In this document: positions 1-64,000 of the stretch, piece by piece
Layout: each line of letters begins with the position of its first letter
How positions within the stretch are numbered: the first letter of the stretch is position 1
DNA from: Bacteroidota bacterium
GTDB taxonomy: Bacteria; Bacteroidota; Bacteroidia; B-17B0; Aurantibacillaceae
Assembly: GCA_018267825.1 (NCBI GenBank)
Contig: JAFDXR010000003.1
Location: 559,206-623,205, forward strand
Length of the DNA stretch: 64,000 nt
Direction: 5' to 3'
The notes under the pieces: generated by a model
Database searches by the model: none
The model's input: only the letters and a program-made list of their open reading frames with translations
Told to the model about the DNA's origin: nothing
Position numbers and translations under genes: made by a program

Positions 1-320
1 CGGATCAGAACAACCCGGCATGACCGGAATGACCAGACATCAGCGAAAATCAGCGAGACCCTTTTCTCACGCAGAAATACGCAGATTTAGGAGGCAAGCA
101 GATTCGCGCGGATCAGAACAACCCGGCATGACCGGAATGACCAGACATCAGCGAAAATCAGCGAGAACCGTTTTCACGCAGAAATGCGCAGATTTAGGAG
201 GCACGCAGATTCGCGCGGATCAGAACAACCCGGCATGACTGGAATGATACGACATCAGCGGAAATCAGCGGATTCATCGGCGAAAATCAGCGAGAACCGT
301 ATTCACGCAGATCAGAACAA
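1..320. repeat. Tandem array of an imperfect ~108-bp intergenic repeat
   Basis: Three copies start near 1, 109 and 216, so the period is 107-108 bp. The first two are nearly identical and the third is diverged. Each unit holds the doublet ATCAGCGAAAATCAGCG, then a CACGCAGAAATACGCAGATT-like stretch and GGATCAGAACAACCCGGCATG. The array runs up to the stop codon of the neighbouring minus-strand gene. Related sequence recurs at 6240-6400, so this is a dispersed family. Short open frames cross it but follow the repeat and look non-coding. The array may continue left of the window. Confidence 0.85.
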
Positions 321-328
321 AAAGAGGA

Positions 329-2803
329 TCAGAAAGAAAGCTGGAAGCCTACTTTTACGCCGAAATTATCAGAAGCTTTCGGGCGCTGATAGGTCATCCG
401 CCAGAGGGCATCGATTCTGAATACCTTGAAAATATTCTCAATACCGGCACTGGCTTCCATATAAGGCCCGTTATCCAAAGCCCTCAGAGTGCTCGGGAAA
501 ATAAGCGTTTTCCTGTTCTGGTCGCTTACACTGCCCCACAGGGATTTGCAGGTTACCACCTCACGCCATTTGAGTTTCCGGAGCAAAGGAATTTTATTGA
601 ACAATAAGCCTTCAAAGTGATGGTAAACACCCACCGAGGCGTACTGATCACTGGCAAACTCGTAGTATTTCATCATGTTGTACGACATGTAATCGTATAC
701 ATAGGTTTCGTTACCGCCATGCAGTTCCATGAGCGGATATGGCACAGCTCCCCAAATTTTACCGGCTTCGAGCGTGTAGTCGGTATACCCCAGGATAGAA
801 CTGAAGCGCACACGGTCGTCTACATTGATCACAAACTTCTGGTAATCATACTCCCCTTCGAAAGCATTCTGGAGCGATTTGGCATAATTGAGCTGAACCA
901 CCGGCCAGCGCGTACCGAGGCTGATGCGGGTAAAATCGCCACTGACGTATTTTTCCTTATAGGCAAAACGTACATTCAGCCTCACCTCGGTATTCTTGAT
1001 CCGGCCTTTGTCTCCAATGCTTCCGTCGTTTCTGTAATACAGGTATTTGGCGCCTCCCAATGGTGTCATGATCCGGTTGGCAAGGGTTATTTTGGTTGTA
1101 AGTCCATCCAGCCATTCGCGTTCATACCAGGCATAGGTATAATCAACACGGGTCAGGTTACGGAGCGGACTGGTTCTGAAAAACGATGCAAAGAGGTTGT
1201 CCTGCGAAAAGCCGTTCTGGCTCTGCCCCAGGATTTCGTAGTCGCTCCGATAGGTCATACCCACGAGCTGCCGGTGCGGTTTCTTGGTGATAAAGGTTTT
1301 AAAGCCCAGACTGTATTTCCATTTCTCGTCCTGGAAACCATAAGCCACATAACCATTGAGTTCATACCAACGGCTGAATTTACTGCTTGTACGGCCGCCA
1401 AAACGCAGCCTCGGGCCTTCAATTTTATTATAACTCAGGAGGTTGAAGTATGGCCCGATCTCGAAATTATTGACCTCTTTATAGCCCGAAACGAACAATG
1501 TGAAGATATCGACCCAGGTTTTATAAATTGGTAAGGTTTTGATCGTGTCGATCATGTGATAGATCTTCTGTTCCCGCTCGGTGAGCGAATCATGACGATG
1601 CTGTTGCCAGAATTCCTCGCTCTTGGTATTGGCCGAATCCTCAACCACAATCTTATCTCCAAACTCATAGAATTTGACCTCTTTCGGCTGATTGATAACA
1701 AAATCAGTATACGATGTGGTTTTCCGACCGTACACCCCGACCTGTTTCTGATTCATGGCAAAGTCGATCACGAGACGATCTTTAGACAACATCCAGGTAC
1801 TGTCGACCTGATTGAACTCCTGAACCACCGATGCTGCATTAATGAAGTTGATGTTGGCATCTTTGGGAATGCTCATCTCCAGACGCTTTACAGCCCAGGT
1901 GGTATCGGAAATCCACATGTTCCCCGAAAAGCAAAGCTCCTGCGCGCGTTTTGGTTTGAAACGGATCTGGTAACAACGTGTGCTGCCGATAAACAAACTA
2001 TCCTCGAGGTAATACTTATAATAAAAGAAACCATTATCCGAGATAGGACTCACAAAGTCCTTTTCGAAAATGATCAGGTTATTATCGTATACATTGATGT
2101 TCTGATACATATCTCCCATCACCTGGGTGATACTGGTATTCTCGATCCCCGTAATTTTATTGGCCTTTATGACTTCTTTCTTGAGTTTCGGGTCTGTCCG
2201 GTAATAGAAATCCGACAGGGTCTCTGTAATGAAAATGGGTAACGACGGGCGTTCTCCGGAGTTTACGCTATCCACATTATCAAATACAAACTGAATAGGT
2301 TTGAAGATTTTACGCTCCCGCATTTCTTTTGAAATACGATTAAGATCGAATTCGACTTTATTGTATGACTCGTATTGATAAGCCCCCAGGCGTTTCCGGT
2401 TATTTTTCTCCTTATGCGAAATCACATTGCGTATGATTCTCCAGGCGGGGTTCTCACCGGCTTTTACTACAACTTCCATCAGGTTTACACCCTCGAGCAC
2501 GAGGGGCATGTTCACTTCCTGGTTTTGCCCGCGCAGTATAGGTTTTGCAAGGCGCTGATACCCTACGTACACAGCTACCAATGAATCACCCAGTTTATCT
2601 GTTGTAATGGAAAAATTTCCGTCAAAATCAGTGCTCATCCCTGTGGTTGTACCTTTGATCAGCACCGGCACAAAGGGAAGCGGTTCTTTGGTTTCGGAGT
2701 TATATACTTTCCCACGAATGGTATAGGTCTGGGCACCAGCCTGTATCCAAAGCATGCAGCATAAAACGATAAAACCTATGTTCCGGAAAAAAGAGGCGCT
2801 CAC
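329..2803 (-). CDS. DUF5686 / carboxypeptidase-like regulatory domain outer-membrane protein
   Basis: An 824-residue protein of the Bacteroidota DUF5686 family. A signal peptide ends near residue 24 (after AGAQ). Residues about 27-110 form a CarboxypepD_reg-like beta-sandwich of the type seen at the N-terminus of many envelope proteins in this phylum. The rest is DUF5686, rich in alternating aromatic segments and ending in VGFQLSF, consistent with a C-terminal outer-membrane beta-barrel with a terminal aromatic residue. The start is GTG at 2803, since no in-frame ATG lies nearby upstream. Function is not known for the family; an outer-membrane role is inferred. It is divergent from the oxidoreductase gene, and its 3' end abuts the repeat array. 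Confidence 0.85.
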   Translation of the reverse strand: MSASFFRNIGFIVLCCMLWIQAGAQTYTIRGKVYNSETKEPLPFVPVLIKGTTTGMSTDFDGNFSITTDKLGDSLVAVYVGYQRLAKPILRGQNQEVNMPLVLEGVNLMEVVVKAGENPAWRIIRNVISHKEKNNRKRLGAYQYESYNKVEFDLNRISKEMRERKIFKPIQFVFDNVDSVNSGERPSLPIFITETLSDFYYRTDPKLKKEVIKANKITGIENTSITQVMGDMYQNINVYDNNLIIFEKDFVSPISDNGFFYYKYYLEDSLFIGSTRCYQIRFKPKRAQELCFSGNMWISDTTWAVKRLEMSIPKDANINFINAASVVQEFNQVDSTWMLSKDRLVIDFAMNQKQVGVYGRKTTSYTDFVINQPKEVKFYEFGDKIVVEDSANTKSEEFWQQHRHDSLTEREQKIYHMIDTIKTLPIYKTWVDIFTLFVSGYKEVNNFEIGPYFNLLSYNKIEGPRLRFGGRTSSKFSRWYELNGYVAYGFQDEKWKYSLGFKTFITKKPHRQLVGMTYRSDYEILGQSQNGFSQDNLFASFFRTSPLRNLTRVDYTYAWYEREWLDGLTTKITLANRIMTPLGGAKYLYYRNDGSIGDKGRIKNTEVRLNVRFAYKEKYVSGDFTRISLGTRWPVVQLNYAKSLQNAFEGEYDYQKFVINVDDRVRFSSILGYTDYTLEAGKIWGAVPYPLMELHGGNETYVYDYMSYNMMKYYEFASDQYASVGVYHHFEGLLFNKIPLLRKLKWREVVTCKSLWGSVSDQNRKTLIFPSTLRALDNGPYMEASAGIENIFKVFRIDALWRMTYQRPKASDNFGVKVGFQLSF

Positions 2804-2902
2804 AAATATTTTTTATCAATCTCTAAAAATAATAAAAAGAGAAGAAAGTTCCAGTTTTTAAATTAAATGTTAATTTTAGGGTCTACTTTTTCTATAGTAC
2901 GC

Positions 2903-4423
2903 ATGTCTCGTTTTGATGCCGTCATAATCGGAAGTGGCCTTGGAGGGCTTTGTACAGCTTACATCCTGGCGAAAGAAGGCATGCATGTATGCGTCCTCGA
3001 AAAGAACCGCCAGATCGGTGGGTCTCTCCAGATTTTCAGTCGCGATAAAACCGTTTTTGATACCGGTGTGCATTATATCGGCGGACTTGATGAAGGGCAG
3101 AATCTGAATCGCTACTTCAAGTATTTCGGATTGATGGACTCCCTGAAACTGCAACGCCTGGACATGGATCGTTACGATGTTATTTCGTTTGACGGCGATA
3201 AAAATGAGTATCCACACGCCCAGGGTTATGACAATTTTGTGGAGCAACTCGCACGTTACTTCCCAAAAGAACGGGATGGCCTGAAGCTATACATCAGTAA
3301 AATCCGCGAAATCTGTGCAGCCTTCCCGCTATACAACCTCGAGGATACAAAAAAGGATTTTGAAAATGCCTGGTATCTGAATATAGATGCCAAAAGTTTT
3401 ATTGACTCTGTCGTATCGGATCATACCCTGCGACATGTACTGGCCGGAACAAATATGCTGTATGCCGGCATTGAAGGGAAAACACCTTTGTATGTACATG
3501 CGCTCGTTGTAAACTCATACATTGAAAGCTCCTATCGCTGTATTGACGGCAGTTCCCAGATTGCCAGGCACCTCAGCAACGGGATTAAAAAAATGGGCGG
3601 AGAGCTGCGCAATTACAGCGAAGCGTGCCGCTTCCATTTCAAAGGCGATGAAATTGATGAAGTGGAACTGACTAACGGTACCCGCATTGCTGCAAAGATG
3701 TTTATTTCGGGCATGGACCTGACCCGCACAGTGGATATGGTGGAAGGAAACCAGCTCAGACAGGCTTTCGTAAACCGGATTCGCAGCCTCGAAAATTCAA
3801 TCTCTTCATTTATATTAAACGTTGTTCCGAAGCCGCATACGATGGCTCCACTGCTCCACAACCTGTATCATTTCGAAAAAGAAGAAGATGTGTGGAACAG
3901 TCACCATTATGCTCCCGGCGAATGGCCTAAAAGCGTAAGCCTCTTTGGCACCACATCGTCTAAAAGCCCCGATTACATGGAGAATTACACGGTGATGGCC
4001 TACATGAATTATGAGGATTGTGCACGTTGGGCAGATAGTTTCAGCACCATACCAAAACATGTGTCGTTTCGCGGTGATGGCTACGAAGAATTCAAGGCCG
4101 AAAAAGCCGATAAACTGCTGAATCTCCTGGAACGCCGGATGCCCGGACTAAAACAGAATATCCAGTCATACACCTGTGCCACACCCCTCACCTACCGCGA
4201 CTACATTGGTTCACGCGATGGCACCTTATATGGTGTTATCAAAGACTATAAGGAACCTCTGAAAACATTTATTACGCCCCGCACCAAAATCAAAAACCTG
4301 TTCCTGACCGGGCAGAACATTAACCTCCATGGTGTACTGGGGGTAACGGTAAGTGCAGTAGTAACCTGCAGTGAAATTGTAGGGCACCCGTATCTGATCA
4401 ATAAGATCAGGAATCTTACTTAG
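2903..4423 (+). CDS. CrtI/CrtISO-like FAD-dependent oxidoreductase
   Basis: A 506-residue flavoprotein of the phytoene desaturase / carotenoid isomerase / retinol saturase superfamily. The N-terminal dinucleotide-binding motif is GSGLGGLCTAYILAKEG, followed by the acidic end of the second beta strand (VLEKN) and IGGSLQIF. Near the C-terminus NLFLTGQNINLHGVLGV is the FAD-contacting segment. I chose ATG 2903 over ATG 2867 because the Rossmann strand then starts at residue 5, as usual. The substrate cannot be read from sequence. No carotenoid genes adjoin it, although a polyprenyl diphosphate synthase lies nearby on the other strand. Its last 8 bases overlap the convergent lipoprotein gene. Confidence 0.85.
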   Translation: MSRFDAVIIGSGLGGLCTAYILAKEGMHVCVLEKNRQIGGSLQIFSRDKTVFDTGVHYIGGLDEGQNLNRYFKYFGLMDSLKLQRLDMDRYDVISFDGDKNEYPHAQGYDNFVEQLARYFPKERDGLKLYISKIREICAAFPLYNLEDTKKDFENAWYLNIDAKSFIDSVVSDHTLRHVLAGTNMLYAGIEGKTPLYVHALVVNSYIESSYRCIDGSSQIARHLSNGIKKMGGELRNYSEACRFHFKGDEIDEVELTNGTRIAAKMFISGMDLTRTVDMVEGNQLRQAFVNRIRSLENSISSFILNVVPKPHTMAPLLHNLYHFEKEEDVWNSHHYAPGEWPKSVSLFGTTSSKSPDYMENYTVMAYMNYEDCARWADSFSTIPKHVSFRGDGYEEFKAEKADKLLNLLERRMPGLKQNIQSYTCATPLTYRDYIGSRDGTLYGVIKDYKEPLKTFITPRTKIKNLFLTGQNINLHGVLGVTVSAVVTCSEIVGHPYLINKIRNLT

Positions 4424-4919
4424 ATTTTCCCGGATTGGATTTACCCGAAGGAATTTCAATACCGTTCTTATAGTGAATCGTCTGAATAACTTTACCCAGG
4501 GTATCGTAAAACGTCCATAAACTATCGGCCTGGTCGTTTTTATACCAGCCTGTCATCTGAATCTTACCGCTTGGGTAGTAAATATTGGAAGCTCCCTCTT
4601 TAGCGCCTTTGTTATAAAAGCACTCGCTCCACTTTTCGCCATTCAGATAAAAAGCGATCCACTGTCCGTGGCGTTTCCCAAAACGAAAATCTCCCCTGAA
4701 TTTTATCACACCGTTTTTATAACGGTCAATATAATCGCCCGTATAATCACTATCCGGCGGCTGTATCAGGTCGTTGCTTTTGAAATTTACTTTTTCCGGA
4801 CTCTGTGAAGCTTTCAACGAATCGCTTGTTGCAGCTTTCTGGCTGGTAGCATCGCCGTGGCAGGCTGAAAAGGAAATACCCGCAAGGGTTGCCACAAAAA
4901 ACATCAATAATGTACGCAT
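4416..4919 (-). CDS. Lipoprotein with MORN/YwqK-like repeats
   Basis: A 167-residue predicted lipoprotein. The hydrophobic signal ends in a lipobox-like FSAC, so the cysteine near residue 21 would be lipidated. The C-terminal half carries repeats of the form NG.I.F.G.F..G...G.W..FY..G, typical of MORN/YwqK-type proteins (often labelled antitoxin by similarity only). I prefer ATG 4919; a TTG two codons upstream touches the stop of the upstream gene. It follows the polyprenyl synthase gene with a 6-base gap and is probably cotranscribed. No toxin gene adjoins it, so I do not call it an antitoxin. It overlaps the oxidoreductase gene tail to tail by 8 bases. Confidence 0.75.
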   Translation of the reverse strand: MRTLLMFFVATLAGISFSACHGDATSQKAATSDSLKASQSPEKVNFKSNDLIQPPDSDYTGDYIDRYKNGVIKFRGDFRFGKRHGQWIAFYLNGEKWSECFYNKGAKEGASNIYYPSGKIQMTGWYKNDQADSLWTFYDTLGKVIQTIHYKNGIEIPSGKSNPGKSK

Positions 4920-4925
4920 GTGCAA

Positions 4926-5903
4926 TTACTTTTTTCTGTCAATAGAATAGTTTACTAATTGCTCCAGGCTCGAATGGGCCTGCGAGGCGGGGATGTCTTT
5001 AATCAAAGATAATGCTTTTTCTTTATATGTCTGCATAACGCCTTCCGCATATTTGATGCCTCCTTTTTCGTGCACAAAGCTGATTACCTCTGCCACACGT
5101 TTGGGATCGTTGTTGTGATTTTTCACAATATTGATGATCCGGCGTTTCTCTACCCATGAACTCTGATTCAGGGCATAAATAAGCGGCAGTGTCATCTTTT
5201 TTTCTTTGATGTCGATCCCGGTGGGTTTACCGATAGACGTATCATCGCCAAAATCAAACAGATCATCTTTAATCTGGAAGGCAATCCCCGTATAGGTTCC
5301 GAAATCACGGAAACGGTTTATCAACGCTTCATCCTGGCTGATAGATGCCACACCGCAGGCGCAGCAGGCTGCAATGAGGGTAGCTGTTTTTTTACGGATA
5401 ATATCAAAATAAACCTCCTCGGAAATGTCCAGTTTACGGGCTTTCTCGATCTGGAGTAACTCTCCCTCACTCATCTCACGCACGGCATTGCTGACCAGTT
5501 TCAGCAAATGAAAATCGTTATTGTCGAGCGACAGAAGCAAGCCTTTTGAAAGCAGGAAATCGCCGATGAGTACAGCAATTTTATTTTTCCACAGGGCATT
5601 CACGCTGAAAAAACCGCGGCGTTCGTTACTGTCATCCACCACATCGTCGTGCACAAGCGTGGCTGTATGCAGCAATTCGATAAGAGCTGCGGCGCGGTAA
5701 GTACTTTCGTTAATCTCACCTGTACATTGCGCGCTTAAGAACACGAACATGGGGCGCATTTGCTTGCCCTGGCGTCTCACGATATAGCCTGTAATCTTAT
5801 CCAGCAAAGGCACAGAGCTCTTCATGGAATCCTTGAATTTTTTTTCAAATTCATCCATGTGAAATGCAATAGGTGCTTTTATCTGATCTACGATCCCTGA
5901 CAT
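4926..5903 (-). CDS. Polyprenyl (isoprenoid) diphosphate synthase
   Basis: A 325-residue trans-isoprenyl diphosphate synthase. It condenses isopentenyl diphosphate onto an allylic diphosphate, and in this phylum usually makes the long chain for menaquinone. Both aspartate-rich metal motifs are present: DDVVD at residues 86-90 (first motif, followed by RRG) and DDLFD at 213-217 (second motif, in QIKDDLFDFGDD). GKQMRP near residue 46 is the conserved substrate-binding segment. Length fits octaprenyl/heptaprenyl synthases, but chain length cannot be fixed by eye. ATG start at 5903. It leads a short minus-strand unit with the lipoprotein gene downstream. Confidence 0.93.
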   Translation of the reverse strand: MSGIVDQIKAPIAFHMDEFEKKFKDSMKSSVPLLDKITGYIVRRQGKQMRPMFVFLSAQCTGEINESTYRAAALIELLHTATLVHDDVVDDSNERRGFFSVNALWKNKIAVLIGDFLLSKGLLLSLDNNDFHLLKLVSNAVREMSEGELLQIEKARKLDISEEVYFDIIRKKTATLIAACCACGVASISQDEALINRFRDFGTYTGIAFQIKDDLFDFGDDTSIGKPTGIDIKEKKMTLPLIYALNQSSWVEKRRIINIVKNHNNDPKRVAEVISFVHEKGGIKYAEGVMQTYKEKALSLIKDIPASQAHSSLEQLVNYSIDRKK

Positions 5904-6039
5904 ACGGACGTAAATTTAAGGTTTTTCGGTTGGGAAAACGATAGATTTCGTTACTTGTTTCTTGTGCTATCAGGCTCCGGATTTTGCTGACAATTACAGT
6001 TTATTGCTATTAACAACCACCTGACTACTAATATTACTC

Positions 6040-6215
6040 CCAGGGGTGCCTCTATAAGGTAGGCATAACAGCACTTTGTCATTCCGACCGAAGCGCCTCC
6101 ACTATGCGCCTATGCTGAAGCTTCAGCGGCACGCGGAGCGGAGGAATCTCATGTGAGCTATTCCAACAGAAGTGCCTCGATAAGCCAGACATGACAAGGC
6201 ACTGGCTTAAACAGG
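6040..6215. repeat. Dispersed intergenic repeat of the 'CATTCCGACCGAAGCG' type
   Basis: This part of the 583-bp gene-free gap (5904-6486) reads TTTGTCATTCCGACCGAAGCG, then GCACGCGGAGCGGAGGAATC, a motif pair that I recall as common in intergenic repeats of this phylum. The palindrome GCTGAAGCTTCAGC lies inside it. The short frame across it (6079-6342, minus) has no protein-like features. I see no gene in 5904-6040. Confidence 0.5.
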
Positions 6216-6239
6216 GTATGGCATACTGAAGAAAAAAAA

Positions 6240-6400
6240 GTGATTCGGCGAGAACCAATTTCACGCAGAGGTGAGCAGATAAAGGGCACGCAGATTCACG
6301 CAGAAAGATAAAATAGGATCCTGCGAAAATCCGCGGAGCCATCAGCGAAAATCAGCGAGAACCTATTTCACGCAGAAACACGCAGATTAAGAGTCCCGCA
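6240..6400. repeat. Second locus of the 108-bp repeat family
   Basis: Degenerate copies of the family seen at 1-320. ATCAGCGAAAATCAGCGAGA followed by TTTCACGCAGAAACACGCAG is clear at about 6341-6388, with a more diverged copy before it from about 6247 (GGCGAGAACCAATTTCACGC). It occupies the gap between the polyprenyl synthase and rlmN genes. The remaining 6401-6486 holds nothing I recognise. Confidence 0.75.
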
Positions 6401-6486
6401 GATGAGAGCATCACATTATTTGAATCGGGAAACAGTTGACTTCATGAAAAAACACAGCCAAGGAGATAAACTGCGGAATACCCGCA

Positions 6487-7548
6487 TTACTTCAATACCT
6501 GTGTGGTGGCTTTATTCTTGTTTGCCAGCTGACCGCAGGCGGCATCTATATCCTTGCCCCGGCTGCGACGCACATTTACAATGATACCGCGACTCTCCAG
6601 GTAGTTTTTAAATACTTCCAGCCTTTCGGGAGTAGTCTGTTTAAATTCGCCATCACCAATAGGATTGTATTCAATGATGTTGACTTTAGCAGTCGTTTTT
6701 TTACAGAAATCCGCCAGTTCTTTCGCGTCCTGTAGGCCATCATTAAAATCCCTGAAAACAATATACTCAAACGTCACACGCGTGCCCGTTTTATCATAGA
6801 AATAATTCAATGCTTCGGCCAGGTTTTCCAGGGTATTGGTTTCATTGATCGGCATGATAATGTCGCGCTTCTTGTCATTGGCGGCATGCAGCGATAAGGC
6901 CAGGTTAAATTTAACCCCGTCATCGCCCAGCTTTCTGATCATCTTGGCAATACCGGCTGTGCTCACCGTAATACGCTGCGGACTCATGCCCAATCCATCC
7001 GGTGAGGTAATCCGGTCTATAGAGCGGAGTGTTTCCTGGTAATTGAGCAGCGGCTCTCCCATACCCATGTATACAATATTGGTGAGGGCCTGTTGGTATC
7101 TGGTTTCCGCCAGGTTCTTTACAAGGGCTACCTGATCGTATATTTCATCGCCATTAAGGTTCCGCAGACGTTTCAATTTACCGGTAGCGCAGAATTTACA
7201 GGTAAGGCTGCAGCCTACCTGCGACGAAATACAAGCTGTCATGCGGGTTTCCGTCGGAATAAGAACACTCTCCACCACATTGCCATCTGCCAGTTTCATG
7301 GCACATTTAATGGTACGGTCGTTGCTGATCTGCATATCGTCGATGCTTACAGCACGAATCTCAAATGCCTCATTCAGCTTATCGCGCAGGGTTTTCGAGA
7401 GGTTACTCATTTCATCGAAACTCCGGGCACTTTTCTTCCAGAGCCATTCATAAATCTGCTTGGCACGAAATGAAGCTTCTCCCTGGGCTTTCAAAAATTC
7501 TGTAAGCTCCGGCAAGCTATAGGCACGAATATCTTTTTTTGCTGACAA
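6487..7548 (-). CDS. rlmN: 23S rRNA (adenine-C2)-methyltransferase RlmN
   Basis: A 353-residue radical SAM enzyme that methylates C2 of A2503 in 23S rRNA (and A37 of some tRNAs). The [4Fe-4S]-binding motif CSLTCKFC lies at residues 113-120. The catalytic cysteine that carries the methyl group is C338 in ACGQLA. GEPLLN and the Ser/Asn-rich SLHAAND segment match the family. Length is normal. The start is TTG at 7548: no in-frame ATG lies before residue 47, and the conserved N-terminal helix would otherwise be lost. A TACCTTTG promoter core lies only 8 bases upstream, implying a very short leader. Confidence 0.96.
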   Translation of the reverse strand: MSAKKDIRAYSLPELTEFLKAQGEASFRAKQIYEWLWKKSARSFDEMSNLSKTLRDKLNEAFEIRAVSIDDMQISNDRTIKCAMKLADGNVVESVLIPTETRMTACISSQVGCSLTCKFCATGKLKRLRNLNGDEIYDQVALVKNLAETRYQQALTNIVYMGMGEPLLNYQETLRSIDRITSPDGLGMSPQRITVSTAGIAKMIRKLGDDGVKFNLALSLHAANDKKRDIIMPINETNTLENLAEALNYFYDKTGTRVTFEYIVFRDFNDGLQDAKELADFCKKTTAKVNIIEYNPIGDGEFKQTTPERLEVFKNYLESRGIIVNVRRSRGKDIDAACGQLANKNKATTQVLK

Positions 7549-7555
7549 TATGATG

Positions 7556-7563
7556 CAAAGGTA
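7556..7563 (-). promoter_or_regulatory. TAnnTTTG promoter core for rlmN
   Basis: On the minus strand TACCTTTG matches the Bacteroidota -7 consensus TAnnTTTG and stands just before the rlmN TTG start. Transcription would begin about at the start codon, so the mRNA may be almost leaderless. No clear -33 box was found. Confidence 0.5.
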
Positions 7564-7650
7564 CTAAAATAAAGGCAATCCGCCGCCGCATGAGAGAATC
7601 ATTAATCCTTTACAAATACGAAAAAGATGTTCTAACTTCGTTGTCATACT

Positions 7651-8799
7651 ATGAACTATCTCAGCGCAACATCCATTCATAATGGTCATCGGTTTCTCTC
7701 TGATGACACGGTTATTGCCGTCAATGAAAAAGGACAAATTCTGGATCTGCTCACGCAAAAAGAGGTGGATCCCACACAGGTAAAACATTATGAAGGCATA
7801 CTCTGCCCGGGGTTTATAAATGCGCACTGCCACCTGGAGCTGAGCCATTTGCTTCATAAAATTCCGGAACATACCGGTCTCGTTAATTTTGCACTGGGTA
7901 TCATGAAAACCCGCAACGACTTTACTACAGACGACATAAAAGGCTTTGCCCATGAAGCCGATAAAACCATGGCGGAGAACGGGATTGTGGCCGTTGGCGA
8001 CATCTGCAACACCGATCACACCCTTGCCGTGAAACAGCAATCGGCTATTTATTACCATTCCTTTATTGAGCTCATCAGCCTTAATCCCGCACGGGCCGGG
8101 CAGGTTATGGAGGATGGCCGGAAACTGAAAGCTTCTTTTGAAGCACATAAACTCGCCGCTACACTGGTGCCGCATGCGCCTTACAGTGTGTCATACGACC
8201 TGATGCAGCAGATTGCGGGCGAAGGAAAAATGACCAGCATTCACAACCAGGAATGCAAAGCAGAATCTGATTTTTTCATGAATAAAACAGGTGATTTCCT
8301 GAAACTCTACGAAACCATTGGCCTCACACTTGACTTCTTTGAACCTACACATAAATCGAGCCTGCAGAGCTATCTGCCTTTCCTCTCAAAAGCGGAACAT
8401 GTACTGCTGGTACACAATACACTTACGAATCACGACGATATCCGTTTTGCTGAAGAAAGCAAACAGACTTTATACTGGTGCCTCTGCCCGAATGCCAATC
8501 TCTATATCGAAAAAAACCTGCCCGATATACAAAGTCTTTACGAAAGTAAAATACCTATTTGTCTTGGAACCGATAGCCTGGCAAGCAATCACGGTCTTTC
8601 TATTGTATCGGAAATAAATACCATATCGCATCATTACCCCAAAATGCCCCTGGAATCGATCATAGGCTGGGCCACTCATAACGGGGCTCTTGCACTGGGG
8701 ATTGGTGATCGTTTCGGAACCCTCGAAAAAGGTAAAAATCCGGGCATCAATCTCCTCATGAAACACGATGCCGGCTACAGCGTTCAGAAAGTATTTTAA
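7651..8799 (+). CDS. Amidohydrolase family protein (deaminase/chlorohydrolase type)
   Basis: A 382-residue metal-dependent hydrolase of the COG0402 cytosine deaminase / chlorohydrolase group. GFINAHCHLELSH carries the HxH metal pair, a later histidine is in SIHNQE, and the aspartate is in LGTDSLASN, all in the usual order for a mononuclear TIM-barrel amidohydrolase. The substrate is not determined. One candidate is aminodeoxyfutalosine deamination in the futalosine route to menaquinone, which uses this superfamily, but no mqn genes adjoin it here. The start ATG 7651 lies about 100 bases from divergent rlmN. Confidence 0.85.
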   Translation: MNYLSATSIHNGHRFLSDDTVIAVNEKGQILDLLTQKEVDPTQVKHYEGILCPGFINAHCHLELSHLLHKIPEHTGLVNFALGIMKTRNDFTTDDIKGFAHEADKTMAENGIVAVGDICNTDHTLAVKQQSAIYYHSFIELISLNPARAGQVMEDGRKLKASFEAHKLAATLVPHAPYSVSYDLMQQIAGEGKMTSIHNQECKAESDFFMNKTGDFLKLYETIGLTLDFFEPTHKSSLQSYLPFLSKAEHVLLVHNTLTNHDDIRFAEESKQTLYWCLCPNANLYIEKNLPDIQSLYESKIPICLGTDSLASNHGLSIVSEINTISHHYPKMPLESIIGWATHNGALALGIGDRFGTLEKGKNPGINLLMKHDAGYSVQKVF

Positions 8800-8840
8800 G
8801 GCGGTAAATTGCCTGAAATATTGTTATCTTTAGCTTCAAT

Positions 8841-11800
8841 ATGGCCTTTAAAAAGTTATACGTCTTTGTCCTCCTCTGCTTTTTAGCTAAGTCTCATTTC
8901 GGGCAGTTTTATTATGGCTCGCAAATGGAGTTTGGCAAAAACCGGATCCAGTACCAGACGTTTAACTGGACATACTTTGACTTTGAACGTTTCAGGGTTT
9001 ACCTGTATGAGGGCGGACAGGAAATAGCGCGTTATGCCGCCGTATCTGTCAACCGCCAGTTGCCCATTCTCGAAAAACGACTTGACTTTCAGTTGGAAGA
9101 CAAAATCCAGGTGCTGGTATATAATAACCAGAATGACTTTAAACAAAGCAACCTGGGCCTTGTGAACGAAGACCAGTATAATGTGGGGGGCGTAACCCGC
9201 ATTATCGGTGATAAAATCTCCATCTTCTTCAATGGCTCCCATGCCGATCTCGACAGGCAGATACGTGCCGCCCTGGCAGAACTCATGGTAAACCAGATGA
9301 TGTACGGCGGACGCACGCGCGATGTGGTAAGAAACTCAACACTCCTCACCCTGCCCGACTGGTTTAAGAACGGCCTGATCGCCTACATTTCCGAAGGCTG
9401 GACCAGTGATGCCGATAACCAGGTGATGGATGCCATACAAAACGACCGCTTTTATAAATTCAACCAGCTCACCGGAAAAGAAGCTACACTTGCCGGACAT
9501 GCGCTCTGGTACTATGTTGCCGATACCTACGGCGAGGCCGTGATCCCGAACCTGCTCTACATGACCAAAGTAACACGTAATGCTGACAATGCATTTTTGT
9601 TCGTGCTGGGCATCTCATCTACCAATATGATCGACGATTTCACGGGTGCCTTTTCGCGTCGCTATATGGTGAACAGGGATACAGCCCGAAGCAATGTGAT
9701 TTCGGAACCTATAAAGCTCAAACAAAAAAAACAAAGGCATTACTTTCAATTGAAAGTGAGTCCCGACGGACAGAAAATAATCTACGCCACCAATGAAATG
9801 AGCCAGATAAAAGTATGGTACAATACATTGGGCGAAAAGAAGCATAAACGACTCCTGAAGCTGGGGCCAAAAATTGAACGCCTCGACGATAACAATTACC
9901 CCCTGCTGGCCTGGCATCCGAACAACAGTGTGATTGCCATGTTGTATGAAAAGAAGAACGTTATCAGGTTACACACCATCGACCTTGACAGTAAAGAATC
10001 GTTCAAACGTCCTATTACCGGGTTCGAAAAAATAAATAGTTTCTCTTTTTCATCCGACGGAAAACGCATCGTGATGAGCGCCGTAAAAAAAGGAAAAGGC
10101 CAGTCGGATATTTTTGTATTTACACTCAATAATGGCGGCGTGGAGCAGATCACAAACGATATCTGGGACGACAACAACCCTGTGTTTGTTGACAACTCGA
10201 AAGGCATTGCCTTTGAAAGCAATCGCCAGAGCGACACCATAAAATCAAATGAAGACGCCAAGTACTACGTTCGTATTACACGCAACAACGATATATTTTA
10301 TTACAACTACGCCTCCAAATCCATTGCCCTGTACCGTGTTACAAATACACCGGATGTTAATGAAACCCAACCGCAGGAGTACGGCAAAGGCACCATTTCG
10401 TTTCTGAGCGATATGAACGGAATCTACAACCGTTTTGTAGGTGTGCTCGACAGTACAATTTCCTTTGTTGATACAACCGAACATTTCCGTTATTTCTTCA
10501 ACAACAAATCCATTACCAATAACCTTAAAAACATTAATGAACACCAGGTGAATACACGGCACACCAAGATTGCCGAAATCTATATCAGCAATGGCAAAGA
10601 AATGCTCACCATTCACAGCCTGGCGCCCGATGAGAAACCGCGCGTACTGAAAAACACCTGGTTTAAAGCCCTCACGCGGCCTAAATACACGGACCCCGAC
10701 AAAATAAATATTGTAAACCCCGTGCGAAAAGAAGAGCAAACAGCACCGGCTAAAAAAGACAGCAGCAGCTCCAACGGTGGTATTGATTTTGAAAATTATA
10801 CACTGAACGGCGAAAAGAAAAAAGAACAGGCAAAAAGCACAACGGGAAACACGAACGCCACATCAAATGCTTCCGGCAATCCGCAGGATTCGATCAGGGC
10901 AACGCATAACCCCGATGAATTGAAATTTCCGATACAGCAGAACTATTACATCAGCTTCAGTACCGACCAGGTGGTGACTCAGCTCGACAATTCCTACCTC
11001 AGCACCAATTACCAGAAATTTACTGGTGGAGGAAGTCCCGTATACCTCAACCCTGGCCTGAACGCCCTCTTTAAAATAGGATTAAGCGACCTCTTTGAAG
11101 ATTACAGGATTACGGCCGGATTCAGGCTTACAAGCACACTGAATACAGAATACCTGCTAAGCTGGGAAAACCGCGTGAAACGCATTGATCAGCAACTGGT
11201 ACTGCACCGCCAGTCATTTGTAAAGATCAACAGTTACTATGGCGACGTCGCAAAAATTCAAACCCACGATGCCCGTTATTCGTGGAAATTACCTTTCAGT
11301 GAAGTATCGGCCACCCGCCTTTCCATTCTTTACCGGAACGACAGAACCGTATTTGCCGCAGTAAGCGATGCTGCCCTTCCGAAGCGCGATGCCTACGATA
11401 ACTATGGCGGTGCGAGACTCGAATACATTTTTGATAACACGCGTAAACGCGGTATTAACCTTTACAACGGAACACGCTTAAAACTATGGGCTGAATACTG
11501 GCGACTGATTAAAACCGAAAGGCACGACCTGATTACCTTTGGCTTCGATGCCCGTAATTATAAAAAACTGCACCGCGACCTGATCTGGGCCAATCGCCTG
11601 GCCGGAGGCTCATCGTGGGGAACCGATCGCCTTATCTTTTACATGGGCGGTGTCGACAACTGGATCAATCCTCAATTCGACCGCTCCATCAATATTGTAA
11701 ATCCCGACCAGTACCAGTTCCAGACGCTGGCAACGCCCATGCGCGGTTTCAAACAGAACATCCGCAATGGAAATAACTTTGTGGTATGGAACAGTGAAAT

Positions 11801-12131
11801 ACGCGTTCCTATTTTCCGTTACCTGCTGAACCGCCCGATCCGTTCCGACTTTATCAATAACTTCCAGATCAATGTATTTGGTGATATGGGCATGGCCTGG
11901 TACGATAAAAATCCTTACAGCGAAGACAATGTGCTCAATAAAAATGTATACCCGGGGAACCCGATCACACTCACCATATACAACCAGAAAGAGCCACTGG
12001 TGGGCGGGTTTGGTATCGGTGTACGCTCGCGCATCCTGGGCTACTTCATCCGCCTGGATCATGCCTGGGGTGTAGACGACAAGCAGATTCAGAAACCAAT
12101 GACCTATATTTCGCTGAGCACAGATTTTTAA
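8841..12131 (+). CDS. Large exported TolB-like propeller protein with C-terminal barrel and dead metalloprotease-like domain
   Basis: A 1096-residue exported protein. A signal peptide covers residues 1-21. Residues about 40-270 resemble the MA-type gluzincin peptidase domain, but where HExxH is expected (residues 146-150) the sequence is AELMV, so both histidines are lost and peptidase activity is unlikely. Residues about 290-560 contain WD40/TolB-like blades (KVSPDGQKIIYATNE, SFSSDGKRIVMSA, DDNNPVFVDN). A low-complexity Lys/Ser/Asn linker (about 630-690) follows. The last 400 residues look like an outer-membrane beta-barrel of the surface-antigen (BamA/D15) kind, ending in YISLSTDF. The precise role is unknown. 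Confidence 0.75.
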   Translation: MAFKKLYVFVLLCFLAKSHFGQFYYGSQMEFGKNRIQYQTFNWTYFDFERFRVYLYEGGQEIARYAAVSVNRQLPILEKRLDFQLEDKIQVLVYNNQNDFKQSNLGLVNEDQYNVGGVTRIIGDKISIFFNGSHADLDRQIRAALAELMVNQMMYGGRTRDVVRNSTLLTLPDWFKNGLIAYISEGWTSDADNQVMDAIQNDRFYKFNQLTGKEATLAGHALWYYVADTYGEAVIPNLLYMTKVTRNADNAFLFVLGISSTNMIDDFTGAFSRRYMVNRDTARSNVISEPIKLKQKKQRHYFQLKVSPDGQKIIYATNEMSQIKVWYNTLGEKKHKRLLKLGPKIERLDDNNYPLLAWHPNNSVIAMLYEKKNVIRLHTIDLDSKESFKRPITGFEKINSFSFSSDGKRIVMSAVKKGKGQSDIFVFTLNNGGVEQITNDIWDDNNPVFVDNSKGIAFESNRQSDTIKSNEDAKYYVRITRNNDIFYYNYASKSIALYRVTNTPDVNETQPQEYGKGTISFLSDMNGIYNRFVGVLDSTISFVDTTEHFRYFFNNKSITNNLKNINEHQVNTRHTKIAEIYISNGKEMLTIHSLAPDEKPRVLKNTWFKALTRPKYTDPDKINIVNPVRKEEQTAPAKKDSSSSNGGIDFENYTLNGEKKKEQAKSTTGNTNATSNASGNPQDSIRATHNPDELKFPIQQNYYISFSTDQVVTQLDNSYLSTNYQKFTGGGSPVYLNPGLNALFKIGLSDLFEDYRITAGFRLTSTLNTEYLLSWENRVKRIDQQLVLHRQSFVKINSYYGDVAKIQTHDARYSWKLPFSEVSATRLSILYRNDRTVFAAVSDAALPKRDAYDNYGGARLEYIFDNTRKRGINLYNGTRLKLWAEYWRLIKTERHDLITFGFDARNYKKLHRDLIWANRLAGGSSWGTDRLIFYMGGVDNWINPQFDRSINIVNPDQYQFQTLATPMRGFKQNIRNGNNFVVWNSEIRVPIFRYLLNRPIRSDFINNFQINVFGDMGMAWYDKNPYSEDNVLNKNVYPGNPITLTIYNQKEPLVGGFGIGVRSRILGYFIRLDHAWGVDDKQIQKPMTYISLSTDF

Positions 12132-12138
12132 TTATTGC

Positions 12139-13356
12139 ATGGTATCAGCAGCACACATCCGGGCACTTGCCGAAAAAAAATACGAGGCCGTCAGGGACAT
12201 CCGCAGGCACATGCATCAATATCCCGAACTCTCGTTTGAAGAATATAAAACCTCTGAATACATCTGCCGTGTACTCGACAGCCTGCACATACCTTACACC
12301 AAAGGCTTTGTAAAAACCGGCATTGTGGCACACATCGAAGGAAAAAATCCTTCTAAAAAAGTGCTGGCATTACGCGCCGATATGGATGCACTGCCCATTA
12401 CCGAAATGAACCAGGTTGCGTATAAGTCGAAACATGAAGGTGTAATGCATGCCTGTGGACATGATGTGCATAGTGCCTCATTACTTGGCACTGCCATGAT
12501 TTTATGTGAACTACGGGAACATTTTGAAGGAACGGTGAAATTGATTTTCCAGCCGGGCGAAGAAGTATTGCCCGGCGGTGCATCGCTCATGATTAAAGAA
12601 CATGCCTTAAAAAATCCGGATGCTACGTTAGCTATTGCGCAACATGTGTTTCCAAGTATGGAAACCGGCAAGGTTGGTTTCAGAGCCGGCATGTATATGG
12701 CCAGTACCGACGAAATTCATATCACCGTTAAAGGCAAAGGCGGGCATGCGGCCATGGCCGGCGATTACATCAATCCCCTGGTGAGCGCCGCCGAAATCAT
12801 CACGGAGCTTCAGCAGGAATTTCCTTATACGATCGATGCAGATGGTGTGGCGCGGAACACCGCAAACCATATTCCTACGGTGCTTGCTTTCGGTAAAATA
12901 GAAGGCAAAGGTGCAACCAATGTTATTCCGGACCATGTTCAAATGGCCGGTACATTCAGAACCATGGACGAAGCCTGGCGCAAAGCCTCGCATGAGAAAA
13001 TAAAAGAAGTCGTTGAAGGTATTTGTGCGCAACATAAAACCAGTGCCGATATCAATATCATAAAAGGCTACCCCTTTCTTACCAATAACGAAACACTGAC
13101 CAATGCCTGCATGCAAGCTGCAAAGGAGTACCTGGGCGCTGATCATGTCGAGGAATTACCGATACGTATGACCGCCGAAGACTTTGCCTATATCAGCCAG
13201 GAAGTGCCAAGCTGTTTCTACAGACTGGGTACCGGCAACACATCAAAAGGTATAACATCGGGCGTGCATACCGCTACATTCGATATAGATGAAGATGCTC
13301 TGAAAACCGGCAGTGGGCTCATGGCCTGGCTTACCATTACTCAATTAAATTCCTGA
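12139..13356 (+). CDS. M20 family amidohydrolase (N-acyl amino acid / hippurate hydrolase type)
   Basis: A 405-residue zinc aminoacylase-like peptidase of family M20D. ACGHDVHSASLLG carries the metal ligands, FQPGEEVLPGG the catalytic glutamate, and MTAEDFAYISQEVP the C-terminal metal-binding segment. The dimerisation domain lies between (HITVKGKGGHAAMAGDYINP). Enzymes of this family remove acyl groups from amino acids or cleave dipeptide-like amides in the cytoplasm; the true substrate is open. It starts 7 bases after the preceding stop and is followed 2 bases later by nadD, so the three genes probably form an operon. Confidence 0.92.
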   Translation: MVSAAHIRALAEKKYEAVRDIRRHMHQYPELSFEEYKTSEYICRVLDSLHIPYTKGFVKTGIVAHIEGKNPSKKVLALRADMDALPITEMNQVAYKSKHEGVMHACGHDVHSASLLGTAMILCELREHFEGTVKLIFQPGEEVLPGGASLMIKEHALKNPDATLAIAQHVFPSMETGKVGFRAGMYMASTDEIHITVKGKGGHAAMAGDYINPLVSAAEIITELQQEFPYTIDADGVARNTANHIPTVLAFGKIEGKGATNVIPDHVQMAGTFRTMDEAWRKASHEKIKEVVEGICAQHKTSADINIIKGYPFLTNNETLTNACMQAAKEYLGADHVEELPIRMTAEDFAYISQEVPSCFYRLGTGNTSKGITSGVHTATFDIDEDALKTGSGLMAWLTITQLNS

Positions 13357-13358
13357 TC

Positions 13359-13934
13359 ATGCGCATTGGATTATTCTTCGGTTCTTTTAATCCCATACAT
13401 GTGGGGCACATGGTGCTGGCCAATTACATGCTTTCGTTCACCGACCTTCAACAGGTATGGTTTGTGGTATCGCCACACAATCCGTTGAAAGAAAAATCGT
13501 CGCTGCTCGATCAGAACCAGCGTCTGCACATGGTGAACCTGGCCATTGGCGATAACCTCAACCTGAAGAGCAATAATATTGAATTTGGTTTACCCCAGCC
13601 ATCATACACCATCAACACTCTGGCGCATCTGAAAGAGAAATACCCGAAGCATGAGTTTGCCCTGATTATGGGAGCTGACAACCTGCAGACTTTTCATAAA
13701 TGGAAAAACTACGAAACGATTCTCGACAATTATAAAATCTACACCTATCCGAGACCCGGTTTTGATGGCGGCGCACTGCGTCTTCACCAGCATGTGGTTA
13801 TGACAGAAGCACCGGTCATGGAGATTTCATCCACCTTTATACGCAATGCCATCAAGGCCAAAAAAGATGTGTCTTATTTTGTACCGGCCCCAGTATGGCA
13901 GTACATCGATGAAATGAATTTTTACAGGAAATAA
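13359..13934 (+). CDS. nadD: Nicotinate-nucleotide adenylyltransferase
   Basis: A 191-residue enzyme that adenylates nicotinate mononucleotide to deamido-NAD in NAD synthesis. The nucleotidyltransferase motif GSFNPIHVGH is at residues 9-18 and the second motif ISSTFIR near 156-162. Length is usual for NadD. ATG start 13359, 2 bases after the M20 hydrolase stop, so translational coupling is likely. Convergent with the S41 protease gene. Confidence 0.95.
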   Translation: MRIGLFFGSFNPIHVGHMVLANYMLSFTDLQQVWFVVSPHNPLKEKSSLLDQNQRLHMVNLAIGDNLNLKSNNIEFGLPQPSYTINTLAHLKEKYPKHEFALIMGADNLQTFHKWKNYETILDNYKIYTYPRPGFDGGALRLHQHVVMTEAPVMEISSTFIRNAIKAKKDVSYFVPAPVWQYIDEMNFYRK

Positions 13935-13958
13935 AATATCTCCTGCTATTTTCTCAGT

Positions 13959-15638
13959 TTAGAATTTCTTACCGGGATTAAACGGTTTGGTCGGCTTCTC
14001 AATGGTTGTCAGGATTGATTTAACCTTGTCCTTGTCGGCCAGCAATTTTGTTGCTTCCTGCAGTTCCGTATCATATTTCAGCGAATTCTGAATCCGGCCT
14101 TTCTCAAACTCAAAACGCGAAACGATCTCTTCTTCTATAAATTCTTTAATCTCCGGTTTGAAACGGTTGAGATCGTCTTTTTTATTGGAAGCCATTTTGG
14201 CGAGCAGGGCATTATATTCGTTTTTTATATCGTCGTAGTATTTTTCGGATTCGGCATCGTTCTTCAGATCTTCCAGCTCGTAATCGCTCTGTGTTTTATA
14301 GCTGTAGTCCTTGTCTTTCAGGTAAGCAATAAAATCATTGTAATCGGCATCCGAAAATTTGAAATCACCCGCTTTAGCCTGCAGCTGCGGATGTTTGATC
14401 ATATACTCATTCACATATTTAAAAATATGATTCTTGTTCAACAAGGTGATCAGGATATTGCTGTATTTTGCCGGATCGAGTTTTAACTCCGGCATAACGC
14501 CTGCTCCATCGTAAACGATACGGCCGTTTTTTGTTTTAAAAGCTGTGATCAGGGAATCAGGAACTTTCAGTACGTGGCCTTCTTCATCGCGGTGCGAGTA
14601 ATCGAGCGCCTGGATACAGCGTCCGCTCGGAATGTAGTATTTGGCAACCGTTACCTTCAGCTTTGCATTGTAAGTGAGATCACGCGTTTGCTGCACCAGT
14701 CCTTTTCCGAAGGAACGTTGCCCCACAATAATGGCACGATCAAGGTCCTGCAATGAACCGGCTACAATTTCAGATGCAGATGCCGAGTTATTGTCAACCA
14801 ACACAACCAATGGAATCTGTGTATCTACAGGGTTATTCACCGCCAGGTAATGTTTATCCCAGTCTTTTACTTTACCACGTGTAAACACAATTTCGTTGCC
14901 CTTGTCAACAAAGAGGTTCACTATATTTACAGCCTCCTGCAACAAACCACCCGGATTTCCGCGCAGGTCGAACACCAGGCTCTTACATCCCTTTTCCTTC
15001 AGTTTAAGAAGCGCGCTTTTTACTTCGCCACTGCAATTATCCGTGAAGCTGGTCAGTTTAATATAGCCAGTTTCGGCATTGATCATGTCGAAATAAGGAA
15101 CGCTCTTTACTTTAATATCTTCACGTGTCATGCTCACTTCAACCGGTGTGGTTTGTCCCAGGTGAATGATCTTCATTTTGATGGGAGTCCCTGCCTGTCC
15201 TTTCAGTAGTGGCGTAATATCATTGGTGTTTTTACCTTTCACACTATTGCCGTTTATTTCTATGATTTCGTCGCCTGCACGAAGCCCGGCTTTAAACGCT
15301 GCAAATCCTTCGTATGGTTCCGTAACGGTTATTTTATCATCAATATCACGGATCTGTGCACCAATGCCTCCGTATTCACCGGTGGTCATATAACGATAAT
15401 CTTCAATATCGTTTTCAGAAATGTAATTGGTATATGGATCCAGCGACTCGAGCATGGCGTCAATTCCCGTTTTCATAAGCTGCCCGGGTTTTGTTTCATC
15501 CACGTAGGCAATGTTCAATTCGCGGTAGAGCGTATTAAAAATGTCGAGGTTCTTAGACACCTCGAAATAATCCTGGGAAAAACTAAAGCCCAGGAAACCG
15601 GCTGCCGCCACACACGATATAATGATCAGCTTTTTCAT
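13959..15638 (-). CDS. S41 family C-terminal processing protease
   Basis: A 559-residue periplasmic serine protease (CtpA/Prc family). A signal peptide or membrane anchor is at residues 1-22. A PDZ domain lies near 80-165 (GGIGAQIRDIDDKITV, AGLRAGDEIIEINGNSV). The catalytic core has the Ser in NNSASASEIVAGSLQD and the Lys in RSFGKGLVQQ. A 200-residue lysine-rich helical extension follows, common in this phylum. I prefer ATG 15638 because it starts directly with MKKLIIIS; ATG 15662 would add 8 residues. It follows rnpA closely on the same strand, so cotranscription is likely. Confidence 0.93.
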   Translation of the reverse strand: MKKLIIISCVAAAGFLGFSFSQDYFEVSKNLDIFNTLYRELNIAYVDETKPGQLMKTGIDAMLESLDPYTNYISENDIEDYRYMTTGEYGGIGAQIRDIDDKITVTEPYEGFAAFKAGLRAGDEIIEINGNSVKGKNTNDITPLLKGQAGTPIKMKIIHLGQTTPVEVSMTREDIKVKSVPYFDMINAETGYIKLTSFTDNCSGEVKSALLKLKEKGCKSLVFDLRGNPGGLLQEAVNIVNLFVDKGNEIVFTRGKVKDWDKHYLAVNNPVDTQIPLVVLVDNNSASASEIVAGSLQDLDRAIIVGQRSFGKGLVQQTRDLTYNAKLKVTVAKYYIPSGRCIQALDYSHRDEEGHVLKVPDSLITAFKTKNGRIVYDGAGVMPELKLDPAKYSNILITLLNKNHIFKYVNEYMIKHPQLQAKAGDFKFSDADYNDFIAYLKDKDYSYKTQSDYELEDLKNDAESEKYYDDIKNEYNALLAKMASNKKDDLNRFKPEIKEFIEEEIVSRFEFEKGRIQNSLKYDTELQEATKLLADKDKVKSILTTIEKPTKPFNPGKKF

Positions 15639-15675
15639 ACTCCTCTGATTTTTAGATACCATTAAATTTACTGCA

Positions 15676-16071
15676 TTACAACGGCTTTATTTCACCGCTC
15701 ATACTATTTTGTTGAATAAGAAATGTTAAAAGTTGTTTCACGGCCGACTCGATCCGGGCATACTCCGCAGGTTCATGGCTCAGGTAAATAAAAGCCAGAT
15801 CCAGTTTACGTTCGCCAAGCGCCTGATATAATTCTTCTTTATGAAGGCGGTATGCTTCCCGCATACGGCGTTTCAGAATATTCCGTTTATTGGCCCGTTT
15901 AAATTTTTTCTTGGGCACCACAAACATACAACGGGCCGGGGAGTTGCTTTCAAACACGGATGGATAATACATCAGCTTAAGCGGCTGCGCGGTTTTACTT
16001 TTACCTTTTTCAAAGAGAATGGTAATAGCCGTTTTACTGCAGAGGCGTTCTATTTTTTTAAACGTGGGCAT
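15676..16071 (-). CDS. rnpA: Ribonuclease P protein component
   Basis: A 131-residue basic protein that supports the RNase P RNA in 5' maturation of tRNA. The family signature is seen as KKKFKRANKRNILKRRMREA, with the conserved Phe/Lys/Arg pattern at the N-terminus (PTFKKIERLCSK). ATG start 16071. The usual rpmH partner is not adjacent. The start codon stands only a few bases after the T-run of an intrinsic terminator-like hairpin (16075-16099), so transcripts from upstream must read through it. Confidence 0.95.
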   Translation of the reverse strand: MPTFKKIERLCSKTAITILFEKGKSKTAQPLKLMYYPSVFESNSPARCMFVVPKKKFKRANKRNILKRRMREAYRLHKEELYQALGERKLDLAFIYLSHEPAEYARIESAVKQLLTFLIQQNSMSGEIKPL

Positions 16072-16074
16072 GTA

Positions 16075-16099
16075 TAAAAAAGCCCCGACTGGCGGGGCT
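16075..16099 (-). terminator. Intrinsic terminator of hemD abutting the rnpA start
   Basis: On the minus strand AGCCCCG, loop CCAGT, CGGGGCT forms a perfect 7-bp GC-rich stem followed by six T. It lies between the hemD stop (16108) and the rnpA ATG (16071), leaving no room for a separate rnpA promoter downstream of it. Confidence 0.8.
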
Positions 16100-16107
16100 C
16101 GTTATGT

Positions 16108-17244
16108 TTAGCGTTTGTTCGATTCTTTCAGGTATTCTTCAATCGCGCCCGACATACTCGGGTTTTTCGGATTCGGCGCATATATATCCAATCTGTAGCC
16201 CAGTTTCTTAAGCTCATTGGCCGCAGCCGCACCAAAGCATGCAATGCGGGTATCACCCTGCTTGAAGTTCGGGAAGTTGTGTTTCAGCGACCGGATACCG
16301 GCCGGCGTAAAGAACACCAGCACATCATATTCTTTCAGATCTTTAATATCAGAAAGGTCGGCACTTACCGTACGGTACATCACTGCCTTTGTATACTTAA
16401 TGTTAAGATCATCGAGAAACTCAACAATTTGTTCTTTGTGCACATCCGACACCGGCAATAAAAATTTCTCTTCGCGGTTTTTACGGATAACATCTACCAG
16501 GTCCTGGATGGTTTGATGTCCGAAGAAAATCTTGCGTTTCCGGTATTGGATATATTTCTGAAGGTAATAAGCTGTTGCTTCGTTGATGCAGAAATACTTC
16601 ATCGTTTCAGGAACGGTGATGCGCATCTCATTACACATACGGAAATAATGATCTACCGCCAGGCGACTGGTCAGGATCACGGCATGGTGCTCCAGGATAT
16701 CGATTCGCTGTGAACGGAAATCTTTCGCCGGAAGACCATCAATTTTAATAAACTGGCGGAAATTCGCTTTGATGTTGTAACGATGTGCCAGGTCTACGTA
16801 TGGATTCTTATCAGTTTCGGCAGGTTTCGGCTGCGAAATCAATATAGTTCTGATTTTATTTTTGGGCCAGTTAGATACTTCGATCACCGGTGGTGGCGGA
16901 ACCGCTACAAGTTGTTTCCTGGTTTTTACCCCTGTTTTTACCAGCTTCGCTGTTTCTACCTTCGATTCTTTGGAAGGTTGAGCGGCCTGCGTTTTCACCA
17001 CAGGTTTCGCAACCGCTTTTTGTTTATCAACCGCTGTTTTTTTAACGATAGGTTTTGGGGCTGGTTTTACAATTTTTTTGGCTACGGCTTTTTTAGCGGC
17101 CGGCTTTGTTTTGACAACCACTTTCTTTTTAGCCTGCGTTTTCTTAGGAGTTACCTTTGGTTTTGCCTTGCCCGCGGCCTTTTTCTTAGCAGCCGGTACT
17201 TTCTTAAGTTTTGTTTTGGCAAGCGGTTTTTTCTTTACAGCCAT
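16108..17244 (-). CDS. hemD: Uroporphyrinogen-III synthase with histone H1-like lysine-rich N-terminal tail
   Basis: A 378-residue protein. Residues from about 125 on form a HemD-like two-lobe synthase that would cyclise hydroxymethylbilane to uroporphyrinogen III in heme synthesis (IRTILISQPKP at the start of lobe one; VLVFFTPAGIRSLKHNFP and RIACFGAAAANELKKLGY in lobe two). The first 120 residues are almost only Lys, Ala, Pro, Val and Thr, like a histone H1 tail or a disordered nucleic-acid-binding segment. HemD enzymes are normally about 250 residues. ATG 17244 is supported by the continuous lysine-rich frame. DUF4271 lies 20 bases upstream in the same unit, a pairing I know from this phylum. 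Confidence 0.85.
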   Translation of the reverse strand: MAVKKKPLAKTKLKKVPAAKKKAAGKAKPKVTPKKTQAKKKVVVKTKPAAKKAVAKKIVKPAPKPIVKKTAVDKQKAVAKPVVKTQAAQPSKESKVETAKLVKTGVKTRKQLVAVPPPPVIEVSNWPKNKIRTILISQPKPAETDKNPYVDLAHRYNIKANFRQFIKIDGLPAKDFRSQRIDILEHHAVILTSRLAVDHYFRMCNEMRITVPETMKYFCINEATAYYLQKYIQYRKRKIFFGHQTIQDLVDVIRKNREEKFLLPVSDVHKEQIVEFLDDLNIKYTKAVMYRTVSADLSDIKDLKEYDVLVFFTPAGIRSLKHNFPNFKQGDTRIACFGAAAANELKKLGYRLDIYAPNPKNPSMSGAIEEYLKESNKR

Positions 17245-17264
17245 AAAAAATTATATGCTTTATT

Positions 17265-18074
17265 TTAAAAGTGGGTCAGTATAAATTTTACTAACACCAA
17301 CAGGGGCAGAATTTCTAAGGCGCAAAGGTACAAAAAAATATAAAAAAATCCTATACCCTGTTCCATTCCGGATATAGCGAATCCTCTGACAAATCTGAAG
17401 AGGTAAAAAGCCATGAAAATAACAAGTCCCGGGTAAAGGAACCATTCGGCGCGGAGGCCCGAAAACTCAAGTGCAATAACAAACGGGAAAAGTGTAATTC
17501 CCAGAACCTGGCTGAAAACCGACACATTGAAAATATACTCCCGGATCAGGTCGGTCATATTAATGACGTGTCCCAGCACCATGGAAACCATGTATTTCAC
17601 CAGATAAGACGCCCCTACGAGACCCATAAAAAACAGGAATTGCTTCCAGACCGGCGTGTCGCGCAGAATGAAACCGAAATAGGCATTGAAACTGTAAAGA
17701 AAAAAGGAAAGGCATACAAGAAACACAATGAGCAATATAACAGACAACCTTTTCCCGATCTTATAATCTTCGCGCTGAAGTTGCTTGGAGGCCTGCAAAC
17801 TATAAAATGCGGTAAATACCTTCGTGAGTTTTTTGGGTTCGGTAACCCGCGCAAATACAATGAATGAAAAAACGACAAACAACAGGATGGCCGGCCAGAT
17901 CATATCATGACCATTGCGGAACACCGCCGACGGGTGAAAAGGCTTCAGTAAATTGCCCGAAAAAAGTGGCTCGTATACCGCACGCACCACGGTGGCACTG
18001 TCATGCATTAATGTATCGTGTATGGCACTTAAAACCTGAACTGGCACAACCTCTTCTCTTAAAGCACGAACCAA
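17265..18074 (-). CDS. DUF4271 integral membrane protein
   Basis: A 269-residue inner-membrane protein with about seven hydrophobic helices (for example WPAILLFVVFSFIVFA, LSVILLIVFLVCLSFFL, FIYLFLYLCALEILPLLVLV-like C-terminus). It matches DUF4271, which in Bacteroidota usually lies next to hemD. Biochemical role is unknown; a link to heme synthesis is inferred only from synteny. Its start overlaps the 3' end of the DUF5777 gene by 16 bases. ATG or TTG choice at 18074 is not certain. Confidence 0.85.
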   Translation of the reverse strand: MVRALREEVVPVQVLSAIHDTLMHDSATVVRAVYEPLFSGNLLKPFHPSAVFRNGHDMIWPAILLFVVFSFIVFARVTEPKKLTKVFTAFYSLQASKQLQREDYKIGKRLSVILLIVFLVCLSFFLYSFNAYFGFILRDTPVWKQFLFFMGLVGASYLVKYMVSMVLGHVINMTDLIREYIFNVSVFSQVLGITLFPFVIALEFSGLRAEWFLYPGLVIFMAFYLFRFVRGFAISGMEQGIGFFYIFLYLCALEILPLLVLVKFILTHF

Positions 18075-19003
18075 CGTGAAATATTAAACCCTAATTTGAT
18101 CTGTCCGCTCTTCCAGGTATCCTGGGTAGAAGTAAGCATGCTGCTTTCCAGGATAGCTGTTGAATTGCAAAAATTAACATGAAAAACGTGCCCGCCTGTT
18201 TCTATTTCGACACCCACGGATAAAGGATTATAGAATCCTGCCGGATTGTTCCGCTGAAAATCGGAGAAATTATAAAAGTAATCGGCTACCAACGCAAATC
18301 GAGGGCTAAGCTTGATGCGCCCGCCAATTCCCAGCGAGAACAGATCATTCTGATCTTCTTTACCATTGCGGGTATTTACCTGTTGCTTTATAAAATTACG
18401 ATGCACATAGGTTGGCAATAACTCCAGGGATAACCGCTTACTGAACTTGCGGGCAATAATGAACTGGCTCAGGTACTGGAAGCGGTGTGCTTCATTGGTT
18501 TTGGGACGAATCACACCGGCATAAAGATTATCGGTGGTCATGGATGTATACCCTACATTGCCATAAAAACAAACCGAAACGGGAACAGAATTATTCTCGC
18601 GTTGTGTAAGGAAGCGCCACTTGAATGTACCGTCATACATTTCGCGATACTTGCTGCGACCGATACCTACAGTAATATCATCGGTGATGCCGTAGTCGAA
18701 CGAAAGCCTCACATCGCTGATATTGTCCATGCCGAAAAATTTATGCGCGGCATCATTCAGTGCATTGGGAAGTGTATTATTATAAAGGTTCCCGAAACGA
18801 TGCGTGATCCTGAAGTCCAGGTTGCGCTTTCTGACGGTTTCGATCGTTTGCGCACTCACCACCCTGGTTGTTTTGAAAGTAGCGTAAACTTTACGGGATG
18901 GTGCTTTTTTAGCGGAATCGCTCACCATGCCCAATAAATCTTCCTGCGACCAGCCGGCAAAAGGCAGGATAAAAACGAAAAGGGCAAGAAAGTGTTTTAA
19001 CAT
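18059..19003 (-). CDS. DUF5777 beta-barrel protein
   Basis: A 314-residue exported protein with a signal peptide ending near AGWSQ. The repeated pattern of alternating hydrophobic strands (RLSFDYGITDDITVGIGRS, LSLELLPTYVH, FALVADYFYNFSDF) and a terminal aromatic strand suggest an outer-membrane barrel; it matches DUF5777. I chose ATG 19003 over TTG 19030 because the signal peptide then begins at MLKHFLAL. The upstream gene encodes a YceI-like protein 89 bases away on the same strand, a pairing that is frequent in Bacteroidota. Function unknown. Confidence 0.8.
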   Translation of the reverse strand: MLKHFLALFVFILPFAGWSQEDLLGMVSDSAKKAPSRKVYATFKTTRVVSAQTIETVRKRNLDFRITHRFGNLYNNTLPNALNDAAHKFFGMDNISDVRLSFDYGITDDITVGIGRSKYREMYDGTFKWRFLTQRENNSVPVSVCFYGNVGYTSMTTDNLYAGVIRPKTNEAHRFQYLSQFIIARKFSKRLSLELLPTYVHRNFIKQQVNTRNGKEDQNDLFSLGIGGRIKLSPRFALVADYFYNFSDFQRNNPAGFYNPLSVGVEIETGGHVFHVNFCNSTAILESSMLTSTQDTWKSGQIKLGFNISRWFVL

Positions 19004-19092
19004 GAATGCTATACGATTTCGACGAATCAAATATAATCAGAAAAAACCGGAAACGGGAGCCACGGCTTAGCTGTGGTAGTAAAGGTTTTGAT

Positions 19093-19647
19093 TTATTTTT
19101 TCACAAAAGGCGCCATCTCCGAACTCACCGTAACATCAACCACTTCGGCAATATTCTGAACGTAAAGCGAAGGAACCCTGATATTATAATCGGCGATACG
19201 GATTTTGAATTTTGAGCTGATTGTTATCACATCGCCTTTGCGGGTAATGGTGCCTTCCATGCTCACATCGCGCGTAACGCCATGCAGGGTAAACTGCCCG
19301 GTAACTGTTACCTTGTAATCACCGTCTTTGCTGAGATCCGGCTTATCTGCAATTTTTCCTTTAAAAACACATGCCGGGTATTTATCAGACTCCACGTAGT
19401 TTTCATTGAAATGCTCTTCCATCAGCGGCTTTTTAAACCTGAAATAGAGCATGGTTACCAGAGCCTGTACATCGCCGGTAGTGGTATTCATCATAATAGT
19501 GCCCTTGCTATTGGTGGCGGTGATGTCTTCGAGCGGTGATTTAGAAAAGAAGGTTATTGTTGTGGCTTCACTTTTGCCTCTAAAAATCTGCGCGCTTGCT
19601 GTAATCTGACAGATGAGCAATATGGCCAGGCAAATGAATGTTTTCAT
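19093..19647 (-). CDS. YceI-like lipocalin-fold periplasmic protein
   Basis: A 184-residue secreted protein with a signal peptide ending near TASAQ. The rest matches the YceI family (FFSKSPLEDITATNSKG, FTLHGVTRDVSMEGTI, FKIRIADYNI), beta-barrels that bind isoprenoid-like lipids in the few members studied. Ligand here is unknown. It is followed on the same strand by the DUF5777 barrel gene. The intergenic stretch after it (19031-19092) has a weak hairpin that could end some transcripts. Confidence 0.88.
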   Translation of the reverse strand: MKTFICLAILLICQITASAQIFRGKSEATTITFFSKSPLEDITATNSKGTIMMNTTTGDVQALVTMLYFRFKKPLMEEHFNENYVESDKYPACVFKGKIADKPDLSKDGDYKVTVTGQFTLHGVTRDVSMEGTITRKGDVITISSKFKIRIADYNIRVPSLYVQNIAEVVDVTVSSEMAPFVKK

Positions 19648-19697
19648 AACGTTGGTTTATACCCTGTTTAACAAGATATGTACCAAATAGTTCGCGG

Positions 19698-20747
19698 TTA
19701 ACTGAGTTTGGCGTAATCGCCGAGAAACTTACCGATTAAACGCGGAAAGCCATATTCATCGAGGGAACTGACATTCACCGCCTTGAATGTGCTATTTTTA
19801 AGGGGTTTGCGGAGTTCCACGACATAAAATACCGCATGGAGGATTTGGTGAGACAGAATATGCCTGTATTCTTTTGAAACATGCTGCAGGGTAAATTCAA
19901 CCTTTAAAGATTTAAATACAGGATCGGTCAGAATCTTTTCTTCTTTGCTCCGCTTTGCTGTTTCGATGAGCATAAATTCATAGAGATTCTGCCAGATGTC
20001 TTTTTCCGTGCGCTTACGAATGTACACCTGGTTTTTATGCTTCAGTACTATATAATTCAAAAAGCGTTCTTTTGCCGGAGCTGCCTTTTCCTTTACCGGG
20101 AATTTATGGACGGCCTTGTGCTGAAATGCATAACAATGACTTTGCAACACACAGCTCTCGCATCCCGGATTCTGCGGCCTGCAATGCAAAGCGCCGAACT
20201 CCATCATGGCACTGTTATGCAATGCCGGGCGTTTACGGTCAAGCAATTCGTCGGCCAGTTGCTGAAATTCTTTTTTACCCTGCGTGCTGTTAATGGGTGT
20301 TGAAATTCCAAACAGCCGCGACAGGACCCGGTACACATTCCCGTCGACCACAGCATGCGGAAGATCAAAAGCAAAAGAGGCAACGGCTGCGGCGGTGTAA
20401 TCGCCCACACCCTTCAGGGCCCTTATGTCATTATAATTATCCGGAAATTTCCCCTTGAACTGCGCGTGAATATGTTTCGCTGCCGCATGCAGGTTTCGTG
20501 CCCTCGAATAATAGCCCAAACCTTGCCAGAGGCGCATAACCTCATCTTCGGGGGCTTTCGCCAGATCACTTACCTGCCGGTAACGCTCCACAAATTTATT
20601 GTAATAAGCAAGCCCCTGCACTACCTGGGTTTGCTGCATAATAATCTCCGACAACCAGATATGATACGCATCTTTTGTATGGCGCCAGGGAAGGTCGCGT
20701 TTATTGGCTTTATACCAATGAATAAGTTTATGTGAAACCGGGTTCAT
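19698..20747 (-). CDS. mutY: A/G-specific adenine DNA glycosylase
   Basis: A 349-residue repair enzyme that removes adenine mispaired with 8-oxoguanine. The catalytic glutamate is in SEIIMQQTQV, the helix-hairpin-helix is LKGVGDYTAAAVASFAF, and the catalytic aspartate is in AVVDGNVYRVLSR. The iron-sulfur loop has C-X6-C-X2-C-X5-C spacing (CRPQNPGCESCVLQSHC). The C-terminal 110 residues are the Nudix-like domain that recognises 8-oxoguanine. Length is normal and all key residues are present. Confidence 0.96.
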   Translation of the reverse strand: MNPVSHKLIHWYKANKRDLPWRHTKDAYHIWLSEIIMQQTQVVQGLAYYNKFVERYRQVSDLAKAPEDEVMRLWQGLGYYSRARNLHAAAKHIHAQFKGKFPDNYNDIRALKGVGDYTAAAVASFAFDLPHAVVDGNVYRVLSRLFGISTPINSTQGKKEFQQLADELLDRKRPALHNSAMMEFGALHCRPQNPGCESCVLQSHCYAFQHKAVHKFPVKEKAAPAKERFLNYIVLKHKNQVYIRKRTEKDIWQNLYEFMLIETAKRSKEEKILTDPVFKSLKVEFTLQHVSKEYRHILSHQILHAVFYVVELRKPLKNSTFKAVNVSSLDEYGFPRLIGKFLGDYAKLS

Positions 20748-20780
20748 CTATTACCACTACAAATAACGGAATAGCTGCCT

Positions 20781-20818
20781 GAAAATAAAAGCGCCTGCCG
20801 ATAATTCGACAGGCGCTT
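20781..20818 (-). terminator. Intrinsic terminator after the T9SS tandem pair
   Basis: On the minus strand AAGCGCCTG and CAGGCGCTT form a 9-bp perfect stem with a 12-base loop, followed by TTTTATTTTC. It lies 70 bases past the stop of the 20889-21800 gene. Confidence 0.8.
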
Positions 20819-20888
20819 ACACACTACTATGGAACAGAACACACTACTTTGTACAATGACAGGCAGTACCCACAATCCCCAACCCTTT

Positions 20889-21800
20889 TTAATGGATCAT
20901 GAGCCTGCTTGTCATCGTTCCTTCACCCGAGGTAGCCTTCAATAAATAAAGCCCTCTCGGCAATGAGCTGCTTTCGTATGTATGAAAAAAAGAACCGTTT
21001 ACGGCATCTTCGGTATCGTATACGCGAACCAGGCTGCCATTCATGTTATAAATGCTGACATTTACCGGTCCGTCTTTTATTCCGGAAGAAACAATGGTAA
21101 ACTGATCGGTGGCCGGGTTCGGGTACATGTCGAAGGAAAGCGATTTTTCGTTTACCTGTTCAATCCCTGTAGCTGCCAACGGTGTGATTTGCAGACTGTG
21201 TGCATATACATTGTCGCCCGCATTCGACAAGCCATCGGAATTAGCGGCAATGCCATCATAATACATATTCACGGTACCGCTTGATGGCGCTACCCAGTCA
21301 AAGACAAATGAAGCTGTATTGGCCACAGCACCCCCTGACGGCTGATGCGTGCAGGTTACACGCCCGGTGCCAAACGGCTGTCCCATGCGGGTATGCACAG
21401 CATCGGTAATAACAATTGTTCCCACTGCATTATTTACCATAGGGTTTGTATTGCCACTGTTGTCGAGCGCTTCGAAATCGAAGCCGAACAGGCTTTTACC
21501 GGTTTCATGCACCGTTACAGTCATGTGGTAGGTAGCGCCTGGCGTATAATGGTTGGCCGTGAGCGATGGTGTGGATGTGAGTGTAATACTTCCCGGACCC
21601 GCATTATCGGCCAGGCCTCCTGTAGAACTGCTTCCGTTTCCGGAACCATGGCAACCACTCTGGGAGCAGGTACTCTCACCCGGAGCTCCCGAACTGGCCA
21701 GTTTACCGTTTGAGTCCATGGTTTCGAGAGTTCCGGATGTCAGGAGAATAAATGCCGGTATGGCGATCACGGCAGTTATAACAATGTTTTTGGTTTTCAT
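20889..21800 (-). CDS. T9SS cargo with CX4CH motif and choice-of-anchor V/Reeler-like domain (copy 2)
   Basis: A 303-residue exported protein. A hydrophobic signal segment lies at residues about 6-24. Near residue 45 CSQSGCHGSGNG carries a CX4CH motif, a spacing known for some unusual c-type heme sites, but also able to be a disulfide or metal site. A beta-sandwich of the choice-of-anchor V / Reeler-like kind follows (residues about 65-215), then a T9SS type A sorting domain (DMYPNPATDQFTIVSSG ... LPRGLYLLKATS). It is therefore probably exported through the T9SS and attached to the surface or released. The gene lies 21 bases after its paralogue on the same strand. Confidence 0.85.
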   Translation of the reverse strand: MKTKNIVITAVIAIPAFILLTSGTLETMDSNGKLASSGAPGESTCSQSGCHGSGNGSSSTGGLADNAGPGSITLTSTPSLTANHYTPGATYHMTVTVHETGKSLFGFDFEALDNSGNTNPMVNNAVGTIVITDAVHTRMGQPFGTGRVTCTHQPSGGAVANTASFVFDWVAPSSGTVNMYYDGIAANSDGLSNAGDNVYAHSLQITPLAATGIEQVNEKSLSFDMYPNPATDQFTIVSSGIKDGPVNVSIYNMNGSLVRVYDTEDAVNGSFFHTYESSSLPRGLYLLKATSGEGTMTSRLMIH

Positions 21801-21821
21801 GATCGAAATTTAAAAGGTTAG

Positions 21822-22751
21822 TTACTGTATGATCAGTTTGCGGGATTGCTGTAAATGCGCCGATGAAATTTTCACGAGATAAACCCCCGGCGCAAAACCA
21901 TCTGTGCTGTATGCCTGGTGAAAAAGCCCTTGTTCAGGTGATACCTCAGCGAATTGTTTCACTGTTTTTCCGTCGAGACTCTCTATTTGCATGTGAATAG
22001 CTTCATTGTATGGCGATTCAAACGCCAGCGTAAACTGACCGGTTGCAGGGTTCGGAAACAATTGTAGAGAAGTGGCAGCAGCCTGCTCAGCTATAATGCC
22101 GGTCGCTGCGCCCGGAGTAAGCTGCTTGCCGGCCAGGTATACATTATCAATGGCATTGGCCAGGTTATCGTTATTACCAGCGATACCCGATGTGTAAATA
22201 TTAACGGTGCCGGTCGACGGCGCTGTCCAGTCAAACACAAAGGTTTTACTGTTGCTTGCGAGCCCGCCGTTCAGGGTGTGAGTCACAGTGGCCCTGCCGG
22301 TGCCATAGGCTTGTGCAATACGGGTATGGGCCGGGTCGGTAATGGTGAGGGTACCTGCTGTATTATTGATATGCAGATCAGTATTCCCGCTGTTGTCAAG
22401 TATCTCGGCATTGAACCCGAAAATGGATTTACCCGTTTCAGATACTGTAACACTCATGTGATATACAGCACCGGGCACATAATGATTGGCGGTAAATGCC
22501 GGACTTGAACTGATTGTAATACTGCCCGGGCCTGCATTATCGGCCAGACCGCCTGTTGAACCGTTACCATTGCCGGCACCATGGCAACCGCTTTGTGAAC
22601 AGGTATGGGCTTCTCCGGGAGAGCCGGTGCTGGTGGATGTACCACCGGCATTTTCTACTTTTTTGGTGCCGCTGTCAAATGCGGAGGAGATGAAGAATAC
22701 GGCTAAAAATGCTATTACAGCAATCGGGTAGGTGTAAAATTTGATTTTCAT
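21822..22751 (-). CDS. T9SS cargo with CX4CH motif and choice-of-anchor V/Reeler-like domain (copy 1)
   Basis: A 309-residue paralogue of the downstream gene with the same domain order: signal peptide, CSQSGCHGAGNG motif near residue 51, choice-of-anchor V/Reeler-like sandwich, and a T9SS sorting domain (LQLFPNPATGQFTLAFESP ... FAPGVYLVKISS). The conserved core is very similar (GGLADNAGPGSIT in both), while tails differ, which fits an older tandem duplication. It is the first gene of the pair and is divergent from the ECF sigma gene across a 91-bp gap holding an inverted repeat. Confidence 0.85.
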   Translation of the reverse strand: MKIKFYTYPIAVIAFLAVFFISSAFDSGTKKVENAGGTSTSTGSPGEAHTCSQSGCHGAGNGNGSTGGLADNAGPGSITISSSPAFTANHYVPGAVYHMSVTVSETGKSIFGFNAEILDNSGNTDLHINNTAGTLTITDPAHTRIAQAYGTGRATVTHTLNGGLASNSKTFVFDWTAPSTGTVNIYTSGIAGNNDNLANAIDNVYLAGKQLTPGAATGIIAEQAAATSLQLFPNPATGQFTLAFESPYNEAIHMQIESLDGKTVKQFAEVSPEQGLFHQAYSTDGFAPGVYLVKISSAHLQQSRKLIIQ

Positions 22752-22792
22752 AAGCGTGATTTTATAATAAAGAGCGCCCGGTTACCCGAAAG

Positions 22793-22826
22793 GTTGCCTC
22801 AAAAAAATATTTTTTTCTCAGGCAAC
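22793..22826. promoter_or_regulatory. 34-bp inverted repeat in the divergent T9SS/ECF sigma gap
   Basis: GTTGCCT and AGGCAAC arms flank a central A7-TA-T7 tract. It lies 17 bases before the sigma factor start and 42 bases from the T9SS gene start. It could be an operator, or on the plus strand a hairpin at the sigma gene leader. Function is inferred from position and symmetry only. Confidence 0.4.
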
Positions 22827-22842
22827 TGATGCGTTCCTTTAT

Positions 22843-23433
22843 ATGTCTATCTTAACAATAGTGTCGGCCGACATAGAAGAACATATTATAAAAGGTTGCC
22901 TTGCCGGGAAGCGGGAGTTTCAGAAAAAACTCTATGAATCCCTGGCAGGAAAGATGCTGTTTGTGTGTTTTCGCTACTGTAAAAACCGCGATGATGCCGA
23001 AGATGTGATGCAGGATGGTTTTATAAAGGTTTTTAAAAACCTCGACAGTTATAAATTTCAGGGCTCATTTGAGGGGTGGGTTCGCCGTATTATGGTGAAT
23101 ACGGCTATTAATTTCATCACGGTGCAGAAGCAACACCGTCTTTTTGACGATATTGATGATGACAGTTCTATGGCCGTGGAAAGCGACAATGATACCAGCG
23201 GCCCGTTAAATGAAAAAGATGTATTGAAAATATTGCACATGCTGCCGGATGGTTACCGCACGGTGTTTAATATGTACGTGATCGAAGGTTATTCGCACAA
23301 AGAAATCGGCGAGATCCTTGGCATCAGTGAAGGCACATCAAAAAGCCAGCTGGCGAAAGGAAAAAACCACCTGAAGCAATTGCTGAATAAATATTTTGAA
23401 AGTAACGTTAACATTGAAAATCACTCATCATGA
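22843..23433 (+). CDS. ECF-type sigma-70 factor
   Basis: A 196-residue RNA polymerase sigma factor with region 2 (CFRYCKNRDDAEDVMQDGF, FEGWVRRIMVNTAINF) and region 4 (GYRTVFNMYVIEGYSHKEI, LGISEGTSKSQLAKGKNHLK). Regions 1 and 3 are absent, as in ECF factors. It would direct transcription of a specific regulon when released from a partner. The next gene overlaps its stop by 4 bases (ATGA) and encodes a protein with a short cytoplasmic part and a membrane helix, which is a plausible partner. ATG 22843 gives a normal N-terminus. Confidence 0.93.
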   Translation: MSILTIVSADIEEHIIKGCLAGKREFQKKLYESLAGKMLFVCFRYCKNRDDAEDVMQDGFIKVFKNLDSYKFQGSFEGWVRRIMVNTAINFITVQKQHRLFDDIDDDSSMAVESDNDTSGPLNEKDVLKILHMLPDGYRTVFNMYVIEGYSHKEIGEILGISEGTSKSQLAKGKNHLKQLLNKYFESNVNIENHSS

Positions 23434-25289
23434 GTCATCCAGAGCAACATACAGAGCAAGATGGCCTCGAAGTCTTTTTCAGCAAGTACCTGAAAGATGC
23501 TTCCATGGAACCTTCGGCCGGATCGTGGGAGATGATCGATCAGGCGCTGAAAGCCGGTGAAAAAGAAAAACGCAGGAAACGTTTCCTGTGGATCTTCTTC
23601 AGTGGTGCAGGAGCTTTGCTTTTGCTCGGCACATGGCTGTTTTTAAGCTATGGCTCGTCCGTCTCTTCATTTTTCGCACCGTCGAAACAAAGCGCTGCAG
23701 CATCTTCCGCTTCACCTGCAAAGGTTGAGAAAAACATGCCTGCCGCAGATCACGGAACTGCTGAAACCAAAGAAAAATCAGCTGCTCCCGGCGCACATCC
23801 GGATACAACCCCATCACAGGAATCCTCTGTTTCATCCCCCGCTGAAGTTGCTGTTTCGGAAGAAACAGTAACCCATGTTCAACTGGGTGCATTTAAACAC
23901 GCACCAAAACCCGGCATGTTCAGTAAGCTGCCTTTTGCTGTGCTTACCGAAACCGGTGCCGATGGTCTCACCCGCTATTATGCCCGCATCGAAAATCCTG
24001 AGAAAGACCTGGACCTGATCCGCCGGTCGGGCTTCAAAGACGCATTTATAAAGCAAGGTCCTGTTGATGCTGTGGCTTACCATGAACCTATGACGAACAG
24101 CCATGAAACCGGAACTATGACCCATTCAGCCAAAGCAGAAAAGCAACCGGTTGTACGCTCTGCTACTTCATCGGCTCTGACTCAAAATCAAACCAAATCT
24201 GAACCCAATACAACACCGTCCAAAAGCACCATACCTTCGCATGGAGTGGCAACGCCATCGCAAACCAACACCGCTATTGCTGTAACCCAGACAAAGTACA
24301 CACCTGTTACTACCCCGGAAAATACGGTAACCTCTGTTGCTTCCGGCACACAGTCTGCCGGACCTCTTTCCCAGGGGCAGAACAATACTGGTGATGCGGG
24401 AACAACCCAACAGCAAGCAGCCGGGCAGACAACCGGTGCTGTAACCACCACGACCGTAACTGCCGCCGAACACACAGAAGCCGCCGTAGCAGCCAGCGAC
24501 AGCACGAAAAAAGAACCGGATAAAAAAGACAGTACACTCAGCAAGGCATCCTCGCCACACAAAGACAGCAGCATAACATTACCTTACGCCCGGTGGGCCG
24601 TCTCATTAACGGGAGGGCCTAACGTATTTTTTAATAGTCCGTCAAGTACAGGATTTTCCATAAAAAACGAATACCATCCTCAAACCTACAATGCCCACCT
24701 GGACCTTGAATACCGTTTTATGCCAGGACTTTCGGGAGGCATTGGCGTTTCCTATCAGGAGTACAGCACCCGGCAGGACGAAACCTATTTCAGGTTCAGT
24801 AAATATATTTCCAGTGATTATATGGTACAGACTTCTGGCGGCCCTCTCCCGATTGATAAAGATGTGCTTCTCCAGGGTTTCTATATGGCAGCGCCTATCG
24901 ACACGTTCTTTGCTTATTATACCTATGCATACACACAGCGCATGGTAAATGTTCCGCTTCACCTGAACTGGTACTTTATTAATAAATCGCACATCCAGGC
25001 TTATGCCGGCATTGGTGTCAATGCATCGTATATGATCGCACAACAGAACAGGGTTACCTTAATAAAGGAGCATGATCGTCGCGACCTGAATTATAACCAC
25101 ATAAACGGCAACAGGTTCAATGCCTTGTTATTGCTGAGCCTGGGCTGCGACGTACGATTTACCAAACGGTTTTATTTTACCGTGGCGCCAGGCATGCGCT
25201 ATGGTTTAACCAACACGGCCAATACGCCGGGCGTTTTGTTCAAACCATTTTATATATCGGGGAACGCCGGTTTTAAATTCAGGTTTTAA
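23430..25289 (+). CDS. Membrane-anchored protein with C-terminal outer-membrane beta-barrel, probable partner of the ECF sigma factor
   Basis: A 619-residue multi-part protein. Residues 1-50 are a short cytoplasmic-type segment (EVFFSKYLKDASMEPSAGSW) with basic RRKR before a single membrane helix at about 52-74, so the remainder faces the periplasm. A SPOR-like stretch lies around 148-215 (HVQLGAFKHAPKPGMFSKLP). A Thr/Ala/Gln-rich linker of about 160 residues follows. Residues about 385-619 look like an outer-membrane beta-barrel (GISVSYQEYS-like strands, ending AGFKFRF). One chain thus seems able to span both membranes. Translational coupling with the sigma gene suggests an anti-sigma or signal-sensing role, which is inference. 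Confidence 0.7.
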   Translation: MSHPEQHTEQDGLEVFFSKYLKDASMEPSAGSWEMIDQALKAGEKEKRRKRFLWIFFSGAGALLLLGTWLFLSYGSSVSSFFAPSKQSAAASSASPAKVEKNMPAADHGTAETKEKSAAPGAHPDTTPSQESSVSSPAEVAVSEETVTHVQLGAFKHAPKPGMFSKLPFAVLTETGADGLTRYYARIENPEKDLDLIRRSGFKDAFIKQGPVDAVAYHEPMTNSHETGTMTHSAKAEKQPVVRSATSSALTQNQTKSEPNTTPSKSTIPSHGVATPSQTNTAIAVTQTKYTPVTTPENTVTSVASGTQSAGPLSQGQNNTGDAGTTQQQAAGQTTGAVTTTTVTAAEHTEAAVAASDSTKKEPDKKDSTLSKASSPHKDSSITLPYARWAVSLTGGPNVFFNSPSSTGFSIKNEYHPQTYNAHLDLEYRFMPGLSGGIGVSYQEYSTRQDETYFRFSKYISSDYMVQTSGGPLPIDKDVLLQGFYMAAPIDTFFAYYTYAYTQRMVNVPLHLNWYFINKSHIQAYAGIGVNASYMIAQQNRVTLIKEHDRRDLNYNHINGNRFNALLLLSLGCDVRFTKRFYFTVAPGMRYGLTNTANTPGVLFKPFYISGNAGFKFRF

Positions 25290-25290
25290 T

Positions 25291-26088
25291 TTATTTTACG
25301 GCAAGGATGGAATACACCATGGGCATTTTATTCCCGATGTGTTTGATCCGGAACCGGTGCTCAGCCACCTCTACCATATTCTGAAAACAATTATAGGGCG
25401 AGTAGTCGTATTCCTTAAACTGCCGGATGTTCAGGCCTTGACGAATGAGTGCCTGCATCACCTCACTTAAGGAGTGGTTCCACGACACTGTTTCATAGCG
25501 GAGAGGAGCATCCGGATCGGTATATGTACCGCTGCTGGTTTCTTCGATCGGTTTTTCGTTGAAGTAATTATAGTCTATTTGCCTGAAACCTTCGTCAAAC
25601 ATCCATACCACCGGATGAAACTCAACAAATACCAGCTCGCCTCCGGGTTTCAGAAAATGCGACACCACCGAGGCCCAGCGATCCATATCGGGCAACCAGC
25701 CAATGGTTCCATACGTTGTAAATACGATGTCAAACTGCACGTTAAGATTTTCGGGTAAACTATAGACGTCGCAACAAATAAATTCAGCATCCAGTTTTAA
25801 TTCATGATTCAATTCCCTGGCTTTTTCGATGGCTACATCCGAAAGGTCTATCCCGGTAACCCGTGCCCCCATGCGGGCCAGCGACAGGCTGTCCTGCCCG
25901 AAATGGCATTGCAGATGCAGTATCTTTTTCCCGGCAACAGATCCCAGCATGTCCAATTCGATGCTTTGGAGGGAGGTGGCGCCTGACATGAACGCCGGCA
26001 TGTCATAAAACCGGCTTCCGACGTGTACGGCTGTGCGCAAATTCCACGCTTCCTTATTCTTAATCAGATAGTTACGATCATTTTCCAT
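25291..26088 (-). CDS. Class I SAM-dependent methyltransferase
   Basis: A 265-residue methyltransferase with the Rossmann SAM-binding motif in a divergent form (ILHLQCHFGQDSLSLARMG), the acidic end of strand two (VTGIDLSDVAIEKAREL) and the post-motif segment FDIVFTTYGTIGWLPDM. The substrate is unknown; small-molecule methylation is most likely. I prefer ATG 26088, with an alternative ATG at 26100 that would add 4 residues. It is convergent with the sigma-partner gene, with only a single base between stops. Confidence 0.88.
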   Translation of the reverse strand: MENDRNYLIKNKEAWNLRTAVHVGSRFYDMPAFMSGATSLQSIELDMLGSVAGKKILHLQCHFGQDSLSLARMGARVTGIDLSDVAIEKARELNHELKLDAEFICCDVYSLPENLNVQFDIVFTTYGTIGWLPDMDRWASVVSHFLKPGGELVFVEFHPVVWMFDEGFRQIDYNYFNEKPIEETSSGTYTDPDAPLRYETVSWNHSLSEVMQALIRQGLNIRQFKEYDYSPYNCFQNMVEVAEHRFRIKHIGNKMPMVYSILAVK

Positions 26089-26150
26089 AATATACTCCAA
26101 AACCTAAAGCTAGTATTAATTCCATATTTGCTTAAATTTTACAGCTAAAT

Positions 26151-26180
26151 TTTTGGTTTTCAATTAAAACACTATCTTTG
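26151..26180 (+). promoter_or_regulatory. Bacteroidota-type promoter for the HU/IHF-like gene
   Basis: A -33-like TTTTGG at 26151-26156 and a -7 TATCTTTG at 26173-26180, separated by a spacing suited to the phylum's primary sigma factor. The AT-rich leader to the ATG at 26225 is about 40 bases. Confidence 0.7.
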
Positions 26181-26224
26181 CAGCCCGTTTTTACAATTAA
26201 CTAATTGATTTTTAAATTTTTGAG

Positions 26225-26542
26225 ATGACCAAAGCCGATATAGTAAACGAAATCGCCGAAAAAACAGGAATTGAAAAAATAATCGTTCAGTCGACCGTTG
26301 AAGCATTTATGAAATCGATCCGGACAGCTATGACTGAAGGAAAGAATGTATACCTGCGTGGGTTCGGTACATTTGTGGTGAAGAAACGTGCTGAGAAAAT
26401 CGGTCGTAATATTTCCAAGAATACGACTGTTGTGATTCCTGCCCATTTCATTCCGGCATTTAAACCGGCAAAAACGTTTTCGGAAAGAGTGAAACGCAAT
26501 GTAAAAGTTGCTGAACCTCTGGATAATAAACAAGTTGAATGA
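26225..26542 (+). CDS. HU/IHF family DNA-binding protein
   Basis: A 105-residue nucleoid protein. TKADIVNEIAEKTGIEKIIV is the N-terminal helical part, NVYLRGFGTFVVKKRAEKIG the beta-arm base, and VVIPAHFIPAFKPAKTF the family's Pro-tipped DNA-binding arm and saddle. It is longer than a typical 90-residue HU by a basic C-terminal tail. It binds and bends DNA as a dimer. The stop overlaps the next gene by 4 bases (ATGA), so the two are coupled. Confidence 0.93.
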   Translation: MTKADIVNEIAEKTGIEKIIVQSTVEAFMKSIRTAMTEGKNVYLRGFGTFVVKKRAEKIGRNISKNTTVVIPAHFIPAFKPAKTFSERVKRNVKVAEPLDNKQVE

Positions 26543-27375
26543 CAAAGCCCAGGATAGTACAAATTAGTTTGGTCCTGGCAGCCCTTGTCATTTTCGTTCT
26601 TTTATTTATTGCACCTCGTTCTCACAAAGCAGATTCCGATCAGCCTGCAGCCATGACTTCAAAAGAAGCAGCAGCTCCGGTGGATATGGAATTGTTTGTT
26701 AAAAATGCCGTAGCTTCTTTAAATACCAGCGGGCAAAAAGAAATTTTTGATCAATTGGTTAAGCAGGCAGAAAAAGACCCTGAACATGGCCTCGACAGCC
26801 TGGTAAAATTCTGGGATAAAAACAGGCGGCCCGATATGGCTGCTTATTTTACCGAGAAAACAGCGCTGAATCTTAAGACTGCCTCCGCCTGGATCAAAGC
26901 CGGCGATCGCTATTATTATTCCATTCAGTTTGTAAAAGACATTTCGGAAGTAGCTGCCCTGTATGGTAAGGCTATTCGGTGCTATTCGGAAGGCCTGAAG
27001 CTTGAGCCGGGTAATGTGGACGCCAAAATACAACTGGCTTCCTGTTATGTGGATCAGTCTGTAGACCCGATGAAAGGTATTTCCATGCTGCGTGAAGTTG
27101 AAAAAACCGACAGTAACAATGTGAAACTGCAAATGACCTTTGCATTATTCTCTGTAAAATCGGGACAGTTTGATAAAGCCATCAGGCGTTTTGAAAATGT
27201 GGTTCGTATTGACCCATCGTTTATTGAAGCATACCTGCATATGGCCGATGCATACGATCAGATGGGGAACAAGGCAAAAACCATTGAAATGCTCGAGAAA
27301 TTTGAGAGCCTTACACCGGATATGTTTGCCAAGAAAGAGGTACGGAAATCGATAGAGGGATTAAAGAAAAAATAA
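26539..27375 (+). CDS. Membrane-anchored TPR protein
   Basis: A 278-residue protein with a single N-terminal hydrophobic helix (residues about 9-26) and tetratricopeptide repeats in the C-terminal 150 residues (AIRCYSEGLKLEPGNVDAKIQLASCYVDQS, AIRRFENVVRIDPSFIEAYL; shown in part). It probably faces the periplasm and mediates protein contacts. It is translationally coupled to the HU-like gene and followed 34 bases later by the small basic protein gene, a gene order I recall for this phylum. Specific partner unknown. Confidence 0.82.
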   Translation: MTKPRIVQISLVLAALVIFVLLFIAPRSHKADSDQPAAMTSKEAAAPVDMELFVKNAVASLNTSGQKEIFDQLVKQAEKDPEHGLDSLVKFWDKNRRPDMAAYFTEKTALNLKTASAWIKAGDRYYYSIQFVKDISEVAALYGKAIRCYSEGLKLEPGNVDAKIQLASCYVDQSVDPMKGISMLREVEKTDSNNVKLQMTFALFSVKSGQFDKAIRRFENVVRIDPSFIEAYLHMADAYDQMGNKAKTIEMLEKFESLTPDMFAKKEVRKSIEGLKKK

Positions 27376-27409
27376 TTAACACAGTATAAATTTTTAAAAA
27401 CAGAAAGCT

Positions 27410-27499
27410 ATGCCAAGCGGAAAGAAAAGAAAAAGACATAAGATGGCAACTCACAAACGCAAAAAACGTTTGAGAAAAAATCGTCATAAGAAAAAATAA
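27410..27499 (+). CDS. 29-residue AURKAIP1/COX24-like basic protein
   Basis: A very short gene: 29 residues, starting MPSGKKRKRHKMATHKRKKR and ending KNRHKKK, with well over half Lys/Arg/His. This matches a small Bacteroidota family labelled AURKAIP1/COX24, related to the mitoribosomal small-subunit protein mS38, so it probably binds rRNA as a ribosomal protein. It lies between the TPR protein gene and rng, and is followed directly by an intrinsic terminator. Its extreme length means it is often missed in automated calls. Family assignment is from memory of the motif. Confidence 0.8.
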   Translation: MPSGKKRKRHKMATHKRKKRLRKNRHKKK

Positions 27500-27520
27500 T
27501 TAGCCCAGCTAATTGTTTTT
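27498..27520 (+). terminator. Intrinsic terminator after the small basic protein gene
   Basis: AATTAGC, loop CCA, GCTAATT followed by GTTTTTATTT. The stem is 7 bp and perfect. It starts within the stop codon of the 29-residue gene. Confidence 0.65.
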
Positions 27521-27531
27521 ATTTGTTTGAT

Positions 27532-27568
27532 ACACAAACGGAAGGATGTATATCTTTTCCGTTTGTGT
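27532..27568. terminator. Second hairpin upstream of rng
   Basis: ACACAAACGGAA and TTCCGTTTGTGT form a perfect 12-bp stem with a 13-base loop. Only a weak T-run follows, so it may be a back-up terminator or an RNA element in the leader of rng, whose product in other bacteria regulates its own mRNA. Confidence 0.45.
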
Positions 27569-27647
27569 TATTTGCATATATGTATATTTCACGTAGCCCC
27601 CGTGGTCTGCGATTGATATAAGGACACTAATTAAAATATTTTAGAGC

Positions 27648-29204
27648 GTGAATTACGAATTAATAATTAATTCCACGCCTAGCGAAGTTGTTATAGCCCT
27701 ATTAAACGATAAACGTTTGGTAGAGCTCCACAGGGAAAAAAATAATACCCGATTTTCGGTAGGCGATATTTACTTTGGAAAAGTTAAGAAGGTGATGACC
27801 GGTCTTAATGCCGCCTTTGTAGATGTAGGATATGAAAAAGATGCTTTTCTGCATTACCTCGACCTTGGCCCTCAGGCCAATTCGCTGATTAAATATGTAG
27901 AAGCCGTCCGTTCAGGCAAACAGAATGTAAGCAACCTGATGTACTTTAAGAATGACAAGGACATCAATAAGGACGGAAAAATCAATGAGATTGTTAAATC
28001 AGGCCAGCAGATTGTTGTACAGGTTGCCAAAGAACCTATCTCGGCTAAAGGGCCACGTATAACTTCCGAAATTTCTATAGCCGGCCGTTACCTGGTACTT
28101 ATTCCATTTTCCGACAAGGTTTCTGTTTCTTCCAAACTGAAAAGTATTGAAGAGAAAAACCGTCTGAAAGAACTCATGCACAGCATCAAACCAAAAAACT
28201 TTGGTGTGATTGTGCGCACAGTAGCCGAGGGTAAAAGCGTAGCCGAACTCGAAGGCGATCTCAACGACCTTGTGAAAAAATGGGAAGCCTGTTTCAATGA
28301 GCTTAAAACCGCTCAGCCCCCACAAATACTCTTAGGCGAAATGGACCGCACGAACGCGATGCTTCGTGATTTCCTGAACGCCACCTTCAATGCCATTCAT
28401 GTAAACGATCAGAGTGTGTATGAAGATCTGAAATCCTACATTAAAAACATTGCCCCGGATAAGGTCGATATTTTAAAATATTACAGCGGCAAAGTTCCGA
28501 TTTTTGATCATTTCGGGATTGAGCGCCAGATCAAATCACTTTTCGGTAAGCACGTGCACATGAAGAGTGGTGCTTACCTGATTATTGAACATACAGAAGC
28601 GCTTCACGTATTTGATGTAAACAGTGGAAACCGTGCCAAGAGCGAAAAATCGCAGGAAGAAAATGCCCTGGAGGTAAACCTGGAAGCTGCTGTTGAGGTG
28701 GCCCGCCAGTTACGACTCCGCGATATGGGTGGTATTATTGTGGTTGACTTCATTGACCTTCATAACCCTGAAAACCGCAAGCTGCTTTACGATAAGCTGA
28801 AAGAGGAAATGAAATCCGACAGGGCCAAGCACAACATTCTGCCGCCAAGTAAATTCGGATTGATTCAGATTACCCGTCAACGCCTGCGTCCTGAGGTGAA
28901 TGTAGAAGTTCTGGAAACCTGCCCAAGCTGCGGTGGTACCGGTAAAGTACAACCAAGCCTGCTATTTGTCGACCAGATCGAAAACACACTTCGCTACATC
29001 ATTAAAGAACAGAACGAAAAAAATATTACACTCAATGTGCATCCATACATCGAAGCCTTCATCAAGAAGGGTGGCTTCCTGAGAAGCATGCAGTGGAAAT
29101 GGTACTTTGAGCATAAGCAATGGGTGAAAATCCAGCCTATGTCAAGCTTCGGATTTATGGAATATAAATTCCACAATAAAAACAACGACGAAATCATTAC
29201 CTGA
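27648..29204 (+). CDS. rng: Ribonuclease E/G
   Basis: A 518-residue endoribonuclease for rRNA maturation and mRNA decay. The S1 RNA-binding domain is at residues about 38-130 (GDIYFGKVKKVMTGLNAAFVDVG, in part), the catalytic RNase E/G domain follows with acidic metal ligands in HVFDVNSGN and VVDFIDLHNPENR, and CPSCGGTGK provides the zinc-link. Length fits RNase G rather than the long scaffold-bearing RNase E. The start is GTG at 27648, in frame with the conserved N-terminus NYELIINSTPSEV. Confidence 0.95.
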   Translation: MNYELIINSTPSEVVIALLNDKRLVELHREKNNTRFSVGDIYFGKVKKVMTGLNAAFVDVGYEKDAFLHYLDLGPQANSLIKYVEAVRSGKQNVSNLMYFKNDKDINKDGKINEIVKSGQQIVVQVAKEPISAKGPRITSEISIAGRYLVLIPFSDKVSVSSKLKSIEEKNRLKELMHSIKPKNFGVIVRTVAEGKSVAELEGDLNDLVKKWEACFNELKTAQPPQILLGEMDRTNAMLRDFLNATFNAIHVNDQSVYEDLKSYIKNIAPDKVDILKYYSGKVPIFDHFGIERQIKSLFGKHVHMKSGAYLIIEHTEALHVFDVNSGNRAKSEKSQEENALEVNLEAAVEVARQLRLRDMGGIIVVDFIDLHNPENRKLLYDKLKEEMKSDRAKHNILPPSKFGLIQITRQRLRPEVNVEVLETCPSCGGTGKVQPSLLFVDQIENTLRYIIKEQNEKNITLNVHPYIEAFIKKGGFLRSMQWKWYFEHKQWVKIQPMSSFGFMEYKFHNKNNDEIIT

Positions 29205-29231
29205 TTTCAGCAGAAGCTAAAATCGTTTTAC

Positions 29232-29263
29232 AAAAAAACCCGGTTATCATACCGGGTTTTTTT
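29232..29263. terminator. Bidirectional terminator between convergent rng and the lipoprotein gene
   Basis: A7CCCGGT, loop TATCAT, ACCGGGT7: a 13-bp perfect stem with A-run and T-run on both sides, so it can act on both strands. It lies between the rng stop (29204) and the stop of the convergent gene (29284). Confidence 0.92.
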
Positions 29264-29283
29264 ATGATGAATAGTTTCGCAGA

Positions 29284-30036
29284 TTATTCGGCCACAATCA
29301 TTGAAATAAGGAATGACCACACCAGCGCTATAAGCAACCCTGCCCCACCCAGTGCAATGGCCAGCGCGGAGAATGTTTTCTGGAATCCGTCGAGATCTCC
29401 GTGCCCAAGAACCAGGGCTGTAATACCACAGGCAATGGCAATAATACCCAGTGCAATGGCGATATAAAAATAGAAAGAGACTGCTGCTATAATAAGGGAA
29501 TCTATTATGGCAAAAATAGCCAGGATGATAGCCAGAATACCGCAGGCAAAACCAACGATAGATAATATCGTAGATGGCAGGTGATCATCGCCGCCTTTTG
29601 CGGAATCTGATTTTTTGGGTTTCTGAACCAACACCTCTGAAAACGGGAGTTTCGCCAGGTTTTTCAATGTTTTGGCAGAAACCTTTGCTTTCAGTTTGAG
29701 AAGTGCTTTAGGATCCGGCAGCTTTTCAGCACTGGCTTTCGTATCTGCCGGCTTATTGTTGTCCGGTGCGGCTGAGGCTATAGCACCGTCACCTTTGTCT
29801 TCCGACTCAACAGGTGCGGGTGTTGTTACTGATAAGTCTGTCTTTCCATCTACTTCCGGAAGTTCCGCCGGTTTTGTGTTTGTCTTTTTATGGCTGAGCT
29901 CTTTTCCTGAGTCATGGTAGTAGCCTTTGGTATACTTACGCTGCATAAAATGCAGGTTGCCGCATTGGGCAAAAAAGATGATGATCAGCAAAAGGCCAAA
30001 TGCCCTGGCTGCAATAGCGCTTATCGGTTTTTTCAT
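29284..30036 (-). CDS. Lipoprotein-like membrane protein of unknown function
   Basis: A 250-residue protein. The N-terminal hydrophobic segment ends in FFAQCG, a plausible lipobox, followed by MQRKYTKGYYHD, a motif I recall from Bacteroidota lipoproteins. A disordered Lys/Ala/Pro/Asp-rich region (about 50-125) precedes three or four C-terminal membrane helices (GFACGILAIILAIFAIIDSL, AIALGIIAIACGITALVLG and ALGGAGLLIALVWSFL). Function is unknown. It has its own unit on the minus strand and is divergent from the DUF4296 gene. Confidence 0.65.
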   Translation of the reverse strand: MKKPISAIAARAFGLLLIIIFFAQCGNLHFMQRKYTKGYYHDSGKELSHKKTNTKPAELPEVDGKTDLSVTTPAPVESEDKGDGAIASAAPDNNKPADTKASAEKLPDPKALLKLKAKVSAKTLKNLAKLPFSEVLVQKPKKSDSAKGGDDHLPSTILSIVGFACGILAIILAIFAIIDSLIIAAVSFYFYIAIALGIIAIACGITALVLGHGDLDGFQKTFSALAIALGGAGLLIALVWSFLISMIVAE

Positions 30037-30159
30037 GATACGAATATATTACAAAGCCCCGTGCAATACAAAAATTACTGATACCCACAATAAGTGCTAA
30101 TATTCTCTAAATCAAGCCTCATGATATTTTTTGTTCTTCGCTATAAGCAGCTAAAGCCT

Positions 30160-30167
30160 TACCTTTG
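30160..30167 (+). promoter_or_regulatory. TAnnTTTG promoter core for the DUF4296 gene
   Basis: TACCTTTG stands 7 bases before the ATG at 30175, so the mRNA leader would be nearly absent. Confidence 0.45.
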
Positions 30168-30174
30168 ATTTTCT

Positions 30175-30534
30175 ATGCGCAAAGTATCACTCATCCTGTG
30201 TTGTATTTCACTGCTTTGTATTGCGGCCTGCAAGCCCAATGAGGAAGCTGTAGCCGAAATTCCGGCAGGTGTGCTTACCGAGGAACAGCTTGTTCCGGTG
30301 CTGACTGATTGTTACCTGGCCGAAGCGGCTTCGGGAATTAATGTACTGAATGTTCCCGGACCAAAATTTGATTCGGCTTACGTTTTCAATCCGCTGAAAG
30401 ATCATGATATTAGGAAAGCGCAATTTGATTCTTCACTTGCTTTTTACAGCAAGCATCCTAAAGTATTGAAATCGATATACGAGCGGGTGCTTGAGAAACT
30501 CAGCCAGATCCAGGCTGCCAAAAAAATAAAATAA
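30175..30534 (+). CDS. DUF4296 lipoprotein
   Basis: A 119-residue lipoprotein with signal and lipobox CIAAC near residue 19. The rest matches DUF4296 of Bacteroidota (LTEEQLVPVLTDCYLAEAA; FYSKHPKVLKSIYERVLEKL), a short helical domain. Function is not known. Its stop codon is immediately followed by the stop of the convergent gene (30535). Confidence 0.85.
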   Translation: MRKVSLILCCISLLCIAACKPNEEAVAEIPAGVLTEEQLVPVLTDCYLAEAASGINVLNVPGPKFDSAYVFNPLKDHDIRKAQFDSSLAFYSKHPKVLKSIYERVLEKLSQIQAAKKIK

Positions 30535-30999
30535 TCATTCGCGGATATATACCAGGCTATCGGTATACATCCTGTATTTCAGGTTAACCATCACATGCGG
30601 CCCCGGTGAAGCATATTTGTAATAGTTCCCATAGATCGCTTTATCTTTCACGGCATTCATGGTTTTGAGGCTATCCCAGGTAAAGTTTATAATACCTGAA
30701 CGAATCTGATACGTGCCCATGGTAAGTGAATAGCCGACCTCAAATACACGGTAATACACAAAACCCGAATCAGGCTGCAATTGAAAATACGCAGAATGGT
30801 ATCGTCCCTGGTTTTCGTATACCCCGGCTTGCCCTTTCACTGCTGTAAATGTAGAAGAATGCCTGCCGTTGAGTTCGGCTTCGTATTGCATCACAACCCG
30901 GATTAAACTATCGCGCCGGCGCTTGTTTGCGTCGTTCGTCTGCGATTGTCCCTGATAACATGTAAACAGAACAAACCCTATCAGGATTAACCCACGCAT
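30535..30999 (-). CDS. Small exported protein of unknown function
   Basis: A 154-residue protein with a signal peptide (residues 1-20, ending near GQSQT). The mature part is beta-rich with many tyrosines (SAYFQLQPDSGFVYYRVFEV; INFTWDSLKTMNAVKDK). I recognise no family. I chose ATG 30999; a longer frame back to 31032 would overlap the EnvC-like gene. It is the last gene of the operon that begins at 35982, 11 bases after the EnvC-like stop, so it may take part in the same envelope process. Confidence 0.65.
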   Translation of the reverse strand: MRGLILIGFVLFTCYQGQSQTNDANKRRRDSLIRVVMQYEAELNGRHSSTFTAVKGQAGVYENQGRYHSAYFQLQPDSGFVYYRVFEVGYSLTMGTYQIRSGIINFTWDSLKTMNAVKDKAIYGNYYKYASPGPHVMVNLKYRMYTDSLVYIRE

Positions 31000-31010
31000 G
31001 CTGTAATGTA

Positions 31011-32348
31011 TCAGCGTCCGTTGAACAGCCATCCGCCGGGATCCATGGTTTTATTGCCTTTCCAGATCTGGAGGTTCATACTGGTTTTACCATCATCTTC
31101 TATAATGGTACCAATAGCCTGCTTGATGGTAACCTTGTCGCCCTGTTTCACAAACACATCGCCGAGGTTGGAATATACGCTGAGGTATTCGCCGTGCCTG
31201 ATGATCACCAGTTTACCTCCTGTTGGCGATATGGCTATACTGGTTACTTCGCCTTCAAATACTGCACGGGCCTGTGTTCCTTTGGTCACGCAAATTTCAA
31301 CCCCGTTGTTATACATAATAAAGCCTTTGATGGCCGGGTGTTCGTATTCCCCATAACCCTGGCAGATTACGCCTTTGGCAACCGGCCATGGCAGTTTACC
31401 ACGACTGCTTGCGAAATCGTTTCCTGTTGCTTCCGCTTCGGCCGTAAGCTCTGGCACAAATACCTTGGCTTCGGGTTTTGTTTCGTTGGTTTTATTTGTT
31501 TTGTTGGCCTTATTCGTTTTGATTTTGTTCTCTTTGGCAGCCTTGGCAGCCGCAGCCGTAGCAGCTTCCTCAGCCTTACGTTTGATCTCGTCGGCAATGA
31601 GTTTTTTAATGGCCAGTTGCAGATTCTCAGCGTCCCGTTTCTTTTGCTCGAGCTGAGCCTTCAGTTCTTTTTCTTTGGCCTGGATCTCTCCAAGCACCGA
31701 TTCCTGCTCCTGTTTCTCTTTGTCGAGGATCGATTTTTCTTCCTGTTCATTTCCGAGGAGTACGTTTTTCTCGTGGCGCCTGGCTTCCAGTTCCTGAAGC
31801 TTTTCCAGGATGAGGTTTTGGGTAACCATGATCTCCATGGCCTGTTTTTTACGGAATTCGGTATATTGCTGAAAATATTTCAGGCGCATGTATGCCTGGT
31901 TAAAATTACCGGAAGCAAAAATGAACATGAGTTTGGTGTACGACTCCTGGTTGCGTTGTGCGAAATAGATCATTTTGGCATATTCCTGCTTAAGCTTGTC
32001 GAGTTTCGCCTTCAGCATATCGATCTCTACCTGGTTTTGCTTTATTTCGCGGTTTACCTGCGTGAGTTCAGCGTTAATGGTTCCAATGAGTTCTTCACGA
32101 ACCTTTAGCTTGGTATTGATAACGACGATGGTGTTGATCTGCGATTTTTTGACCTGCTTGGTATGACTCAGCTGTGAATTGAGCTGTTTGATGTCTTCAT
32201 TCAGCTTTTTGGTTTTGTCCTGAAGTTCTTTCTGAGATTGTTTGGTCTTTGTCTGACCAAAAGCCGGTGAATAGTATGTTCCGATCATGAAAAAGCAGAG
32301 ACCCCAGAGGAGTCCGCTGATTTTACTTTTGAATCGGAATAGGCTCAT
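31011..32348 (-). CDS. EnvC-like murein hydrolase activator with degenerate LytM domain
   Basis: A 445-residue periplasmic protein. A signal peptide is at residues 1-31. A long coiled coil (about 35-270) is rich in Lys/Glu/Gln. A Lys/Asn/Thr-rich linker precedes the LytM (M23) domain from about 325. In active M23 peptidases HxxxD and HxH bind zinc. Here the corresponding places read YNNGVEI and VYSNLG, so zinc ligands are lost while the fold is kept (GKLVIIRHGEYLSVY). This is the pattern of EnvC/NlpD-type proteins that activate amidases rather than cut peptidoglycan. Its start overlaps the DUF4292 gene by 26 bases. Confidence 0.88.
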   Translation of the reverse strand: MSLFRFKSKISGLLWGLCFFMIGTYYSPAFGQTKTKQSQKELQDKTKKLNEDIKQLNSQLSHTKQVKKSQINTIVVINTKLKVREELIGTINAELTQVNREIKQNQVEIDMLKAKLDKLKQEYAKMIYFAQRNQESYTKLMFIFASGNFNQAYMRLKYFQQYTEFRKKQAMEIMVTQNLILEKLQELEARRHEKNVLLGNEQEEKSILDKEKQEQESVLGEIQAKEKELKAQLEQKKRDAENLQLAIKKLIADEIKRKAEEAATAAAAKAAKENKIKTNKANKTNKTNETKPEAKVFVPELTAEAEATGNDFASSRGKLPWPVAKGVICQGYGEYEHPAIKGFIMYNNGVEICVTKGTQARAVFEGEVTSIAISPTGGKLVIIRHGEYLSVYSNLGDVFVKQGDKVTIKQAIGTIIEDDGKTSMNLQIWKGNKTMDPGGWLFNGR

Positions 32349-33216
32349 ACTTTGATGGAATATTTAACGTCAGCTTCTGAGGCTGATTTACATCTATGCG
32401 AACATAATTAATTTTGAGGCTTATTTTCTTCTCCGCACGTATGTCAATATTAACAGCATGTGGTGCATAAATCGAGTCTGTACCGGCAAACTTATCGTAT
32501 TCGGCATGGAAGCTCCTGTTGGTGGATACATCAATAAAATCATTGCGTATAATCTTAAAGTTCTCCGGGTTCAGTGTCATGGTCTGCAGCGATCGCTTTA
32601 ACGAATCCTGCCCCGAAACCAGTCGTTTCAACTTCCGTTTACGTTCGGTACTAAGCATATAATGACAATTCTGCCGATCGGTTACAGGTTTTAACTTATC
32701 GTCCTCGTCGTAAAACTCGGCACTGTTTCCAAAAAGAGCCGCCTGGATGAGGTCATAATCGAGGTCGGCATGCAGCAGCTGGTTGATGTAGTTGAAGTCT
32801 CCCTTAAAATACTGTTTCTTGACATACACAACCATTTTAACAGAGTCGCGGGTAATCAGGAGTTTGGCAATGTCGACCAATCCGATGGCCTGTATGGAAA
32901 TCCAGATGGCGCTGTCTTTACGCACACGCAGGCGTATATCCAGTTTATTATCTTCGCCATCTACATTTACCTCGGCATCTGCTTTTGCACTGATCCAATC
33001 GTATTTGAACTCATTATCCCGGATATATTTGATGAGGGCTTTGGCATTTTTGTAATCCAGCCTGCAGCGGCCTAAAGTTGTATCGAGCTGCTCGGTTGGC
33101 GCCAGCTGGGTTTGCTGGAGGTGTTTTTTTGATTTACAGGAATAGAGTATGCCTAAAAGCATACAAAAGGAGAATCCAAAATATCTAAACCCTGTAGCGG
33201 GTAACCATCTATTCAT
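32323..33216 (-). CDS. DUF4292 lipoprotein (LolB-like fold)
   Basis: A 297-residue lipoprotein: hydrophobic N-terminus with LYSCKSKK as lipobox. The mature part matches DUF4292, which resembles the LolA/LolB open barrel that carries lipoproteins to the outer membrane (WISIQAIGLVDIAKLLITRD; KLTLNIPSKYEPIP). A lipoprotein-transport role is possible but not shown. It overlaps the TPR gene upstream by 8 bases and the EnvC-like gene downstream by 26 bases, so the operon is tightly coupled. Confidence 0.83.
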   Translation of the reverse strand: MNRWLPATGFRYFGFSFCMLLGILYSCKSKKHLQQTQLAPTEQLDTTLGRCRLDYKNAKALIKYIRDNEFKYDWISAKADAEVNVDGEDNKLDIRLRVRKDSAIWISIQAIGLVDIAKLLITRDSVKMVVYVKKQYFKGDFNYINQLLHADLDYDLIQAALFGNSAEFYDEDDKLKPVTDRQNCHYMLSTERKRKLKRLVSGQDSLKRSLQTMTLNPENFKIIRNDFIDVSTNRSFHAEYDKFAGTDSIYAPHAVNIDIRAEKKISLKINYVRIDVNQPQKLTLNIPSKYEPIPIQK

Positions 33217-34972
33217 ACAATTTCTTATCCGCTATTTTTTTCTCGAGGGTATCGGATGTACCACCGGCCTGTCTGGCCTCTTTCCAATAGTCTATGGCTT
33301 CTTCGGTTCTGCCGAGTTTATACAGCACATCGCCATAATGCTCGAGAATAACAGCGCTTTTGTTACCCATTTTCGCCGCCCGGGCCAGCCATTCTTCTGC
33401 CTCTTTATATTTTCCCAACTGGTATAAGATCCAGCCATATGTATCGATATACGAGCGGTTGTTGGGCGCGAGTTCATTGCAGCGTTTCGAGTATTTTTCA
33501 GCCTTCTCGAGGTTTTGTTTCCTCAATGACAGGTAATAGGCGTAGTTGTTGAGTATAGATGTATTGTCGGGGTCAACCTTTAATGCATCATCAAATGCTT
33601 TATCCGATTTTTCGTAGTTTTTCAGGGCGTTGTAAGCGTCCCCGAGGTTCGAATAAAACTGGAGCAGGAGTTGGTTATTGTCATACACAAACTCAAGTCC
33701 GTCTTTCAATACATCTACTGCTTTCTGATAATTTTTAAGCTGAATATTGGCAATACCATTTAAAAAATACGTATTCGCCTGGTTAGGGAATAATTCGAGG
33801 GCTTCGGCACTATGTACAGCCAGTGAGTCGTAACGGTTCAGTTCCACTTCCAGCAGCATCAGCTGATTCCAGATCGGGTAACGTCCTTTATCCAGACGGG
33901 CTGCCTGCAGGTATTCGTCGCAGGCTTCCTTTATTTTTTTGTCGCGGTACAGGTAATCGGCATAAATGCTGTGTGCCTCGGCTGCAGAAGGATGCGTTTT
34001 AACCATGATCTGACAAAGTTCATACGCCTGCGGAATATACTCGGGATATTGTTCGGTATACTGGTAATAGGAGATGAGGATTTTCAGTTTGGCATCTACT
34101 TCGAGATCGGGGTTCTCGAAAGCCAGTTTAACTTCATCATTGAACTTCTGCTTGTTCCCCTGCTGCTTGTAGTAATCGGCCAGGGCCAGATGCACCATGG
34201 GATTATTGGGATCTATTGCCAGTATGCTCTTGTATACTTCAAGGGCTTTGTCGTTCTGACCATTTTCCTGGTAAAACTCGGCAAGGTATGTATAGTAGCG
34301 TGCTTCGGATGGATCGGTTTGAATGAGTTTGCGGAGCTCGGCTTCTGCTTCTGCTGTTTTTTTCTGTTGTTTGAGCAGTTTTATTTTATTGAGTGTGAAG
34401 GTTTCGCTTTGCCCGAATTTCTTCTCGATATCATCGTAGGTTTTGTAAGATTTATCGTAGTTGCCTCCATACATGTACTCGGCTGCCAGCCCTTCGTAAA
34501 ACTCAGGGCGTTCGGGGTAGAGTTTAACCAGGCGGGCATACACATCGGCCGCAGCGGCATACTGGCGTTTGTTGTGAAGACACTCAATATACAACAACTG
34601 GTACCATTGATTTCTGGGATCATCGTTGGCGCACTCACGCGCATACTTAAGTGCATTGTCATACATACCACTGAAGCGGTAAATATTTCCAAGCTCATAT
34701 TTAACAGCCGCGGATGTCGGGTCGATTTTGAGGCATTCGCGAAACATGGTTTCAGCGGTTTCCACGTTGCCACGCATGCGTTCTTTACAGGCATCCACGA
34801 AAATAGCTCCGAAACGGATCTGATCCTGTTCCGACAAGCCATGACCATGCGATGCAGCAGCTTGTGATGTTGCAGACGATGTCGTGGATTTAGTGCTTTT
34901 ACAGGCCGGAAAAGCCAGAATCAAAGCCGTTATGAAAACAGTTCCGGAGAAAATATGTTTGCGTAATATCAA
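33209..34972 (-). CDS. TPR-repeat lipoprotein
   Basis: A 587-residue protein with a signal peptide ending in FPACKS (lipobox-like), a Ser/Thr/His linker, and about twelve tetratricopeptide repeats over almost the entire chain (for example AYNALKNYEKSDKAFDDALK, LYKLGRTEEAIDYWKEARQ). Such periplasmic TPR lipoproteins act as scaffolds; its partners are probably encoded in the same operon. It starts 2 bases after the nucleotidyltransferase stop. Confidence 0.85.
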   Translation of the reverse strand: MILRKHIFSGTVFITALILAFPACKSTKSTTSSATSQAAASHGHGLSEQDQIRFGAIFVDACKERMRGNVETAETMFRECLKIDPTSAAVKYELGNIYRFSGMYDNALKYARECANDDPRNQWYQLLYIECLHNKRQYAAAADVYARLVKLYPERPEFYEGLAAEYMYGGNYDKSYKTYDDIEKKFGQSETFTLNKIKLLKQQKKTAEAEAELRKLIQTDPSEARYYTYLAEFYQENGQNDKALEVYKSILAIDPNNPMVHLALADYYKQQGNKQKFNDEVKLAFENPDLEVDAKLKILISYYQYTEQYPEYIPQAYELCQIMVKTHPSAAEAHSIYADYLYRDKKIKEACDEYLQAARLDKGRYPIWNQLMLLEVELNRYDSLAVHSAEALELFPNQANTYFLNGIANIQLKNYQKAVDVLKDGLEFVYDNNQLLLQFYSNLGDAYNALKNYEKSDKAFDDALKVDPDNTSILNNYAYYLSLRKQNLEKAEKYSKRCNELAPNNRSYIDTYGWILYQLGKYKEAEEWLARAAKMGNKSAVILEHYGDVLYKLGRTEEAIDYWKEARQAGGTSDTLEKKIADKKLYE

Positions 34973-34974
34973 TA

Positions 34975-35982
34975 CTATGCCAGGGTTGTATAATCACTGA
35001 TGCTGAGTTCCATGGCTTTTGCCATCACTTCACCGCTTTCGCCGATCATGCTGTTATTGATAACGGCGTTTTTAATTTTCGTATTGTTCTGAAGGATGCT
35101 GTTTTTCACTACTGAATCAACGAGTTCAGAACCGGCTCCCACAGAGGCATGTGGTCCTACAATGGAGTTGCGTATTACAACCTGGTCGCCGATAAAGCAT
35201 GGTTCAATGACGATGGCATTTTCGAGTTTCACGTCTTTACCACGAAGGCGTGCCTGTCCTTTGTCAAATTCAAGTACACGCTGGTTGGTAAATACGGTAG
35301 CGTCTTTGTTGCCGCAATCCAGCCATTCTGTTACCTTGCCCGGTGTGAATCGCGTGCCCTTGCTTTTCATGTTTTCGAGGGCATTGGTGAGCTGGTATTC
35401 GCCTTTTTCTTTGATGTCGTTATCGAGCAGGTATTGTAGTTCGCTTTTCAGGTAGTCGCCGTCTTTGAAATAATAAATACCAATGATTGCGAGGTTGCTT
35501 ACAAAGGTTTGTGGTTTTTCAACAAAATCGGTGATCACGCCCTGTGCATCTACTTTCACTACACCAAACTGACGCGGGTCTTCGATGGCCTGAACCCAGA
35601 TCACACCTTCCTGGTTGGTATCCATCACAAAGTCTGCCTTAAAAAGCGTATCGGCGAATGCCACAACGGTTTTGCCACCGATGGAGTCTTTGGCGCACAT
35701 AATGGCATGAGCGGTTCCAAGGGCTTTTTCCTGGTAATAAATGGAGCCTTTTGCGCCCTGGTCTTTGGCTATTTTCACCAGGTTTTCCTCCACTTCTTTA
35801 CCAAAATCGGGGCCTATCACAAAGGCTATTTCATCCACTTTTTCACCACATACTTTCGTAATATCCTCTACAAGTCGCTGTACAATAGGTTTGCCGGCGA
35901 CACAAATCAGGGGTTTAGGCACAGTAAGGGTGTGGGGGCGCATGCGTTTACCTTTGCCCGCCATGGGAATTATTATCTTCAT
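34975..35982 (-). CDS. Sugar-phosphate nucleotidyltransferase
   Basis: A 335-residue nucleotidyltransferase that would join a sugar 1-phosphate to an NTP. The signature IIPMAGKGKRMRPHTLTVPK is at the N-terminus, a second site motif is VVAFADTLFKADF, and the C-terminus has a left-handed beta-helix (ILQNNTKIKNAVINNSMIGE). Sugar and nucleotide (dTDP or UDP) cannot be told by eye. It is the first gene of the operon that runs through the TPR, DUF4292, EnvC-like and small exported proteins, with a TATATTTG promoter core upstream. Confidence 0.88.
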   Translation of the reverse strand: MKIIIPMAGKGKRMRPHTLTVPKPLICVAGKPIVQRLVEDITKVCGEKVDEIAFVIGPDFGKEVEENLVKIAKDQGAKGSIYYQEKALGTAHAIMCAKDSIGGKTVVAFADTLFKADFVMDTNQEGVIWVQAIEDPRQFGVVKVDAQGVITDFVEKPQTFVSNLAIIGIYYFKDGDYLKSELQYLLDNDIKEKGEYQLTNALENMKSKGTRFTPGKVTEWLDCGNKDATVFTNQRVLEFDKGQARLRGKDVKLENAIVIEPCFIGDQVVIRNSIVGPHASVGAGSELVDSVVKNSILQNNTKIKNAVINNSMIGESGEVMAKAMELSISDYTTLA

Positions 35983-36013
35983 AAGATGCTAAAAATCAAA
36001 AAACTATTAAGCA

Positions 36014-36021
36014 CAAATATA
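36014..36021 (-). promoter_or_regulatory. TAnnTTTG promoter core of the nucleotidyltransferase operon
   Basis: On the minus strand TATATTTG lies 31 bases before the ATG at 35982. It is the only promoter-like core seen in this gap, so it probably drives the five-gene operon 35982-30535. Confidence 0.55.
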
Positions 36022-36063
36022 GCTTAAATGTTCTGCTTTTACAGCCCTTTTGCTCAAAATTTG

Positions 36064-36819
36064 CTAAATCAGCTCGATGCCAATTTTTGCCAGCAGGTCC
36101 TGTTTATATGCCCTGGAAACAGGCACCTGAAGACCTGTCCGCATCACCAATGTACCACCATCGCCTTTCACATATTTTTCGGCCTGCGACAAGTTAACAA
36201 TATAGGAATTATGGACTCGCATAAACTGAAGTCCTTCGATCATCTTCTCAAATGTCTTGAGAGTCTTTGAGATCAATATCCGTTTCCTGGTTTCGAGATA
36301 AACATACGTATAATTTGAGTCGGCCTCGAAGCTTACCACTTCATTTGAATTTACAATAAAGATTCCCTCACTTGTAGGCAGCATCAATTTTCGTGGCTGA
36401 ACCTCCTTCCACTGTGCCATCATCCGTTGCATATCCTCTGAAGCGTGTCCTGACAGTTTGGCCAATCGCTTCTCTGCTTTGGCAACCGCGGCAACCAATT
36501 CCTCAATTTCAATAGGTTTCAGGAGGTAATCTACTGCTTCTACTTTAATGGCATGAATAGCATAATGATTATATGCCGTTGTAAATATCACTTCATAATC
36601 GTATTCCGGCAGTTTCTCGATCAATTGAAAGCCATTACCAAAAGGCATCTCAATATCCAGGAATAAAAGCTGAGGTCTGAGGGAATCGACAGCTACCCTG
36701 GCTTCTTCAATACCCTCATATATCCCCAGAATATCTACCTGGGGGCAATACCTACGGATAAGGATTTCAAGTGTTTTGGCACCTTTGAGTTCGTCATCGA
36801 CAATAATTGCTGTTATCAT
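36064..36819 (-). CDS. LytTR-type response regulator
   Basis: A 251-residue regulator. The receiver domain has the acid pair D8/D9, the phosphoacceptor D55 in LLFLDIEMPFG and the conserved lysine in LLKPIEIEE. A linker leads to a LytTR DNA-binding domain (about 145-250: FIVNSNEVVSFEADSNYTYV; FMRVHNSYIVNLSQAEKYV). It would bind DNA when phosphorylated by the kinase encoded just upstream, whose stop overlaps its start (4 bases). The pair is divergent from lanC, so control of the lanthipeptide genes is plausible but unproven. Confidence 0.93.
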   Translation of the reverse strand: MITAIIVDDELKGAKTLEILIRRYCPQVDILGIYEGIEEARVAVDSLRPQLLFLDIEMPFGNGFQLIEKLPEYDYEVIFTTAYNHYAIHAIKVEAVDYLLKPIEIEELVAAVAKAEKRLAKLSGHASEDMQRMMAQWKEVQPRKLMLPTSEGIFIVNSNEVVSFEADSNYTYVYLETRKRILISKTLKTFEKMIEGLQFMRVHNSYIVNLSQAEKYVKGDGGTLVMRTGLQVPVSRAYKQDLLAKIGIELI

Positions 36820-39800
36820 TTTTTGAAATTTATTTTGGGAATTACTATTTCTACGCGGGTACCAAGCGCTTCGCCGGCCGCATCTCTCTTATCAACAATG
36901 GTAACCTTCTGTTTGTTCTGAAACAAATGTCCAATAATCTCCAGCCTGTCGATATTTAAAGACAGTGCCATTGAATGATGTTTCCTGAAATGTTGTTCCT
37001 TAATTTTCTCAGACATTTTGCGTCCCACACCATTGTCATCAATCACACAAAGAATATAATTGCCTCCATCAATAAATGAAAGGGCAAGGTGACCTACATC
37101 CCGTTTGTGCATGAGACCATGCCAGATCGCATTTTCAACATATGGCTGTATCAGTAAGGGCGAAATACCATAGGACAATACATCGATGGCCGGATCAATA
37201 TATATAGTGTGTGTAAACCGGGTTTCAAATCTTAATTTTTCGAGTTCAATATACAATTCAATTGTTTCAATTTCTTTTTGGAGCGGGATAATTTCATGCC
37301 TGGAATTTTCGAGTACATTCCTGATCAATTTTGAAAACTTAGACAGGTACCTGTATGCCGATTCCGAATCGTTGGTGAGAACATAATGTTGTATGGAATT
37401 GATCGCATTGAATATGAAATGAGGATTCATCTGAGCTCTGATAGCCTTCAGTTCTATCCTTGCTATCTTTTTCTCCATTTCCGTTTTCTCCCGCTCTTTC
37501 TGTTGAAACTGATGTATACGGGTTCTGAGAATGCCATAAATTGTACCGGTCAGTACAATAGCAAGCCCGAGTATAAACCACCATGCACGCCAGAATGGTT
37601 GCCTGATTGTAAAAAGTATTCGTGCCGGTTCGGCACTGTTTACCATATCGCTATTGATGGCGTACACAAGAAATGTATAATCACCCGGTGGCAAAGTGGT
37701 GTACTGTACTGTTTGGTTACTTGTAAAATGCCAGGTCGTATCCAGTCCCGCAAGGCGGTACTTATACAGCATTTTGCCAGGACTTTTATAAGATAATCCG
37801 ATGTATTCGAAACGTATAAAATTCTCATCGTGCATCAGGACATGTTTCCCCTTAAGAGGATGTATTTTTTCGTTTACAACAAAGGAGGTCAGATAAACAG
37901 GTGGTTGTACCTTATCCAATTTAAGATGCACTCTGTCAAATACAGCCACGCCCCTATTTGAGGCAACATAGAGTTCATTGTTTAAAATACACATATCATT
38001 AATTTCATCCGACAACAAGCCATCTGTACTGCTGTAATTTTCGATTGAGAATTGATCATTGCCCGACAACGTGATTTTACTTATTCCATGGTTCGTGCCA
38101 ACCCACACTGTTTTATCTCCATCTATTAAAACGGTTTTACAAAGATTACTGGCCAGTCCATCCTTTGTCTGAATTCTCTGAAGGCGACTCCCTTTTTTTA
38201 TAATAAGGCCTGCCCCTTTGGTAGCCATCCAGATCCAGTGCCGCTTATCTTCTTTTATATCATCAATCCTATTATAAAGAAGCGGATTGTGGCGCCCAAG
38301 CGTATCTGATATTCCCGCGAAATTTAAAATAAGTCCCTGCGGAAGTCCAATCCATATGGAATCTCCTTTGACATAAAGAGAGCTCGCCCGTCTGAATGGC
38401 GGTCCCATTGGGACTAAGCGTGCGTTTTTGACATCTACTTTTGATAATCCAAGTGAATAGAGGGCATAAATTTCATTTTTTTCTGATACAATCAATTTCC
38501 TGATGTATACATCTGATGCCACACCTTTATTAATAACTTTCAAAAAGCGTCGCTCACCGCTTTCAGCGTCATAGCAGTAGGATTTATTATCCGTTATAAT
38601 CAGAATATTTCCTCTCTCACCAAATACTGTAGCCTTGACTCCATTTAGAAATCTATTCTGTCTGACACCATGCTGTTTGCTGATGCTATTCATGATCCGA
38701 TTCTCCGTGAAGCATAATATGCTATCATGAAATGGTGTTATAGAATAAACCTTTTCTCCGGATAATCCTGTAGCCGCATTATAATATCCAAATGAAAGGG
38801 ACGGAGTATAAAACACACCATGGTTCAAGGTTGTAAACCAATAACCGCCTTCCCGATCCTGGCAGACAGAACTAACAGAACTGTTTTCCAGATAATGAAC
38901 CGGTGCTTTACTCAGGTCTCCCCTGGGGAATACGGAAACCCCCTTTCCGGTAGTTCCAAGCCATATATTCTGATCTTTATCGGCATACAAACTAATCAGA
39001 TCGGCATCATAAAAAAGAAATGATAATTTTTCGTTTTCCAATTGATACACATTTCCACCATCAAAAAACAAGATTCTGTTCCCTGCCGGAATAGCCTGTC
39101 TGAATTGCTCTCCAAGGTTTGAAGTATAGCTCTCCAACTCCGCTCTCCGGAAGGTACGGCCAAGTATCAGATGCCTGCTGGTCCTCAATTTCATGCCATC
39201 AGGGCCCACTTTATCTTCATTACCATCATATTTTAGCAATCCCCTGCCTGTAACTCCCCAAACCCATTCCTTTGGTTTGGGTGACCAGAATTGCCAACCG
39301 GTTTCATTAAAAATGATCGGAATCACATTCTTATAATTATTCGCGGGAGGCACTTTATAAAATGCATCGCCAAAGTTGTAAGCCACAAACAAAGTATCAG
39401 CATCATCGACATATATTGATGTAATGACACTGGAATGAATACTATTGCTCAGTACATTGTTTCCTTCGATACTGACAATGGTATCGGAATCAGGGTCATA
39501 ATACGCCAATTTGCGGGCCATTCCAAAAAACCAGATTCGCTGCCGGTGATCTTCATATATGTTGAAAATTGTATTGTCCGGCAATCCGTGTTCACTCGTA
39601 AACTGTCTGAACGAATACCCGTCATAACGGCATACACCGGCATCTGTACAAAACCACATATATCCCTTGGAATCCTGAATAGCTTTATACACTTCGGAGC
39701 TCGAAAGTCCATCACTAACCGAGTAATTGCGGAACGGTATATTCTGTGCCCCGCAAAAAAAAGTGCACAGTAACAGGGCAGTTATTAATCTCAATATCAT
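36816..39800 (-). CDS. Propeller-sensor histidine kinase (LytS type)
   Basis: A 994-residue sensor. A signal peptide (MILRLITALLLCTFFCGAQ) is followed by periplasmic two-component propeller repeats (YKAIQDSKGYMWFCTDAGVC; TVLIDGDKTVWVGTNHGISK), a Y_Y_Y domain near 640-730 (YRLAGLDTTWHF), one membrane helix near 740 and a cytoplasmic kinase. The phosphoacceptor segment is NPHFIFNAINS near residue 789 and the ATPase N-box is QPYVENAIWHG, with CVIDDNGVGR following. Start ATG 39800 gives the signal peptide at once; a longer frame to 39854 does not. This hybrid layout resembles carbohydrate sensors of the phylum, but the ligand is not known. Confidence 0.9.
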   Translation of the reverse strand: MILRLITALLLCTFFCGAQNIPFRNYSVSDGLSSSEVYKAIQDSKGYMWFCTDAGVCRYDGYSFRQFTSEHGLPDNTIFNIYEDHRQRIWFFGMARKLAYYDPDSDTIVSIEGNNVLSNSIHSSVITSIYVDDADTLFVAYNFGDAFYKVPPANNYKNVIPIIFNETGWQFWSPKPKEWVWGVTGRGLLKYDGNEDKVGPDGMKLRTSRHLILGRTFRRAELESYTSNLGEQFRQAIPAGNRILFFDGGNVYQLENEKLSFLFYDADLISLYADKDQNIWLGTTGKGVSVFPRGDLSKAPVHYLENSSVSSVCQDREGGYWFTTLNHGVFYTPSLSFGYYNAATGLSGEKVYSITPFHDSILCFTENRIMNSISKQHGVRQNRFLNGVKATVFGERGNILIITDNKSYCYDAESGERRFLKVINKGVASDVYIRKLIVSEKNEIYALYSLGLSKVDVKNARLVPMGPPFRRASSLYVKGDSIWIGLPQGLILNFAGISDTLGRHNPLLYNRIDDIKEDKRHWIWMATKGAGLIIKKGSRLQRIQTKDGLASNLCKTVLIDGDKTVWVGTNHGISKITLSGNDQFSIENYSSTDGLLSDEINDMCILNNELYVASNRGVAVFDRVHLKLDKVQPPVYLTSFVVNEKIHPLKGKHVLMHDENFIRFEYIGLSYKSPGKMLYKYRLAGLDTTWHFTSNQTVQYTTLPPGDYTFLVYAINSDMVNSAEPARILFTIRQPFWRAWWFILGLAIVLTGTIYGILRTRIHQFQQKEREKTEMEKKIARIELKAIRAQMNPHFIFNAINSIQHYVLTNDSESAYRYLSKFSKLIRNVLENSRHEIIPLQKEIETIELYIELEKLRFETRFTHTIYIDPAIDVLSYGISPLLIQPYVENAIWHGLMHKRDVGHLALSFIDGGNYILCVIDDNGVGRKMSEKIKEQHFRKHHSMALSLNIDRLEIIGHLFQNKQKVTIVDKRDAAGEALGTRVEIVIPKINFKK

Positions 39801-39948
39801 TGTCACCTCATAAAAATACAGTTTTATGGGATTGCAATTCTGGTAACGGCTCATTCAAATCTGTGAAGTACTAATTCTGCATTTCTTTTACACACTAAAT
39901 GCAACAATTTCACGTCACAGGCAGAGTGCCTTCAGATTCAAATCACCT

Positions 39949-41124
39949 ATGATTGACCAGACAGATCTAATACTGAACAAAATCATCGAGATTGAAAATG
40001 CCCTCCCTGAGAGGATGAGCGATATCGGACTTCATACAGGAGAAAGCGGGAAAGTGTTATTCTATTGTTACCTATCACACTACCTGAAAAGCAATGCGTA
40101 TGACTCCAAAATCGAACATACAATCGAAAACATATTTGAGCGCCTTGACACTGACACAATCAACCCCACTTTTTGCAGGGGCTTATCCGGATTGGTCTGG
40201 ACAATGAACCATTTAAGAAAAACTGGCATGCTCGAGTTCGATGATGTTTTCGCTGATCTACACGACACACTTAAGAAATCTGCTTTGGGATTATCTGCTG
40301 CCGGTGAATTTGATTTTTTACACGGCGCCGATGGCATTATTTATACATTAATGGATAACAATGCACTGGATGAAAAATCAGCAAACGCCTGGCTTAATTC
40401 TCTATACGATTTCGCCATCAGGGATTCCCGCGGATGTGTGTGGGAAACGCTGACTGACGCATCAACCGGGAGTAAAAGCCTTAATCTGAGTTTATCACAT
40501 GGCATATCCGGAAAGATTATTCTGCTCTCGGAAGTTCTGAAACGTTTTCCGGAAAACGAATTAACATACGAACTCCTGGATGGCGCAGTCAATTTCCTTC
40601 TCTCTTGTCGCAACCCGGCAGGCTTCCGATCGTGGTTTCCATCTGTGAAACAAACAGATCAACCGGGTGAGATAAGCAGACTGGCCTGGTGCTATGGAGA
40701 CCTCGGAAACGCTATCTGTTTGTGGCGGGCGTCAGAAAGCCTGCAAAGAACAGACCTGAAGCAACTCGCTATTGAGCTATTGCTGAATGCCACCAAACGG
40801 AGAAATCCTGATCAGGAAAAAATTATTGACGCTGCTTTTTGCCATGGAGCATCCGGCGTCTCGCATATCTTTCGTCATTTTTACCAGAAAACCGGCATGC
40901 CTGAACTGGAACAGGCCAGCAACTATTGGATGCAAAAAACCCTTGACTTTTCAAGTCATAAAGATGTCGCAGCCGGTTACAAGTCTTTCGATACAAGGGC
41001 TGAAATTTTCAAAAAGGAAGACAGCTTCCTGGAAGGGAATATAGGAATTGCCATGGTGATGCTGAATCACCTCCAACCCTTCATGTCTGAAAACCATTGG
41101 AATGAGTGTTTTCTCATTCATTAA
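39949..41124 (+). CDS. Lanthionine synthetase C family cyclase (LanC)
   Basis: A 391-residue LanC-like cyclase that adds cysteine thiols to dehydroalanine/dehydrobutyrine to close thioether rings. The zinc ligands are all visible: C248 in WCYGD, and C298 and H299 in FCHGASG. Six glycine-rich turns of the alpha/alpha barrel can be followed (FCRGLSG 75-81, LHGADG 124-129, SHGISG 183-188, WCYGDLG, FCHGASG, LEGNIG 361-366). Length is close to NisC. It is divergent from the histidine kinase gene and precedes the precursor gene by 87 bases. Stand-alone LanC plus a separate LanB defines class I. Confidence 0.93.
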   Translation: MIDQTDLILNKIIEIENALPERMSDIGLHTGESGKVLFYCYLSHYLKSNAYDSKIEHTIENIFERLDTDTINPTFCRGLSGLVWTMNHLRKTGMLEFDDVFADLHDTLKKSALGLSAAGEFDFLHGADGIIYTLMDNNALDEKSANAWLNSLYDFAIRDSRGCVWETLTDASTGSKSLNLSLSHGISGKIILLSEVLKRFPENELTYELLDGAVNFLLSCRNPAGFRSWFPSVKQTDQPGEISRLAWCYGDLGNAICLWRASESLQRTDLKQLAIELLLNATKRRNPDQEKIIDAAFCHGASGVSHIFRHFYQKTGMPELEQASNYWMQKTLDFSSHKDVAAGYKSFDTRAEIFKKEDSFLEGNIGIAMVMLNHLQPFMSENHWNECFLIH

Positions 41125-41160
41125 AATATTGAATATACCAACGCGCGGGTACTATTCACT

Positions 41161-41195
41161 AGCGGGAGCCGAAAAGCTAAAGAGTAGGCAATTAA
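41161..41195 (+). promoter_or_regulatory. Shared upstream element, copy A (before the precursor gene)
   Basis: This 35-base stretch carries AGCGG, GCCGAAAAGCTAA, AGAGTAGGCA and ATTAA. The same blocks in the same order occur at 47008-47044 before the T9SS protein gene, with only two substitutions and two single-base insertions. It ends 16 bases before the ATG at 41212. GCC and GGC could pair across the middle, so it may be a leader RNA element; a protein binding site is equally possible. Confidence 0.75.
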
Positions 41196-41211
41196 ATACA
41201 AACATAACAAT

Positions 41212-41391
41212 ATGAAAAAAGTAAATTTAACAGGTAAACTTTCTATCAAGAAAGACACTGTAGTAAAGCTTAACAACGAACAAATGAACATGATCATCGG
41301 TGGATCTATTGCCACTGGTAAATCCTGCTGTGTATACACTACCAGCGATCCATTACATTGCAGCCCAACCGCTGCATCAGGCTGTTGTTAA
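41212..41391 (+). CDS. Class I lanthipeptide precursor (LanA), 59 residues
   Basis: A short gene encoding a typical Bacteroidota lanthipeptide precursor. Leader: MKKVNLTGKLSIKKDTVVKL then NNEQMNMIIGG, with the K-L-x-I-K-K-x-T pattern and a double-glycine cleavage site at residues 30-31. Core: 28 residues (32-59) with five cysteines (39, 40, 50, 58, 59) and nine Ser/Thr (32, 35, 38, 43, 44, 45, 51, 53, 56), ending SGCC. It lies between lanC and lanB, with LanT carrying a matching C39 peptidase. The ATG is 16 bases after the shared element, and a strong terminator follows the stop within 6 bases. Its product has not been identified here; antimicrobial activity is inferred from the class. Confidence 0.93.
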   Translation: MKKVNLTGKLSIKKDTVVKLNNEQMNMIIGGSIATGKSCCVYTTSDPLHCSPTAASGCC

Positions 41392-41396
41392 CATTC

Positions 41397-41432
41397 AAAT
41401 CAGGGAGCGCTATTGATAGCGCTCCCTGATTT
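41397..41432 (+). terminator. Strong hairpin between the precursor gene and lanB
   Basis: AAATCAGGGAGCGCTA, loop TTGA, TAGCGCTCCCTGATTT is a perfect 16-bp stem with a TTTCTT tail. It starts 6 bases after the precursor stop. It can act as a partial terminator that keeps precursor mRNA abundant relative to lanB-lanT, and also protects the mRNA 3' end. Confidence 0.9.
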
Positions 41433-41518
41433 CTTATGCAACTATAAGCCTTATCGCAAAGAAAAATCGTAAAACACCATTCTGCAATTTGCATCAGTGA
41501 CACTCATTATAAGGACAA

Positions 41519-44500
41519 ATGGAAGCAACAACAGATTCACCAGAATTTCATCCAAAATTTATCGTCCGGACACCTGTCCTGCCTTTCTCCGATTCCATGC
41601 CGAACGACAAATCCGCCTTTTTCGAACTAACCAAACAGGATATTTTTAAAGAAGCCATATATCTGGCATCAGCCACACTATACAACGAAATGATTAAGTG
41701 GCATGAGGGTTTATTATCCGACTCCAAAAGCATTCACAAACTTACTATTTCGCTCTATAAATATTACACGCGGATGCAGAACCGGTGCACGCCGTACGGT
41801 TTGTTTGCAGGGCTCGGTTCCGGCAAATGGGCTGAGACGAACGAAGTTACATTCAGCAATAATCCCAGGAATGCTCTGGAAAGGAAAACCAGATTAGACA
41901 TGAATGTACTATGTACACTGGCACAGGAAATTGCAAAACTCGATTGTGTCCGGAACGCGTTAAGATATTATCCCAACAACAGTCTTTATAGGATAGGGAA
42001 CAATTACAGATACATAGAGCACTTCTATTTGCAAAACAGACGGTTTCACAATATCAGTAAAGTAGAGTTCTCATCATATCTCGAGGAGGTGCTGCAAGCA
42101 TGCAGATCCGGACTGAAACACTCTGAAATTACAGAACTTCTTATCGGAAATGATATCAGTGAAAGTGAAGCATCATCCTTTGTAGATGAACTCATCGCCA
42201 TTCAATTATTGGTTAACCATCTTGAGCCCACTTTAACCGGTCCTGACTATTTTGAAGTACTGCATACTCACTTAAAAAACATACAAGCAGAACAGCCATC
42301 AAACGAGCTCAACCGAATCCTTGATGCTTTGCATACAACAAAAATCCTCATCAAAAAAACCGATGTTGATATATTAAACCCGATTGAAATGTATTGGAAT
42401 ATATTTCAACAACTCCAAGACATTCTGCCTGGCCTGACAGAAACCAATTTATTTCAAACGGATTTGTATAAAAAATATGAATCCGCTACCCTGGATCATA
42501 CTGTTCATGCCCAGCTATCCTCTACGATTCGCTTTCTCAGAAAAATTTCGCCCAAAACCACCATAAAACCACTCGATGACTTTATACATCGCTTTTACGA
42601 GCGGTATGAAGATTATGAAGTGCCTCTGCTAACGGCGCTTGATGCTGAGGCAGGCATTGGTTATCCGAATAAAAACAATCAGGGGGTTAATGATCTTATA
42701 GACGATGTTTACCCTCGCCAACATAACGAAGTCAACACGCTCAGATGGGATGCTCTTCAGACTGCCACTTTGAAAATCCTTTGTGATGCCATACGTCAAA
42801 ATAAAAAAGTGATTAACCTCAGTGAAGCAGATTTCGAAGGCATCGACTTTTCAGACGGTACTCAACCTCCTTCTTACTCTGTACTATTCAAAGTCATAGA
42901 CAGATTCTCTCATAAACTGGAAATCCAGATCATCGGTGGAAGCAGCGGTCTTAATCTGATGGGACGTTTTGCCGGTGGCCATAAAGAACTGGAAAACATG
43001 GCCCTGGAAATTGCTGACTTCGAGCAGCGGCAGTTTCCTGATAAAATTCTGGCAGAAGTTGTGCATCTACCGGAAAGCAGAACCGGAAACATCCTTGCCC
43101 GACCCCGCTTCAGGAATTACGAAATACCATACCTCGCCAAAAGTTCCGTCGATACCGCTCACCAGATACATGTAGAAGATCTGACCCTTAAAATCAGGAA
43201 CAATAAACTGATTCTGTTTGACAAAAGGTTAAATAAAGAAATTATACCCCGCATGGGGAACGCACACATGTTCAGTGTTAATAGCCTGCCGGTATATCAT
43301 TTTCTTTGCGATTTGCAGGCTCAAAATGCCACCACCCTGTCGTTAGGCTTTAACTGGGGCATTCTGACCAATCAATTTGCTTTTCTTCCGCGGGTTGAAT
43401 ACAACAACACTATCCTGAGTACAGCCAAATGGCGGCTGAAGAAAGATGATCTTAAAAAACTGCAGGATAAAAAAACGGGCTTAAAAGAAAAACATCAGGC
43501 CTTCTCCGAACTCAAGATCCACTCAGGCTTGCCAGATAAGTTCCTTATCGTGGACGGTGACAATGAATTGCTGATCGACACACAAAACGATATTGCCATT
43601 GATGTGTTTATAGACACCATTAAAAACCGGGAAGAACTTACTTTGGAAGAATACCTTTTTGAAGATGAATCCGCACTTGTAAAAGATTTATCTTTCAGGA
43701 GTTATACCAATGAATGCCTGGCCGTTGTTTTGAATGGTCATGTCGAAAAATCCGAAAACATAACTCCTGTTTCAAAGTATAATAGCCAGGCTCTATTCCC
43801 GGCAGGCAGCGAATGGTTATATTACAAAATCTATTGTGGCGTAAAGACTGCCGATACGATACTGACTGAAAAAATCAAAGCTCTGACCGAGGGCTTTCTT
43901 GGCGAACGCTGTATCGATAAGTGGTTTTTTATTCGCTACGCTGATCCGGAAACGCATCTGCGGTTCAGGCTGCATATTACTGATTTTAAAAAATACGGAC
44001 ACATTATACAAAGCGTGAATGAAGCCCTGCATCCACTTCTGGAACAGCACCTTGTATCAAATATACAATTAGACACCTACAAGCGAGAACTCGATCGATA
44101 CGGAGACAACTCCATTCATCTTGCTGAAGACTTATTCTATCACGATAGTGAGTTTGTCGCCGGAATGCTTAACCTGCTTGACCCGGAATCCGGCGGCATT
44201 ATTCGCTGGAAAATGGCCATCCGATCCGTTGATAGTTTACTCGAAGATTTCAATTTAACCCTTGAGCAAAAGCACAGGCTGATTGAAAATCTCAGTCAGG
44301 CATTTTTCAGGGAACATGGTGCTCAGAAAGAACTCAAGGTACTGCTTGATACAAAATTCAGAACCCTGAGACCAGATGTTGAAGACGCATTGAATAAACA
44401 ACTGGACTTCGGGAAAGACTACTATCCCGCCATTGAATTGCTTAATCGCAGAAGTGTGTTGAATAAACCAATCGCAGGCAAAATTCTTGACATGCAGCAT

Positions 44501-44686
44501 CACGGTACACTCATGCTTGAATTGAATCAACTCCTGGCGAGTCTGTTGCACATGAATCTGGACCGTCTGTTTATGGGACGCAACAGAACCAATGAGTTTG
44601 TGGTTTATGATCTCTTGTCCCGCAGTTACAAAAGTTCGTTGGCCCGCATGAAGCAGCAGGAAAAGCCCATAGTTTTATGTAAGTAA
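41519..44686 (+). CDS. Class I lanthipeptide dehydratase (LanB)
   Basis: A full-length 1055-residue LanB. The N-terminal glutamylation domain (about 15-660) has the family motif R85..NRCTPYGLFAG (to 98), and the C-terminal SpaB_C / thiopeptide-type elimination domain (about 750-1045) has KWFFIRYADPETHLRFRLH near 799-817. It would add glutamate from glutamyl-tRNA to Ser/Thr of the core and eliminate it, making dehydro-residues. One polypeptide holds both parts, unlike the split enzymes of pinensin-type clusters. It starts 127 bases after the precursor stop and is followed 10 bases later by lanT. ATG 41519 is used; AT-rich leader, no clear Shine-Dalgarno. Confidence 0.94.
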   Translation: MEATTDSPEFHPKFIVRTPVLPFSDSMPNDKSAFFELTKQDIFKEAIYLASATLYNEMIKWHEGLLSDSKSIHKLTISLYKYYTRMQNRCTPYGLFAGLGSGKWAETNEVTFSNNPRNALERKTRLDMNVLCTLAQEIAKLDCVRNALRYYPNNSLYRIGNNYRYIEHFYLQNRRFHNISKVEFSSYLEEVLQACRSGLKHSEITELLIGNDISESEASSFVDELIAIQLLVNHLEPTLTGPDYFEVLHTHLKNIQAEQPSNELNRILDALHTTKILIKKTDVDILNPIEMYWNIFQQLQDILPGLTETNLFQTDLYKKYESATLDHTVHAQLSSTIRFLRKISPKTTIKPLDDFIHRFYERYEDYEVPLLTALDAEAGIGYPNKNNQGVNDLIDDVYPRQHNEVNTLRWDALQTATLKILCDAIRQNKKVINLSEADFEGIDFSDGTQPPSYSVLFKVIDRFSHKLEIQIIGGSSGLNLMGRFAGGHKELENMALEIADFEQRQFPDKILAEVVHLPESRTGNILARPRFRNYEIPYLAKSSVDTAHQIHVEDLTLKIRNNKLILFDKRLNKEIIPRMGNAHMFSVNSLPVYHFLCDLQAQNATTLSLGFNWGILTNQFAFLPRVEYNNTILSTAKWRLKKDDLKKLQDKKTGLKEKHQAFSELKIHSGLPDKFLIVDGDNELLIDTQNDIAIDVFIDTIKNREELTLEEYLFEDESALVKDLSFRSYTNECLAVVLNGHVEKSENITPVSKYNSQALFPAGSEWLYYKIYCGVKTADTILTEKIKALTEGFLGERCIDKWFFIRYADPETHLRFRLHITDFKKYGHIIQSVNEALHPLLEQHLVSNIQLDTYKRELDRYGDNSIHLAEDLFYHDSEFVAGMLNLLDPESGGIIRWKMAIRSVDSLLEDFNLTLEQKHRLIENLSQAFFREHGAQKELKVLLDTKFRTLRPDVEDALNKQLDFGKDYYPAIELLNRRSVLNKPIAGKILDMQHHGTLMLELNQLLASLLHMNLDRLFMGRNRTNEFVVYDLLSRSYKSSLARMKQQEKPIVLCK

Positions 44687-44696
44687 TACACACCGC

Positions 44697-46910
44697 ATGC
44701 GCAGATTTCCACATTTTATGCAAACCGATTCGATGACATGCGGACCCGCCTGCCTGAAGATGGTTGCAAAATATTACGGAAAAAATTACAGCCTGGATGA
44801 TCTGGTAAGACTTAGCAGAACAGATCGTTCCGGGAGCAGTCTGCTCGGACTTTGCAACGCTGCAGAAAACCTGGGTTTCCGCGCAAGTGGCGCCAAAATT
44901 ACATTCTCAGGTCTGACTACTTCCGTAAAACTGCCCTGTATCATTCACTGGAACAACAGTCATTTTGTTGTTGTATACAAAATAGACAAAAAATTCATTC
45001 ATGTCTCAGATCCCTCCCATGGCCAGTTGAAATACACGCACGATGAATTTACCAAAAGCTGGCTGGACGAAGAGCAGGGAGCGGGCATTTCACTGATACT
45101 GGAAACAACACCGGAGTTCTATCAAAACAATCCGAAAAGCAATGACGAAACCCGGAAAAAAGGTTTTCCCTTTCTATTCGGATATCTTCTAAAGCACAAA
45201 AAGCCGATCATACAAGTACTTCTGGGGCTTCTGTTGGGAAGCATACTGCAACTGATCTTTCCATTCCTCACACAAAACATTATCGACAAAGGGATCAGGA
45301 ACAAAGACATTGGTTTCATTTATCTGATCCTGTTCGCACAGCTGATGGTCTTTTCCGGACGGACAACGATTGAAGTCATCCGCAGCTACATCCTCATGCG
45401 TGTAAGCAACGACATCAACATCAACCTGGCACGTGATTTCTTCTCCAAACTGATGAGATTACCTATTCGTTATTTCGACACAAAGATGACTGGTGATATC
45501 ATGCAGCGTATAGATGATAATCACCGGATAGAGAACTTTCTGACCGGGTCATCACTTAACACGTTGTTCTCCATGCTCAGTTTCATTGTATTCAGCATCG
45601 TTCTTGCCTGGTATAGTTTTCTCATATTTGCCGTCTTCTTTATCGGCACATTGTGCTATTTTCTGTGGATTCTCTTCTTCATGAAACGTCGGGCCGACCT
45701 GGATTACAAACGATTCAACCAGAGCAGCATCAATCAAAGCAAGATCCTGGAACTAATTAACGGTATGCAGGAAATCAAACTACACAATGCCGAAACACAA
45801 AAACGCAGACAATGGGAAGTGGTGCAAACCAGGCTTTTTGAGATCACTCTGAAAAGCTTATCACTCAGCAATGTACAAAATACCGGATCCTCCTTGATCA
45901 ATGAGCTAAAAAACATTATCATCACTTTCATTGCAGCCAGACTTGTCCTGGATAATCACATAACACTCGGCATGATGCTTTCTGTAAGTTACATCACCGG
46001 ACAGCTTAACTCTCCCGTTCTGGAAATGGTTAATTTCATACAACGCTGGCAGGATGCAAAACTCAGCCTGGAACGGCTCAATGAAATTCATCAAAAAGAA
46101 GAAGAAGACGCCCCCTCAAAATCACTACTGGCAGAAATACCTGAGGACCTATCCCTTCATTTTGAAGGTGTTTCCTTCAGCTATGGCGGGGCTGCAAACC
46201 AGGTGGTACTGGAAGACATATCAGTACAATTCCCGGCGCACAAAGTTACAGCTATTGTCGGAAGCAGTGGCAGCGGCAAAAGTACGCTGATGAAACTTTT
46301 GCTGCAGTTTTATGCGCCAACCAGCGGTGACATATTTTTAAGTTCCGATTCCGGCGAAAAAAAAACGCACATAAATCTCAGTCAGGTCCAGCCACACAGC
46401 TGGCGTGCAAAAACAGGTGTTGTTTTACAGGAAGGCTACATCTTCAATGATACAATAGCAGGTAACATTGCCGTAGGCGAAGAAACAATCGACTATGCAA
46501 AATTGGAACAAGCCCTCCGGATTGCCAACATCCATGAATTTATCAAAAGCCTTCCTCATGGCTATAACACCCGGATTGGCCTGGAGGGCAATGGCATCAG
46601 TACCGGTCAGAAACAGCGCATCCTGATTGCCCGGGCGGTATATAAAAACCCGCAGTACCTGTTTTTTGATGAGGCCACCAGCGCTTTGGATGCAAACAAC
46701 GAAAAAATAATCATGAACAACTTAAATCAATTTTATAAAAACAAGACCGTCATTGTTATAGCTCATCGATTGAGCACCGTGAAAAATGCCGATCAGATTA
46801 TTGTTCTCGACAAAGGCAAAATTATTGAGAGAGGAAATCATAAAGAACTCTCCGCAATCAAGGGTGCTTACTACGAGCTTGTGAAAAATCAGCTGGAACT
46901 CGGCAGTTGA
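44697..46910 (+). CDS. LanT-type ABC exporter with C39 leader peptidase
   Basis: A 737-residue bacteriocin exporter of the PCAT kind. The N-terminal C39 peptidase has catalytic Cys15 (DSMTCGPACLKM), His89 (NNSHFVVVY) and Asp105 (HVSDPSHG), and so should cut after Gly-Gly of the precursor. Residues about 155-440 hold the membrane helices. The ATPase has Walker A GSSGSGKS near 520, Walker B YLFFDEATSALD near 655 and the histidine loop in IAHRLST. The ABC signature is STGQKQ rather than SGGQ. It is encoded 10 bases after lanB. It is the only visible export gene of the cluster; there is no separate LanP protease. Confidence 0.95.
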   Translation: MRRFPHFMQTDSMTCGPACLKMVAKYYGKNYSLDDLVRLSRTDRSGSSLLGLCNAAENLGFRASGAKITFSGLTTSVKLPCIIHWNNSHFVVVYKIDKKFIHVSDPSHGQLKYTHDEFTKSWLDEEQGAGISLILETTPEFYQNNPKSNDETRKKGFPFLFGYLLKHKKPIIQVLLGLLLGSILQLIFPFLTQNIIDKGIRNKDIGFIYLILFAQLMVFSGRTTIEVIRSYILMRVSNDININLARDFFSKLMRLPIRYFDTKMTGDIMQRIDDNHRIENFLTGSSLNTLFSMLSFIVFSIVLAWYSFLIFAVFFIGTLCYFLWILFFMKRRADLDYKRFNQSSINQSKILELINGMQEIKLHNAETQKRRQWEVVQTRLFEITLKSLSLSNVQNTGSSLINELKNIIITFIAARLVLDNHITLGMMLSVSYITGQLNSPVLEMVNFIQRWQDAKLSLERLNEIHQKEEEDAPSKSLLAEIPEDLSLHFEGVSFSYGGAANQVVLEDISVQFPAHKVTAIVGSSGSGKSTLMKLLLQFYAPTSGDIFLSSDSGEKKTHINLSQVQPHSWRAKTGVVLQEGYIFNDTIAGNIAVGEETIDYAKLEQALRIANIHEFIKSLPHGYNTRIGLEGNGISTGQKQRILIARAVYKNPQYLFFDEATSALDANNEKIIMNNLNQFYKNKTVIVIAHRLSTVKNADQIIVLDKGKIIERGNHKELSAIKGAYYELVKNQLELGS

Positions 46911-47007
46911 AATAGGCTGAATCTGTTAATCACTAATTTAAAAATGTGAACTACTCAGATTGTATTTTCTCTGTTCTGAAAATCCGACACATTTGGCGCC
47001 ACAAACA

Positions 47008-47044
47008 AGCGGTCGCCGAAAAGCTAACAGAGTAGGCACATTAA
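47008..47044 (+). promoter_or_regulatory. Shared upstream element, copy B (before the T9SS protein gene)
   Basis: AGCGG, GCCGAAAAGCTAA, AGAGTAGGCA and ATTAA in the same order as at 41161-41195, with two extra C bases and two changes. It ends 12 bases before the ATG at 47057. Both genes then begin with ATGAAAAA. Confidence 0.75.
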
Positions 47045-47056
47045 TCACATAAACCA

Positions 47057-49021
47057 ATGAAAAATTTAAAAACGATCCTCGGAGCTTCAATGCTTATGAT
47101 GTGTGTCGGGCACAGTGCCTTTTCGCAACGCACCATCTCAGGACAGATTACTTTAAACCCATGTATCTTCCCTATGGACCAGGACGATTTCAGCAACGCA
47201 ACGCCATGGAGCCAGATAGACCCAATTACTACGGGAAATGGGCGCATTATTGTAAACACAACACAAAACAACATTCTCATCACTCCTAACGAAGCAAGCG
47301 GAAGCGGCTGTATGGCACCCGGCCAGGCAGGTGCCTGCAGTAACCGTGAAATGCGCATTTACAGACCCCTGACTGGAACTGTAAGCAACACTTCATGGAG
47401 AACTGAATTCGTGATTAATATCTCAACAGGAAACGCACCGAATTACGGCCTTATTGGATTAACATCCGGAACACAAGACCCTGAAGGAAATTACTCACCC
47501 TCTTCAGCTTGGGCATGTAACAGCGGCTCAGCAAATAGTGGTGTTTGGTCGGCAACCTCACAGGATGGTATTTTTGCATCACTTGTGGCGTTTGGCACAA
47601 ACCAGATTCCAAACAGTTTTAGCTCGCAGCCTTTCACACCGGCTAATCAAACCGCGGCAGCCAATGCCACCTCAACCAGTGGCTGGTGTATATACGGTCA
47701 TGCAAAAAAAGCCGGCGGAAGTTTTTATCCGGCAAGCTCTCCGTTCAACTCCTCACAGTTAAACTGGTCATGGGGCATTCCATTGCCTGCTTTAAAGACA
47801 AACTATTTCATCCGTCTGGAACGCCTCAGTGCCAACACATGTATGATCAGCGTATTTTCGGATGCAGCAAGAACAATCCATATTCCTATGTCGCCGCAAT
47901 GCTTCCAGATCGATCCGAATATTCAGGGATTAAGCAACGTACAGAGCTTTCAGCATCAAAGCGGATCGTTTATGAGAAGTTTAACAGGTGTTATCAGTGA
48001 CCTGAATATATTCAATAACTGTCCGGGAATTCCAACCCTCACACTCACTGCATCAAGCCCCTCGGTGACATGTTCGGCAAACACCGTAACGCTTACTGCT
48101 ACCCCTGGCTTTTCAACATACACATGGAATCCGGGAAACATAACCACCACAAGCAATACATTGGCCGTAAGTCCGGGTTCTACAACCCAATACTCTGTAA
48201 CAGCCGTGTATAATGCTGTTGCCTATCCATGCTTTCATCCAACAGCTTCCGTTCAGGTTGGCGGCATGCCAAATTACCTGACGTTCAGTCCACTCTTTGC
48301 CATTACTTCAGGCTTACCTCCGGCCAGCCAGTCGTTCAGTGTAGAAGTAACACCAGTGGCAGGATCAACAAATCTGGACATATCAACAGCACGCACCAAC
48401 ACCGGTTATAACTATGGATACCTCTGGAAAGTAGAAACACTTGATCCGGCAAACAACAACAATGTGTTATGCTCAGTAATCAACCCATCGAACTGGTGGA
48501 ACAACGCTTCAACAAATGATTTCCCGGGCTATAGCAGTAACTCAAGTGGCGGTTGCTCTGACAACACCTCCATCACAACGGGCGCAGGAGTATTCGATAT
48601 TTCACATAAATATCGCATTACCCGTGGGGTATGGAACCCATGCGCTTACACAGAAGCTACGGTGGCTGTGTCATACTGTACCAATTGCAGAACATCTAAC
48701 GGCGGACCATCCCTTGTCATTGAGCAGGGTCCGGTAACCCGGTCAGAAAGAGTTCCTGTAACGGAAGTAAGTCCACAAAAAACACAAAGCACTGTTATGA
48801 TTGCCCCTAATCCAAATAATGGTGAATTCAATATCCTGGTAGAAAACAACCGCACAGAATACACTTACGAAGTTTACGACAGCTATGGTGCATTGCTGCT
48901 GCAAAACACCAGTGCCGAGGAGAAACAAGCCGTTTCTATCCACGATAGTAAGCCTGGCGTATACATCCTCAAAGTTAACCTCGCCGGAGAAGTTTACATC
49001 AAACGGGTCATCAAAGAATAA
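47057..49021 (+). CDS. T9SS-sorted exported protein at the lanthipeptide locus
   Basis: A 654-residue exported protein. Signal peptide: residues 1-23 (SAFSQ end). Residues about 30-325 are beta-rich with many Asn/Ser/Thr and resemble a concanavalin-like lectin sandwich (LPALKTNYFIRLERLSANTC). An Ig-like/PKD-like unit follows (LTASSPSVTCSANTVTLTAT), a second beta-region with cysteines, and a C-terminal type A sorting domain (MIAPNPNNGEFNILVENN; KPGVYILKVNLAGEVYIKRV). The product should pass the outer membrane through T9SS. Function is unknown. It shares an upstream element with the precursor gene, so it is probably controlled with it. It follows lanT by 146 bases and is ended by a strong terminator. 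Confidence 0.85.
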   Translation: MKNLKTILGASMLMMCVGHSAFSQRTISGQITLNPCIFPMDQDDFSNATPWSQIDPITTGNGRIIVNTTQNNILITPNEASGSGCMAPGQAGACSNREMRIYRPLTGTVSNTSWRTEFVINISTGNAPNYGLIGLTSGTQDPEGNYSPSSAWACNSGSANSGVWSATSQDGIFASLVAFGTNQIPNSFSSQPFTPANQTAAANATSTSGWCIYGHAKKAGGSFYPASSPFNSSQLNWSWGIPLPALKTNYFIRLERLSANTCMISVFSDAARTIHIPMSPQCFQIDPNIQGLSNVQSFQHQSGSFMRSLTGVISDLNIFNNCPGIPTLTLTASSPSVTCSANTVTLTATPGFSTYTWNPGNITTTSNTLAVSPGSTTQYSVTAVYNAVAYPCFHPTASVQVGGMPNYLTFSPLFAITSGLPPASQSFSVEVTPVAGSTNLDISTARTNTGYNYGYLWKVETLDPANNNNVLCSVINPSNWWNNASTNDFPGYSSNSSGGCSDNTSITTGAGVFDISHKYRITRGVWNPCAYTEATVAVSYCTNCRTSNGGPSLVIEQGPVTRSERVPVTEVSPQKTQSTVMIAPNPNNGEFNILVENNRTEYTYEVYDSYGALLLQNTSAEEKQAVSIHDSKPGVYILKVNLAGEVYIKRVIKE

Positions 49022-49043
49022 AAAATCGCACAGCGTGTGTAAG

Positions 49044-49078
49044 CGGGCTTCCTTATTAAAGGAAGCCCGTTTTTTATT
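49044..49078 (+). terminator. Intrinsic terminator at the right end of the lanthipeptide locus
   Basis: CGGGCTTCCTT, loop ATTA, AAGGAAGCCCG, then TTTTTTATTT. A perfect 11-bp stem with a T-run, 22 bases after the T9SS protein stop. Confidence 0.93.
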
Positions 49079-49081
49079 TAT

Positions 49082-49238
49082 GGAAATCTGACCTTCCATT
49101 CATCTGAATTGTTGAATGCCCGTTCAGACTTCAAAACGGAAATTGACCTGAAATCCTTAAAGCTGGCCAAAGGCCTCTATATGTATTCATGTGAATTCCG
49201 GAAACCAGGTGCTCTCTAAAAAAGTCATTACCGACTAA
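49082..49238 (+). pseudogene. Frameshifted remnant of a T9SS C-terminal sorting domain
   Basis: Read in frame from 49082, this gives NARSDFKTEIDLKSLKLAKG then LYMYS, the typical late part of a type A sorting domain. At about 49190 the frame shifts by one base and the continuation reads VNSGNQVLSKKVITD followed by TAA (49236-49238), the usual tail. No start, signal peptide or cargo domain precedes it; instead the terminator does. The sequence differs from the sorting domain of the 47057-49021 protein, so it is not a fresh tandem copy. The rest of the gap (49239-49359) holds the promoter of the next gene and nothing else I recognise. Confidence 0.75.
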
Positions 49239-49332
49239 ACGAAAGCTTCTACAATAATGCATGAAGGCGGGTCTTTTAGACGAAACGGGGATATTTTAAC
49301 AAAAACAAACAGGCAGTTGCGCTTCTGTTTAG

Positions 49333-49340
49333 TATTTTTG
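49333..49340 (+). promoter_or_regulatory. TAnnTTTG promoter core for the DUF4175 gene
   Basis: TATTTTTG stands 20 bases before the TTG start at 49360. A TTG at 49317-49319 might serve as a -33 element, but the spacing is short. Confidence 0.5.
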
Positions 49341-49359
49341 TGTATATACATGCTGCATC

Positions 49360-52300
49360 TTGGCCGAAAACCATAACATACTCATTTCCAAGCTCGACGA
49401 GTTTATACGTAAGTATTATAAGAACCAACTTGTAAAAGGGCTTATATATTCGGCGGCGCTCTTGCTGGTGGCATTTCTGGCAATAGTCCTGGCCGAGTAC
49501 TTTGCCGAATTCGGTATCGTGGCCCGTACAGTCTTGTTTTATTCCTTCATCGGCCTTTCAGCTTTTGTGCTGACCCGTTATATTGTAATCCCCCTGCTGA
49601 AACTCAACAGAATCGGATCTACCCTCACCTACGAAGAAGCCTCATCGATCATTGGCAGCCACTTCAGCAACATTCAGGATAAACTGCTGAACACACTTCA
49701 GCTTCAGAACAACCATGCCTTTACCGGCAGCGACGACCTCCTGCTCGCTGGCATCAGCCAGAAAATTGCTGAACTGAAACCCGTTCCGTTTTCTGCGGCC
49801 ATCAATATTTCCGAAAACAAACGCTACCTCAAATATGTGATTCCGCCGCTTTTCATTACCATGGCGCTCATCATCATCTGGCCACACATTATTACCAGCA
49901 GTACGAGCAAACTCATTCATCACCAAACCTATTTCGAAAAACAGGCTCCTTTCAGTTTTGTTATTGCCAACAAAGATCTCAATGCCGTTCAGCAACAGGA
50001 TTATGAGCTCGTTCTCAATCTCAAAGGCAATGAAATTCCGGGAGAAGTGTTCATTGAAACCGACGGTATTGAACACAAAATGGAAAAAGAAAACAATGTC
50101 ACCTATAAATACACATTCAAAAATGTACAGAAAAACGTAGACTTTGTTTTTAATGCGGCTGGCTTCAATTCTTCGTCGTATGAATTAAATGTACTTCCTA
50201 AACCTATCCTCACCCGCTTCGAAATCCAATTGAATTATCCGGCTTATCTCAACAAAAAGAATGAGTCTGTATCAAATACCGGAGATCTCTCTGTTCCCCA
50301 GGGGACAAAGGTTACCTGGCTGTTCTATTCCAAAAATGCCGATGATGTGGTGCTCCATTTCCCCGATTCAACAATCCGCTCCGGGAAAAGTGGCGAACAG
50401 GAATTTACCTTCGCCAAACGCCTCATGCAGAGTTCGCCATACAGCATCAAAGCTGTGAATCAGTTCATTAAAAACGGTGCCGACTCTGTGAGCTACGCCA
50501 TCAACGTCCTGGCCGATCAGTTCCCTGCTATTGATGTGAGTGAGAAAAAAGATTCGCTGAACCTCCGTAATATTTATTTTTCGGGGTCTGTGCGCGATGA
50601 TTACGGATTTTCAAGATTGGTTTTTAAATACACACACTACACCCAGGATTCAAGCGGTACACCCACTACCAAAAACGGGGAGCAGGTTATTGGTATAAAT
50701 AAACAAAAGGTTTCTCAACCTTATTTTTATTTCTTCGACGGATCGCGCTTCAATCTCAAACCGGGTGACAAAGTAGAATACTATTTTGAAGTATGGGATA
50801 ATGATGGTGTAAATGGAAATAAATCTTCCAAAACACAGGTCATGTCGTTCAAGGCGCCAACAGTCGATGAAATGAATGAGCATACCGATAAAAATAATTC
50901 TGAAATTAAGTCGGACCTCGACGAAAGCATTAAAAAAGCCAAACAACTACAGAAGGATCTCAATGACATGAGCCGCAAAATGGCTGACAAAAAGCAATTG
51001 GGCTGGGAAGAAAAAAAGAAACTCGAAGACATTCTCAATAAACAAAAAGAGCTGCAGCAAAAAATTGAAGAGGCCAAACAGGAAAACCAGCTGAACAACC
51101 AGCAGCAACAGGAATTTACACCACCCGACGAATCGATTCTCGAAAAACAGAAACAACTCGAGAAACTGTTTGAGAACATCATGACCCCGGAGATGAAAAA
51201 ACTCTTTGATGAACTCAATAAAATGCTTGACAAGCTTGACAAAAACCAGGTGCAGCAAAAGCTCGAAGAAATGAAGCTTACCAATAAGGACCTGGAAAAA
51301 GAACTGGACCGCACCCTGGAGTCGTTTAAACAGCTGGAGGTAGAACAGAAAATGCAGCAGACCATCGACAAGCTCGATGAGCTCAGCAAAAAACAGGACG
51401 ACCTCAGCAAACAGTCTGAGCAAAAAAACGCTGACAACAAACAACTCGAGCAAAAACAAAACGAACTCAACAAAGAATTTGACCAGTTGAAAAAAGATGT
51501 TCAGGAGCTTGAAAAGAAAAATGAATCGCTCGAAGAACCTAATGCGCTGCCTAAAACAGAAGAGCAACAAAATGAGATCAGCAAAGAGATGCAAAACAGC
51601 TCTGATCAGCTGAATCAGAACAACAAGAAAAATGCTTCCAAGTCGCAAAAAAATGCTTCCGATAAAATGCAGGAGATGAAAAATGCCATGCAGAAATCAC
51701 TGGACACCATGCAGGAAGAACAACCCGAAGAGAACATGAAAACCCTTCGCCAGATTCTTGAAAACCTGCTCCATCTCTCATTCAGCCAGGAAGACCTCAT
51801 GAACCGCCTGTCGAAAACAACAGTCAATAACCCCCAGTTTACCAAAATACCTCAGGAGCAAAAGAAGCTTCAGGACGATTCACGGATTATTGAAGACAGC
51901 CTGCTGGCACTCAGCAAACGTGAACCACAGATCAGTGCGATGGTAAACCGCGAAATTTCGGCCATTCATATGAACATGGGCAAAGCTGTGGATGAACTGG
52001 CAGAACGTATGCAGGGCAATGCACAGATGCGTATGCAGTATTCCATGACCTCCATCAATAACCTCAGCCTCTTGCTCAACGAAGTGCTCGAGCAGATGCA
52101 GAAGCAAATGCAGGAAAGCAAAAAAGAAGGCAATGGCAGCTGCAAAAAACCAGGTAAAGGAAAACCTTCTTCCAAGCCCGGATCCAAACCCGGCATGGCC
52201 AACATGCGGCAGATGCAGCAACAACTTAACCAGCAACTCGAAGATTTGAAAAAAGCGCTTGAAAATGGTCAGAAACCTGGCGATAAGCCCGGCGATAAAC

Positions 52301-52803
52301 CCGGACAAAAGCCGGGCGGACAAAAACCCGGCGGTATGGGTATGGGTGGAACACAGGGACAAAATGGCTCTCAGATGATGCCCGGCATGAGCGAACAACT
52401 TGCTAAAATGGCCGCACAGCAGGAAGCTATCCGCCGCCAGATGCAACAACTCATGGATCAGATAAAAGGCAAAGGTGGAAACCCCGGCGGAAACCTGGCA
52501 GACCTCATGGAACAAACCGAAAAAGACCTGGTGAATAAACACATTACACAGGAAACAATGAAACGTCAGCAGGAGATTATGACTAAACTTTTAGAAAGCG
52601 AAAAAGCCGAAAGGGAACGCGAACAGGATGAAGAACGTAAAAGTAATGAGGCAAAAAATCAAAATTATAGTAACCCTACGCAGTTTTTAGAGTATAAAAG
52701 AATGAAAGAAAAAGAACTGGAGTTATTAAATACGGTTCCTCCTGGTTTAACTCCCTATTATAAAGATAAAGTGAATAATTATTTTAACAGTGTAAACAAA
52801 TGA
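49360..52803 (+). CDS. DUF4175 membrane protein with long coiled coil
   Basis: An 1147-residue inner-membrane protein. Three hydrophobic helices lie at residues about 28-48, 56-80 and 148-166. A beta-rich periplasmic-type part follows (about 190-500). A very long Lys/Glu/Gln coiled coil covers about 510-900. Near 960-1010 is a low-complexity stretch with KPGDKPG and GGQKPGG repeats. It matches DUF4175. The start is TTG at 49360, as no in-frame ATG is near. It is coupled to the HATPase gene (4-base overlap) and ybeY, a unit I recall in this phylum. Function unknown. Confidence 0.8.
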   Translation: MAENHNILISKLDEFIRKYYKNQLVKGLIYSAALLLVAFLAIVLAEYFAEFGIVARTVLFYSFIGLSAFVLTRYIVIPLLKLNRIGSTLTYEEASSIIGSHFSNIQDKLLNTLQLQNNHAFTGSDDLLLAGISQKIAELKPVPFSAAINISENKRYLKYVIPPLFITMALIIIWPHIITSSTSKLIHHQTYFEKQAPFSFVIANKDLNAVQQQDYELVLNLKGNEIPGEVFIETDGIEHKMEKENNVTYKYTFKNVQKNVDFVFNAAGFNSSSYELNVLPKPILTRFEIQLNYPAYLNKKNESVSNTGDLSVPQGTKVTWLFYSKNADDVVLHFPDSTIRSGKSGEQEFTFAKRLMQSSPYSIKAVNQFIKNGADSVSYAINVLADQFPAIDVSEKKDSLNLRNIYFSGSVRDDYGFSRLVFKYTHYTQDSSGTPTTKNGEQVIGINKQKVSQPYFYFFDGSRFNLKPGDKVEYYFEVWDNDGVNGNKSSKTQVMSFKAPTVDEMNEHTDKNNSEIKSDLDESIKKAKQLQKDLNDMSRKMADKKQLGWEEKKKLEDILNKQKELQQKIEEAKQENQLNNQQQQEFTPPDESILEKQKQLEKLFENIMTPEMKKLFDELNKMLDKLDKNQVQQKLEEMKLTNKDLEKELDRTLESFKQLEVEQKMQQTIDKLDELSKKQDDLSKQSEQKNADNKQLEQKQNELNKEFDQLKKDVQELEKKNESLEEPNALPKTEEQQNEISKEMQNSSDQLNQNNKKNASKSQKNASDKMQEMKNAMQKSLDTMQEEQPEENMKTLRQILENLLHLSFSQEDLMNRLSKTTVNNPQFTKIPQEQKKLQDDSRIIEDSLLALSKREPQISAMVNREISAIHMNMGKAVDELAERMQGNAQMRMQYSMTSINNLSLLLNEVLEQMQKQMQESKKEGNGSCKKPGKGKPSSKPGSKPGMANMRQMQQQLNQQLEDLKKALENGQKPGDKPGDKPGQKPGGQKPGGMGMGGTQGQNGSQMMPGMSEQLAKMAAQQEAIRRQMQQLMDQIKGKGGNPGGNLADLMEQTEKDLVNKHITQETMKRQQEIMTKLLESEKAEREREQDEERKSNEAKNQNYSNPTQFLEYKRMKEKELELLNTVPPGLTPYYKDKVNNYFNSVNK

Positions 52804-53210
52804 TACCGGCAAAAGGGGAAAAGGTTAGAATCGCGTCAAATGCAGAAAATATAAGACTTGTAGAGCGGCTCGTTGAAGATGTTTGTGAAGTATTTAACGT
52901 CAACGAAGATAATTTCGGAAACATTCTGATTGCCGTTACCGAAGCCGTTAATAATGCTATATACCACGGCAATCAGGGAAATCCTGATAAACAAATTCAG
53001 ATCGGTTTCGAGTCTATCGGAAACAACATCATCTTTTCGGTGTCCGACGAAGGCAAAGGTTTTGATTTCAATAACCTGCCCGATCCCACAGATCCTATTA
53101 ATATAGACAAACCCAATGGCCGCGGCGTTTTCCTCATGAAAAACCTTGCCGATAAAGTAGAGTTCTACCAGCAGGGAAAAGAAGTATCGCTCACCTTTAA
53201 TGTGAATTAG
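52800..53210 (+). CDS. Anti-sigma-like serine kinase / HATPase protein (RsbW type)
   Basis: A 136-residue GHKL ATPase-domain protein with the N-box in AVTEAVNNAIYHGNQGNP, G1 in VSDEGKGFDFNNLPDP and G2 in NGRGVFLMKNLAD. It has no membrane or phosphoacceptor domain, so it resembles RsbW/SpoIIAB-type anti-sigma kinases. The target is not known. ATG 52800 overlaps the DUF4175 stop (ATGA). Confidence 0.87.
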   Translation: MIPAKGEKVRIASNAENIRLVERLVEDVCEVFNVNEDNFGNILIAVTEAVNNAIYHGNQGNPDKQIQIGFESIGNNIIFSVSDEGKGFDFNNLPDPTDPINIDKPNGRGVFLMKNLADKVEFYQQGKEVSLTFNVN

Positions 53211-53212
53211 TC

Positions 53213-53641
53213 TTGTCCGTTTCGTTCCACAACCAATCCATCCGGTTTACACTCAAAAACAAATCCATTCTCCGCAAATGGATTGAATCCACGGCATCTG
53301 CCGAAGGCTTTATCACCGGCGATATTGCTTATGTATTCTGCACCGATGAAGAGCTCCTCGATATCAATATCAGGCACCTCAATCACGATACCTATACCGA
53401 TATCATTACATTCGACTACACGGAAGACGCCCTGATCTCAGGCGACATTTTCATCAGTATAGATCGGGTAAAAGAGAATGCAGCAAAATTCAAAACCAGC
53501 TTCGAAAATGAACTCCAGCGCGTTATGATTCACGGGGTGCTTCACCTTTGCGGCTATAAAGACAAAACCAGGGCGCAGTCGGAACTCATGAGAAGTAAGG
53601 AAAATACGGCATTGAAACGTCTGGCACGTCTTATGCCATAG
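53213..53641 (+). CDS. ybeY: Endoribonuclease YbeY
   Basis: A 142-residue rRNA maturation factor. The zinc site of the family is HxxxHxxxxxH; here HGVLHLCGYKD gives H107, H111 and D117, so the third histidine is replaced by aspartate. I recall the KDK form from other Bacteroidota, so this is probably a lineage variant with an active site. It starts with TTG 2 bases after the HATPase stop. Its last 11 bases overlap the convergent ComF-like gene. Confidence 0.93.
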   Translation: MSVSFHNQSIRFTLKNKSILRKWIESTASAEGFITGDIAYVFCTDEELLDINIRHLNHDTYTDIITFDYTEDALISGDIFISIDRVKENAAKFKTSFENELQRVMIHGVLHLCGYKDKTRAQSELMRSKENTALKRLARLMP

Positions 53642-54314
53642 CAAAGGCCATACTGGCCACACTTATCTGCACGCCTTCAGCTTTAAGCAACTCGGCACAA
53701 CAGGCTTCTACGGTGGCCCCGGTTGTAATCACGTCATCTACAAGCAAGACATGCTGGCCATCCAGGCTTTCCGGATTCTGAAGTTCAAATTTATCCTCCA
53801 CATTGCTCCATCGTTCAAATTTTCCCTTTTTGGTCTGGGTACTGGTATAAGTCTTTCTCACAAGGCTCACCGTATCCAGTGATACACCCATGGCTTTAGC
53901 CAGGCCGCTCCCAAACAAAGCACTCTGGTTATAGCCCCGTTGCTTCAGTTTTTCGGGGTGCAGTGGTACGGGAACTACACAGCTTACATGACTGAACCGC
54001 TCTGAATGTGCCAGTTCCCGGCCATACCATTCCCCAATGCTAAAAGCTAAACCGGTGTTGGCCTTGTATTTGATATCATGCAGCATCTTCTGGATTCCGC
54101 TATGTTTGTGAAAAAGATAATATCCGGCTGCAGAAATCACCGGAATCCGGCCATAAAAGAGCTTTTCAACCGGATTTCCGGGTGAAACATGATAATTGCT
54201 TTTCGGAAGATTAACGTAACAATAATGGCAAATATGATTTTCATGCTTATAAAGTGAATTTCCACAGGCCAGACACTGGCGAGGATAAATGAGCGATATA
54301 AAATCGTGAATCAT
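53631..54314 (-). CDS. ComF-like phosphoribosyltransferase
   Basis: A 227-residue ComF family protein. An N-terminal zinc-finger-like cluster CLACGNSLYKHENHICHYC and a C-terminal phosphoribosyltransferase motif VLLVDDVITTGATVEACC are present. In naturally competent bacteria ComF takes part in uptake of single-stranded DNA; in others the role is unclear. Convergent with ybeY, 11 bases overlapping. Confidence 0.92.
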   Translation of the reverse strand: MIHDFISLIYPRQCLACGNSLYKHENHICHYCYVNLPKSNYHVSPGNPVEKLFYGRIPVISAAGYYLFHKHSGIQKMLHDIKYKANTGLAFSIGEWYGRELAHSERFSHVSCVVPVPLHPEKLKQRGYNQSALFGSGLAKAMGVSLDTVSLVRKTYTSTQTKKGKFERWSNVEDKFELQNPESLDGQHVLLVDDVITTGATVEACCAELLKAEGVQISVASMAFAMA

Positions 54315-54330
54315 ATTAACTTAAAAATAC

Positions 54331-54338
54331 TAAATTTG
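54331..54338 (+). promoter_or_regulatory. TAnnTTTG promoter core for the coiled-coil protein gene
   Basis: TAAATTTG ends 1 base before an ATG at 54340 and 16 bases before the ATG at 54355. This decides the start: transcription should begin between the two, so 54355 is preferred. Confidence 0.5.
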
Positions 54339-54354
54339 TATGACACATAAAAGT

Positions 54355-55275
54355 ATGGAACAAACACAACAAAACGAGAATAGAAAAAAAGGCGGTTTAC
54401 TCTGGGTCCTCATAGGGATATTATTGGTTAGTAACGGTGTTACTATTTACCTGTGGTTAACCGAAAAAAATAAAGCTGCGGAGCAGGTCGTTGTTACAGA
54501 AAAAGTTGTGGTAGAACGCGACAATGTAAAATCGGAATTACTTTCATTACAGGAGGAATACAAAACCCTTGAAACAACAGATGAAGGTCTTAAAAAACAG
54601 ATTGAGGAAAAACAGGCATACATCGCGCAATTGCTCGAAGAAGCCGATAAGCATAAGGGTGATGCATACGTGATTTCGAAACTCAAGAAAGAAACAGAAA
54701 CATTACGTACCATCATGAAAGGGTATGTAAGAACCATAGACTCTTTGGGAACCCTTAATAAAACACTGGTTGCCGAAAAAGAAACCGTGCTGAAAGAACT
54801 GGGTAATGAGAAAACGAAAACCAGCAGCTTAAATAAAGAAAAAGAAGACCTTCAGGCAACCATTCAGAAAGGCTCCATTCTCAGCTGCTTCAATGTTGTA
54901 GCCAAAGGTGTGAAATTCAAAAGCGGTGGTAAAAAAGAAACCGAAACAAGCAAAGCCTCACGCGTTCAGAAAATAAAAGTATCGTTTACCCTGGGTGAAA
55001 ATAAAATTGCCAAAGCCGGTGAGAAAACAGTGTATGTACGCATCATCACCCCCGACGGTAAAGAGATGGCAAAAAACTACGACGATAGCTATCGCTTCAC
55101 ATTCGACAAATCGAATGGGTATTATGCCGGCAAAGAATCCCTCAATTACGCCAATGCCGAAATCAGTGGTGTGACTTATTGTGAAGGCCAGGGCCCCTTT
55201 GTGCCAGGCAAATACATCATTGAGGTGAGTTGTGATGGTGTTGTGATTGCCGCCACAAACCTGACTCTCGATTAG
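54355..55275 (+). CDS. Single-pass membrane protein with coiled coil and beta domain
   Basis: A 306-residue protein. A membrane helix (GLLWVLIGILLVSNGVTIYLW, residues about 13-32) is followed by a long Lys/Glu coiled coil (about 45-180) and a C-terminal domain of about 120 residues with alternating strands (KIKVSFTLGENKIAKAGEKT; TPDGKEMAKNYDDSYRF). I recognise no named family beyond a resemblance to other Bacteroidota envelope coiled-coil proteins. Its partner is unknown. Divergent from the ComF-like gene. Confidence 0.75.
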   Translation: MEQTQQNENRKKGGLLWVLIGILLVSNGVTIYLWLTEKNKAAEQVVVTEKVVVERDNVKSELLSLQEEYKTLETTDEGLKKQIEEKQAYIAQLLEEADKHKGDAYVISKLKKETETLRTIMKGYVRTIDSLGTLNKTLVAEKETVLKELGNEKTKTSSLNKEKEDLQATIQKGSILSCFNVVAKGVKFKSGGKKETETSKASRVQKIKVSFTLGENKIAKAGEKTVYVRIITPDGKEMAKNYDDSYRFTFDKSNGYYAGKESLNYANAEISGVTYCEGQGPFVPGKYIIEVSCDGVVIAATNLTLD

Positions 55276-55350
55276 CATTTTTTTGCCTTTCCGGGACTTT
55301 GCTTTCTGCTGTAATTTTATTACATTAGTATATGCTAAATCCCGGGCATC

Positions 55351-56190
55351 ATGAAGGGTATTTTCATTTTTTGTTTTTCATTATTTTTAATAAGCTCGCA
55401 GGCACAGACTCCTGCCGGTAAAAAACTGCCCTATGAAAAAAATCCGGTTTGGGGCCACGATTACTTCGGCCTGAAACTTGGAGCCGAATCATACAGTTAC
55501 GGGCGATACCCTGATGCCGTATTTTTTCAGTTCAAATCCCCTTCCCCCGATTTCATCATTCAGAAAAACATTATCCTCAAAGATATTTCGCGGCTCTACA
55601 ATGTAAGCATCGGCGGTGAATGGAGCATGAAAAACAGGCTGTATACCTCGCTCCAGACTGCTTTCAATCCCTGGACTGAAGATCATTTTATTTATAAGAT
55701 TTCGGCCGGAATCGGTTACGTGTTTTCACTGAGCGATAATGAACGTACGCTGCTGCGCCCGCATATCGACCTGTCATGCGGGGGCTACCGCTACAAAATC
55801 GGAACCGACTTTAACGATGTCAGCGGGCAAGGCATTCTGCTCAATGATCGCAATATTGGCAGTCATATCAGCAGTATCAGTTATGTAAACCAGCACATGG
55901 CGGTATCCCCCGGCATTGACATTATCTATCAATACGAACACATCAATTTTTTTGCAGGCATCGGCTATTATATGCCCTTTGCTTCCAAAGAATACTTTGC
56001 CTTTAAGGTAAGTGATACAAAGACGTATAAGGTCAATATGTCGGGCTCCGACCTTGTTGCCGATTATGAAGGGCACAGCGTCCGCAGGAACCTGGTGGAA
56101 AATATCGGGTTTATTCAGGCCCGGGCCGGTATGACTGTAAGAATCGGTGAAACCTATCACAACATCCGCAAACAAGTAGCGGAATTCTGA
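55351..56190 (+). CDS. Predicted outer-membrane beta-barrel protein
   Basis: A 279-residue exported protein with a signal peptide ending near ISSQAQ. The mature part has many short alternating strands with aromatic ends (LYTSLQTAFNPWTEDHFIY; HINFFAGIGYYMPFASKEYF), as in small outer-membrane barrels. I do not recognise a specific family. The convergent aroA-like gene ends 4 bases away. Confidence 0.65.
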   Translation: MKGIFIFCFSLFLISSQAQTPAGKKLPYEKNPVWGHDYFGLKLGAESYSYGRYPDAVFFQFKSPSPDFIIQKNIILKDISRLYNVSIGGEWSMKNRLYTSLQTAFNPWTEDHFIYKISAGIGYVFSLSDNERTLLRPHIDLSCGGYRYKIGTDFNDVSGQGILLNDRNIGSHISSISYVNQHMAVSPGIDIIYQYEHINFFAGIGYYMPFASKEYFAFKVSDTKTYKVNMSGSDLVADYEGHSVRRNLVENIGFIQARAGMTVRIGETYHNIRKQVAEF

Positions 56191-56193
56191 GTT

Positions 56194-57279
56194 TTATTCA
56201 ACCTGGTTTTTATTCATCACCTCCGTTTGCACACGAATGGATTCTTCGTGAAGCAACATACAGATTTTGTCGATGTAGGCTTTGGAAAGGCCAAGCCTGG
56301 CTGCCCATTGCTCGCGGCTTTTGAGAATATCCTGCCAACGGTCGAGCTGGAATATCGTGATATCGTGTTCTTTTTTATAAAGACCTATCTGTTCGATAAT
56401 GGTCATGCGTTTCTTAAGCACATTGAGCAGTTCGTCATCAATTTCGTCGATGGCATTACGCAACTGCGACAACTTATCCGTAAACAAAACATTATCGGTT
56501 GTTGACTTACGGCATACCAGGCGTTCCACCAAACTCTTCAGATCGGCCGGGGTCAGTTGCTGTTGAGCATCACTCAGGGCTTTGTCGGGATTGATGTGAC
56601 TCTCAATCATGAGGCCGTTCATGCCCAGGTCCAATGCTTTCTGGGCCACACCCTGTATCAGCTCGCGTTTACCGCTGATGTGACTAGGATCGCAGATAAT
56701 AGGTAATTCCGGTAAAAGAGTTTTCAGTTCAATGGGAATTTCCCACAATGGTTTATTCCTGTATTTGGTTTTCCCGAAATAATGAAAGCCTCTGTGTACG
56801 GCAGCCAGCCTGGTAATTCCGCTGTTGCTTACACGTTCAATGGCGCCGAGCCATAATTGCAGATCGGCGTGTACCGGGTTTTTAACCATCACTGGTATAT
56901 CAACACCTTTCAGTACATCGGCTATCTCCTGCACCGAAAAAGGGTTTACCGTGGTCCGTGCTCCGATCCAGAGTATATCTACTCCGTGTTTCAGAGCCAG
57001 TTCTGTATGCTGGGCATTGGCCACCTCTACAGTGGTTTTTAAACCCATTTTCTGTACTTCTTTCAGCCACTCAAGTCCTTTTTCCCCCACACCTTCAAAA
57101 GCATTGGGGCGTGTGCGCGGTTTCCAGATTCCGGCCCTGTATACACTCACCCGGCCTGTATCAGCCAGTTCACGGGCTGTTGCAAGCACCTGTTCTTTGG
57201 TTTCGGCCCCACACGGCCCTGCAATCAGCAAAGGTTCTGAAGCAGAGTTTATCCAGGTATTCAGCGGTAGTATCGTCAC
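56194..57279 (-). CDS. Bifunctional DAHP synthase / chorismate mutase
   Basis: A 361-residue fusion for aromatic amino acid synthesis. Residues 1 to about 260 are a type I-beta 3-deoxy-7-phosphoheptulonate synthase (LLIAGPCGAETKEQ; WIGARTTVNPFSVQEIADVL; ICDPSHISGKRELI). Residues about 270-361 are an AroQ-type chorismate mutase (LRNAIDEIDDELLNVLKKRM; KIDRWQDIL-like region). In this arrangement the mutase lets prephenate inhibit the synthase, as reported for Bacteroidota and related fusions. ATG 57279. Confidence 0.93.
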   Translation of the reverse strand: MTILPLNTWINSASEPLLIAGPCGAETKEQVLATARELADTGRVSVYRAGIWKPRTRPNAFEGVGEKGLEWLKEVQKMGLKTTVEVANAQHTELALKHGVDILWIGARTTVNPFSVQEIADVLKGVDIPVMVKNPVHADLQLWLGAIERVSNSGITRLAAVHRGFHYFGKTKYRNKPLWEIPIELKTLLPELPIICDPSHISGKRELIQGVAQKALDLGMNGLMIESHINPDKALSDAQQQLTPADLKSLVERLVCRKSTTDNVLFTDKLSQLRNAIDEIDDELLNVLKKRMTIIEQIGLYKKEHDITIFQLDRWQDILKSREQWAARLGLSKAYIDKICMLLHEESIRVQTEVMNKNQVE

Positions 57280-57388
57280 GGTTGTTGCAGAAAATAAAAT
57301 CCCTCAAAGTTCACATTAAAAAAGGCAAAAACCAAATTACCCTTTTTGAGGTATAGACTTCCCGGGACCGATTGACGACCTTTGATAT

Positions 57389-57541
57389 ATGATTTGTGAA
57401 CCCGGCCGTGAAAAATCCATGAAATGGCAAAATAACTGCCCGTTAATGATCGCTTTTGCGGAACACAAAAAGCATAAGAAATGCTGCAAATCTTTCAAAA
57501 AAGGAGATCGCTGCAAGAAATGTCCCGGACGTAAAGACTGA
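57389..57541 (+). CDS. Small Cys/Lys-rich protein of unknown function
   Basis: A 50-residue open frame with six cysteines, four of them in the last third (KCCKSFKKGDRCKKCPGRKD). The Cys-Cys / Cys-x2-Cys arrangement could bind zinc or an iron-sulfur cluster. I recall similar tiny Cys/Lys-rich proteins in Bacteroidota but cannot name a family. An internal ATG at 57419 would give 40 residues. It stands alone between the DAHP synthase and TPR membrane protein genes, and is shorter than typical gene-calling limits. Confidence 0.55.
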   Translation: MICEPGREKSMKWQNNCPLMIAFAEHKKHKKCCKSFKKGDRCKKCPGRKD

Positions 57542-57577
57542 CTTGTGCAGACAGGAGCCTGTTTACTCCATCACTAC

Positions 57578-59410
57578 CTAATGACAATATTTCTCCAGGG
57601 CGCCGCGCGCACCTGTAAAACCTTTTTGATACGCCTGCGTTAAGTCGGCGCAGGGATTCTGATGGAGATTGGCCCTGGCTACACCACGCCAATAATACGC
57701 TTCGGCATAATCCGGTTGAAAACGAATACAGGCGTCGAGGTCACTCACACAACTTCTGAAATCCTGCTTTTTACCAAAGAGAATAGCGCGCCTCAGGAGG
57801 ATCATGGCATCTTCGGGGTTGGCCTGCAGACAGGTATTGTAGCTGGTCATGGCTTTATCAAGTTCATTGATGTCGTCGTAACAGCGCCCCATCAGAAAGA
57901 GTGCCTTGGGGTTATTAGGCTCAATAGCCAGTGCTTTTTCAGCATCGGCTTTCGCTTTCGGAATGTCGTGCATGGTATAATACACATTGCCGCGCCCGAC
58001 GTATGCTTTTATGTACTGCTTTAAATCAATGGCTTTGGTAAAATCGGCCAGCGCCTCGGTATAGTGGCCTGTTTGGGCAAACAGCAAACCTCGGTTGTAA
58101 TAGCCTTTGTAATACTGCGGAGCTATGGCAATGGCTTTATTCATGTAGGGCAGGGCTTTTCCGGCATCGCCATGCAGCATATATTCTGCTCCCAGGCTGT
58201 TGAGGGCCAGGAATGAATCGGGATATTTATCAACGATATCGCTGTACAGTGCAATACTGTTTTTCCAGACAGCCACCCGCGAAAACGTCAGTACACCGTA
58301 CACCACAAGCAGAACAGCGCACGCGATGCGGAGCCGGGAGGCACTCAGTTTCAGAACCGACAGAACCAGCAGCGCAAAACCAATCAGTGGTAAATACATG
58401 TAGCGGTCGGCAGCAATCACTTCACCAAAGGGAATAAACTGCAACACAAGAATGAGGTTGGAAACAATAAACAGCAAGGCCCCTGCCCTTTCATATTGTT
58501 TTTTGCGAAGAAATATTCCGAACCACACCAGTACCCCTGTAAGCATAATGCCACCACCAATCAGGGCCATCAGGGTTTGCTGCGGATACGGATAAATGAC
58601 CGACAATCTGAGCGGGGCTATGAACTTAAAAAGGTAAAAAAACAAGGCGTATCCGGCATAGCCGATGCGTTCGTATATCGCATAGTGATGCGTATCATTT
58701 ATGAACTTGTCTTCGGTACGCGAATATATGGTTACGATACCAATGATGAGCGACACGATGAAAAAGGGTACTTTTTGCAACAGTGTTTTAAATGTCAGGG
58801 GTTTTCCGAGAAGGTAGTCCATGGCAAACAAGACCAGGGGCAGACAGATTGCCGAGGGCTTGCTGAGTGCAGACAGCACATACATCAGAAATGACGTGGC
58901 CAGGAATTTCCATCCGCCTTCTTTTACATAACGCACATAAAGAATAAGTGACCATATAAAAAACAAACTATAAACGAGGTTGTTCTTGGCGGCTACCCAG
59001 GCTACTGTTTCTACCTGCGTGGGGTGCATGCAAAAGACAAGTGCCACGAAAAATGCTTTCAGTGAATCGCCCAGGAGCATGCGCGACAGCCGAAACACAA
59101 GAAATACGTTGATGGCATGAAACAACAGATTGATGCTATGCTGCCAGAAGGCATCGCCCCTGAACAGCATCCAGTCGATGGCAAAACCGATCATGGTAAG
59201 CGGAGCGTAATTCCCGACATAGTGCTTTGTAAAAAATGCCTTCATGTTAAATGTATGTACATCCATATTCCCGAGAAGCACTTCTTTATCATCCCAGCTT
59301 ATGAAACCGGCAGAAAACACCTTGAAATAAATTACCGGCACAAGCAGCATCAGCAAAAGCGGATACATCAGATCAGGCTTTTGTTTTATGTGCGTTGCCG
59401 CTTTGCTCAT
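57578..59410 (-). CDS. Polytopic membrane protein with C-terminal TPR repeats (TMTC-like)
   Basis: A 610-residue protein. The N-terminal half has around ten membrane helices (LMYPLLLMLLVPVIYFKVF; KAFFVALVFCMHPTQVETVA), with the luminal DD-like WDDKEVLLGN segment of glycosyltransferase-C-like proteins. The C-terminal 220 residues carry six or so TPRs (YNRGLLFAQTGHYTEALADF; AYYWRGVARANLH). This resembles TMTC-type mannosyltransferases, but substrate and donor are not known. ATG 59410 is chosen because a TATCTTTG promoter core lies just upstream; a frame to 59452 would start before it. Confidence 0.82.
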   Translation of the reverse strand: MSKAATHIKQKPDLMYPLLLMLLVPVIYFKVFSAGFISWDDKEVLLGNMDVHTFNMKAFFTKHYVGNYAPLTMIGFAIDWMLFRGDAFWQHSINLLFHAINVFLVFRLSRMLLGDSLKAFFVALVFCMHPTQVETVAWVAAKNNLVYSLFFIWSLILYVRYVKEGGWKFLATSFLMYVLSALSKPSAICLPLVLFAMDYLLGKPLTFKTLLQKVPFFIVSLIIGIVTIYSRTEDKFINDTHHYAIYERIGYAGYALFFYLFKFIAPLRLSVIYPYPQQTLMALIGGGIMLTGVLVWFGIFLRKKQYERAGALLFIVSNLILVLQFIPFGEVIAADRYMYLPLIGFALLVLSVLKLSASRLRIACAVLLVVYGVLTFSRVAVWKNSIALYSDIVDKYPDSFLALNSLGAEYMLHGDAGKALPYMNKAIAIAPQYYKGYYNRGLLFAQTGHYTEALADFTKAIDLKQYIKAYVGRGNVYYTMHDIPKAKADAEKALAIEPNNPKALFLMGRCYDDINELDKAMTSYNTCLQANPEDAMILLRRAILFGKKQDFRSCVSDLDACIRFQPDYAEAYYWRGVARANLHQNPCADLTQAYQKGFTGARGALEKYCH

Positions 59411-59416
59411 AGTGAA

Positions 59417-59424
59417 CAAAGATA
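59417..59424 (-). promoter_or_regulatory. TAnnTTTG promoter core for the TMTC-like gene
   Basis: On the minus strand TATCTTTG lies 6 bases before the ATG at 59410, implying a nearly leaderless transcript and supporting that start. Confidence 0.5.
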
Positions 59425-59443
59425 AAATTATTACCTTTATCCT

Positions 59444-60208
59444 GTGCCACAAATATCGGTCGTCATCATTACATACAACGAAGAGAAAAACATTGCGCGT
59501 TGCCTGGATTCGGTAAAAGACATTGCCGATGAAATTGTGGTGCTTGACTCTTTCAGTACCGATAAGACGCGTGAAATCTGCGAATCAAAAGGAGTAAAGT
59601 TTTTTCAGCATGCTTTCGACGGACACATCCAGCAAAAAAACAGGGCTATAACCTATGCTTCATCGCCCTATATTTTATCACTCGATGCCGATGAAGCCCT
59701 TAACGATATACTGTGTAAATCCATTGCAGAGGTTAAGCAAAACTGGACACACGATGGCTACTACATGAACCGCCTCACCAATTACTGCGGGCATTGGGTG
59801 CGGCATTGCAATTGGTACCCCGACACCAAGCTTCGCCTCTGGGATAGCCGGAAAGGACAATGGACAGGTATTAACCCGCATGATAAATATGAATTGAATG
59901 ACGGTGATAAAAACACCCGCCACATCAAAGGCGATATTCTTCACTACAGTTATAACTCCATTGAGGATCATTACAAACAGGTTGAATATTTCACCACCAT
60001 TGCCTCCAAAGCCTATGTGGAAAAAGGAAAGAAAGCCCCTCTGTATAAGCTCCTGGCAAACCCTGTGGCAAAATTCATCGATCATTACATCCTCCATCTT
60101 GGCTTCCTGGATGGCAAGGCTGGCTATCTCATTTCCAGGATTTCAGCGTACGCCACCTGGCTCAAATACAAAAAAATAAGACAGATTTATCATGATCGTA
60201 GGAGTTGA
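59444..60208 (+). CDS. Glycosyltransferase family 2 (LPS core type)
   Basis: A 254-residue GT-A enzyme. The N-terminus VVIITYNEEKNIARCLDSVK, then EIVVLDSFSTDKTREIC and the DxD-like LSLDADEAL are typical of the WaaE/KdtX group that adds sugars to lipopolysaccharide core. The sugar is not known. The start is GTG at 59444. It overlaps the next glycosyltransferase gene by 17 bases, and the pair with the SDR gene forms a unit. Confidence 0.92.
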   Translation: MPQISVVIITYNEEKNIARCLDSVKDIADEIVVLDSFSTDKTREICESKGVKFFQHAFDGHIQQKNRAITYASSPYILSLDADEALNDILCKSIAEVKQNWTHDGYYMNRLTNYCGHWVRHCNWYPDTKLRLWDSRKGQWTGINPHDKYELNDGDKNTRHIKGDILHYSYNSIEDHYKQVEYFTTIASKAYVEKGKKAPLYKLLANPVAKFIDHYILHLGFLDGKAGYLISRISAYATWLKYKKIRQIYHDRRS

Positions 60209-61238
60209 CCTGGAGCGCTTGCGCAATGTGAACAGCGGGCTCGGGCAATTCTGCCTGCATCTGGCCGCCGGGTTGCTTACACAAAAGCGCAACGACATAC
60301 ACCTGCATTATTATTACCCCCGGAATCAGACCTTCAATTTTGATACCGAATACAGCCAGATCGTTTTCTTCGACAAGATTTTCGGTGTAAAGAATCGTTC
60401 GCTCGATCTGTTTCATTGCACACACCAGGATTCACGGCTGTTTCCGGGAAGCACACCAACGGTCATGACTATTCACGACCTCAATTTTCTTGAAAAGTAC
60501 GACAGCGAATCCAAACGCCGCTCCAGGCTTGCTGCCCTGCAAAAAAAGGTTTCGCGGGCACATGGACTTGCTTTTATTTCGAAGTATACCAGGGACCTGG
60601 CGGCTTCGCATTTAAAATTTCCGGATGTGCCCTTACGCGTCATCTACAATGGCAATTGCCTTTCTGCAACCGGCGCCGGATCAAAACCTGCGGGTCTGCC
60701 ATTTGACCATTTCCTGTTCAGCATCGGGATCATTAATCCAAAAAAAAACATGCATACCCTCATCGGGATTGTGAAGCAAAGTGGTATTCCATTGGTACTG
60801 TCGGGCAATAACAGTCACCCCTATGCTGCCGAAATTATGGATCATGCCAAAGCCCAAGGTGTTTCGGATAAGGTGTATTTTACCGGGCCGGTAACCGAGC
60901 CTGAAAAGCTATGGCTTTATAAAAACTGCCGTGCCTTTCTCTTTCCTTCGCTGGCCGAAGGATTCGGGCTACCGGTTGTGGAAGCCATGAGCCTCGGAAA
61001 ACCCGTATTTCTCTCCGACAAAGGTTCGCTTCCCGAAATCGGCGGTCAGTTGGCTTATTACTGGAATCATTTTGACGAAGCACACATGCATGATGTGTTT
61101 CAGAAAGGTATGAACGATTTTGAAAGCCAGCCCGAAAAGCGCACGGCACTTATTCAATGGGCCTCTCAATTCAGCTGGGAAAGGGCTGCTGCTGACTATC
61201 TCGATTTTTATTCCGAAGTTTATACCCGTTTACCATGA
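60192..61238 (+). CDS. Glycosyltransferase family 4/group 1
   Basis: A 348-residue GT-B enzyme. The C-terminal nucleotide-sugar site is seen as FLFPSLAEGFGLPVVEAMSL (EX7E-like) with CLGKPVFLSDKGSLPEIGGQ-like sequence following; the N-terminal half includes TVMTIHDLNFLEKYD. It probably acts with the upstream family 2 enzyme in envelope polysaccharide or LPS synthesis. It overlaps its neighbours by 17 and 4 bases. Confidence 0.9.
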   Translation: MIVGVDLERLRNVNSGLGQFCLHLAAGLLTQKRNDIHLHYYYPRNQTFNFDTEYSQIVFFDKIFGVKNRSLDLFHCTHQDSRLFPGSTPTVMTIHDLNFLEKYDSESKRRSRLAALQKKVSRAHGLAFISKYTRDLAASHLKFPDVPLRVIYNGNCLSATGAGSKPAGLPFDHFLFSIGIINPKKNMHTLIGIVKQSGIPLVLSGNNSHPYAAEIMDHAKAQGVSDKVYFTGPVTEPEKLWLYKNCRAFLFPSLAEGFGLPVVEAMSLGKPVFLSDKGSLPEIGGQLAYYWNHFDEAHMHDVFQKGMNDFESQPEKRTALIQWASQFSWERAAADYLDFYSEVYTRLP

Positions 61239-62032
61239 GTATATTTAAGCAAAAAGTAGTTTGGATAACGGGTGCCTCAAGCGGTATTGGTGAAGCGCTG
61301 GTACATGCTTTTGCCAGGGAGGGCAGTTTGATTGTACTCTCCGCGCGACGTAAAGAAGAACTGGAGCGGGTGAAAAAAGCTGCAGGGTTAAATGACAACA
61401 ACGCTCTTATTATTCCTTTTGATTTATCCGACACTTCCGGCGCTGCAGATTACAGTAAGCGTATCATTGAAAAATTCGGCAGAATAGATATTCTCATTAA
61501 TAATGGCGGCCAGAGCCAGCGGGCAGAAGCCATGGCTACTTCCGAAACCATTGAGAGGCAGCTGATGGAAGTAAATTATTTCAGTGCCATAAACCTCAGC
61601 AAAGCAGTTATTCCATATATGCTCGGGCAGGGTACCGGCCAGGTAGTGGTAATCAGCAGCATTGCCGGAAAATTCGGATTCTACCTTCGTTCTACATACT
61701 CTGCTGCCAAACATGCGCTGCATGGCTATTTCGAAAGCCTGCGCCTTGAAACGGAAGCGAAGGGGCTTCGGATTCTGATGGTTTGCCCCGGTAAAGTAAA
61801 AACCAATGTGTCGTTCAATGCCAAAACAGCCGATGGGCAGGCACACAACCGGATGGACGAAAGTCATGAACATGCTTTAAGCGCCGAAGCCTGTGCCAGC
61901 CAGATTCTGAACGGGATCAAAAACCAGGAGGAAGAGATCCTTATCGGCGGAAAAGAGTTGCTCGCCGTTAAAATAAAACGATTCCTCCCAAAGCTATTCG
62001 GACGTATTATCCGAAAACAGAGCCCATACTGA
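61235..62032 (+). CDS. SDR family oxidoreductase
   Basis: A 265-residue classical short-chain dehydrogenase/reductase. The cofactor motif is TGASSGIGEAL, followed by NNGGQS (an NNAG variant with Gly in place of Ala), the catalytic serine in VVISSIAG and the YSAAK motif (tyrosine and lysine). The basic SARRKEE after strand two favours NADP. The substrate is unknown. It overlaps the glycosyltransferase stop by 4 bases (ATGA). Confidence 0.93.
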   Translation: MSIFKQKVVWITGASSGIGEALVHAFAREGSLIVLSARRKEELERVKKAAGLNDNNALIIPFDLSDTSGAADYSKRIIEKFGRIDILINNGGQSQRAEAMATSETIERQLMEVNYFSAINLSKAVIPYMLGQGTGQVVVISSIAGKFGFYLRSTYSAAKHALHGYFESLRLETEAKGLRILMVCPGKVKTNVSFNAKTADGQAHNRMDESHEHALSAEACASQILNGIKNQEEEILIGGKELLAVKIKRFLPKLFGRIIRKQSPY

Positions 62033-62153
62033 AGTGGGTTATCCACAAAAAGAAAAGTTTTACAGGAATTATTGTTAAAATCTTTAGGCCCGGCAGGAAT
62101 AAAAAGCCCGGTTTGGTTGGACATTATCATTTTTTTTGTATAATATTGTACAA

Positions 62154-62567
62154 ATGAACTTACGACGACTCCTTTCCGTTTTATTTCTATTGTTTGCGAT
62201 TGGGCTTACCACGCCTATTATGGCGCAGGTAAAAGGCGGCCGTAAGCGTGAGCACCGTAATCAGCGTGGTGGTGGTGTACACCTCTTTAAACGTAATAAA
62301 AGTGGTGGTCATGCCGATAATTTTGCCAGCAATAAACGGAATCGCGGATTTTTTGCCCGGATTTTTCACCCTCATAAAGATGGAAGTGCATGGGTTTATA
62401 AACCAACCCGGCCAGGCGTAAAACAAAACCGTGAGCAACCAAAACTGTTCTCCCGCGAACGCACCAAAAGCAAACGTTATCGCGATGGCTTACTGGCCAA
62501 GCAAAACAAGCGACGATCAGCTACCCGAACGCGGGGTAACGAAGCTTTCAGTAAGAAAAAACATTAA
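62154..62567 (+). CDS. Small basic exported protein
   Basis: A 137-residue protein with a signal peptide (MNLRRLLSVLFLLFAIGLTT, cleavage near IMAQ) and a mature part very rich in Arg, Lys, His, Asn and Gly (VHLFKRNKSGGHADNFASN; RFFARIF-like segments; TRGNEAFSKKKH at the end). I recognise no family. Such strongly basic periplasmic proteins may bind LPS, peptidoglycan or nucleic acid. I chose ATG 62154, which gives the signal at once, over ATG 62136. Confidence 0.65.
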   Translation: MNLRRLLSVLFLLFAIGLTTPIMAQVKGGRKREHRNQRGGGVHLFKRNKSGGHADNFASNKRNRGFFARIFHPHKDGSAWVYKPTRPGVKQNREQPKLFSRERTKSKRYRDGLLAKQNKRRSATRTRGNEAFSKKKH

Positions 62568-62594
62568 TAACATTTTATAAGCTCCTTTAAACAG

Positions 62595-62621
62595 AATCCC
62601 TTTGCTAAAAAGGGATTTTTT
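62595..62621 (+). terminator. Terminator overlapping the purD promoter
   Basis: AATCCCTTT, loop GCTAA, AAAGGGATT then TTTT. The 9-bp stem ends the basic-protein transcript. Its right side runs into the TATTTTTG core of purD. Confidence 0.75.
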
Positions 62622-62628
62622 ATTTTTG
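62601..62628 (+). promoter_or_regulatory. Promoter of purD embedded in the upstream terminator
   Basis: A -33-like TTTG at 62601-62604 lies within the hairpin and the -7 TATTTTTG is at 62621-62628, a suitable distance apart. The leader to the ATG at 62650 is about 15 bases. Confidence 0.7.
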
Positions 62629-62649
62629 CGCCATCAAACACTTTGCATT

Positions 62650-63942
62650 ATGAACGTTTTAATTCTTGGATCAGGCGGACGCGAACATGCCTTTGCATGG
62701 AAAATAGCTCAGAGCAAACGCCTGGAGAATCTCTATATTGCTCCTGGAAATGCCGGTACTGCACATTGCGGCACCAATGTCGATATTGCCGTAACGGATT
62801 TTGAGGGTATTAAAAACCTCGTATGGGAAAAGGGTATCGATATGGTACTTGTTGGTCCTGAAGACCCGCTCGTAAAAGGCATTCACGATTATTTTCTGCA
62901 AGACGAGGTACTGAAAGATATTCCGGTGATAGGCCCTAAAAAAGATGGTGCTATCCTGGAAGGCAGCAAGGATTTCAGTAAGCAGTTTATGCTTAAGCAC
63001 GGCGTACCAACAGCCCGCTACCAGAGCTTTACACGCGACAACATTGCTGAAGGAAAGAAATTTCTCGAAACCCTCAACCCTCCTTACGTATTAAAAGCCG
63101 ACGGACTGGCGGCCGGAAAAGGGGTTCTGATCCTGGATGATATAAATGAAGCCCAACAGGAACTTGAAAATATGATCCTGAGTGCCAAATTCGGAAATGC
63201 CGGCAATACGGTTGTGATTGAGGAATTTCTGAAAGGCATTGAACTCTCTGTTTTCGTTCTGACTGATGGAATTTCCTACAAGCTGCTACCAGCCGCGAAA
63301 GATTACAAGCGCATCGGTGAAGGTGATACAGGGCTTAATACGGGCGGAATGGGCGCCATCAGCCCGGTTCCTTTTGCCGATGAAGCCTTTCTCCGCAAAG
63401 TGGAAGAAAAGGTTGTAAAACCAACCATTGCCGGCCTCAAAAAAGAGAATATCGACTACCGTGGTTTCATCTTTGTAGGCCTTATGAATTGCGGAGGTGA
63501 ACCTTATGTAATTGAATACAACTGCCGCATGGGTGATCCTGAAACAGAAGTTGTGATCCCGCGGATCCAGTCTGACCTGCTCGATTTATTGGAAGGCGTG
63601 TCCACACAAAGCCTCGAATCGCGCAGCTATGAGGTTACCGGCGATGTAGCCAGTACCGTAGTTATGGTTTCCGGTGGTTACCCGGAAGACTATGTTAAAA
63701 ATAAGGAAGTTCATAATCTCGATAAAACTACTGATTGTCATGTGTTTCATTCCGGGACCAAAAATGCCGGCGAAAAGGTGCTTACCAACGGGGGGCGTGT
63801 TTTCGCGATCACGGCTTTCGGCAAAACCATTGAAGATGCCGTATCCAGGAGCTTACGCAACGCCGCCGTGATCGACTATGATCAGAAATATTACCGCAGA
63901 GACATTGGCAAAGACCTTATGAATCTGGTGGTGCAAAGCTGA
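62650..63942 (+). CDS. purD: Phosphoribosylamine-glycine ligase
   Basis: A 430-residue ATP-grasp enzyme of purine synthesis (phosphoribosylamine + glycine + ATP to GAR). GSGGREHAFAWK is the N-terminal motif; YVLKADGLAAGKGVLI and IEEFLKGIELSVFVL are ATP-grasp segments; EYNCRMGDPETEVV is the metal-binding signature. I chose ATG 62650, which gives the family's usual MNVLILGSGGREHA start, rather than an ATG 16 codons upstream inside the promoter/terminator. The 58 bases after the stop hold nothing I recognise. Confidence 0.97.
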   Translation: MNVLILGSGGREHAFAWKIAQSKRLENLYIAPGNAGTAHCGTNVDIAVTDFEGIKNLVWEKGIDMVLVGPEDPLVKGIHDYFLQDEVLKDIPVIGPKKDGAILEGSKDFSKQFMLKHGVPTARYQSFTRDNIAEGKKFLETLNPPYVLKADGLAAGKGVLILDDINEAQQELENMILSAKFGNAGNTVVIEEFLKGIELSVFVLTDGISYKLLPAAKDYKRIGEGDTGLNTGGMGAISPVPFADEAFLRKVEEKVVKPTIAGLKKENIDYRGFIFVGLMNCGGEPYVIEYNCRMGDPETEVVIPRIQSDLLDLLEGVSTQSLESRSYEVTGDVASTVVMVSGGYPEDYVKNKEVHNLDKTTDCHVFHSGTKNAGEKVLTNGGRVFAITAFGKTIEDAVSRSLRNAAVIDYDQKYYRRDIGKDLMNLVVQS

Positions 63943-64000
63943 AATATACCCATTGGTACGTACTAAAATTTTGGGGAATTATCCCTCCCGGTAGCGTAAT

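What the first reader, a model, noticed from the sequence alone, without database searches (positions are those of the whole stretch)
39949..46910. Compact class I lanthipeptide locus with a full set of LanC, precursor, LanB and C39-LanT
Seen: LanC with C248, C298 and H299; a precursor with Gly-Gly leader; a single-chain LanB with both halves; LanT with C15, H89 and D105. Known: these four parts are enough for a class I lanthipeptide. Characterised Bacteroidota lanthipeptides are few (pinensins from Chitinophaga have split dehydratases). The unsplit LanB with C39-type export differs from that plan. No LanFEG immunity, regulator of the NisR/K type, LanP or oxidative tailoring gene is visible.
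Basis: partly seen in the sequence, partly recalled or inferred. Interest (0 to 1): 0.88.

Follow-up and report, generated by a model that had tools for sequence, protein, structure and literature searches.

The report
Bacteroidota lanthipeptide locus with RNA leader
The locus is an ordinary-looking, complete gene set for a ring-containing (lanthionine) peptide of a kind already catalogued in Bacteroidota, but the peptide gene carries a small knotted RNA element just before its start codon that recurs in front of many such peptide genes across the group, a link that I found in no paper I could search.

Summary
The locus is a new member of a known kind. LanA scores above the cut-off of NCBI's curated class I lanthipeptide leader family NF038153. 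Walker et al. 2020 already describe Bacteroidota class I precursors with an LxLxKx5L leader, GG site and clustered C39 protease, and two Bacteroidota LanA/B/C sets have been made to work in E. coli.

The RNA is an H-type pseudoknot by covariation. A model built without LanA-linked copies finds it 15-25 nt before lanthipeptide precursors in several families. A strict descriptor hits 16 of 61 distinct precursor genes, against 0.015 expected and 0 of 120 control ORFs. Function of the RNA is inferred, not shown.

The parts
39949..41124 (+). LanC cyclase, 391 aa, Zn ligands C248, C298, H299 and active-site H184
   Evidence: PF05147 E 3e-37; residues
41159..41190 (+). DUF805b RNA (RF02914) as H-type pseudoknot: stem A 41160-41163 with 41176-41179, stem B 41168-41170 with 41187-41189; 22 nt before lanA ATG
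   Evidence: Rfam 39.9 bits, cut-off 35.6; R1 E 1.9e-8; covariation
41212..41391 (+). LanA precursor, 59 aa; leader 1-31 ending GG, core SIATGKSCCVYTTSDPLHCSPTAASGCC
   Evidence: NF038153 40.2 bits over cut-off 22; LxIxKx5L motif
41397..41432 (+). 16-bp hairpin just after the lanA stop, between lanA and lanB; weak U tail; probable partial terminator or processing site
   Evidence: -27.8 kcal/mol, z -8; similar hairpins after relatives' precursor genes
41519..44686 (+). LanB dehydratase, 1055 aa, glutamylation and elimination domains on one chain
   Evidence: PF04738 + PF14028; aligns to NisB 4wd9 and 9g04
44697..46910 (+). LanT: C39 peptidase (Q9, C15, H89, D105) + ABC exporter, 737 aa
   Evidence: PF03412, PF00664, PF00005; residues
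47006..47038 (+). second DUF805b pseudoknot, before a T9SS-sorted protein gene (47057-49021)
   Evidence: Rfam 38.9 bits; R1 E 4.9e-12

Best explanation
A self-contained class I lanthipeptide locus. LanB dehydrates Ser/Thr of the core using glutamyl-tRNA, LanC adds the Cys residues to make thioether rings (up to five), and LanT cuts after the GG and exports the product. The precursor gene is a separately tuned cassette inside the cluster: a DUF805b pseudoknot ends 22 nt before its start codon and a strong hairpin follows its stop. The enzyme and export steps are inferred from family membership and conserved residues. The RNA structure is shown by covariation. That the pseudoknot sets lanA output (most likely at translation initiation or mRNA stability, giving more precursor than enzyme) is inferred from its fixed place just outside the ribosome footprint and from tandem precursors each carrying a copy.
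For: Families and residues. Similar loci in relatives. Literature for the plan. RNA: Rfam; pseudoknot covariation 91% of cells paired, 58 double-change cells against 16.9 shuffled, and in LanA-linked copies alone stem B 100% paired with double changes; a model built without LanA-linked copies finds it 15-25 nt before LanA in G000, G050, G025, G278, G377 (two), G107, G350 and in further genomes; 16 of 61 precursor genes against 0.015 in shuffles and 0 of 120 control ORFs; spacing to ATG 18-24 nt in 62 of 77 copies; tandem precursors each with own copy.
Against: No expression or product data. No membrane-fusion partner next to LanT, although relative G074 has one; 13 HlyD_3 matches lie elsewhere in the genome. 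No immunity gene found. About three quarters of precursor genes tested lack the RNA under the strict descriptor. The RNA also precedes unrelated genes (T9SS proteins, rhodopsins), so it is not lanthipeptide-specific. Many f22 loci are close relatives, so counts are not all independent.
Confidence: 0.85

Rival explanations
1. The cluster is a non-lanthipeptide RiPP system (for example LanB acting as a glutamylating or amino-acid-adding enzyme) and LanC is a bystander.
For: LanB relatives with other chemistry exist (own knowledge); NCBIfam reports the C-terminal domain as thiopep_ocin, a model shared with thiopeptide enzymes.
Against: LanB has both full domains and key residues; LanC keeps its Zn triad; LanA fits the class I lanthipeptide leader; core has 5 Cys and 9 Ser/Thr.
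Confidence: 0.07
2. DUF805b before lanA is a small riboswitch or protein-binding leader that switches exported peptide genes on or off with a cell signal, rather than a constitutive booster.
For: Compact H-type pseudoknot with conserved GAAAA and GAGTA loops, as in small ligand-binding RNAs (own knowledge); one to twenty copies per genome, many before exported products.
Against: No metabolic gene theme among targets; no start-codon-hiding hairpin seen; many copies per genome and per tandem array are unusual for a riboswitch.
Confidence: 0.4
3. The repeated motif is a DNA element (promoter or sigma-factor site) and not an RNA.
For: It lies close upstream of genes and has two conserved boxes.
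Against: Two interleaved helices covary; variants CTC..GAG and CAC..GTG keep pairing; spacing is fixed to the start codon, not to a promoter box (TAnnTTTG in 10 of 77, no fixed place).
Confidence: 0.05

Closest known systems
Bacteroidota class I lanthipeptides with LxLxKx5L/GG leader and C39 protease (Walker et al. 2020, PMC7268733; NCBIfam NF038153)
   Same: Leader motif, GG site, LanB + LanC + C39 exporter in one cluster
   Different: Core sequence is its own; closest LanB found is 41% identical; no HlyD gene in the cluster
Chryseobacterium ChmABC and Runella RuiABC (PMC9993889)
   Same: Bacteroidota LanA/LanB/LanC sets shown to dehydrate and cyclise
   Different: Three rings each; here five Cys; sequences not compared directly
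Pinensins (Chitinophaga)
   Same: Class I lanthipeptide from Bacteroidota
   Different: Split LanB in pinensin; one chain here
Nisin (NisB/NisC)
   Same: LanB and LanC domains and catalytic residues align
   Different: FNLD leader, NisP, NisT without C39, NisFEG and NisRK (own knowledge) have no counterpart here
DUF805b RNA, Rfam RF02914
   Same: Both window copies pass the gathering score
   Different: Rfam's covariance model holds only stem A; stem B, the CTC..GAG and CAC..GTG variants and the link to precursor peptides are added here

Membership tests
Class I lanthipeptide locus | Dehydratase with glutamylation and elimination domains | tested here: met
   PF04738 and PF14028 on one chain, NisB alignment
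Class I lanthipeptide locus | LanC with Zn ligands | tested here: met
   C248, C298, H299 aligned with NisC
Class I lanthipeptide locus | Precursor with class I leader and Ser/Thr/Cys core | tested here: met
   NF038153 over cut-off; 9 S/T, 5 C
Class I lanthipeptide locus | Dehydration and ring formation | not testable with these tools
   needs expression and mass spectrometry
GG-leader/C39 subgroup of Bacteroidota class I | C39 peptidase with Q, C, H, D and GG cleavage site | tested here: met
Pinensin-type class I | Split LanB | tested here: not met
   single 1055-aa chain
DUF805b RNA (RF02914) | Score over Rfam gathering cut-off | tested here: met
   39.9 and 38.9 against 35.6 bits
DUF805b RNA (RF02914) | Regulates the downstream gene | not testable with these tools
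   Rfam type 'Cis-reg' is a prediction; no experiment found

The most novel reading that the evidence does not exclude
A single pseudoknot RNA class (DUF805b and its stem variants) is a shared 5' leader of exported peptide genes in Bacteroidota, including class I lanthipeptide and other GG-leader bacteriocin-like precursors, and controls their output together, so that one RNA can be used to find and to switch such peptides.
Probability: 0.45. Interest if true: 0.75.

Novelty: new member of a known kind. Interest (0 to 1): 0.48.

Why it matters
The cluster adds one more candidate product to a large, barely tested group. The RNA link matters more: an orphan RNA class gains a set of target genes, its pseudoknot is defined, and it becomes a handle for finding unannotated precursor peptides in Bacteroidota and for asking how these bacteria control peptide export.

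Tried and rejected
Bacteroidota -7 box (TAnnTTTG) upstream of the RNA: 10 of 77 against 3.4 in shuffles, no fixed distance, dropped. Claim that the RNA marks secreted proteins in general: the crude signal-peptide score is met by 17 of 39 window ORFs as well, so no enrichment is claimed. The intrinsic-terminator scan did not call the lanA hairpin, whose U tail is weak. Literature: no held paper with the term DUF805 appears to concern the RNA; the paper I recall as describing it (Weinberg 2017) is not held; searches for lanthipeptide with riboswitch or pseudoknot in Bacteroidota gave nothing relevant. Structure prediction was not used: all enzymes fall in solved families.

Full report
Four genes lie in order on the plus strand: LanC 39949-41124, LanA 41212-41391, LanB 41519-44686, LanT 44697-46910. 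Pfam gives LANC_like, both Lant_dehydr domains on one chain, and Peptidase_C39 plus ABC domains. NCBIfam gives the precursor 40.2 bits for NF038153, class I lanthipeptide leader, over a cut-off of 22. The genome holds one LanB and one C39 peptidase, both here.

The reading as a class I lanthipeptide locus is well supported, but it is not new. Walker et al. 2020 report that a number of Bacteroidetes class I precursors have an LxLxKx5L leader motif, that many of those leaders end in Gly-Gly, and that a C39 protease is often in the cluster; they also note that nearly a quarter of class I LanCs they found are in Bacteroidetes (PMC7268733). The window's leader reads LSIKKDTVVKL and ends in GG. Sets from Chryseobacterium and Runella were made to dehydrate and cyclise in E. 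coli when a matching GluRS/tRNA-Glu pair was added (PMC9993889). In the same taxonomic family, G074 carries LanC, LanB, LanT and a HlyD-like gene in a row, and G025 carries LanA, LanC and full-length LanB (assigned by eye from the protein starts). The nearest LanB found in the genome collection is 41% identical.

What was missed is the RNA. Rfam finds DUF805b (RF02914, type cis-regulatory) at 41159-41190 with 39.9 bits and at 47006-47038 with 38.9 bits, cut-off 35.6. Stem B of the first ends 22 nt before the lanA start codon; that of the second ends 19 nt before a gene for a T9SS-sorted protein. The genome has eight clear copies.

The element is an H-type pseudoknot. In 37 copies from the window's family, stem A (for example TAGC..GCTA in the window) and stem B (GCC..GGC) interleave. 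91% of cells pair against 71% in shuffles; 58 cells have changes on both sides against 16.9; slid versions of the structure pair 12 to 49%. Rfam's covariance model contains stem A only. In 18 copies that lie before precursor genes, stem B is paired in every sequence, with CTC..GAG, CAC..GTG and ACC..GGT versions.

The link to precursor genes was tested in two ways. First, a covariance model was built only from copies not linked to LanA and run on 25 genomes that have a precursor. Among about 145 matches it placed the element directly before the precursor in G000, G050, G025, G278 (the best match of all), G377 twice, G107 and G350 (precursor positions). With roughly one match in 600 genes (my estimate, taking about 3,800 genes per genome), well under one such coincidence was expected for some 60 precursors. 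Second, a strict sequence-and-pairing descriptor was applied to the 75 bases before 61 distinct precursor genes: 16 carry the element 16 to 28 nt before the start codon, against a mean of 0.015 in shuffled sequence and none of 120 other ORFs. The descriptor was widened after seeing some variants, so the shuffles, not the first design, are the control. The LanA-linked copies cover five taxonomic families (f1, f2, f5, f22, f48), although the f22 loci are partly close relatives. In L169 five tandem precursors each have a copy.

The element also precedes other small GG-leader peptides, such as five tandem genes in G360 and two with the curated leader NF047798, 'bacteriocin-like protein', and larger secreted proteins and two rhodopsin-like genes. 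It is therefore not specific to lanthipeptides. Spacing to the ATG is narrow, 18 to 24 nt in 62 of 77 copies, which argues for action at translation initiation or on the mRNA 5' region. This is inference.

A 16-bp hairpin (41397-41432, -27.8 kcal/mol, z -8) follows the lanA stop, and precursor genes of relatives often end in similar hairpins. Stem-loops after the precursor gene that let part of the transcription run on are known from other lanthipeptide operons (own knowledge). Pseudoknot and hairpin together make lanA a cassette with its own controls.

Open points: no membrane-fusion or outer-membrane partner is in the cluster, nor an immunity gene; 13 HlyD_3 matches are elsewhere in the genome. 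The product, its rings and its activity are unknown. Whether the RNA-precursor link has been published in a paper not held here could not be checked.

Noticed in passing
window 36064-39854, minus strand: A LytTR-type two-component pair (sensor with Reg_prop/Y_Y_Y/His_kinase domains, LytTR response regulator) lies divergently 95 bp from lanC; response-regulator-like genes also flank the precursor loci in G076 (L067) and G025 (L068), judged by eye.
   Followed up: partly
window 47006-47038 and 47057-49021: Second DUF805b copy before a T9SS-sorted 654-aa protein of unknown function directly after the lanthipeptide cluster; [quoted passage not shown]
   Followed up: partly
L103 (G000:C19), 66-aa ORF: Another small ORF in the same genome with a DUF805b leader, a GG and a Cys-containing tail (RGGEAGCSVSDHGWECHAGIRW), next to a caspase-like gene; possible further peptide-protease pair.
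   Followed up: no
L041 (G085:C6) and L055 (G070:C70): DUF805b leader directly before rhodopsin-like genes in two relatives (by eye from sequence).
   Followed up: no
L125 and L127 (G360:C205:22300-25000): Tandem array of five 42-46-aa GG peptides, each with its own DUF805b pseudoknot; the one tested matches no NCBIfam family.
   Followed up: partly
L031/L063 (G050:C163): Three L1a-leader peptides with few Cys beside a C39 exporter, no LanB or LanC on the contig part held; may be a GG-peptide system that shares the leader without lanthionine chemistry.
   Followed up: no
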